A stretch of 29,832 bases of DNA from a virus, in the IMG/VR virus record IMGVR_UViG_3300012012_001993, positions 1-29,832 of that record. One strand, 5' to 3'. Below, one piece after another: positions 1 through 29,832 of the stretch (position 1 is the first letter of the stretch; each line of letters starts with the position of its first letter). A program made the position numbers and the translations under genes. The notes beneath the pieces are model-generated. The model was not told the origin of the DNA. It did no database searches and saw only the letters and a program-made list of their open reading frames with translations.

Positions 1-722
1 ATTATTTTAAAAAATGGTTTGGTTTTTTTTGTTGGAGGGGGTGAAAAGGGGGGGGAAGGGGAAAGTTGAGAATAAAAAAGGGGGGGGTGGCTTCTGGATA
101 GAATAGCCCACCCACACATCTCACACAATAAAAACTCATTTACATCTAATCAACATACTCTCTTTAACCACATTGCTCATCACAGCCTCACCTATAGTTT
201 ATTATGTATGTAATTAAGGTCTAGAGTCTATCATCATGAGCATGGGGGCTATTTTCTATATGGTTAAATCTCAATCACTCAAATCTCAATTCTGAGTTTC
301 TCTATAGCAAAAATCTAAATTTCATTTTTACCTAATCAATTAACTCTACTTTGTATTTTTTTTTTATTTTGTTGGGGCTAAGATATAATCTGGGGCTTTT
401 TAATATTTGTTAGTTGTTCTATGAACCTAATAAGGGGATTATAGTCAGCCATGTTCCTGCATAATTTGCTGACAAGCTTGTATAAAAAGTAGCTAAAGCT
501 ATTTTTAAACAAGATGGTAGATAGGGTCTATTATTGTCAAGTGTTTTATTTTTGCAAGTGTTATTTTTTCTTTTTTATGGGGGGTTTTGTCTCTAAGCTT
601 CATCAGGGGTCTTGGGTTTAAATCCTAAGTTATTCTAAGTCATTAATTTATTTTTTTTTCTTTTATATTGACTTTATTATCTTTGGGGGGTAATTTACTG
701 TCCTAATCTAACATTTACTTTT
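1..722. other. Non-coding left end with G runs
   Basis: I see no credible gene here; the longest ATG-started frames I found by eye are about 20 codons. The stretch is striking for long G homopolymers on the plus strand (around 36-60, 80-87, 582-587 and 685-690) and T tracts (around 357-365 and 650-660). The motif GGGGCT recurs near 244, 373 and 392. Composition differs from the phage body. It could be a packaging or end region, a phage-host junction, or poorly assembled contig end; the sequence does not decide. Confidence 0.6.
668..696 (+). promoter_or_regulatory. Possible promoter for the small terminase gene
   Basis: TTGACT at 668-673 is followed after 17 nt by TAATTT at 691-696, placing a start site about 20 nt before the ATG at 723. 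The spacer contains a run of six G. The -35 is good and the -10 is weak (3 of 6). No Shine-Dalgarno sequence precedes the ATG. Confidence 0.35.
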
Positions 723-1448
723 ATGACAGAAAACAACACTATTGATAGAAATATACATTATACTCGTGGCAGAGATTTAGCTCCAATTAGTGGCGTAATC
801 TATGATGTTTCTTATAGTCAAAGATATAAGAATGAATTATCTAGGTTGGCGGCAAAAGAATATATTCTCCAACGCTTCAAGATTCTTTATGGCTCGCTTG
901 GGTTAAAAGAGGAAGATGAGTTAGACAAGTTAATGGAAATCAGTATAACAACTAAGGCTAGAATTATAGACCTAACGAGACAAGGTTTAACCCTAGACAA
1001 GATTGCCTTATTAGCAGATATGCCAAGTCTTCCACAAATAAAAGAGATGGTTGCTTCTGATCCAATCTTCGGTAATGAATATATCAGTGCCTGCAAAGAT
1101 AGTTCGATATTCCTAGCCGATGAGATTGAAAGTTTAACCAAGGATTACATAGACGGTAAGTCCGCTCTTCACATAGACGCAGTGGGGTTAAACTCAATAG
1201 TCAAGTCTCTAGCCACTGTCGCTAAGATGAAAAACCCCGAGAGGTTTGGGGAGGGTGCTAAAACTGTTCATAATACTCAGATTAACAATATTAATCCTAG
1301 TAGTCATAGCGCTCAAGAGATTAAGATGGTTATTGAACACATGATTTCTCAGATTGAGGATAAACACACTTTAAAGAAAATTATCGAGACTGCTCAGAAT
1401 ACCCTCGATGATATAATTAATAATGAATTTGATAAAACGCATGGTTAA
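723..1448 (+). CDS. Probable terminase small subunit (Sf6 gp1-like)
   Basis: The 241-aa product resembles the small, DNA-recognising subunit of phage terminases. Residues about 88-110 form a helix-turn-helix-like segment (GLTLDKIALLADMPSLPQI) followed by 'SDPIFGNEYISACK' and 'LADEI'. This is the same order as the Sf6-type family, where a helix-turn-helix with a 'MPS' turn precedes a helix containing 'ALADEI'. The first 65 residues and the polar C-terminus have no match I recognise. By family knowledge it would bind the packaging site and load the large subunit; here the large subunit lies 11 kb away on the other strand. The gene overlaps the RNase H start by 8 nt. Its codon use (CTC, CCC, CGC, GGG) is richer in G and C than later genes. 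Family call is by motif memory only. Confidence 0.7.
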   Translation: MTENNTIDRNIHYTRGRDLAPISGVIYDVSYSQRYKNELSRLAAKEYILQRFKILYGSLGLKEEDELDKLMEISITTKARIIDLTRQGLTLDKIALLADMPSLPQIKEMVASDPIFGNEYISACKDSSIFLADEIESLTKDYIDGKSALHIDAVGLNSIVKSLATVAKMKNPERFGEGAKTVHNTQINNINPSSHSAQEIKMVIEHMISQIEDKHTLKKIIETAQNTLDDIINNEFDKTHG

Positions 1449-1842
1449 TATTTACACTGACGGCTCATGTATTAATAGTAAAGGTGGGTGGGCATATATA
1501 ATCGTTGTCGGTGAAGACAAGATTATTAGTTATTCTGGTAGAAGTAGTAAACCGACCACAAACAATCGCATGGAATTAACCGCTTGCCTAAAGGCAATAG
1601 ATAAAATGATGGAGTTAGGATACAATCGTGAGAAAACTACATTATTCACGGACTCCCAATATGTAATTACTACTGTATGCGGAGATAAGAAGTTTTTTTT
1701 AACGAATCAGGACTTAATCTCGCAAGTAAGAGATAAGAAATGCTTCGTTGATATTGAGTTTAAGTGGGTTAAGGCTCATAATGGCAATATGTTCAACGAA
1801 GCAGTTGATTTTATGGCTAGACAAAAAGCCCAAAATTTATAA
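1441..1842 (+). CDS. rnhA: Ribonuclease HI
   Basis: The product cleaves the RNA strand of RNA-DNA hybrids. From the ATG at 1441 it has 133 residues and shows the complete type 1 catalytic set: Asp7 in YTDGSC, Glu45 in NNRMEL, Asp71 in TDSQYV and Asp123 in NEAVDF, plus the usual His113 in KWVKAHNGN. I chose 1441 over the upstream in-frame ATG at 1423 because MVNIYTDGS is the normal family N-terminus and this ATG overlaps the upstream stop, suggesting translational coupling. A phage copy would remove primers or R-loops during replication. Like the small terminase it is less AT-rich than the downstream genes, so the pair may share an origin. The family call is secure; the role in this phage is inferred. 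Confidence 0.93.
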   Translation: MVNIYTDGSCINSKGGWAYIIVVGEDKIISYSGRSSKPTTNNRMELTACLKAIDKMMELGYNREKTTLFTDSQYVITTVCGDKKFFLTNQDLISQVRDKKCFVDIEFKWVKAHNGNMFNEAVDFMARQKAQNL

Positions 1843-1848
1843 TTTTTT

Positions 1849-2109
1849 ATGCAAAAAACATTAAAACATTTAGTATTATTAGAAAATGTTGGAGATTTCC
1901 AGCTATTTGGCGTTGATATTGCTCCCAATATCACTTTAATTTATTTTGATGGCGTAAATGTTGGTGTGGTCGATACCGAAACAAAAAGATTTACGCTAGT
2001 CGAATTGGAGTCTTATTGTTATTCATTCTTCAATGAATTAAACAATATAATCCAAAAAATAATTACTTCATCGCAAGGAAAAAAGATTTCGTCTTCACTT
2101 TATAATTAA
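1849..2109 (+). CDS. Hypothetical protein, 86 aa
   Basis: I do not recognise this protein. The N-terminal half reads as alternating hydrophobic beta strands (LIYFDGVNVGVVDTET) and the C-terminal half as a helix ending in a polar, serine-rich tail. It has no membrane segment or signal peptide. It begins 6 nt after RNase HI, and its ATG follows an A/T-only leader with no Shine-Dalgarno sequence. The composition switches here to the very AT-rich style of the rest of the window. It is in the same direction as its neighbours and probably co-transcribed with them. Confidence 0.6.
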   Translation: MQKTLKHLVLLENVGDFQLFGVDIAPNITLIYFDGVNVGVVDTETKRFTLVELESYCYSFFNELNNIIQKIITSSQGKKISSSLYN

Positions 2110-2122
2110 AAATTAAAACTTT

Positions 2123-2350
2123 ATGAAATTTAAAGAATATATTAGTAAAAAATACCTGTCCGTTATTTTTTCAACCTTTATTTTAATTGGTGCGGTCAAC
2201 GGGTTAATATATATTTTGGACTTTGGTATAGAATCTATCTTTACTGGTCAATTTATTCAGTCAGTTTTTGCCGACATTTTCTTGTTTACGATATTTTTAA
2301 AGTCTTTCTTATTGTGCGGTTGGATAAAATACAAGTTTAGAAGAAAATAA
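2123..2350 (+). CDS. Small membrane protein, two predicted TM helices
   Basis: This 75-aa product has two hydrophobic stretches, about residues 12-32 and 43-66, separated by a short loop with one Asp and one Glu, and ends in the basic tail KYKFRRK. That pattern suggests an inner-membrane hairpin with a cytoplasmic C-terminus. It has no recognisable family motif. Holin-like or superinfection-exclusion roles are possible, but the lysis genes lie 25 kb away, so a holin role is not favoured. It sits 13 nt after the previous gene and converges with a minus-strand gene, the two stop codons being one base apart. Confidence 0.6.
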   Translation: MKFKEYISKKYLSVIFSTFILIGAVNGLIYILDFGIESIFTGQFIQSVFADIFLFTIFLKSFLLCGWIKYKFRRK

Positions 2351-2351
2351 C

Positions 2352-2555
2352 CTAGTTTATTCTTAAATAAATGGTGTTTCTAGCCCCAATTATTTCAATA
2401 AACTTGTTTTGAGTGAAAATAATAATGGGATTTTGCATTAGATTTAAGTTAGGAATAAAGCTACATTTTTCCCAATTATAGTTATCAAATGATATTTCTA
2501 GCCTGTTTTTATGGGCATTTACAAGCTTTCTATATTTTTTTTTATCTATTTTCAT
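2352..2555 (-). CDS. Hypothetical basic protein, 67 aa
   Basis: This small minus-strand frame encodes a Lys/Asn-rich protein with a basic N-terminus (MKIDKKKYRKLVNAHKNRLE) followed by a beta-rich half. I recognise no family. Support for a real gene is that no other gene occupies the space, it abuts the convergent gene without overlap, and the minus strand upstream carries a consensus TATAAT about 30 nt before the ATG. No clear -35 and no Shine-Dalgarno sequence are seen. It is divergent from the portal gene, echoing the divergent layout seen twice later, but the shared 23-bp element is absent here. Confidence 0.45.
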   Translation of the reverse strand: MKIDKKKYRKLVNAHKNRLEISFDNYNWEKCSFIPNLNLMQNPIIIFTQNKFIEIIGARNTIYLRIN

Positions 2556-2562
2556 TTTTTTA

Positions 2563-2590
2563 TTGAGTTTTAATTATTATATTCTAAAAT
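2563..2590 (+). promoter_or_regulatory. Possible promoter for the portal gene
   Basis: TTGAGT (2563-2568), a 16-nt spacer and TAAAAT (2585-2590) lie in the divergent gap before portal. Such matches occur easily in DNA this AT-rich. Placement before the first gene of the head block is the main support. Confidence 0.35.
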
Positions 2591-2621
2591 AATTTTTTTA
2601 AAAAACAATTTAAAATGAATA

Positions 2622-4358
2622 ATGGCTTTTTTTAATAATTTCAACATAGGATTTAGAAAGTTTATAGGACTTTCAGGCTCATTGGACACTAGTTGTGGTG
2701 ATTTTAATTATGTTTACACCCTTGGTGGATACATGAACTACTATCAAAATATAGCACCATTAGCTGATGCAATAGATAAGGTAGCTCTACCAGCATCTTG
2801 TATAAAACCTTATGCTTTTATTAAAAATGTAGCAAGTGAAGTTAATGAAAATAACTTTTTAAAGTGGTTAAGATACCCAAATCAGACTCAAACTGGTATT
2901 AAATTTAGAAAAGAGGGTTTTGAGCATTATCTTATTACTGGAAATAACTTTATAGAAGTTGCCTATGTAATTGAAGACAATTCAAAGAAAATTATATCAT
3001 ATAAAAATCTAAATCCTAGATATATTACTGCTACGCTAGATAATAATAATGAAGTAGAATATTATGAATACAGTAAAGCTTCATTACCACCAAAAAAATA
3101 TGAAAGACAGCTAGATAGCACTAATTTTAAAATTAACTCTAATAGATTTAGATATAAAATTGGAAAAACCTATTATGATTTAGTAGTATGGCAAGATTCT
3201 ATTCAGGATACCGGAGATGTAAAAGATTTTTTTGTCAGGGGATTAGGGAAATCTAAATTACAACCATTACAAGATGAAATGTTGCTATATCAAGATGGTA
3301 ATAAAAGCAATAAAGCTACATTTAAAAATTCTCTGACTGCTAAAAAAATGTTAGTAATTGATTTAGCTAGACTACCAGCTGGAACTACTCAAGAGCAGAT
3401 GGAGCAGTATAAGAAAAAACTACTTGAAGAATATTCTGGTTCGCAAAATACTGGTAAAACGATAATAACAACTCTCGATGTAAAACCAGTTGATTTGCAA
3501 AATCCATTTATGGCTCGTGATTTAGAGTTTAATATTGGACTAAGACGATTAAGAGTTGCCTTTTACAATGCTTTTAATATTCCATTGCCACTTGTTGAGG
3601 GTGAGTTTACCTCTAACTCAAATATGAAGGAATCGAATTTAAATCTTTATGATTCTGCAGTTCTTCCGTTATTAGAAGATTATTTTGAGTTTGTTTATGT
3701 ATATTTAATTAAAGATTTTAATGATAAAACTGAAATTGAATCAATTAATTACATTGGGTCAGAGATACCCGCAATAGCTATGCGTGAAGCTGAGTTAGTA
3801 AATCAATTATCAAATGCAAACATAGTAACCAAAAATGAATTAAGACAAAGAATTGGTTTAGGTGCTATTACAGGTTTAAATGCAGTTTATGTTGATGGCA
3901 ACCAAGCTCCAATCGGTGAAGATACTAACACTGGAGATACAATAGGCGCTCCACTATCTCAAGTAAAAGAATTAGTTTTTGATGACATTGAAGATTATGA
4001 GATTGAATTACTTGAAACTGAAGAAAAAGCATTATCGGATATAAATTTAATCCCAACTGAAACAATGTCTAATAACGCTAAAAGAGGGTTAGAGTTGAGG
4101 GAGAAATTTGGTAGAGGCGGAACAGCTGTCGGAGTCGCTAGAGCTAGAGATATTTCTAATAGAAAAAATCTATCTCCATCTACAGTAGCTAGAATGGTTT
4201 CCTTCTTTGCAAGACATGGCGTTAATGAAGGTAAAAATAAACTTCCTAATGGAGATCCATCAAATCATTACATTGCTTGGCTTCTATGGGGCGGTAATGC
4301 TGGAAGAACTTGGGCTAACGCTAAATGGAATGCTATTAAAAGAGAAAGAGAGAAATAA
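2622..4358 (+). CDS. Portal protein with extra C-terminal domain
   Basis: The portal forms the dodecameric ring at the capsid vertex through which DNA enters and leaves. The first ~430 residues carry HK97-type portal features: 'LRYPNQTQT' then 'HYLITGNNFIEV', the 'VRGLGKSKLQPLQDE' region, and 'RRLRVAFYNAFNIPLPLVEG' with a later acidic helical stretch. Residues 485-578 are an additional domain containing 'LREKFGRGGTAVGVARARD', 'LSPSTVARMVSFFARH' and 'IAWLLWGGNAGRTWA'. I know that signature from other phage structural or protease proteins, but cannot name its function. At 578 aa the protein is longer than typical HK97 portals, and this domain accounts for it. The ATG has an A/T leader and no Shine-Dalgarno. 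The gene heads the head block but is separated from protease and capsid by a reversed operon. Confidence 0.9.
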   Translation: MAFFNNFNIGFRKFIGLSGSLDTSCGDFNYVYTLGGYMNYYQNIAPLADAIDKVALPASCIKPYAFIKNVASEVNENNFLKWLRYPNQTQTGIKFRKEGFEHYLITGNNFIEVAYVIEDNSKKIISYKNLNPRYITATLDNNNEVEYYEYSKASLPPKKYERQLDSTNFKINSNRFRYKIGKTYYDLVVWQDSIQDTGDVKDFFVRGLGKSKLQPLQDEMLLYQDGNKSNKATFKNSLTAKKMLVIDLARLPAGTTQEQMEQYKKKLLEEYSGSQNTGKTIITTLDVKPVDLQNPFMARDLEFNIGLRRLRVAFYNAFNIPLPLVEGEFTSNSNMKESNLNLYDSAVLPLLEDYFEFVYVYLIKDFNDKTEIESINYIGSEIPAIAMREAELVNQLSNANIVTKNELRQRIGLGAITGLNAVYVDGNQAPIGEDTNTGDTIGAPLSQVKELVFDDIEDYEIELLETEEKALSDINLIPTETMSNNAKRGLELREKFGRGGTAVGVARARDISNRKNLSPSTVARMVSFFARHGVNEGKNKLPNGDPSNHYIAWLLWGGNAGRTWANAKWNAIKREREK

Positions 4359-4375
4359 ACTAAAAAGTTTTAGCA

Positions 4376-4999
4376 TTATTTACCAGTTGAACCATATCCA
4401 CCTCTATTAGTGTCTAATATTTCTGATATAATTTCCATTCTTGAGGGATAAAGTGGTCTAATTAACATTTGGGCTATTTTATCGCCTTTACTAATTTTAT
4501 AAGGCTCATGTCCTTGGTTAATTAAAATTACCCCTATTTCTTTACGGTAAGAATTATCTATTGTGCCAGGTGAATTTAAAACAGTTATTCCGTGTTTAAG
4601 AGCGAGTCCAGACCGTGGGCGAATATCGGCTACTGCGTAGTATTCAAGCATCATTACATCATGCATTGTCTCGCTATTAGAATGTTTTTCAGTAAATAAC
4701 CAATCTTCAGAACAACTCTCACCGACTCGATAAGTCCAATACTGAGGTAACTCAATAATAATTCCAGTTTTAACTAAGATTCTGCCCATTGGATTTATGG
4801 TGCATTGATTGTTATCAATTATAACTAAATCATTATGATCTGATTTAGAATAAAATGTTTTGCATTCATCGTCAAAATAACCATCATTTAAATAATCAGT
4901 ATTAAAACTATCAGCAAATAAATCCCATAAATCAGACTCATTTGCTTTTTCTGGTGCTTTCGCTGTATCGGTTAGTAATTTTACTCTAAAAGGTATCAT
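4376..4999 (-). CDS. dut: dUTP diphosphatase (dUTPase), enlarged trimeric type
   Basis: The product hydrolyses dUTP to dUMP and pyrophosphate, keeping uracil out of DNA and supplying dUMP. Conserved motifs are in order: [11 protein letters not shown] at the N-terminus, RPRSGLALK (127-135), [12 protein letters not shown] with catalytic-type Asp148 and Tyr151 (142-152), [10 protein letters not shown] (171-180), and the C-terminal lid RGGYGSTG (199-206), with Tyr where Phe is usual. At 207 aa it is well above the usual ~140-150 because of two acidic insertions, about residues 30-60 and 87-122. It is the last gene of a three-gene minus-strand operon, 12 nt after the methyltransferase. It converges with portal. 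Deaminase relatives (dCTP deaminase) are less likely given the GTID-Y motif. Confidence 0.88.
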
Positions 5000-5011
5000 A
5001 ATATTATAATT

Positions 5012-6142
5012 TTAATTAAAAATATGTTTTAACAAATGCTCTATAATTGGAACTGTAAAAGAATTTCCATAGCATTTATAGGCTTGAGAATTTGAAATTC
5101 CATTGTGATAGAAATCAGGGTATCCTTGGAGTCTAGCACATTCATTTGGGGTTAATTTTCTAACCATGTCTTTTATTTGAACTAAACTATCCTTTGAAAC
5201 GCTAGTAAGGCAATTGGTTTTTTCATCTTCTCTAATCTCTAATGTTTGCTCAGTTTCATTGCTGTTGTTTTTATATCTTCCTCTAATCGCACAGCCTTTA
5301 ATTTCATATAAACCAGTTTTAGCTCCTCTACCGCCACCATTCGCACTAAGGCAAACTGATTTACCATCTGAGCTATAAATCCTATCGCCTTGACCACCTT
5401 TATTAAAATGACCAACTCTAACTGGCTTCTTGAACACAAGTTGTCTTTGACCATGTTCAAAATAATCCTTAGGGCAAGCTCTGGAGTATGTTGCTGTTAT
5501 GCAATATGATTTTAATTTTTCTGTATCGCCACTCTCTAAAATATCTTTTAATAAAATTCCCTTATCTTCTGGTTGAGATATTTCAACTTTTGTATAATTG
5601 CCGTCTAATCCTAAACTACCAACCCAATAAATACGCTTGCGATGCTGAGCTGTAAGTAAAGAACTATTAATTAAGATAGGTTCTATTCCGAATAAATTTT
5701 TAGTTATCTCATTCTTTGCATCGTTAGACATCGAAGCGACATTTTCAAGGATAAAAAATTTTGGTTTAATTTCTTTTAAAATTCTTACATACTCAAAAAA
5801 TAAACTACTTTGTGAACCATTTAAACTTTGCCTGTTTCTTTTTGATATTGATAAATCGGTGCAAGGACTTCCTCCAATTAACAAATCCACATCACTTTTA
5901 AAGCTACCTCCATTTTGCATCGGTTCGTTATCTTGATTATAAAAAATATAATCATCTTCTATTACAATTCCTTTTACATTACCTATCTGAGCAATATCAG
6001 CGTGATTATTTTTAGAGACTTGGATTGCAAATTTATCTATTTCACTCGCATAATAGTCGCAATCTATGTTTAAATTCTTTAAAGCTTGTCTTGCCCCTGA
6101 AATTCCGTCAAAGAGACTGAGGCACCTAATTTTATTTTTCAT
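5012..6142 (-). CDS. DNA (cytosine-5) methyltransferase
   Basis: The product transfers a methyl group from S-adenosylmethionine to cytosine C5 in DNA. The canonical motifs are visible in order: motif I LSLFDGISGARQAL (8-21), motif IV GGSPCTDLS with catalytic Cys94, motif VI ENV (133-135), motif VIII QHRKRIYWVG (166-175), motif IX LTPNECARLQGYPDFY and motif X YGNSFTVPIIEHLL near the C-terminus. The PCTD form of motif IV is a known variant of PCQ. Residues ~180-310 would be target recognition; no specificity can be read from sequence. No partner restriction endonuclease is nearby, so it looks like a solitary phage methylase protecting phage DNA or marking packaged DNA. It overlaps the upstream 105-aa gene by 11 nt, indicating coupled translation. 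Confidence 0.93.
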   Translation of the reverse strand: MKNKIRCLSLFDGISGARQALKNLNIDCDYYASEIDKFAIQVSKNNHADIAQIGNVKGIVIEDDYIFYNQDNEPMQNGGSFKSDVDLLIGGSPCTDLSISKRNRQSLNGSQSSLFFEYVRILKEIKPKFFILENVASMSNDAKNEITKNLFGIEPILINSSLLTAQHRKRIYWVGSLGLDGNYTKVEISQPEDKGILLKDILESGDTEKLKSYCITATYSRACPKDYFEHGQRQLVFKKPVRVGHFNKGGQGDRIYSSDGKSVCLSANGGGRGAKTGLYEIKGCAIRGRYKNNSNETEQTLEIREDEKTNCLTSVSKDSLVQIKDMVRKLTPNECARLQGYPDFYHNGISNSQAYKCYGNSFTVPIIEHLLKHIFN

Positions 6143-6449
6143 TTAATAATTTATTAACTTGTTTTTGTAAGTCTTGGGCTTTTTTATGATTTTCTTTTAA
6201 AAGTTTTAAAAGCCTATTAATAACTTTGTATTTTTGTGGTATTCCACAGCTATACCAGTTATGTTTACAATTTTTCATTGCAAGATAAGAAAACACCTTA
6301 TCGTATGAGTCATTTTCAACTTCTTTTAAATCAACTAAAACAGAAGCATTTTTTTTAACATCTTGTAAAAATAAACCAACTTCTCCAATTTGAGAGCCAA
6401 CTGGTTTTCCTAGCTTTTTATTTATTTTTTCGTTTTTTTCTATATCCAT
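6132..6449 (-). CDS. Hypothetical protein, 105 aa, first gene of methylase operon
   Basis: I do not recognise this protein. It is lysine-rich and soluble. A central segment contains NCKHNWYSCGIP, with two Cys and a His that could bind metal or just be structural. The last ~40 residues look like an amphipathic helix or coiled coil (INRLLKLLKENHKKAQDL). It leads the minus-strand operon and overlaps the methyltransferase start by 11 nt, so a function tied to DNA modification or operon control is possible but only contextual. Its ATG and first codons (MDI) lie inside the 23-bp element it shares with the large terminase gene, which fixes this start with good confidence. Confidence 0.75.
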   Translation of the reverse strand: MDIEKNEKINKKLGKPVGSQIGEVGLFLQDVKKNASVLVDLKEVENDSYDKVFSYLAMKNCKHNWYSCGIPQKYKVINRLLKLLKENHKKAQDLQKQVNKLLNEK

Positions 6450-6503
6450 AAATAAGACTTTTAGTGGTTAATTATTTGACAAATTAGCAAAAATAAATAC
6501 CGT
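6442..6503. promoter_or_regulatory. Divergent promoter module, copy 1
   Basis: Positions 6442-6464, read on the minus strand, are identical over 23 bp to 13814-13836. They contain the ATG of the 105-aa gene, and the core is AAAGTCTTATTTATGGATA. Eleven nt further, 6476-6481 is TTGACA on the plus strand, followed after 16 nt by TACCGT (6498-6503), a weak -10 with TA...T, giving a promoter toward the prohead protease. The -35 lies in an imperfect dyad (6476-6490, TTG..AA-A-TT..CAA) that could bind a regulator. No canonical -10 was identified for the minus direction. Confidence 0.65.
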
Positions 6504-6535
6504 TGCAAGAACTTTTTTTAATAATTTTTCAATAT

Positions 6536-7309
6536 ATGGAAGAAAAAATAATTAAACAATTTTCTGCAAAAGTAGAAGAAATAAAATCTTTGGAAAAATC
6601 GCAGTCCACCGAAGATAAAGATTTTGAAAAATTTCTTTATGTTGGATCGTATATTACAACCTATAATGTAGATTTAGGTAAAGATATTATAGCACCTGGT
6701 GCATTTACCAAGTCAATTAAAGACAAAATGGACAAAGGTCAAAGAATTCCTTTGCTTTTACAGCATAATATGGATTTGCTTTTGGGCCATGCAATATTTT
6801 TTAAAGAAGATAATATTGGCGTATATGTTGAAAGTAGATTGCCAAAAAGTCATTGGCGCGTTAAAGGAGAGATAATCCCATTGTTAGAAAATGGCTCTTT
6901 GCAGGAGTTCTCAGTTGGATTTGGAGTTAAATCTGATGACTATGAAATTGATGAAAATACTGGAATTAGAACAATAAAACAAGCCACTCTTTATGAGTAT
7001 TCGTTTGTTACTTTAGCAATGAATCCAGAAGCTAGATTACAAGGTTTTAAATCAATGATTGAAGAAGTCAAAACACTAAAAGAAACTGAAAAATTACTAA
7101 AGAAAAGAGGGTTTTCTCAATCTGAGGCAAAAGCCCTTATTAGTAAAGTAAAAGAATTTTCTAAAAATCCTTGTGATGAGGAACAGGAAGAAAAAGAAAC
7201 TCAACGAGATGTTGAGGAAAAAACAACCGAATCTATTGACGAAGAAGCAATTCTTAAATCTTTAGATGAATATTTAATCTTAAATCAATTAAACAAATTA
7301 TGTCGTTAG
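6536..7309 (+). CDS. Prohead maturation protease (HK97 gp4-like, S78 type)
   Basis: This 257-aa serine protease cleaves the scaffolding segment of the capsid protein during prohead maturation. The order matches the family: 'YVGSYITTYNVDLGKDIIAPGAF' region near 35-57, QHN with probable catalytic His77, LQEFSVGFG with probable nucleophile Ser126, then TLYEYSFVTLAMNPEA (151-166) completing the active site. The remaining ~90 residues are charged and coiled-coil-like, as often seen in proteases that double as scaffold. I chose the ATG at 6536 over a TTG at 6503, because the TTG overlaps the proposed -10 and the upstream residues have no family match. It overlaps the capsid gene by 10 nt, as is common for protease-capsid pairs. 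Confidence 0.92.
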   Translation: MEEKIIKQFSAKVEEIKSLEKSQSTEDKDFEKFLYVGSYITTYNVDLGKDIIAPGAFTKSIKDKMDKGQRIPLLLQHNMDLLLGHAIFFKEDNIGVYVESRLPKSHWRVKGEIIPLLENGSLQEFSVGFGVKSDDYEIDENTGIRTIKQATLYEYSFVTLAMNPEARLQGFKSMIEEVKTLKETEKLLKKRGFSQSEAKALISKVKEFSKNPCDEEQEEKETQRDVEEKTTESIDEEAILKSLDEYLILNQLNKLCR

Positions 7310-8613
7310 AAATTTTAAAAAAAATTGATGATGTTGCAGGTCAATTAAAGGCTGATGCCCTTACTGAGTCTGAAAAAAAATCATTAGAAATAAAAACTGA
7401 ACTAAAGTCTCAAATTGAAACTGAAGTTAAATCTCTTGAAGCTAAATTGGCTCAAGCAGAAGAATCTAGTAAAAAAAGTATCGAAAAAATTGAAGAAGCT
7501 ATTAATAGCGGCTTTAAATCAGCTTCTGAGAAAACTGATTCAAAATCATACATTCCTTTAAGCTTGAAAGAGGCTCAAATTATTGCACAAACTATTCATA
7601 GCAAATCGCAAATTAAGTTTCACGCTTTGGATAAAAAAGCAATTCGTTTTGGTGATTCAACATCAACAAACACAATTGATAGACCAGCTACTGTAATGGG
7701 TTCTTTTGAAGTCAACAAAGACATTCCTTCAACTATTTTACAAGATGTTGATGTAATGCCTGCTGTAAATGACAATGAAGGCGCTCTTGTTTGGAATACT
7801 TTTGATGAATCTTTAATTGAAGCTTTTGAAGCAAACGAATTAGAAGCCTCTCAGGTAACTAAAGAAGTTGTTTACAGAAATGTTAAATTAGCTCTTAAGA
7901 AAGTTCAGTCAAAAATGAATATTTCTACTGATGTAATTCTTAATGTTATGCAAGGTGGAAATCAAGTTAATGTTCTCGATAGAAACATTGCTGGATTAAA
8001 CCGTAAATTTGACAAGAAAATCATTAAAGATGTTTTCCAAGATGTAATTGCGGCCGCTAACAATAGTCTCGTAGGTAAAACTGCAACCACTACTCAATAT
8101 GCACCAGCAGATGCAACTATTAGAAAAGATTTAAGAAACTTCTTATCAACTTTAAAAAAAGAATTTATAGGCAATTCTGTTATTTATGTTAGCAGACAAC
8201 TTATAAATGCCGCATTTTCTGTTGAAGCTTCTGATGGTCATTTGCCTCTTGAGCAATTTTTTTATTCAAACGACATACAAGCTTTTGTTACGCCAGAAGG
8301 TCTTATTCCAGTAAGAACATTTGAACACGCTCAAATTGGAACTTATAAATCTTTAAATGACGGAACAACTGATATTACAAGCGATTATACCGCCGTTACT
8401 GCAAGCTTATCTGGCAACGCTGGTAAACTACTTGCTTTTGTCGGTGATTTAAAATTTGCTTACAAAGTAATCCCATCTACAATGGGAATAATTGGTTACG
8501 ATTCTAATGTCGGAACTTTACTTGACGGAGCAACTAAAGCTGGTAAGATTGGATATGTAGCCCAAGGTATTGTGGAATCACAAGCTATTAAAGCTCTTTA
8601 TGCAAAAGCTTAA
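7300..8613 (+). CDS. Major capsid protein, HK97 fold
   Basis: This is the main shell protein, 437 aa. Residues ~1-75 are Lys/Glu-rich heptad-like sequence, matching the delta domain that scaffolds the prohead and is removed by the upstream protease. The mature part begins somewhere around residue 85-105 before 'TIDRPATVMGSFEVNKDIPSTIL'. The later pattern is typical of HK97-fold capsids: an A-domain-like 'NSVIYVSRQLINAAF', then 'LIPVRTFEHAQIGTYKSL', and a C-terminal beta-rich end 'LLAFVGDLKFAYKVIPS'. Position directly after the protease and before head-tail connectors supports the call. The exact cleavage site cannot be read. Expression is probably high, and a stable hairpin follows the next gene. 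Confidence 0.92.
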   Translation: MSLEILKKIDDVAGQLKADALTESEKKSLEIKTELKSQIETEVKSLEAKLAQAEESSKKSIEKIEEAINSGFKSASEKTDSKSYIPLSLKEAQIIAQTIHSKSQIKFHALDKKAIRFGDSTSTNTIDRPATVMGSFEVNKDIPSTILQDVDVMPAVNDNEGALVWNTFDESLIEAFEANELEASQVTKEVVYRNVKLALKKVQSKMNISTDVILNVMQGGNQVNVLDRNIAGLNRKFDKKIIKDVFQDVIAAANNSLVGKTATTTQYAPADATIRKDLRNFLSTLKKEFIGNSVIYVSRQLINAAFSVEASDGHLPLEQFFYSNDIQAFVTPEGLIPVRTFEHAQIGTYKSLNDGTTDITSDYTAVTASLSGNAGKLLAFVGDLKFAYKVIPSTMGIIGYDSNVGTLLDGATKAGKIGYVAQGIVESQAIKALYAKA

Positions 8614-8638
8614 TATTAACAATTAAATTATTATATAT

Positions 8639-9085
8639 ATGTCTGAAAATTTAACAGGAATTATAAAAAAAGTAGGAGTAGTTTCTACCGCTAGCACAGC
8701 GGAAGATGCTACTATTGCTGGTTCTGCAATTATAATTGAAGGGGTAAAAGAATTAAAGGTTTTCTTAGATGTGACAACTTGGACTTCTGGCTCTGTAAAA
8801 ATTAAAAATGTGCAATTTGCTGATGATTCATCTTTTGCAGTAAATCCATCTACTTTCACAAGTGATGATTATTTAAATAAAAACGATAGAATATCATCTG
8901 TTTCAGCAATAGACCAAACAAGTTTAGGCGCTGTTGGAACTAAGTGTATCTCACTTAAAAACCTAGCTTTAAATAATCAAAAATATTTTAGAGTGAATTT
9001 TTTAACTGGAGCAGTTAGCACCGATTTAACTTTTAAATCAGAAGTTATTTTGGAATATTTGGATAAACCACAAATCCAATCTTAA
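8639..9085 (+). CDS. Putative capsid-associated or decoration protein
   Basis: I do not recognise a named family. The 148-aa product is predicted mostly beta-strand, rich in Ser/Thr/Val/Ala, with no signal peptide or membrane segment. It sits 25 nt after the major capsid gene and ends just before a strong hairpin, so it is in the highest-expressed part of the head operon. Position and composition fit a capsid decoration or head-stabilising protein, but this is inference from context. Its ATG is preceded by an A/T-only leader (ATTATATATATG) with no Shine-Dalgarno sequence. Confidence 0.75.
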   Translation: MSENLTGIIKKVGVVSTASTAEDATIAGSAIIIEGVKELKVFLDVTTWTSGSVKIKNVQFADDSSFAVNPSTFTSDDYLNKNDRISSVSAIDQTSLGAVGTKCISLKNLALNNQKYFRVNFLTGAVSTDLTFKSEVILEYLDKPQIQS

Positions 9086-9091
9086 TTATAA

Positions 9092-9120
9092 TCCCCCTTT
9101 GCTTAAAAAACAAAGGGGGA
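9092..9120 (+). terminator. Perfect 10-bp hairpin after capsid genes
   Basis: TCCCCCTTTG (9092-9101) and CAAAGGGGGA (9111-9120) form a perfect 10-bp stem with a 9-nt A-rich loop. It is the most GC-rich structure in the structural region. No T-run follows immediately (next bases CAATTAAAAATAATTTTT), so it may be a leaky attenuator or an mRNA 3' stabiliser that keeps capsid message above downstream connector message. Confidence 0.7.
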
Positions 9121-9138
9121 CAATTAAAAATAATTTTT

Positions 9139-9450
9139 ATGATACTATTTGAATTAACTAAAGATTTTAATGAAAACGGAATTGTTCTTAAAAAAGGAGA
9201 ATATACAAAAAACGAATTGATTAAAATTTATGAATCTGAAGATAAATTTAATTTTTGTTTTCAATGCACTTCTTTAAAAGATATTTTAGTTGAGAAAAAA
9301 AATGAAATCGAAACTCCTGAAGATAAACTAGAAGTTGAAATTCCAGTAATTGAAATTGAGACTCCTGAGGATAACTTAGAAATCGAAACTCCTGAAGATA
9401 AACTAGAAGTTGAAACAAAAAATTCTAAAAAAAATAGAAGAAATAAATAA
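9139..9450 (+). CDS. Acidic repeat-containing hypothetical protein, 103 aa
   Basis: The first ~50 residues form a small mixed domain (LTKDFNENGIVLKKGEYTKN) I cannot name, although short proteins with similar starts occur in phage head operons. Residues ~55-93 are tandem acidic repeats based on EIETPEDKL, and the tail is basic (KNSKKNRRNK). The repeat is at the DNA level too: 37 identical bases at 9304-9340 and 9379-9415, with a diverged unit between. The acidic and basic ends suggest a flexible linker or binding tail. It lies between the capsid block and the connector gene, and its stop region overlaps the start of the next gene. Confidence 0.65.
   Translation: MILFELTKDFNENGIVLKKGEYTKNELIKIYESEDKFNFCFQCTSLKDILVEKKNEIETPEDKLEVEIPVIEIETPEDNLEIETPEDKLEVETKNSKKNRRNK
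9304..9415 (+). repeat. Intragenic tandem repeat (EIETPEDKL units)
   Basis: A 37-nt sequence at 9304-9340 recurs exactly at 9379-9415, 75 nt (25 codons) later. A diverged third unit starts at 9352, 27 nt before the last, so the basic unit is nine codons. All spacings are multiples of three, so copy-number change would keep the frame. Confidence 0.9.
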
Positions 9451-10070
9451 TGAATACTTTTTGCTTTAAACAACCAATATCAAATATTCTAGTGTCTAAT
9501 TTTTCACAATTAGCACTAGCAATATCTTTATCTGATGTTAAGGCTCATTTACGCATAACTTTTAATCAAGAAGATGCCCACATCACAAATTTAATAAAAA
9601 CCGCTACACAACGATTTGAAGGCATTACTGGCATAGATTTAATAACAAAGGAATATAAAACATTTCTTGATAATTTTCCGCTTTATTACAACCATTTTGG
9701 TAATTACGAACCAATAAAAATTAAAAGAAGCAAATTACAATCAATTGTATCGATTAAATATTATTTGAATGAAGTTCTAACAACATTTGCTTCTTCTAAT
9801 TATTATTTCACAGAAAGTAATAATTATTCCGAAATATTTTTATATGAAACTAAAGAATATCCAGACGACATAGACAATAGAGCTAATGCTGTTGTTATAA
9901 ATTTTACATCGGGCTTTGGAGCATCGGAAGCTAATATTCCTTTTGATTATAAACAGGCTATTATGGAATACATTGCATTCTTGTATAAAAATAGAGGAGA
10001 TGCTTGTTGCAATAACATGGGAATAGCTTCTCAATTTTTCACTGGTTATCAAAAAGAAATATTTATATGA
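9450..10070 (+). CDS. Head-tail connector (HK97 gp6-like)
   Basis: This 206-aa protein is the probable first connector ring attached under the portal. The N-terminal helical part is characteristic: 'ISLSDVKAHLRITFNQEDAH' then 'ITNLIKTATQRFEGITGIDL', the typical 'LxEvKxHLRID..DD..I..LI..A...vE..TG' pattern of gp6/gp8-like connectors. The middle carries beta strands with 'IKIKRSKLQSIVSIKYY', and the end contains 'IPFDYKQAIMEYIAFLYKNRGD', the conserved 'P..i..A.l.lv...Y.nR' helix. Its length is somewhat above HK97 gp6 and near phiE125 gp8-like members. Its ATG overlaps the previous stop region and it is followed closely by the head-closure gene. Confidence 0.85.
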   Translation: MNTFCFKQPISNILVSNFSQLALAISLSDVKAHLRITFNQEDAHITNLIKTATQRFEGITGIDLITKEYKTFLDNFPLYYNHFGNYEPIKIKRSKLQSIVSIKYYLNEVLTTFASSNYYFTESNNYSEIFLYETKEYPDDIDNRANAVVINFTSGFGASEANIPFDYKQAIMEYIAFLYKNRGDACCNNMGIASQFFTGYQKEIFI

Positions 10071-10074
10071 TATT

Positions 10075-10482
10075 ATGGACAATAATGCTTGCAAGTTTAT
10101 CATTAAGCCTAAAAGAAATGTTCAGATAGGCGACCTAAACACACCAATATCAATAATTACAAAAATTAAAAAAGCGAACAATACAACCTCGCAAGATGTT
10201 TTGTTGGATCAGGATACTTTAGTGCCTAATGCTTGGGCTTTGCAAATCGATGTAAATGGTGAAGATATTTTTAATGGTCAAAACTTACTTGGTAAGGTTA
10301 CTACTCACTTTTACATTAGAAGAGACCCCGCTATAAAAATTAAAGTTGAAAACATGATTATCAGCAGTGGAGAAGCCTACAGAATATTAGAGGTTTTGCC
10401 GAATCTTCACAATGAAGGAATGTTTTCAATGTTCAAATGCAGTCATACTGGTTTATCAAATATTAATTTAAATATTTTGTGA
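10075..10482 (+). CDS. Head closure / head-tail joining protein
   Basis: The 135-aa product fits the phage head-tail joining family (SPP1 gp16 / HK97 gp7 type), which closes the connector after packaging. Supporting pattern: an opening 'IGDLNTPISIITKI', then 'NAWALQIDVNGEDIFNGQNLLGKVTTHFYIRRD' resembling the family's 'W..v....g.e.....q......t...irr...', then 'MIISSGEAYRILEVLPNL', equivalent to 'v...g..y.I..v...d'. Small beta-barrel expected. It lies 4 nt after the gp6-like gene and overlaps the next start by 4 nt (GTGA), showing tight translational coupling. The call rests on pattern plus gene order. Confidence 0.8.
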   Translation: MDNNACKFIIKPKRNVQIGDLNTPISIITKIKKANNTTSQDVLLDQDTLVPNAWALQIDVNGEDIFNGQNLLGKVTTHFYIRRDPAIKIKVENMIISSGEAYRILEVLPNLHNEGMFSMFKCSHTGLSNINLNIL

Positions 10483-11033
10483 ACATAGATATTGATTTAA
10501 AAAAAATAAACTTAACCTCAGAGAATATCGCAAAAGTTAAAGATGCTATAAAAAGAGGTTCTTCTCAAGGATTAAGAAATGCTGGAACTTACATGGTTCA
10601 AGAAATTAGAAGACAAATGACTCTTCCTAAAACTGGTAATACATATATTTTTTATAAATCAAGAGCTAGCAAAACTAGACAAAGAAGTAGATTAAATACT
10701 GGAAGCGTTGGAGGAGATAAAACAATGACTTATCCAGCTCCAGAAGGACTAAAAATACCTGCGGGAAGTTCTTATATGCACAAAGCGTCAAATGCGAGCG
10801 GTTTAGAAAGTTCTGCGGTTTTAACTGGAGAATTAAGTAAAAGTGTTTACACTAAAAGTAGCGGAAGTAATCAGCAAATTATAGGAGCTACTGCACCGCA
10901 CGCCGCTATTCAAGAATTTGGAGGTGCAAATGTCGCCCCAAGAAACAATATCAGGCGACCACTTGCTGAAAATAAAGCTAGAATAGCAAATAAAATACAA
11001 CTTGCTATAAACAATAATTTAAAGGGGTTATAA
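10479..11033 (+). CDS. HK97 gp10-like tail completion/neck protein
   Basis: The 184-aa product resembles the HK97 gp10 family, which sits at the head-tail junction. Seen features are 'GLRNAGTYMVQEIRRQM' near residue 32, a region rich in Ser/Arg/Gly, 'VLTGELSKSVYTKSS', the diagnostic 'TAPHAAIQEFGGA' (usually 'yA..vEfGt') and 'APRNNIRRPLAENKARI' (usually 'p..PFl.pA'). The gene uses a GTG start at 10479 overlapping the previous TGA; this start fits the family N-terminus, and no closer ATG exists. It ends exactly where the next ATG begins. Order gp6, gp7, gp10, terminator matches HK97-like heads. Confidence 0.83.
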   Translation: MNIDIDLKKINLTSENIAKVKDAIKRGSSQGLRNAGTYMVQEIRRQMTLPKTGNTYIFYKSRASKTRQRSRLNTGSVGGDKTMTYPAPEGLKIPAGSSYMHKASNASGLESSAVLTGELSKSVYTKSSGSNQQIIGATAPHAAIQEFGGANVAPRNNIRRPLAENKARIANKIQLAINNNLKGL

Positions 11034-12346
11034 TGCAAACAAGTCAAATAGTCCATCAAATCAAAGCAGTTTTACCTAAATACTCTAATGATTTTTCTGA
11101 CAACATAAATATTACAAATATATCAATTAGTGGAACAAATATCACTTACACGACCGGTGGAAATCATCATATAGAAAATGGCAATACTTTTTTAGTTTGC
11201 GATATTAAAAATTATTATGAAATAACTTCTTTAAAAAAATATGGAAGCATTGCAGTTGCGTTATCAAATAATCACCACAACATTATTAAAACCGCTAACA
11301 CGGTAGAAATGGTTGGTGCAAGCGATGCCAAATATAATGGAGTAAAAACTATAAGTAGAGATATTCTATATTTTAATGTCCAATCTAAAGTTATTAATAA
11401 TGACGATACGGCGACCATTACAACAGTAGAAGACAACCCTTTTATAGTAAACGCTAATTACAAAATAAATATAAATGGAAGTTTGTTGCCCGTCAAATCT
11501 ATCGTTAATTCAAAAACATTTATAATCGACAATTTTATCGGTTTAGCTAACGATAGCGTTTTAACTAAAATATCATTATCGCCATCTACTCATATTTTCT
11601 TTTATGTTATTGACTCAACTGCCGTTAGTTCGCCTACTGGAAGCATTAAATTCTTGGAAAAAAGAAATTTTGGATATAATGGTTATAAAATTGTATCATC
11701 GCATACCCACAACACTATTACCTGCGTAGTAAATGATGCAATTGGTTTACCATATTTACAAAACTCTCCAATCGGAATAATAAAAAGTAGATTAAGAGTT
11801 ATTGGAACTACTGATTACGAGAGAGCAAAAGAGATATTTACAAACGCAGTAGATGCTACAAATCAAACTAAGTCTTGGCTGTTTGTTTATACTCTTCCAA
11901 GGACTACTGGCAAAGACCCTAATGGTAAAACAGATGTTAATGTAGAGAATTTATTAGGCAGTGGAATTTCTGCTAAAATTATACAGGGTTTAGAATTGTG
12001 TGTAATGATAAATTTAGGAGAAACAGCTTCTTCAATTGGATTAGCTGATGAGAAGGATAAAGTATCGCAATACATTAAACCAATTTGTCAGACAATAGCT
12101 GGGTTTATACCTGAATCGCCATTTAGTAATAATGTTGTATATCAAAAACTTACTCCTGTTGTTGACCAAACCAAAGAATCCGAAAAAACTTTTTATTCGC
12201 ATAGTTTTATATTTGAAACATTTATTGAATTTACAAAAGACCAAGAAATAAAAGAATATGATACTACCGCTTTAGCTAACATTAGCTTTGATTTAAAAGA
12301 TGCTAATAACAATAATATCATGTCTTCTATAGGTATAGTTAATTAA
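11033..12346 (+). CDS. Probable tail terminator with large beta-rich insertion
   Basis: Residues ~1-25 (QIVHQIKAVLPKYSNDFSDN) and ~255-437 resemble Mu gp37-type tail terminator proteins, including 'KSWLFVYTLPR', 'CVMINLGE' and 'YSHSFIFETFIEFT'. Between them, residues ~25-250 are a beta-rich insertion with repeated modules such as 'NITYTTGGNHHIENGNTFLV' and 'VEMVGASDAKYNGVKTI', similar to inserts in the baseplate wedge gene at 22588. This explains 437 aa against roughly 150-200 for plain terminators. The position after the gp10-like gene and before the tail block supports the role: capping the tail tube and joining the head. A preceding AAGGGG 5 nt before the ATG may serve as Shine-Dalgarno. 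It converges with the large terminase, the stop codons overlapping. Confidence 0.65.
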   Translation: MQTSQIVHQIKAVLPKYSNDFSDNINITNISISGTNITYTTGGNHHIENGNTFLVCDIKNYYEITSLKKYGSIAVALSNNHHNIIKTANTVEMVGASDAKYNGVKTISRDILYFNVQSKVINNDDTATITTVEDNPFIVNANYKININGSLLPVKSIVNSKTFIIDNFIGLANDSVLTKISLSPSTHIFFYVIDSTAVSSPTGSIKFLEKRNFGYNGYKIVSSHTHNTITCVVNDAIGLPYLQNSPIGIIKSRLRVIGTTDYERAKEIFTNAVDATNQTKSWLFVYTLPRTTGKDPNGKTDVNVENLLGSGISAKIIQGLELCVMINLGETASSIGLADEKDKVSQYIKPICQTIAGFIPESPFSNNVVYQKLTPVVDQTKESEKTFYSHSFIFETFIEFTKDQEIKEYDTTALANISFDLKDANNNNIMSSIGIVN

Positions 12347-13821
12347 ACTGATGTACACCAAAAATCAAATCTAGCTGATTGTGCGACTTCCCAATGTGCA
12401 AATTGACTAAGGCAGTCGCATCGGTCATCATGACGACCTTTTGGAAACTGCATTAATTCACTTTCAAAGCTTGCGTACCAAGTTGCATCTTTAGGGAAAA
12501 AATAAGTTCCACTAGACATTGCACCAGTTGCGGTGGAAAACCTTATCTCTTTTTTTATTCCTCCATGAGAAATGGGAGTTATAGAGATTCCATATAATTT
12601 TTGTTCGTTAGGAAGCTCCTGTATTAAGCTTGAGCCAGTGTTAGCATCTTCTATTATCAAGTCTGTGGCTCTATGACCATTATTGCAAAATGCAATTAAC
12701 GCTTGCTTTGTTTCTGGATATACTTTTCTTTCACAATATTGGTCAATTAAATATTTTGATTTTCCTATTATACCAAACTTTAAAAAAGCACTTGGGTCAT
12801 TGACTTCATTAGGTTTTTGAGCGGAATCGACAGATACAACAACTCTATCAAATTTCATTGAAGATGAATCGGAAATATTAAAAGGCTGAAACCAATTAAT
12901 ATCAACCATATTGCCTCCGTCAGCTACTGGATTTTGCATATATTGAGCAAAAAATACTTGCTTTCCATTTGCAATACCAGTTTCTTCATCAACAACTCTA
13001 TTTCTTAAGCTTTCTAATTCGTGCAATGGCAAATAATCAGGCGATAGCAATTCTCCAGCTTCAAAAACATACTCTTCGTCGTCAAGCACTATAACAGTTC
13101 TTTCTTCAAATATTGCAGGTAAAGAAATAATCTTATATTCGCCCGGTCTAGTCCTAGATAAATATCCAGTTAAATCATTTATACCAAGCCTTTGTTCTAT
13201 TATCAGAATTATACCAACCAATTTATCGACCCTACTATAAAAACTTTCGTCCCAAGCTTTCAACGCAGTTGTTCCTTCGCTTCTAAATATCATATCCGAG
13301 GAGATAAAGTCATCTGGCAACAACATGTCGCATCTTTCGCCAGTTACCTTTGATAGCGTTCCAAAACCTTGCCTCTCACCACCTAGAGAAGTTTTGATAT
13401 GACTTTCTGTATCTTTTACAATAGCTAAATCAGAGAAAACTTTTTTGTATTTCTCAGTTTCCATTATAAGCTTTGTCCAGCCCACATTTCTCGTCACCAA
13501 TTTATCTTTATTTGAAACGCCAAATATTCTTTCGCTTTGCTGTCTTCCTAAATGCCAAGCTGGCAGTGCGGCGGAAATTATTGTTGACTTCATTAAGCCC
13601 GGTGGGATATTCACGATTACTTTTCTATAACCATCTTTTCTCTTAGATGATAATTCGCCTATTTTACACAAAATCTTTGTAGATTTAGATGGCTTTAATT
13701 CTTTATTTGGAAAGATTGCTTTAAAAGCTATATTAGCGAAGAACTCATAAAAATTCTCCCTATATATTATGTTCTTTGTGCTTTCTAATATGCTTTCAAT
13801 TTTTCTTTGGCTAATATCCAT
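12343..13821 (-). CDS. terL: Terminase large subunit
   Basis: The packaging motor ATPase and nuclease, 492 aa from the ATG at 13821. ATPase: Walker A NIPPGLMKST (about 71-80) and Walker B MLLPDD (166-171). Nuclease: Asp332 in VVSVDSAQKP, IIEDANTG (389-396) and HDDRCD (463-468), the usual acidic RNase H-fold set. The longest frame would start at a TTG at 13854, but that TTG lies in the -35-like box; the ATG at 13821 sits in the 23-bp element also found at the 105-aa gene start, so I use it. It is alone on the minus strand between neck and sheath genes, far from the small subunit. Convergence with the tail terminator gene overlaps stop codons by 3 nt. Confidence 0.93.
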   Translation of the reverse strand: MDISQRKIESILESTKNIIYRENFYEFFANIAFKAIFPNKELKPSKSTKILCKIGELSSKRKDGYRKVIVNIPPGLMKSTIISAALPAWHLGRQQSERIFGVSNKDKLVTRNVGWTKLIMETEKYKKVFSDLAIVKDTESHIKTSLGGERQGFGTLSKVTGERCDMLLPDDFISSDMIFRSEGTTALKAWDESFYSRVDKLVGIILIIEQRLGINDLTGYLSRTRPGEYKIISLPAIFEERTVIVLDDEEYVFEAGELLSPDYLPLHELESLRNRVVDEETGIANGKQVFFAQYMQNPVADGGNMVDINWFQPFNISDSSSMKFDRVVVSVDSAQKPNEVNDPSAFLKFGIIGKSKYLIDQYCERKVYPETKQALIAFCNNGHRATDLIIEDANTGSSLIQELPNEQKLYGISITPISHGGIKKEIRFSTATGAMSSGTYFFPKDATWYASFESELMQFPKGRHDDRCDCLSQFAHWEVAQSARFDFWCTSV

Positions 13822-13875
13822 AAATAAGACTTTTAGGCTGTAAAGTGTTGACAATTTTCAAAAAAATCGTATTAT
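13814..13875. promoter_or_regulatory. Divergent promoter module, copy 2
   Basis: Positions 13814-13836 repeat 6442-6464 exactly (23 bp, minus-strand sense), including the large terminase ATG at 13819-13821. After the same 11-nt gap comes plus-strand TTGACA (13848-13853), a 16-nt spacer and TATTAT (13870-13875): a near-consensus promoter for the tail block at 13910. The -35 is within a near-perfect 14-bp dyad (13848-13861, symmetrical at 6 of 7 pairs), which looks like an operator. This is the better-preserved copy of the plus-strand promoter. Confidence 0.75.
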
Positions 13876-13909
13876 GAAAAATATAAAATACAACAATTAA
13901 ATTTTAAAT

Positions 13910-14098
13910 ATGAAAGCAACATTAACTTTTTTAATAGAGTTTTATCGTAGTCAAAATGAACAATATCATGTTAATGATAAAATCGAAATTGATGTCGATA
14001 GCGAAGGAACTCCAATAGATGGTTTTTGGTATGAGCAATTAAAATTTAACAATGGTCATTTTACATTAGATTTCAACAAAAAACAAAAAACAAAATAG
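13910..14098 (+). CDS. Small pre-sheath protein (Mu gp38/DUF2635-like)
   Basis: This 62-aa protein sits 3 nt before the tail sheath, where Mu-like phages carry a short protein of the DUF2635 type. The visible similarity is limited to 'EGTPIDGFWYEQLKFNNGHF', comparable to the family's 'G..Vp...fW.RRl.dGdV'. The function of that family is not established as far as I know. The gene is the first of the tail operon, about 28 nt after the predicted start site of the promoter at 13848-13875. The ATG follows a purely A/T leader (AATTAAATTTTAAATATG). Confidence 0.65.
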   Translation: MKATLTFLIEFYRSQNEQYHVNDKIEIDVDSEGTPIDGFWYEQLKFNNGHFTLDFNKKQKTK

Positions 14099-14101
14099 TT
14101 T

Positions 14102-15634
14102 ATGTCTCAAAGTTCACCCGATATTAATATTCAATTAATTGCTGGTCAAGCTCAATCTGGTTTAGGTTTGAGAAAGCAACTAATCCTTGCTCAAGGAACT
14201 TCTAGTGGAAGTTTTACTTCGGGTAATTTAATTGAAAATGTTCCAAGTTCTATTGATGAATTAAAAGCCCTTTGTGGAGCAAATTCTCTAGCTTATTTAG
14301 CTATTAAAGAGTTTAAAGAGATTAACAAAGAATCTCCTTTGAGTGCTATTATCGTTGCAGATAATGGTTCTGGTGTGGCCGCAACAGGTTCAGTTGTTAT
14401 TACTGCATCAAGCCCTAAGAATGGTAAAGCTGTATTTATCATTGGCTCAGGTGTTAAAAATAAATACGAGATTGATGTTTTGACAACTTCAACCGCTACT
14501 ACTATAGGTGATTCTTTAGCCGCTTTAGTTAATGCTGATGAAAACGCTGTTGTTGCAGCTTCAAATTCTAGCGGAACTGTTACCTTTACAGCAAAAAATA
14601 AAGGAACAGAAGCGAATCAGTATGCTATTTATGTAGAAAGCTTACCAATTAATGTTTCGGTTGCTATTACTGCTTTTTCTAGCGGCGCTACTGACCCAGT
14701 TATTACAAATGTTTTGAATAAAATTAAAAATGCTAGATACGATATAGCAACTCAAAAATGTTTCTTGTCAGAAGTTAAAACTCATTTAGAAGCTAAATTT
14801 AACACACTAAACCAAACTTATGAATCTTACTGCACAGTTTCTCAAGTGGATAGTTATGCTAACGCTCAAACTACTTTAGGAAGCTTAAATTCAAAAGTTG
14901 TAAACGCAGTATTTTTCAAAACTGCCAATGAAACAAATATTAAAGGCTCATCAACATTAGTAATTCCTTTGGTTTTTTCTGCAAAATTACTAGCTACAGA
15001 TTCATTAAGATTAGTTCCCGATGCGCCAATTGCAAGCTTTATGCAATTTCCAGTTGCTTCTGGCGGAATTAATAAAGTTGCCGTTCCTTTCCATGGAGTT
15101 AAAGTTCCTAATATGTATAAAATTCCACAAGGAATAAGCTGGTTAGATGAAGAAATCAAAGCTATCGAAGAATTAGGTGGTTCTGTTGCAGTAATGGACG
15201 AGTCTAATATAAATGTCATAACTAGACCAAGATACATGACAGTTTATAAGAAAGCTAGCATTACTGACGATGGTCAAACTTACATGAATTTAAATAAGTT
15301 CTTAAATTCAGCCATTGTAAAAGAATATGTTTATAAAGAATGGAAAAAAAGATATGCACAAGCCGTATTGACTAATGGTAAAATTCCATCTGCAGTATCA
15401 GATGTAATTTATGTGGATGTTCAATCTGCAAAAGCTTTGCTTTTATCAATATTTAAAACAATGTCAGAAGAAGGTATTGTTCAATTTGATGACAATGGCC
15501 CACTTCAAGAAGCTTTTCAAAAAAGCCTTATTATAAACATAAACACAGCTACTAATAGCATGAGTGGTTCTGCTTCTTATTATAATATGGGACAACTTGA
15601 AAAAATTTCATTCAACTTAACAGCAAACTCTTAA
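14102..15634 (+). CDS. Tail sheath protein (Mu gpL-like)
   Basis: This 510-aa protein forms the contractile sheath around the tail tube. The N-terminus ('GQAQSGLGLRKQLILAQGTSSGS') matches the Mu gpL pattern in which a short opening leads to 'l.lGQ...G'. Middle residues ~85-200 are beta-rich and Ser/Thr-rich, probably the surface-exposed domain. The C-terminal part carries 'VITRPRYMTVYKKASITDDG', 'YMNLNKFLNSAIVKEYVYKEWKKRYAQ' in two adjacent pieces, and ends with beta strands as expected for the conserved core that makes inter-subunit handshakes. Followed after 4 nt by the tube gene, as in all contractile systems. Confidence is high on both motif and order. Confidence 0.9.
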   Translation: MSQSSPDINIQLIAGQAQSGLGLRKQLILAQGTSSGSFTSGNLIENVPSSIDELKALCGANSLAYLAIKEFKEINKESPLSAIIVADNGSGVAATGSVVITASSPKNGKAVFIIGSGVKNKYEIDVLTTSTATTIGDSLAALVNADENAVVAASNSSGTVTFTAKNKGTEANQYAIYVESLPINVSVAITAFSSGATDPVITNVLNKIKNARYDIATQKCFLSEVKTHLEAKFNTLNQTYESYCTVSQVDSYANAQTTLGSLNSKVVNAVFFKTANETNIKGSSTLVIPLVFSAKLLATDSLRLVPDAPIASFMQFPVASGGINKVAVPFHGVKVPNMYKIPQGISWLDEEIKAIEELGGSVAVMDESNINVITRPRYMTVYKKASITDDGQTYMNLNKFLNSAIVKEYVYKEWKKRYAQAVLTNGKIPSAVSDVIYVDVQSAKALLLSIFKTMSEEGIVQFDDNGPLQEAFQKSLIININTATNSMSGSASYYNMGQLEKISFNLTANS

Positions 15635-15638
15635 TTAT

Positions 15639-16037
15639 ATGACAATACCTTTTATTGGAAAATTAAAAATAGACGGCGTAGAAACCTATATTGATGCAAA
15701 TTCCTTAACTTACAAACTTGGTTTGCCAGAAAAGACTACTAATGTATTGGTTAATGGCTCTTCTACCAAAACCACCACTATACCTGATTTTATGAACGCT
15801 AGATCAACTGTTGATTTTTCAATTAGAATTAACGCTGACGAAGGAAAAGTAAATCCCATTAATTTGTTTTATGATCTTAAATCTAAAGAAGATACTGAAA
15901 TCACTCTTTTACCTGAAAATGGTTCTGGTGGTTTTATTTTTAGAAATATGACATTAATGAATGATCTTTCTTCTGGAAGCTCTCCTGATAGTAGTGTTGC
16001 TTTTTCTTTCCAAGGTCAAACAGCAATTAAATTATAA
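15639..16037 (+). CDS. Tail tube protein (Mu gpM-like)
   Basis: The 132-aa product would polymerise as hexameric rings inside the sheath. It has the small beta-barrel look of tube proteins: 'GKLKIDGVETYIDANSLTYK' at the N-terminus, a loop rich in Thr/Asn/Gly, then 'FMNARSTVDFSIRINADEGK' and a C-terminal 'SSVAFSFQGQTAI'. The 'P......G.......v.f.f.g' ending is typical for Mu gpM and related tubes. Position directly after the sheath gene is the strongest support. The ATG follows TTAATTAT with no Shine-Dalgarno sequence. Length is close to family norm. Confidence 0.87.
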   Translation: MTIPFIGKLKIDGVETYIDANSLTYKLGLPEKTTNVLVNGSSTKTTTIPDFMNARSTVDFSIRINADEGKVNPINLFYDLKSKEDTEITLLPENGSGGFIFRNMTLMNDLSSGSSPDSSVAFSFQGQTAIKL

Positions 16038-16054
16038 ACTTTTAATATAAATTT

Positions 16055-16426
16055 ATGACAACTTTTAGCACTTCTATAATTATAGAAGAATTTAATATCA
16101 AAGACAACAAAGGTAATGAAGCTCCTTTTGAATGGTCTTACGCTTGTGAAAATTCTCAAACTTTAGAAAAAACAAAAGAATTGCAATTGTTGGTATTAAA
16201 AATAAGAGATGCAAAAGAGTTTAATAATAAAATTGATATTTCTGATTTAGCTGCTTTAGATTTTTTAGCATTAAAGGGATATATTATTCCAACCCAACCT
16301 CTTGGAGCTAATCCAAGAATTACTTTTGACAGTGTCCCTTCGTTAATAGCTTCTAAATTACTGAGGATATATTTTGAAAATTTTTTAGGAGAAACGAACT
16401 TAGAATTGAAAATCAAGATTCAGTAG
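16055..16426 (+). CDS. Tail assembly chaperone, short form (gpG / Mu gp41-like)
   Basis: This 123-aa product is the zero-frame form of the tail assembly chaperone that binds the tape measure protein before tube growth. Recognition is mainly by place (between tube and tape measure) and by the frameshift arrangement shared with lambda G/GT and Mu gp41/gp42. The sequence is mostly helical, with 'EKTKELQLLVLKIRDAKEFN' and 'ISDLAALDFLALKGYI'. Codons near the end, 16379-16387, read AAT TTT TTA and contain the slip site. The short form continues a further 12 codons to TAG at 16424-16426. It starts 17 nt after the tube gene with an A/T leader. Confidence 0.82.
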   Translation: MTTFSTSIIIEEFNIKDNKGNEAPFEWSYACENSQTLEKTKELQLLVLKIRDAKEFNNKIDISDLAALDFLALKGYIIPTQPLGANPRITFDSVPSLIASKLLRIYFENFLGETNLELKIKIQ

Positions 16427-16656
16427 TTTTAAGTTCGTGGGATACGGAAACAAAAAAATTTAATTTTAACATTAAGGGGATTAATAAAGCAATGCTTTGG
16501 TTTTTAAAACAAAATGCTGGTATTTTTACCTATCAAGATGTTATGAACTGGTCTTTGCAAGAGTTCTTTAATTGGATTTCTATAAATAATGAATTAGTGC
16601 AGTCAGAGAACGCAACAAGAGAACAAGCAGCTCAAAAAGCAAAACTTAATAGGTAA
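16055..16656 (+). CDS. Tail assembly chaperone, -1 frameshift fusion (gpGT-like)
   Basis: A -1 shift at T TTT TTA (16381-16387) would bypass the TAG at 16424 and continue in the frame open from 16378 to TAA at 16654-16656. The fusion has 111 zero-frame codons plus 89 shifted codons, 200 aa in all. The extension (after the slip: RRNELRIENQDSVVLSSWD...) is well-formed protein sequence with 'MLWFLKQNAGIFTYQDVMNW' and 'SLQEFFNWISINNEL', and has no start codon well placed for independent translation near its beginning. Its stop is 3 nt before the tape measure ATG. In lambda and Mu the rare fusion protein recruits tube subunits while the short form coats the tape measure. Confidence 0.85.
16381..16387 (+). 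promoter_or_regulatory. Programmed -1 ribosomal frameshift slip site
   Basis: The heptamer T TTT TTA is in the correct phase for simultaneous slippage (zero frame TTT-TTA, shifted frame TTT-TTT) and lies in the 48-nt overlap where both frames are open (16378-16425). The next codons in the new frame are AGG AGA, rare-looking arginine codons that could add a pause. I see no strong downstream stem-loop. Confidence 0.82.
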
Positions 16657-16659
16657 AAC

Positions 16660-19209
16660 ATGAGCGGGATTAAATTTACAATAGATTTACTTGACCAAGC
16701 TACCTCTAAAATAGACAAGACCGAATCTCACCTAAAATCTTTAGAAAAACAATCTGAGAAGACAGCTAAAGCAATTGATGGCATTGCATCTTCGCTAAAT
16801 AAAGCTTCTGTAAGCCAAAAAACTCTCGTAGAAAGAGAGGCTCAGGCTAAAAGATTAGCCGCCTCTCAAAGTAAGCTTGTTTATACAAAAGAAAACCTTT
16901 TCAATATAAAAGAAAAAGGTGATTTAAATGATTTATCTCTTTTAAAATATAGAGCTGATTTAAAAAAATATAGTGCCGATAGAGCAAAGCATAATCTAGA
17001 AACTATTAAATTTAAAGAAAAATTAAATCAAGAGATTGTTCAAAATATAAAGAAGCAAGAAAAAGAGTTCGCTCAGAATATAAAAAAACAAGGAAAAGAG
17101 ATTGAGCAAAGAGTAACCCCAATATCTTATGTTGCTAACCCAATGGGTAAGGCAATTGGAGCTATAAAAACAAAAGGTTATTCTACGATGCCAACATCAA
17201 TATTTGAGCAAACAAAAATTGGTGGAAACTATATCCCTGGGTATAAGGATAATTATGAGCAAATTTTAAAAAATAACTTTACCAAGGAATTAAAGGCTCA
17301 TCAAAAAGAAGCCGAAAAAAATACAATAACAATGGCTAAAGAAGAAATAAGAGCCACAAAAGAAAGAGAAAAAGCCGCCAAACAAGAATACAAATCTCAA
17401 CAAGAAAGAGTTAAGTATAATCAAAAAGTTACAGAGTCTTTTCAGAAAGCTAAAGTAACGCCGATTAATTATGTTGCTGATAGTAGCGGAAAAATTATTG
17501 GTGTAGCATCTGCTGGAAGAGCAACCAATGCTAATGTTTTTGCATCAATGGGTATGGGTGGCGGAAGAGTTCCTCCAACTCCTCCGGCAATGAATAGGCA
17601 AGAAGGGTTTTTAGGTGGCCGCAGAACATTTGGTCAAGTATTGGGTGGATATGCTGCTTATAAAACAGCGGTAGGCGTAGAAGGTGCGGTTACCGCCACC
17701 TTAAATACTCCTATTCAAATGGAAAATATTCGAGCTTCAATGGAAGCAATGATTTTTGCTGGGGGAAATAAAAACTTAGGCACATTAAAAGGAGAATCAG
17801 AAAAGCATATTAGGTTTTTATATGATTTAGGCCATAAATACGGGGTAGATTTTACTGATGTTGCTCCTGATTATATGAAGATGATGTCCGCTAGAGCTGG
17901 TGGAAAAAGTAAGTTTAAAGAACAAGATGTTAAAAATATTACTCAAGCTTTTACAGCTTTATCAAGGGTAAGCGGTCTTAATGCCGAGCAGACTAAAGGA
18001 ACATTTATGGCTGTTTCTCAAATGATGGGTAGAGATATAATTTATGGTCAAGAGTTAAACCAACAATTGACGGAAAGAATGTCGATTGCTCGTCCAGTAA
18101 TTGAAGAAGCGGTTAGAAGAACAGTTGAAGACCCAACGCTACAAACTAAAAGTCCACAATTATATGGTTTGTATGCAAAATATAGAAACAAAAAAATTAG
18201 TTTGAACGACTTACTTGACAAAGGCGTTATCGGAAGCGGAAACTTAGTTCACACGCTTAGCATTGTTCAAGATATGTTGGGTAGTATGCCACAGCAAAAA
18301 TCACACACTTTTACTGGTGAAGTCGGTAGATTGCAAAACGCATATAAATATTTTGTTGACACCTCAGCTAATAAAGGTGGATTTCCAAAAATAGTTGCAA
18401 GAGCAATGGGTGCAATTGGTAATAGACTAGATTATTTAAATAGAGTCATTAACGACCCACTTTTAGCTTCCGAAAATACCATAACGCAAATCTTAAAAGC
18501 TGATAAAGAAAAAATTAAAATAATTAATGAGGAGACGGGAGAGGAAAGAGGTGGTGAAATTACATCAAAAGCAACCGCTTTGGCTTATAAAGCTACTGGG
18601 CCTTTAGGAAAATCAATTAGCGCGGGTCTTATTGCTAGATACGGAACAAAATTTTTATTAAAAGCTCCTAGACTTCTTGGTTTTGGAAAAAACGCGCTTA
18701 CAGCCCTCGTAAGTCCAAATGCAATTGGGAAAGCTGCTTTTCTTGGAATGCTTTCTTACGAAACTGGAAAATTAATAGGAGAGGAATATGGAAATTATGC
18801 CGAAAACAATGCCCTTGAAAAAGAAGTGCTTGCCTCAAAGGCATATTACGATAAAAAATATAACAATAATAAAGCGGCAAGTTCATTAAATAATATACCT
18901 GATATTTTTAAGTATAAACCTAATAATATGACGCTTATTCCCGGAAGCGGAAAGGGGGACTTAACTTCGATGATGACTTATTCCCCTAATGTTCAAAGCC
19001 AAAATGTAGTAAATGCTTCTAGTAAACCACAAGAACCAATGACTCCTGAAGCTTTTTTTGAAAGAATTATGAAACCACAACAAGTAGAATTGATATTAAG
19101 AATTGAGGGAAATAGCGATGGGGTTTTCCCAAGCATATTTACTCCCGCTGGTAAAAAACTTAACCCGGGCCCAAATATGATTTCTGGAGGACAAAGCCGT
19201 GCCAATTAA
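16660..19209 (+). CDS. Tail tape measure protein
   Basis: At 849 aa this is the longest gene and sets tail length; using about 1.5 angstrom per residue the tail would be roughly 125 nm (rule of thumb). Residues ~1-100 and 115-260 are charged coiled coil. Two similar modules occur within it: 'VTPISYVANPMGKAIGAI' and 'VTPINYVADSSGKIIGVA'. From ~345 the conserved N-terminal tape-measure domain follows: 'NTPIQMENIRASMEAMIFAG', 'KHIRFLYDLGHKYGVDFTDV', 'QEL NQQLTERMSIARPVIEE'. Residues ~675-715 are hydrophobic and may insert in the host membrane on ejection. The ATG is 3 nt after the chaperone fusion stop. The last 11 nt overlap gpN, and its 3' end supplies that gene's GGAGG. Confidence 0.92.
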   Translation: MSGIKFTIDLLDQATSKIDKTESHLKSLEKQSEKTAKAIDGIASSLNKASVSQKTLVEREAQAKRLAASQSKLVYTKENLFNIKEKGDLNDLSLLKYRADLKKYSADRAKHNLETIKFKEKLNQEIVQNIKKQEKEFAQNIKKQGKEIEQRVTPISYVANPMGKAIGAIKTKGYSTMPTSIFEQTKIGGNYIPGYKDNYEQILKNNFTKELKAHQKEAEKNTITMAKEEIRATKEREKAAKQEYKSQQERVKYNQKVTESFQKAKVTPINYVADSSGKIIGVASAGRATNANVFASMGMGGGRVPPTPPAMNRQEGFLGGRRTFGQVLGGYAAYKTAVGVEGAVTATLNTPIQMENIRASMEAMIFAGGNKNLGTLKGESEKHIRFLYDLGHKYGVDFTDVAPDYMKMMSARAGGKSKFKEQDVKNITQAFTALSRVSGLNAEQTKGTFMAVSQMMGRDIIYGQELNQQLTERMSIARPVIEEAVRRTVEDPTLQTKSPQLYGLYAKYRNKKISLNDLLDKGVIGSGNLVHTLSIVQDMLGSMPQQKSHTFTGEVGRLQNAYKYFVDTSANKGGFPKIVARAMGAIGNRLDYLNRVINDPLLASENTITQILKADKEKIKIINEETGEERGGEITSKATALAYKATGPLGKSISAGLIARYGTKFLLKAPRLLGFGKNALTALVSPNAIGKAAFLGMLSYETGKLIGEEYGNYAENNALEKEVLASKAYYDKKYNNNKAASSLNNIPDIFKYKPNNMTLIPGSGKGDLTSMMTYSPNVQSQNVVNASSKPQEPMTPEAFFERIMKPQQVELILRIEGNSDGVFPSIFTPAGKKLNPGPNMISGGQSRAN

Positions 19210-20392
19210 TTCAAACTGGTTTGCTTGCAAATTAAATGGAGTGCCTTTTTATGGCATGGAAGCCTCTAAACCTGAACTAGGTAGAAAAACTGCCGTATTC
19301 GAGTATCCTAACACAGATTCAAGATATATTGAGGATATGGGTAAGGTTAGAGGTATTTATGAAATGACCGCTAGAATCGAAGCTAATAAAGGAACCCCAA
19401 CTAGCTTTAAAAGAAATAAGAAGAAATTTGAGGAAGCCTTAGCTCATGAAGGCATTGGAGTTTTAGTTCACCCAACTTTAGGTAGAAAAGAAGTTGTAAT
19501 TATTAGACCTCAAGGAACAGAATCAATACAAGGAAAAATTGGTGAAGCAATGTATAAATTCATTGCCGCTGAATCCGATAAAAATAAATTTCCTACAAAA
19601 GTTGATGATAAAAAAGGATTCCTAAGTAAATTATTCGATTCTCTAAGCGATGAAAATAAAAAGCTATTGCAAGATTTAAGCAAACTTGCCGAAGAAAGTT
19701 TAGAGACCTATAATTCTGTAAGAGATGGCGTAACTGCTTTTACCGATGGAGCAAGACAAGCTATGGAAACTATAAATGGAATTAACGATGAAATAGCTGG
19801 CGTTATTGCCGATATTACTGATTTAAAAAATACCATTAACGATGTTATAAATTTTCCAGCTAAGTTTGCCGATGCTTTTATGAAAAATATAAATAGATTA
19901 ATCGAAGTAACGACAAATTTCGATGATTGTTTTAAAATACAAGAAAATGTATTTAAAAAAATGCCTTCTGCGATTAATAATACTTTGCCCGAAACTATAG
20001 TAGGAAATACGATTTCAAATGTTGTTAAGATTTCTTTAATATCAAATTCGTATCAAGTAGCAACCGCAATAGATTATACCGACCAAAGTCAGGTCAATAA
20101 TATTATAAAAAGGGTTGAAGCTATGTATAATTCCTTAAATCCTAATTTGATAGATGACCAAATTTATTCAATAATTGAAAGAATGAGAGCGGAAACATTA
20201 ATCTCGCTTAATAACCTGAAGTTTAAACTACCTTCTGTAAGCACTATCGACACTAACTCATTACCAGCAATTGCCTTAGCTTATGGTTATTATGCTAATG
20301 CCGCTGGCTCTCAATATGAAAACATATTGAATCTTAATAAAATACAAGACCCTCAAAGCGTTAGTGGCAACATTAAATTGTTTGTTTCATGA
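19199..20392 (+). CDS. Mu gpN-like baseplate/tail protein (DNA circulation family)
   Basis: The 397-aa product matches the family named for Mu gpN ('DNA circularisation protein' N-terminal domain), a tail/baseplate component next to the tape measure. Seen are 'GVPFYGMEASKPELGRKTAV', 'FEYPNTDSRYIEDMGKV', and 'LAHEGIGVLVHPTLGRKEVV', matching the family's 'G..f......e..gGRr...heyP.rd.p..edlG' and 'l......G.L.hP..G'. The central portion (~135-235) is helical. It starts with GTG at 19199, 8 nt after GGAGG (19186-19190), one of few strong Shine-Dalgarno sequences in the window, and overlaps the tape measure stop by 11 nt. The GTG start is supported by this site and the family N-terminus. Confidence 0.88.
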   Translation: MPINSNWFACKLNGVPFYGMEASKPELGRKTAVFEYPNTDSRYIEDMGKVRGIYEMTARIEANKGTPTSFKRNKKKFEEALAHEGIGVLVHPTLGRKEVVIIRPQGTESIQGKIGEAMYKFIAAESDKNKFPTKVDDKKGFLSKLFDSLSDENKKLLQDLSKLAEESLETYNSVRDGVTAFTDGARQAMETINGINDEIAGVIADITDLKNTINDVINFPAKFADAFMKNINRLIEVTTNFDDCFKIQENVFKKMPSAINNTLPETIVGNTISNVVKISLISNSYQVATAIDYTDQSQVNNIIKRVEAMYNSLNPNLIDDQIYSIIERMRAETLISLNNLKFKLPSVSTIDTNSLPAIALAYGYYANAAGSQYENILNLNKIQDPQSVSGNIKLFVS

Positions 20393-21600
20393 ACAAAATA
20401 TCAATAAAAATAGAAGATTATAAATATACGGAATTTTTATCTTACGAACTTTCTCAGAATATTGAAAATCTAGTTAAAATATTTTCTTTTACAATTAATA
20501 TTCCTAGCGATAACTCAATTATAAAAGAAGGCGATCAGGTTGTTATAGATATTGATGGAGAAGAGTTCTTGACGGGATTTATAGAGATTGTAAATAAAAT
20601 CGACCAAGGAGATAAATCAATTATTCAGATAAGCGGAAGAGATAATCTTTGTGATTTAGTTGATAGCAAAATAGGAGCAAAAATATATAAAACTCCAATA
20701 TCTTTTATTGAATTATGCAAAGATGTTTTAAAAACATTAAATTACGATGCAATTGATAACCCAAATAACATTAGAAAACAAAAAGGCGTATCTGTTATTA
20801 ATAAATATGGTGATATATCTATATTGCAATCTAGCGATGATGTTGTCCATAGAGATAACGATAGTGCGTTTGAAGTTATTAAAAGATGTGCTGATAAAAG
20901 GCAATTAATTTTAAACTCCGATGGAAGTGGAAACTTAATAATTAACGATATTGGGGGCGAGGTATGTAATACATTATTACAACGAATCAGGAATGATAGA
21001 AACTCGAATATTCTTTCTTCTAATGTTGATATAGATTACTCAAAAAGATTTTATAAATATGTTGTTAAATCTATTCCTACCGCTAATGGCAATGCTACCA
21101 GCGATACCACAATTGACCCACTAGAGCCAATAATTAAAGAAAAAGGTCGTGGCGGGATTCGCAGTAATACGATAAATGCTACTGGAATTTCTTATGATGA
21201 TGAAATTAGAAAGAATAGAATATATACAACTTTTAGACAAGTTTCATCACCAAAAGAAGTCCAAAGAATAGCCGAGTGGGAAAATAACATCAGAAAAGCT
21301 CAATCATTTGTTTACAATTGTGCGGTTTGGGGTTTTAGACAAAATTTAGATGAAGATATTAAAAAAAATCCACTATGGAGAGTAAATAGCTTAGTTGATG
21401 TGGTTGATGATATAAAAAATGTTATTGGTAGATATTTAATAAAATCTGTCAAATATACTAAAAATGAAAACGGAACTAAATCAGAAATGGTTCTTATTGA
21501 TAAAAAAGCCTATACTGAATCTTTGTTTGAGCCTTTAGTTAAAAGAATAAAAGGCTCTGGTAATAAAGGTAAAGAAATTCCGATAGAACCTCCAATTTAA
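20389..21600 (+). CDS. Mu gpP-like baseplate hub protein
   Basis: The 403-aa product is the probable baseplate hub, structurally related to T4 gp27 and Mu gp44. The N-terminal half shows 'FSFTINIPSDNSIIKEGDQV', 'VIDIDGEEFLTGFIEIV', 'IIQISGRDNLCDLVDSK', typical of hub domains, where a 'G.r..t..L.DC' motif follows a 'tGyi' strand. A later 'AFEVIKRCADKRQLILNSDG' and 'GNLIINDIGG' match the second hub domain. The C-terminal part has 'NPLWRVNSLVDVVDDIKNVI' and ends in strands. It overlaps gpN by 4 nt (ATGA) and is followed 6 nt later by the spike gene, exactly the Mu order N-P-45. Confidence 0.88.
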   Translation: MNKISIKIEDYKYTEFLSYELSQNIENLVKIFSFTINIPSDNSIIKEGDQVVIDIDGEEFLTGFIEIVNKIDQGDKSIIQISGRDNLCDLVDSKIGAKIYKTPISFIELCKDVLKTLNYDAIDNPNNIRKQKGVSVINKYGDISILQSSDDVVHRDNDSAFEVIKRCADKRQLILNSDGSGNLIINDIGGEVCNTLLQRIRNDRNSNILSSNVDIDYSKRFYKYVVKSIPTANGNATSDTTIDPLEPIIKEKGRGGIRSNTINATGISYDDEIRKNRIYTTFRQVSSPKEVQRIAEWENNIRKAQSFVYNCAVWGFRQNLDEDIKKNPLWRVNSLVDVVDDIKNVIGRYLIKSVKYTKNENGTKSEMVLIDKKAYTESLFEPLVKRIKGSGNKGKEIPIEPPI

Positions 21601-21606
21601 ACAAAT

Positions 21607-22116
21607 ATGGAACATAGTTATACAAATTTAGGAATAATTACAGCGGTTGAAATTGTCGATCAACTTATTTACGCAAAAGTGAAATTAATCAGAAATGATG
21701 TAGAGATTGATGATGTATTAATTGTAAGCTCAATGGGCATTAGTGGAACTCCTAAAGTAGGCTGTCATTGTATTGTTGTTAACACTGATTGCGATACATC
21801 TAAAAATTATGGTCATGTAATAGATCTATTTGACATAAACTCAGTTAATGACGGAGTTGTTGTTTATGGCAGAAATGGCAATAAAGTCTTATTTATGGAT
21901 AACGGAAATATTGACATTGTTAGCGAAAAAAATAAAATAACACTTAAGGGCAATAGTATAGAGATTACTGGGAATGTAAAGATAACTGGAAATTTAGAAG
22001 TTTCTGGAGATTCAATATTAATAGGAACTGGAACTAAAATTGCTAATAAAACTTTCCTAAGCCATATACATTCAGGAGTTCTGAGTGGGCCGGGGTCAAC
22101 TGGAGGTGTCGTATGA
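21607..22116 (+). CDS. Baseplate spike / assembly protein (Mu gp45, gpV-like)
   Basis: This 169-aa protein forms the trimeric membrane-piercing spike at the tail tip. The N-terminal ~85 residues are an OB-fold-like barrel ('LGIITAVEIVDQLIYAKVKL', 'DDVLIVSSMGISGTPKVGCH'). Residues ~95-150 are the repetitive beta-helix with 'GNSIEITGNVKITGNLEVSG'. Near the end 'HIHSG' (153-157) gives the His-x-His that holds iron at the tip in P2 gpV and related spikes. The gene also contains a 19-bp copy of the promoter-leader element at 21883-21901, ending at in-frame Met97. It provides the GGAGG for the next gene and overlaps it by 4 nt. Confidence 0.9.
   Translation: MEHSYTNLGIITAVEIVDQLIYAKVKLIRNDVEIDDVLIVSSMGISGTPKVGCHCIVVNTDCDTSKNYGHVIDLFDINSVNDGVVVYGRNGNKVLFMDNGNIDIVSEKNKITLKGNSIEITGNVKITGNLEVSGDSILIGTGTKIANKTFLSHIHSGVLSGPGSTGGVV
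21883..21901 (+). repeat. Intragenic third copy of the shared leader element
   Basis: AAAGTCTTATTTATGGATA here is identical over 19 bp to the start-codon region of the 105-aa gene and of the large terminase gene, which carry it on the minus strand. Here it is plus-strand and in the same reading phase (KVLFMD). The upstream TTGACAA box is not present at the conserved 11-nt distance. Confidence 0.8.
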
Positions 22117-22595
22117 CAATAGGATTTATTGAGACTAAAAATAAACCTTATCCTTTTGACATAGATTTTTCTAACGATGTTGACCCGTTGAAAAGTTCTA
22201 TTTATGTATCTTTATTTTGCAACAAAAGAGAAATATCTCCAGAGTTTGCCAATAAAAACATACCTCAAAATGGTTGGTTTGGAAATTTGATAATATATAG
22301 CGGTGAAGATTATCAGCAAGGAAGTTTTCTTTGGACTCTTGAACAATCTGTTTTAGACCAAGATACTATAAATCTTATTTTGAGCTATACCGAAGAAGCC
22401 TTAGATTGGCTAATTGAAGATGAAGTAGTCGAGGATATAGAAGTAAATTTTGTCGATATTAACGGCAATATTTTACAAGATGATGTTTTATATAATTATT
22501 TTATTGGCTTAGGTTATGTTATTTTAGAAATAAAAATAAAACCTTTTTTAAAAAACGAAATTAAATATAGTTTAAATATAAAAACTAATGGCTGA
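22113..22595 (+). CDS. Baseplate protein, Mu gp46-like (gpW/gp25 type)
   Basis: The 160-aa product fits the phage GP46 family, a baseplate wedge component related to gpW/T4 gp25. The tell-tale region is 'FANKNIPQNGWFGNLIIYSG', equivalent to the family's 'p....D..GWWGD...p', followed by 'GSFLWTLEQSVLDQDTINLI', equivalent to 'GSrLWLL.r.k.t...l..a..ya.eAL.WLi', and 'YTEEALDWLIEDEVVEDIEV', which matches that ending very well. The C-terminal strands close the domain. It starts 6 nt after GGAGG (22102-22106), a strong Shine-Dalgarno within the spike gene, and overlaps both neighbours. Order 45-46-47 is the Mu order. Confidence 0.88.
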   Translation: MTIGFIETKNKPYPFDIDFSNDVDPLKSSIYVSLFCNKREISPEFANKNIPQNGWFGNLIIYSGEDYQQGSFLWTLEQSVLDQDTINLILSYTEEALDWLIEDEVVEDIEVNFVDINGNILQDDVLYNYFIGLGYVILEIKIKPFLKNEIKYSLNIKTNG

Positions 22596-24129
22596 GTTTA
22601 ATACACCAGATACAAGAGTAGAAGTTTACGATAAAATGACAGCCGATGTTTCTATTGAAACTAATGGTGAAGCGTTAAAGCAAGATGGCATTAAGTCATT
22701 TTTAGGAGCTTTATCAACTAGACTTTATGATGTTTATAGAAAAAGATTAAAGATTAACAAGCAAACATTTATAAAAACCTGCGATGATGAATACCTTTAT
22801 TATCACGGCGAACCATATGGAATAACATTAAATCCACCAACTGCGTCAGAAGGTAGCGTTGTTTTTGGAGGAACTAACGGGGCTTTGATTCCAACAAATA
22901 CTCAAGTTAAATCTGCTGATGGATTAGTTTTTGCAACTCAATCAGATGCAACAATTGCACTTCAACAAGTAAATCCAACTTCTATTAGTAGAACTGGTGA
23001 TTTGGTTACTGTCGCATTTAGCTCCAATATTAATCTAGCAAGTGGTTTTACAATTGATTCAATCACTGGCGCAGTTCCTGATGATTTTAATATTACCAAT
23101 CAAGTAATAACCGTTATTTCGCCAACCTCATTTACATACACAAAAGCGGGAACAGCTGGCTCCGCCACTGGAACTATTGTAGTCCAATGGAAAAGTATTT
23201 TAGCTACAGTTAAATCCTCAGGATTTGGTTTAAATGCCAATAAGAATCACGGGACATTATTAAAATTAAATACAGCGGTAGTCGATATTAACTCTAACTG
23301 TTTTGTAAGTTATGACGGGTTAACAAATGGAACTGATGTCGAAGATTTCGTATCTTATAGACAAAGAATTAACGATAGAATGGAAAACCCAATATCCACT
23401 TTTAATAACGCTTTCTTAGAAAGTGAATGTAAAAAGATTAGCGGAATTACTAGAGTTCAAATATTTAATCCAACATCAACTACAGCAAGCCTAAGCATAT
23501 CTTCTTTAGTAAGATATGATAATGTCGCTATTGCCACATCTAACAATCATGGTTTAGCTGACAATTCAACTGTTTTAGTGCTTGGGGCTGTTCAAACTGC
23601 TTATAACGGCACGAGAAAAATAATTGTTTTAGATGCAAATAGATTTGCTTTTAAAGTTGATGGAACTCCTACTACACCAGCAACTGGAACGATTACGGCT
23701 TCTTATTCTTATGTTCAACCCGGTCAAGTTAGAATTGGAGTTTTAAGAGATAACGACCCAAGTATAATTCCTTCTTCAACTGAAATAAACAAAGTTAAAG
23801 ACAGATTGATTCTGAGTTTAATTTCCAACATGGACGAAACTGATATGATTTTGTTTTCTCCAATAGCAGTTCCACAAAATTTTACTTTCTCTTATTTATA
23901 TCCAAACACAACAGCGATGAAAGACGCTATTACAAAATCTTTGGATAGTTATTTTAGAAGTAAGAATAAAATTGGCGTTAATGATAAAATTACCGCATTT
24001 AAAGCTATAATTGGAAATACTTTTGATTCAACTGGAAGAAAACCCGAATTTACTTTATCTTTCCCAACGGCGGATAATTTAATTGGATTAAATGAAATAT
24101 CAACATTAGGAACAATTACTTATCCATGA
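22588..24129 (+). CDS. Baseplate wedge protein, Mu gp47/gpJ-like, with two inserts
   Basis: The 513-aa product is the main baseplate wedge. Core signatures are 'GTNGALIPTNTQVKSADGLVFATQSDA' split around residues 95-121 and 'NGTDVEDFVSYRQRINDRM' (247-265), the classic 'GtD.Es.e.yR.Rl...' of gpJ. Two beta-rich modules interrupt the core: ~128-201 ('LVTVAFSSNINL', 'SFTYTKAGTAGSATGTI') and ~298-376 ('ATSNNHGLADNSTVLVLGAV', 'TAYNGTRKI', 'RFAFKVDGTPTTPATGTI'). These explain its excess length over Mu gp47. Similar modules lie in the tail terminator gene at 11033. It overlaps gp46 by 8 nt and the next gene by 4 nt. Confidence 0.9.
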   Translation: MAEFNTPDTRVEVYDKMTADVSIETNGEALKQDGIKSFLGALSTRLYDVYRKRLKINKQTFIKTCDDEYLYYHGEPYGITLNPPTASEGSVVFGGTNGALIPTNTQVKSADGLVFATQSDATIALQQVNPTSISRTGDLVTVAFSSNINLASGFTIDSITGAVPDDFNITNQVITVISPTSFTYTKAGTAGSATGTIVVQWKSILATVKSSGFGLNANKNHGTLLKLNTAVVDINSNCFVSYDGLTNGTDVEDFVSYRQRINDRMENPISTFNNAFLESECKKISGITRVQIFNPTSTTASLSISSLVRYDNVAIATSNNHGLADNSTVLVLGAVQTAYNGTRKIIVLDANRFAFKVDGTPTTPATGTITASYSYVQPGQVRIGVLRDNDPSIIPSSTEINKVKDRLILSLISNMDETDMILFSPIAVPQNFTFSYLYPNTTAMKDAITKSLDSYFRSKNKIGVNDKITAFKAIIGNTFDSTGRKPEFTLSFPTADNLIGLNEISTLGTITYP

Positions 24130-24731
24130 TCGAGTTTAAAATAGAAACAATACAGACTCATACACAAATTACCTCATCGTATCTTCCTAATTCTCGTTTG
24201 TTTTTTGCTAAAAATTATCAAGATAGCGATTTATATAAACTTTTAAAAGGAATATCTAAAAGCTTTAAAGATATTGATGATTTATTTACTAAAGATTTTA
24301 AAAACCTAAACATCTTAGATTGTGATGATGAAGAGTTTTTGTCATTGTGGGAATCTAGCGTAGGCATACCAGATAATATCTTTAAGAAAACCACTGAATT
24401 AACTTTTGAAGAAAGAAGAAACCAAGTCTTAACAAAATTAAGAAGTTTAGGAGTTCTTACAATCGAAGATATGAGAGCTTTAGCTAATTTACTTGGTTTA
24501 AATGTAACTATACAAAAAGGTTTAAATGCTATTTATCCGCCTTATACACCACCATTTATTCCTCTTAGTGAAGATGGTGTTAGGTTTGTGTTAATGATAA
24601 AATCAAATGACTTTGATGCTTCAGCTTATCCACCTTATACACCGCCGTTTATTCCTAAAGGAACGAATGATTTATTAATAAATTTATTTGAGGCTGTTAA
24701 GCCAGCAAATGTAAAACTAATTTTTACTTAA
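24126..24731 (+). CDS. Baseplate protein, Mu gp48-like (gpI/DUF2313 type)
   Basis: This 201-aa protein is the tail-tip component that follows gpJ and attaches fibres. The pattern is 'TSSYLPNSRLFFAKNYQDSD' (family 'llP.g.......gs'), 'NILDCDDEEFLSLWESSVGI' (family '..DP..a.e.LpdWE...GLp'), then 'EERRNQVLTKLRSLGVLTIE' (family 'eRR..v...l.a.Gg.T...'). The C-terminal third holds a duplicated Pro/Tyr-rich loop, YPPYTPPFIP, at about residues 137-146 and 168-177, with synonymous differences at DNA level (around 24533 and 24627). The gene overlaps gpJ by 4 nt and is followed by the fibre gene after 1 nt. Confidence 0.85.
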   Translation: MIEFKIETIQTHTQITSSYLPNSRLFFAKNYQDSDLYKLLKGISKSFKDIDDLFTKDFKNLNILDCDDEEFLSLWESSVGIPDNIFKKTTELTFEERRNQVLTKLRSLGVLTIEDMRALANLLGLNVTIQKGLNAIYPPYTPPFIPLSEDGVRFVLMIKSNDFDASAYPPYTPPFIPKGTNDLLINLFEAVKPANVKLIFT

Positions 24732-24732
24732 T

Positions 24733-25926
24733 ATGACTACAAAAACAACAGGCTCGTTTAATAATGGTACAACCCCTCCGGTAGATGCTCAGTATTTAAA
24801 TATCCTAAGAGATGAAATGAATACTCTTTCTGTAATTGACGGAACAACGCTTGATACCACTGGGACTGTTAATTCCCAACAAGCTCAAGCTGTTAAAGCT
24901 TATGTTTCTCAAGCTGGTATTTTATGCACAGATAGCGGAAGTTCTGCAAACTCTTATATTCTTACAGCTTCTTCGCCTTTTACAAATCCACCGCTTAAAA
25001 CTGGAACAAGAGTAAGATTTAAAACCGCAAATTCAAATACAGGTTCTTCGACTATTACTCCTTTTGGTGGCTCTGCTATAACTTGTAAAAAATCAGATGG
25101 CTCTACAGCCTTAACCACTGGCGATATTCCAGCAAATACAGAAGTTGAGTTTGTTTATAACGGCACTAACTTCGTGCAAAGTATTGGTAGAACTCCAGCC
25201 ACCACCACAACTCAAGGCATAGCATTTTTATCGAATCCAATCACAATATCTAACAATGCCACCGATGCAAATAATGACATTGATTTTAGTGCGGGAAATG
25301 GCGTTTTAGATGACGGTTCGGGTCAAGTTCTATTATCATCAACTCTTGTTAAAAGGCTTGATGCTTCATGGGTTGCGGGAACTAATCAAGGCGGTTTATT
25401 CAGCGGAACTAAAGCAATCAACACTTGGTATTATCTTTTTGCAATTGTAAACACTACAACAGGGGCAACAGATGCAGGCTTTGATACCAGCGTTTCGGGA
25501 GCAAATGTTCCAAGTGGCTGGAAAATAAGTAAAATACTCCATGCGATTAGAACCGATGGTAGCGGAAATATATTAAATGGAACTTTTTTAAAAGACGGTT
25601 GGTTTTATTTTAATACTAGTCAAAGTGAATACACCACGACCTCTACAGTTGCCACTAATATTACACTTTCATACACGCCAGCAATTAGCTCGCTTGGTCA
25701 TGTATCAACTAATTCAGTAAATAGCGGAGCAACAGGAGTCCGTCAAACTTTTATTGGTTTATTGTCAACTAATTTAATAATTGGTGGCGGAGTAACTTAC
25801 GGAGATACTTACGCTTGCCGAGAAAATGGACAAATGCCAATTCCTGCAAATAGAAGTGTTTATGTTCAAACAGCAGGGACTGGAACTAGCACAATAAGAA
25901 CTCACGGATTTAAACCTTTAATTTAA
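24733..25926 (+). CDS. Tail fibre protein
   Basis: The 397-aa product probably recognises the host surface. The N-terminal ~60 residues ('FNNGTTPPVDAQYLNILRDE') resemble fibre N-termini that attach to the baseplate. From ~170 there is a widespread fibre module: 'FSAGNGVLDDGSGQVLLSST', 'KRLDASWVAGTNQGGLFSG' and 'INTWYYLFAIVNTTTGATDA', then 'PSGWKISKILHAIRTDGSGN'. The final ~100 residues are Thr/Gly/Ser-rich beta sequence, probably the receptor-binding head. The position after gp48 and before a DUF4376-like assembly factor supports the role. It is short for a fibre and has no collagen-like repeats, so it may be a receptor-binding tip. Receptor unknown. Confidence 0.82.
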   Translation: MTTKTTGSFNNGTTPPVDAQYLNILRDEMNTLSVIDGTTLDTTGTVNSQQAQAVKAYVSQAGILCTDSGSSANSYILTASSPFTNPPLKTGTRVRFKTANSNTGSSTITPFGGSAITCKKSDGSTALTTGDIPANTEVEFVYNGTNFVQSIGRTPATTTTQGIAFLSNPITISNNATDANNDIDFSAGNGVLDDGSGQVLLSSTLVKRLDASWVAGTNQGGLFSGTKAINTWYYLFAIVNTTTGATDAGFDTSVSGANVPSGWKISKILHAIRTDGSGNILNGTFLKDGWFYFNTSQSEYTTTSTVATNITLSYTPAISSLGHVSTNSVNSGATGVRQTFIGLLSTNLIIGGGVTYGDTYACRENGQMPIPANRSVYVQTAGTGTSTIRTHGFKPLI

Positions 25927-25933
25927 ATATTTT

Positions 25934-26554
25934 ATGATTTTACAAAAAAACACAAAAAATGATGTATTCGAGTCATCTACTCTCCAACCAGATTGCGTTG
26001 CTTTAAATGAGGTGGAAATTAAGGAATATCTTTTAACTCAAGCCAAAACACAAAAAATAAATGAGTTAAAAGTTAATTTTGATGTCGCTTCAAAAAGACC
26101 TTATCCCCTAAAAGATGTTAAGCAAATTGATAAAGTTGGCAATGTTATCAAAACAATTGATGCTTATTATAATATTGCTGATGCTAGTTCTTTAACTGAT
26201 TCTGCAAATATTATTTTTGCGGGAACCTTTATGAAAATGCAAGGTTTCTTAAAAGTTTTGTGTGCAAGTCTTAAAATAGATTATAATACTATTTTAACGC
26301 AAGTTAATGGTCTTTCTGATAATCCAGCAACTGAAAAGGTGGCAAATATACCTTATACAACTAAAGATAAGGATGGAAACGAAGTTAGAATCCTTTTAAG
26401 CTTTGCAAAAATACAAGAAATATTTGCGCATATTTTTACTAGAGTAGCTAATGCTGGCAATTCTTTTAACATTATAGAAGAGCAGATTAAAAAAGCTTCG
26501 ACTGTTGAAGAGCTTGAGGCTGTTGACATAGATATTAATAAACTTCTAAAATAA
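25934..26554 (+). CDS. Putative tail fibre assembly/accessory protein (DUF4376-like)
   Basis: The 206-aa product is mainly helical. It begins with a short strand region, then 'IKEYLLTQAKTQKINELKVN', a pattern typical of fibre assembly proteins where a helix 'A...Kr.eI...' follows the N-terminal part. The ending 'AHIFTRVANAGNSFNIIEEQ' then 'IKKASTVEELEAVDIDI' resembles the DUF4376 ending '...h...I....T.eEL.a.di'. The position straight after the fibre is where such chaperones lie. The middle has an unusual 'FAGTFMKMQGFLKVLCASLK' segment that I cannot place. The assignment is tentative; it could instead be a structural accessory of the fibre. Confidence 0.55.
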   Translation: MILQKNTKNDVFESSTLQPDCVALNEVEIKEYLLTQAKTQKINELKVNFDVASKRPYPLKDVKQIDKVGNVIKTIDAYYNIADASSLTDSANIIFAGTFMKMQGFLKVLCASLKIDYNTILTQVNGLSDNPATEKVANIPYTTKDKDGNEVRILLSFAKIQEIFAHIFTRVANAGNSFNIIEEQIKKASTVEELEAVDIDINKLLK

Positions 26555-26560
26555 AAAAAT

Positions 26561-26962
26561 ATGCAATCAGGATTTGAATTTATAGACGAAGCCGTTTATA
26601 CGCCAAAAAAAGATAAAAAAGATAAAATCGTTCTAAAAGAAGATTTAAGATTTTATATCAATTTTGCGGGTCAAAGACTTTCTGAGCCTTATGTAATACC
26701 AGCAGGCTTTGAGTCTAACGGCTTTTCAATTCCGTTTATATTTAAGCCTTTTGTCAGCAACTTCGATGTTGGAGTTGAAAATGCTATTGCTCACGATTTC
26801 TTATATTCTGAGTTAAAGCCTTATGAAATGTTTCGTAGAGATGCCGATATGGCGTTTTACAACGGCTTACGCAATAGCTCGCTAGAAGTGTGGAAATCAA
26901 AACTATTTTACTGTGCGGTTATAATCGCTGGTGGTAAGCATTGGAGAAAAAAGAAATGTTAG
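26561..26962 (+). CDS. DUF1353 family phage protein
   Basis: The 133-aa product fits DUF1353, a family common in phage lysis and tail-end regions with no established function that I know. Visible matches are 'YVIPAGFESNGFSIPFIFKP' (family 'i.VPaGF.tDgASvP..lw'), 'AIAHDFLYSE' (family 'aAilHDyLY'), 'RRDADMAFYNGLR' (family 'R..aD..F..aM') and 'FYCAVIIAGGKHW' (family 'Y.aVr.fG...w'). The conserved HD pair and downstream Asp suggest a metal or catalytic site. It is the first gene of the lysis-type block and overlaps the next start region. A role in lysis is suggested only by context. Confidence 0.78.
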   Translation: MQSGFEFIDEAVYTPKKDKKDKIVLKEDLRFYINFAGQRLSEPYVIPAGFESNGFSIPFIFKPFVSNFDVGVENAIAHDFLYSELKPYEMFRRDADMAFYNGLRNSSLEVWKSKLFYCAVIIAGGKHWRKKKC

Positions 26963-27192
26963 ATTTTATTACTATATTTAACTTAATGAAGCAAGCACCT
27001 GAATTTTCAATGTTGTTTGTTGTTTTTTTTATTTATTTAGCCGTCCAGTATATAAAAAACCTTTTCAAACTAAGAGATTATCAAAACAAAGACACCATGG
27101 GCATTTTTGTTAAAAACGAAATTAATGCATCGGAAGTAAGATTAAAAGAATATATTGACCAAAAATTTAAAGCTTTAAAAAATGGATTTTAG
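26956..27192 (+). CDS. Small membrane protein, one TM helix (holin candidate)
   Basis: From the ATG at 26956 this is 78 aa: a short N-terminus, a hydrophobic helix around residues 17-36 ('MLFVVFFIYLAVQYIKNLF'), then a charged helical C-terminus ('ASEVRLKEYIDQKFKALKNG'). I prefer 26956 over the TTG at 26941 because GGAG (26943-26946) lies 9 nt before this ATG. Topology is N-out or N-in with a cytoplasmic or periplasmic coiled tail. Three small membrane proteins follow each other here, so one is probably the holin. No family is recognised. It overlaps the next gene by 11 nt. Confidence 0.65.
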   Translation: MLDFITIFNLMKQAPEFSMLFVVFFIYLAVQYIKNLFKLRDYQNKDTMGIFVKNEINASEVRLKEYIDQKFKALKNGF

Positions 27193-27559
27193 ATTTTTAG
27201 AAGTACTAAAAGAAATAATTAATGATACCCTTTATGCAAGTATTGCCAAGCTTGCCATCGTTTTTTATGTGGGCAAAAAGTTTATTCAATTTTTAATTAC
27301 TGGTTTTAATTATGCGTATAAAGAAAAAGAAAAGCAAAAAGAATATATTGAATTAAAAAAAGATGTTGTCGATTTAAAAAAAGACAATGTTGAAAATAAA
27401 GAAAGAGATTTAAAAACTCACGAAATATTAAAAGAATTACAAGGCGATGTTAATGCTTACAAAAAGCGAACTCACAAAATAGAAACCGAAAATATTGCAT
27501 TGACAAAAACCCTAGAGCGAAACACCGATTTATTTGAAAAAATTAACAATAAATTATGA
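27182..27559 (+). CDS. Membrane-anchored coiled-coil protein, 125 aa
   Basis: An N-terminal hydrophobic helix (about residues 19-42, 'SIAKLAIVFYVGKKFIQFLI') is followed by ~80 residues of Lys/Glu-rich heptads ('EYIELKKDVVDLKKDNVENK') ending in 'TDLFEKINNKL'. That layout is like an inner-membrane spanin or a phage membrane-tethered regulator. Since a clearer spanin pair follows at 27776-28202, I regard it as an accessory lysis or holin-regulating protein. It overlaps the upstream gene by 11 nt and the next by 4 nt, so the genes are one transcript. Function unknown. Confidence 0.65.
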   Translation: MDFRFLEVLKEIINDTLYASIAKLAIVFYVGKKFIQFLITGFNYAYKEKEKQKEYIELKKDVVDLKKDNVENKERDLKTHEILKELQGDVNAYKKRTHKIETENIALTKTLERNTDLFEKINNKL

Positions 27560-27774
27560 AAGAAAAACAATTACTCACAAAAGAGACAGGAGCTAAAATC
27601 TACTCCATCATTTATCTAATTGCTTTTTTATTCTATTTAATTTTTATTGGAATCGACATTTTTACACCATTAGAAGATAAAACATTTGACTTGTTAGGAA
27701 AGTTCTTGTTTTATGCTGGCGGTGGTTTCTTTGCAATTATAGGCTTAGGAAACATAACTTTATTTAAAAAGTAA
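27556..27774 (+). CDS. Two-TM membrane protein, probable holin
   Basis: This 72-aa protein has two strongly hydrophobic helices, about residues 15-36 ('IYSIIYLIAFLFYLIFIGI') and 46-68 ('LLGKFLFYAGGGFFAIIGLG'), joined by a short acidic loop (TPLEDKTFD) and flanked by basic ends (MKEKQLLTK and LFKK). Size and topology fit class II holins, which place both termini in the cytoplasm and permeabilise the inner membrane at a set time. It has no diagnostic sequence motif, as is usual for holins. It sits directly before the spanins. The GGG in helix two could allow close helix packing in oligomers. Best holin candidate of the three small membrane proteins. Confidence 0.6.
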   Translation: MKEKQLLTKETGAKIYSIIYLIAFLFYLIFIGIDIFTPLEDKTFDLLGKFLFYAGGGFFAIIGLGNITLFKK

Positions 27775-27775
27775 A

Positions 27776-28042
27776 ATGATTAACTTTATTATAACTTACG
27801 CATTAAAATCTAAAAATTTTGTTTTTGGATTATTTGGAGTAATTATTTTTTTTATTCTTGTTTGTTTTGTTGATAATTATTTCGAGGCTCAAGATAAAAT
27901 TGAAGAATATAAAAGAATCGAAGCTATTATTAAAAATCAGAATGAAAACACAAAAGAAAATGTTCAAATTATTAAAAAACGCACTAATAATCTTAATATT
28001 GATGACCGCAAGCGGTTGCTCGAAAAGATGTTTAGTGAGTAA
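27776..28042 (+). CDS. Inner-membrane spanin subunit (Rz-like)
   Basis: The 88-aa product has one N-terminal membrane helix (about residues 13-33, 'FVFGLFGVIIFFILVCFVDN') and a periplasmic coiled-coil-like domain ('FEAQDKIEEYKRIEAIIKNQ' onward) ending 'RLLEKMFSE'. This is the topology of i-spanins, which link to an outer-membrane lipoprotein and fuse the two membranes in the last step of lysis of Gram-negative hosts. The decisive support is the lipoprotein frame that starts inside it at 27960, overlapping by 83 nt in another frame, as with lambda Rz/Rz1. It is shorter than lambda Rz. The stop of the holin candidate is one base upstream. Confidence 0.78.
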   Translation: MINFIITYALKSKNFVFGLFGVIIFFILVCFVDNYFEAQDKIEEYKRIEAIIKNQNENTKENVQIIKKRTNNLNIDDRKRLLEKMFSE

Positions 28043-28202
28043 TAACTATTGCGAAAATTTACCAGTTTTTAATAAAAAAGATTTTGAATCAGTGATTAAT
28101 AATAACAATGTTTTTAACGCACTAGTTCAAATAAAATCAATTAAAGAATGCGGTTGTATTGACCCATCTTTACAATTACAATGTTTTGAGAGGTTTAAAT
28201 AA
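27960..28202 (+). CDS. Outer-membrane spanin lipoprotein (Rz1-like)
   Basis: From the ATG at 27960 this 80-aa protein has a classic lipoprotein signal: basic start MFKLLKN, hydrophobic core ALIILILM, and lipobox TASGC with lipidated Cys19. The mature 62 residues carry five further cysteines and no proline-rich segment, so it is not a close Rz1 relative. I chose this ATG over one at 27858 because it gives a normal signal peptide; the longer frame would put 34 basic residues before it. The start lies within the i-spanin gene in a different frame, and the end overlaps the next ATG by one base. The mature part differs from known o-spanins, so a different lipoprotein role cannot be excluded. Confidence 0.78.
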   Translation: MFKLLKNALIILILMTASGCSKRCLVSNNYCENLPVFNKKDFESVINNNNVFNALVQIKSIKECGCIDPSLQLQCFERFK

Positions 28203-28804
28203 TGTTTGGTTTTTTTGAAAAAAAAGAAGTGCCTCAAGCACCAGCAATTAAAAAATTAATTTTAAAAAGATACTATTGCAACAACGGCAATTATTCTGAA
28301 ATAAAGAAAGATGGTAAAACTTTTAAATACGGCACAACAATTGGGGCTGTAATCGACCCAGCAAAACCAAACTATCCTCCATTATTTTACACTATAGAAC
28401 CCGCTAAACTTTACGCAGGAAAAGAAAATAATTCAGATAATACACAAACCATTAAAAATGAATCTAGTTGCATTTTAACTGGTAAATATCCTTGCACAAT
28501 GACATTTTCAAATAGATTTAAAAAACAATTATATCTTGTCAAAAATACGCCTGAGCGTAGGGGTGTAAGAATACATAGCGGAAACTCAATTGATAATTCT
28601 CAAGGTTGTATCTTACCATGTACAACATTAATTAACAATTTTTCAAACGCTGGAATTGTTTATGATTATTACGGCAGTCAATCAGTAAAGGCTTTAGAAA
28701 AATTATATATTGAAATAACTGGAGAAAAAGATTTTATCCTAGAAATTGATGATGAGAATCAAGAAGAGAATCTTAAATTAATAACAAAATATAAAGCATA
28801 CTAA
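28202..28804 (+). CDS. DUF5675-like protein, YkuD-type HxxxC signature
   Basis: The 200-aa product resembles the DUF5675 family from phages. Its core is 'LVKNTPERRGVRIHSGNSID' followed by 'NSQGCILP', with His125 and Cys136. This recalls the active site of YkuD L,D-transpeptidases (His, then S-x-G-C), which use a catalytic Cys on peptidoglycan cross-links. The N-terminal ~65 residues contain 'LKRYYCNNGNYSEI' and 'TIGAVIDPAKPNYPPLFYTI', matching the usual 'G.l.....f.yTlE' start of DUF5675. No signal peptide is seen. It lies after the spanins, in the place where an endolysin could be, and no lysozyme, amidase or peptidase of usual type is in the window. A peptidoglycan role is inference. GAGAGG lies 8 nt before the ATG. 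Confidence 0.7.
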   Translation: MFGFFEKKEVPQAPAIKKLILKRYYCNNGNYSEIKKDGKTFKYGTTIGAVIDPAKPNYPPLFYTIEPAKLYAGKENNSDNTQTIKNESSCILTGKYPCTMTFSNRFKKQLYLVKNTPERRGVRIHSGNSIDNSQGCILPCTTLINNFSNAGIVYDYYGSQSVKALEKLYIEITGEKDFILEIDDENQEENLKLITKYKAY

Positions 28805-28805
28805 T

Positions 28806-29336
28806 ATGATAATTTTTCTAATATTATTCCTACTAGCCTCACCAGCTCAAGCAGAATATTTAAGAGCTGATTATGGCTCATGGATTGATTCTGATAATGA
28901 TTGCCAAAATACAAGGCAAGAGATTTTAATTAGAGAAAGTATAATAATTCCGACGCTCAATGAGAAAGGTTGCAAAGTAATTTCTGGCTTGTGGGAAGAT
29001 AAATATTCAGGTAAATTTTTCACTAATCCTAAAGATTTAGATATTGACCATTTTGTGCCTTTGGCAGAAGTAGATAGGAGCGGTGGTAGTAAGTGGACAA
29101 AAGAAAAAAAAATTGCTTATGCGAACGATTTAACAAACCAAGAGACTCTAATTGCAGTAAGTGCTAGTCAAAATCGAGCAAAAGGAGATAAAGACATTTC
29201 CGATTGGCTACCCGAAAATAAAAATTATCATTGTAATTATGTTGCAAGATGGATTATAGTCAAACAAACTTGGAATTTGACGATTGATGAAAAAGAACAA
29301 TCGGCAATCGATAAAATTTTAAAGAAATGTTATTAA
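28806..29336 (+). CDS. Exported HNH endonuclease (DUF1524/GmrSD C-terminal type)
   Basis: The 176-aa product starts with a Sec signal peptide: hydrophobic MIIFLILFLLASP, then AQA before a likely cut after residue 16. The mature protein carries the nuclease core: 'GSWIDSDNDCQNTRQEIL', 'LDIDHFVPLAEVDRSGGSKW' with the DH pair (Asp81-His82), 'YANDLTNQETLIAVSASQNR' and 'KGDKDISDWLP', as in secreted HNH/DUF1524 nucleases. The mature protein has four Cys (33, 56, 143, 175), consistent with disulfides outside the cytoplasm. It is the last gene of the lysis block. It may degrade DNA in the periplasm or medium around lysis, or block incoming DNA of rival phages. Its substrate cannot be read from sequence. 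Confidence 0.85.
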   Translation: MIIFLILFLLASPAQAEYLRADYGSWIDSDNDCQNTRQEILIRESIIIPTLNEKGCKVISGLWEDKYSGKFFTNPKDLDIDHFVPLAEVDRSGGSKWTKEKKIAYANDLTNQETLIAVSASQNRAKGDKDISDWLPENKNYHCNYVARWIIVKQTWNLTIDEKEQSAIDKILKKCY

Positions 29337-29428
29337 TTTACTTAAAGATAAATAAAAGAAAGAATTAAAGATAAAATCCCTTCCGAACCTACAAAACAAA
29401 GGCGAAAGTTTTTTCTATTTAAATTTAG

Positions 29429-29455
29429 TAAATTATCTGTAAATTATCTGTAAAT
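29429..29455 (+). repeat. Tandem 11-bp repeat TAAATTATCTG
   Basis: Two exact copies of TAAATTATCTG (29429-29439 and 29440-29450) plus a half copy TAAAT (29451-29455). An 11-bp period puts each copy on nearly the same helix face, as in iterons or operator arrays. Confidence 0.85.
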
Positions 29456-29524
29456 ACCCTCTTAACCCCCTTAAACACTGAATCCAAAAAAATCGGATTT
29501 ATTTCAACTAAATAGAACTTAATT

Positions 29525-29588
29525 TTATTTGATGGTTATTTGATAAAATTGACCTGAAGCATTGATAATACTAGATTCTTTATTTGAT
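29525..29588 (+). repeat. Three TTATTTGAT boxes in 11-bp phase
   Basis: TTATTTGAT occurs at 29525-29533, 29536-29544 and 29580-29588. Start-to-start distances are 11 and 44 nt, both multiples of 11. The spacing suggests binding sites for one protein on the same face of the helix. Confidence 0.75.
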
Positions 29589-29695
29589 TGTGAAATCGAA
29601 ATTAGAGAATAAAAAGAGTAAAATAGACATAACAAAAGAGTAAAAACCCCCTTGAAGCCTACAAAATAGCGTGTTTAAAATTTACGGATTATTTT

Positions 29696-29738
29696 GCCCC
29701 CACTTGAAAACTTACCAAAGCGATGATGGTATGGGGGC
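29696..29738 (+). repeat. GC-rich hairpin with bulge
   Basis: GCCCCCA (29696-29702) pairs with TGGGGGC (29732-29738). Directly stacked is TACC (29713-29716) with GGTA (29728-29731), leaving a 10-nt bulge (29703-29712) and an 11-nt loop. Neither strand has a T-run after it, so it is not a typical terminator; a structured RNA or packaging element is possible. Confidence 0.6.
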
Positions 29739-29753
29739 TTGCTCGTTCCAGAG

Positions 29754-29781
29754 GTTTAGCATTAAATATAATTAGCTAAAC
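29754..29781. repeat. Inverted repeat GTTTAGC / GCTAAAC
   Basis: GTTTAGC (29754-29760) and GCTAAAC (29775-29781) form 7-bp arms around a 14-nt A/T spacer. It may be a protein-binding dyad or a cruciform; no adjacent gene is within the window to interpret it. Confidence 0.5.
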
Positions 29782-29832
29782 TTAACCGCTTGATTAGTGA
29801 AGCCATTTCTAGCGATTTGACTAGCTCGTTTT

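Follow-up and report, generated by a model that had tools for sequence, protein, structure and literature searches.

One element covers the start codons of two unrelated genes

Why do two unrelated minus-strand genes of one phage, each facing a plus-strand block of head or tail genes, start within the same 23 nucleotides? Both lie in a virus record (IMG/VR type) of 29,832 bases, analysed at full length and called here the window, which carries a myovirus-like late region. Genes for the terminase small subunit, portal, prohead protease, head-tail adaptor, terminase large subunit (terL) and tail sheath were recognised in it; the early region of the phage, where other regulators would lie, is outside the window. 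At site 1, a minus-strand block of dUTPase, cytosine methylase and p105 adjoins the plus-strand head block, which runs from the prohead protease to an ORF at 11033-12346 and is followed by terL on the minus strand. Past terL (site 2) the plus strand is used again, for a 62-aa ORF, the sheath and other tail genes. The features around the two sites are as follows.

6132-6449, minus strand: p105, 105 aa, basic (pI 9.5), predicted all-helical, without known family; candidate M-binding regulator
6442-6464, minus strand: M copy 1, the 23-mer CTAAAAGTCTTATTTATGGATAT, over the p105 start codon
6536-7309, plus strand: prohead protease (Peptidase_S78, E 1.8e-18)
12343-13821, minus strand: terL, terminase large subunit (phrog_38, E 3.7e-72)
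13814-13836, minus strand: M copy 2, the identical 23-mer CTAAAAGTCTTATTTATGGATAT, over the terL start codon
13910-14098, plus strand: 62-aa ORF, first gene of the tail block
14102-15634, plus strand: tail sheath, directly after the 62-aa ORF

The repeat had been pointed out in an earlier note on this DNA as 23 identical bp over two starts encoding MDI. It is present as described, with ATG GAT AT of both genes inside the 23-mer. An in-frame TTG lies upstream of the terL ATG in the ORF; homologues nonetheless align from the ATG inside the 23-mer. The plus-strand box TTGACAA, read as TTGTCAA on the minus strand, starts 11 nt from the 23-mer at both copies (6476 and 13848), which confirms the spacing claimed for it. 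Chance is excluded as the source of the repeat: none of 100 dinucleotide shuffles contained the 23-mer, an order-3 Markov model predicts 1.2e-8 copies in the window, and the longest repeats in 60 simulated windows were of 15-22 nt.

We define the core element, M, as the 21 nt from -14 to +7 relative to the ATG. In the window and in the L23 lineage described below it reads UAARAGUCUWAUWUAUGGAUA. When a degenerate M pattern was run against 2.9 million IMG/VR contigs, its matches were confined to these sites in these phages. With C-protein boxes, M shares a partial GACT-N3-AG likeness only.

Both sites and their spacing are kept in related phages

Relatives were gathered by terL and capsid searches of IMG/VR; GTDB genomes held no relatives of these phages, and phage and plasmid collections no close ones. 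Two contigs (L007 and L011) are nearly identical to the window phage. The L10 lineage (L005, L006, L008 and L010) has a terL about 80% identical to that of the window, and the L23 lineage (L023, L024 and L025) one that is 66% identical.

Both M sites are present in L010, L023, L024 and L025. The distance from box to ATG is exactly 26 nt in 6/6 sites (two per lineage, three lineages), with the box written as TTGTCAA, TTGTCCA or AAGTCAA and followed in every site by ATGGA at the start. The letters of the 23-mer differ across lineages, the terL version being TTTAGCTTTATTTTATGGAAA in L10 and TAAGAGTCTAATATATGGATA in L23. The earlier note had made its proposal depend on related phages keeping the element and its spacing, and two further lineages do keep both sites. 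As for the repeat being chance or the remnant of a recent duplication, an A+T-rich sequence would lend itself to it; given the expected count above, and with both sites found in three lineages whose terL genes are only 66-80% identical, so that a duplication would be old, we regard this as having practically no probability.

Promoter-like boxes lie beside M on both strands at site 1

Promoter-like boxes were found as follows.

6476-6503, plus strand: TTGACA-N16-TACCGT, weak -10, ahead of the prohead protease
6481-6508, minus strand: TTGCAA-N16-TAATTT, for p105, antiparallel to and overlapping the plus promoter
13848-13875, plus strand: TTGACA-N16-TATTAT, strong -10, ahead of the 62-aa ORF and tail sheath

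The plus-strand -35 and -10 boxes proposed earlier at both copies are thus present in the window, and they are kept in the L10 and L23 lineages. At site 1 they read TGGACA-N16-TATCCT in L10 and TTGACA-N16-TATTGT in L23, and at site 2 the relatives have TTGACA-N17-TATTTT and TTGACT-N17-TATTTT. Of the dyads said to surround the -35s, little remains but the fact that TTGACAA is itself an odd palindrome of 7 bp.

On the minus strand, the site-1 boxes are TTGCAA-N17-TATTTT in L10 and TTGACA-N17-TAATTT in L23. The -10 abuts GTCAA at -37 to -32 from the p105 ATG, which predicts a leader of about 25 nt; M would be the end of this leader together with the first codons. Antiparallel -35/-10 pairs thus share DNA at site 1 in three lineages, so that one polymerase would exclude the other. 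Such an arrangement would allow the two-way switch suggested in the earlier note. At site 2 a clear promoter is present on the plus strand only, the minus strand showing no convincing one but just the A-rich -10-like boxes TAAAAA and TAAAAT.

The earlier note had also suggested a near-leaderless mRNA, against which the leader predicted in all three lineages argues; the -10 box at -12 to -7 from the ATG that a leaderless mRNA needs was not found consistently in the six sites. More generally, M might be a leaderless or otherwise special signal for translation start that acts without any regulator. The ATG adjoins M, and Shine-Dalgarno sites are few in this phage. However, the 36 other genes of the window start without M, which makes a plain translation signal unlikely, the site-1 promoter predicts its leader of about 25 nt, and a fixed signal would stay constant across lineages instead of changing in concert as described below. 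We consider this explanation very improbable.

Three further candidates were tried and rejected. An alternative sigma factor reading TTGTCA on the minus strand does not fit the L23 terL box, which is AAGTCA there while the plus-strand TTGAC stays; because the minus reading is broken and the plus reading kept, the box is chiefly a plus -35. The resemblance to promoters of T7-like single-subunit RNA polymerases is superficial, and no ORF of the needed size was present in the parts of L10 and of G004 (L23 lineage) that were read. RNA hairpins at M gave z-scores near 0 and no Rfam match.

The copies of M change in concert within each genome

Within a genome, the p105 and terL copies of M are identical at 21/21 positions in the window, 21/21 in L23 and 17/21 in L10. 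Between lineages, M at the same gene differs by 3-9 mismatches. The changes that separate the window from L23 (-11 A>G, -5 T>A and -2 T>A) led to the same letters in the p105 and terL copies, with 0 unmatched; by simple counting, three such changes at the same positions and to the same letters in 21 nt have a chance of about 3e-5. The 12 nt beside M (-26 to -15), in contrast, differ between the two sites at 5-9 positions in every genome. As the copies agree within each genome while their flanks have diverged, M evolves in concert, the pattern expected of operators that track a changing regulator. Together with the persistence of the sites, the spacing and the plus-strand boxes, this covariation fits the earlier suggestion that one regulatory element occurs in duplicate at two divergent boundaries; a single phage regulator probably reads both copies.

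Concerted change could also come from gene conversion or recombination, which would keep the copies alike and leave M as a sequence marking module boundaries rather than an operator. These phages are indeed mosaic: identity between the window and L007 drops from about 98% around p105 to about 70% in the protease just past the site-1 promoter. However, the likeness stops sharply at M, ordinary homologous exchange needs tracts longer than 21 nt, and a crossover between the direct repeats would delete everything from the protease to terL. We therefore hold this to be very improbable.

Divergence of M follows that of p105

Which regulator would M be tracking? The p105 proteins of the window and L23 are 63% identical, and that of L10 is 46% identical to either. 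M has the same shape of divergence, the window being near L23 (3 mismatches) and L10 far from both (7-9). For nearly every comparable protein the closest pair is window-L10 or L10-L23; p105 alone clearly pairs the window with L23. TerL shows the opposite pattern to M (80% for window-L10 versus 66%). The divergence of M is thus mirrored by p105 and by no other gene compared, in three lineages that provide one contrast, and for this reason p105 is the leading candidate for the regulator of M rather than a demonstrated one.

The protein contains an invariant block, YLxMKNxKxNWYxxGIxxKYKV. Comparison with Pfam, PHROG and PDB gave no family match and no recognised DNA- or RNA-binding domain or HTH, and the structure model is helical and of low confidence (pLDDT 61). 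Small HTH-like proteins are encoded in the early region of L10 and L23. The methylase was rejected as the regulator: L10 and L23 share it (96% over 112 aa) yet differ in M, and the window and L23 have similar M with methylases only 24% identical.

A third copy of M lies inside the spike gene

Our analysis also found a copy of M that the earlier note did not contain, in the coding sequence of a baseplate gene.

21607-22116, plus strand: baseplate spike gene, Mu gp45-like as judged from position and sequence
21883-21901, plus strand: M copy 3, AAAGTCTTATTTATGGATA, 19 nt exact, in sense inside the spike gene, with the ATG in frame (K V L F M D N)

By chance 1.9e-6 such copies are expected. Over the 21 nt of M, copy 3 has 2 mismatches, and the next best site in the window has 5. 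In L010 the orthologous spike codons are AGCTTTATTTTATGGA, identical over 16 nt to that genome's own terL site, and those of L006 are one base off AGCTTTATTTTATGGA. The L23 spike codons are GAGTCTTTTTTATGGA, to be compared with the lineage's own site GAGTCTAATATATGGA; with 6 mismatches to M, this copy is inconspicuous. The presence of a copy in the spike gene adds weight to the idea that M may be recognised as a sequence in its own right, with coincidence under protein constraint not fully excluded as the source of the likeness in L10 and L23. As this copy is inverted and within coding sequence, it also speaks against gene conversion. After it, TTGACA-N16-TAAAAT is present in all three lineages; this is only weak evidence of a promoter, because the protein sequence there is conserved.

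M as a putative operator linking DNA modification to packaging

We consider it somewhat probable that M is the operator of a trans-acting phage regulator that represses the p105-methylase unit and terL, with p105 as the likeliest regulator. The regulator would bind M where the leader ends and the coding sequence begins in two minus-strand units, one consisting of p105 and the methylase gene that follows it, the other of terL. Occupation of M would repress both, the obstacle being met either by RNA polymerase on the DNA or by ribosomes on the mRNA. A single signal would thereby tie the DNA-modification unit to the packaging motor, and the adjoining sigma70-type plus promoters (TTGACA, 11 nt from the 23-mer) would serve the head and tail genes. 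With p105 as the regulator, the circuit would be autoregulatory. We infer protein binding at M, and repression through it, from the pattern of conservation and change described above.

Several observations count against this view: the lineages number only three, p105 lacks a recognised binding domain and is poorly modelled, the early region, which might encode another regulator, is outside the window, the two L10 copies differ at 4/21 positions, the L23 spike copy is indistinct, and site 2 has no convincing minus promoter.

When tailed phages make their packaging motor, relative to the head and tail proteins, is understood in few models only. Here, sequence alone gives a specific cis element, two target units, lineage-specific versions and a candidate regulator. 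The idea in the earlier note that one regulator co-ordinates modification and packaging genes appears to be supported in outline. If p105 binds M, it would represent a regulator family without recognised relatives, and the spike copy, if an operator, would be an example of operator-constrained coding sequence. The combined proposal that p105 founds a new family of autoregulators, that a 21-nt start-codon element couples DNA modification to the packaging motor and that the spike element co-evolves with the protein is one that we regard as rather unlikely as a whole. Operators at the AUG of mRNAs are already known (PMC3014915), as are overlapping divergent promoters (PMC4207663, PMC12825309) and operators that change in step with their repressor between related phages (PMC6550527, PMC9283540). 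A limited literature search turned up no case of such a placement over terL and a methylase-linked gene, with a further copy inside coding sequence. What seems new is an element whose tested pattern occurs nowhere else in the 2.9 million viral contigs, with a candidate regulator outside known families.

Action on DNA or on RNA

The sense orientation of the three copies fits action of M on DNA and on RNA, and we judge the two levels about equally likely.

On DNA, M could be an asymmetric site of the stoperator kind, fixed in orientation to transcription, at which a monomeric repressor stops initiation or elongation. The stoperators of cluster A mycobacteriophages (L5, TipsytheTRex) are short, asymmetric sites, scattered and in one orientation to transcription (PMC9283540, PMC6550527). 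M is likewise asymmetric, lies in sense in 3/3 copies and has a lineage-specific sequence following one protein, its variation matching that of p105, the putative binder, in one three-lineage contrast; the single spacing kept between box and M also suits a DNA site. Stoperators, however, number 20 or more (>20), and M has three sites in the window; its copies are 19-23 nt long and sit on the start codons of packaging and modification genes. In addition, no HTH repressor or homologue of an immunity repressor was seen in the window, and it contains no evidence of lysogeny. We see this as a plausible account, to be held with limited confidence.

On RNA, M could be a translational operator, with a small phage protein covering the AUG regions of p105 and terL as RegA does; in the spike gene, M would then be one more such site or mark an internal start. 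RegA of T4 is one small protein that acts on several mRNAs at A+U-rich, unstructured sites overlapping or abutting the AUG; its sites, about 30, lack clear sequence conservation (PMC3014915). In both genes M includes the AUG, and the leaders have only weak structure. Furthermore, 31/38 window genes have no Shine-Dalgarno match, so translation must begin from an A+U-rich region, which a protein could mask. However, M is strict in sequence and rare, and the spike copy is internal to an open frame, so that a protein bound there would be pushed off by elongating ribosomes. An RNA operator would not need the fixed DNA spacing to the TTGACAA box either, though leaders of constant length would produce the same spacing. 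No similarity to known translational repressors could be detected in p105, and Pfam and PHROG scans gave no RegA family match for it, the window being part of a genome. We treat translational control by M as a tentative possibility.

Relation to other divergent promoters

Overlapping divergent promoters with autoregulation and looping are known from RcoLS20 of pLS20 (PMC4207663), and bidirectional promoters have been described elsewhere (PMC12825309). Site 1 resembles them in that two putative antiparallel sigma70-type promoters share its DNA, and differs in that M is placed at the start codon, outside the promoter core. A loop across the 7-8 kb between the M sites would be speculation.

The proteins that were scanned showed no homologue of Ogr or C. 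In P2 (Ogr) and Mu (C), late divergent promoters place head, packaging and tail operons under a shared phage regulator. Unlike these promoters, the plus promoters of the present phages have a near-consensus -35 and seemingly do without an activator.

Mosaicism in the late region

Comparison of the window with its near-identical relative L007 showed about 98% identity before the site-1 promoter, which lies ahead of the prohead protease gene, and likewise past position 7180, while identity falls to about 70% within 6543-7180. On sequence comparison, the prohead protease is thus a mosaic block (6543-7180) between these two genomes. In L006 (15211-15888) and L009, the capsids are window-like (95-97% identical) and terL resembles that of the lineage of L010 (L10 lineage), with 80-82% identity to the window terL. 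Judging by these identities, both late regions are recombinant, combining a window-like capsid with an L10-like terL.

Two different kinds of methylase occur downstream of p105, the 105-aa candidate regulator gene, which is itself retained with both:

5012-6142, methylase, window type, 376 aa
L010:17611-18639 and L025:7853-8881, methylase of the L10 and L23 lineages, 342 aa

In the L23 lineage, the portal gene (L025:3783-6608; likewise in L024) is split by an insertion. By eye, this insertion resembles an in-frame intein (CLTHDTQVLLADG ... VHN C).

Motif copy and other features of the window

The spike gene contains a third copy of the motif found over the p105 and terL start codons:

21883-21901, motif core, sense, in frame

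In the L10 lineage, the spike-gene copy co-varies with that lineage's own motif.

Throughout the window, gene starts are preceded by A+T-rich stretches, and a Shine-Dalgarno match is absent in 31 of the 38 genes.

The ORF at 9139-9450 carries a tandem-like coding-sequence repeat (9291-9415, 37 nt exact; ETPEDKLEVE repeats). The gene at 28806-29336, which lies at the late region's end, encodes a small protein containing a GmrSD_C (HNH-type) domain.
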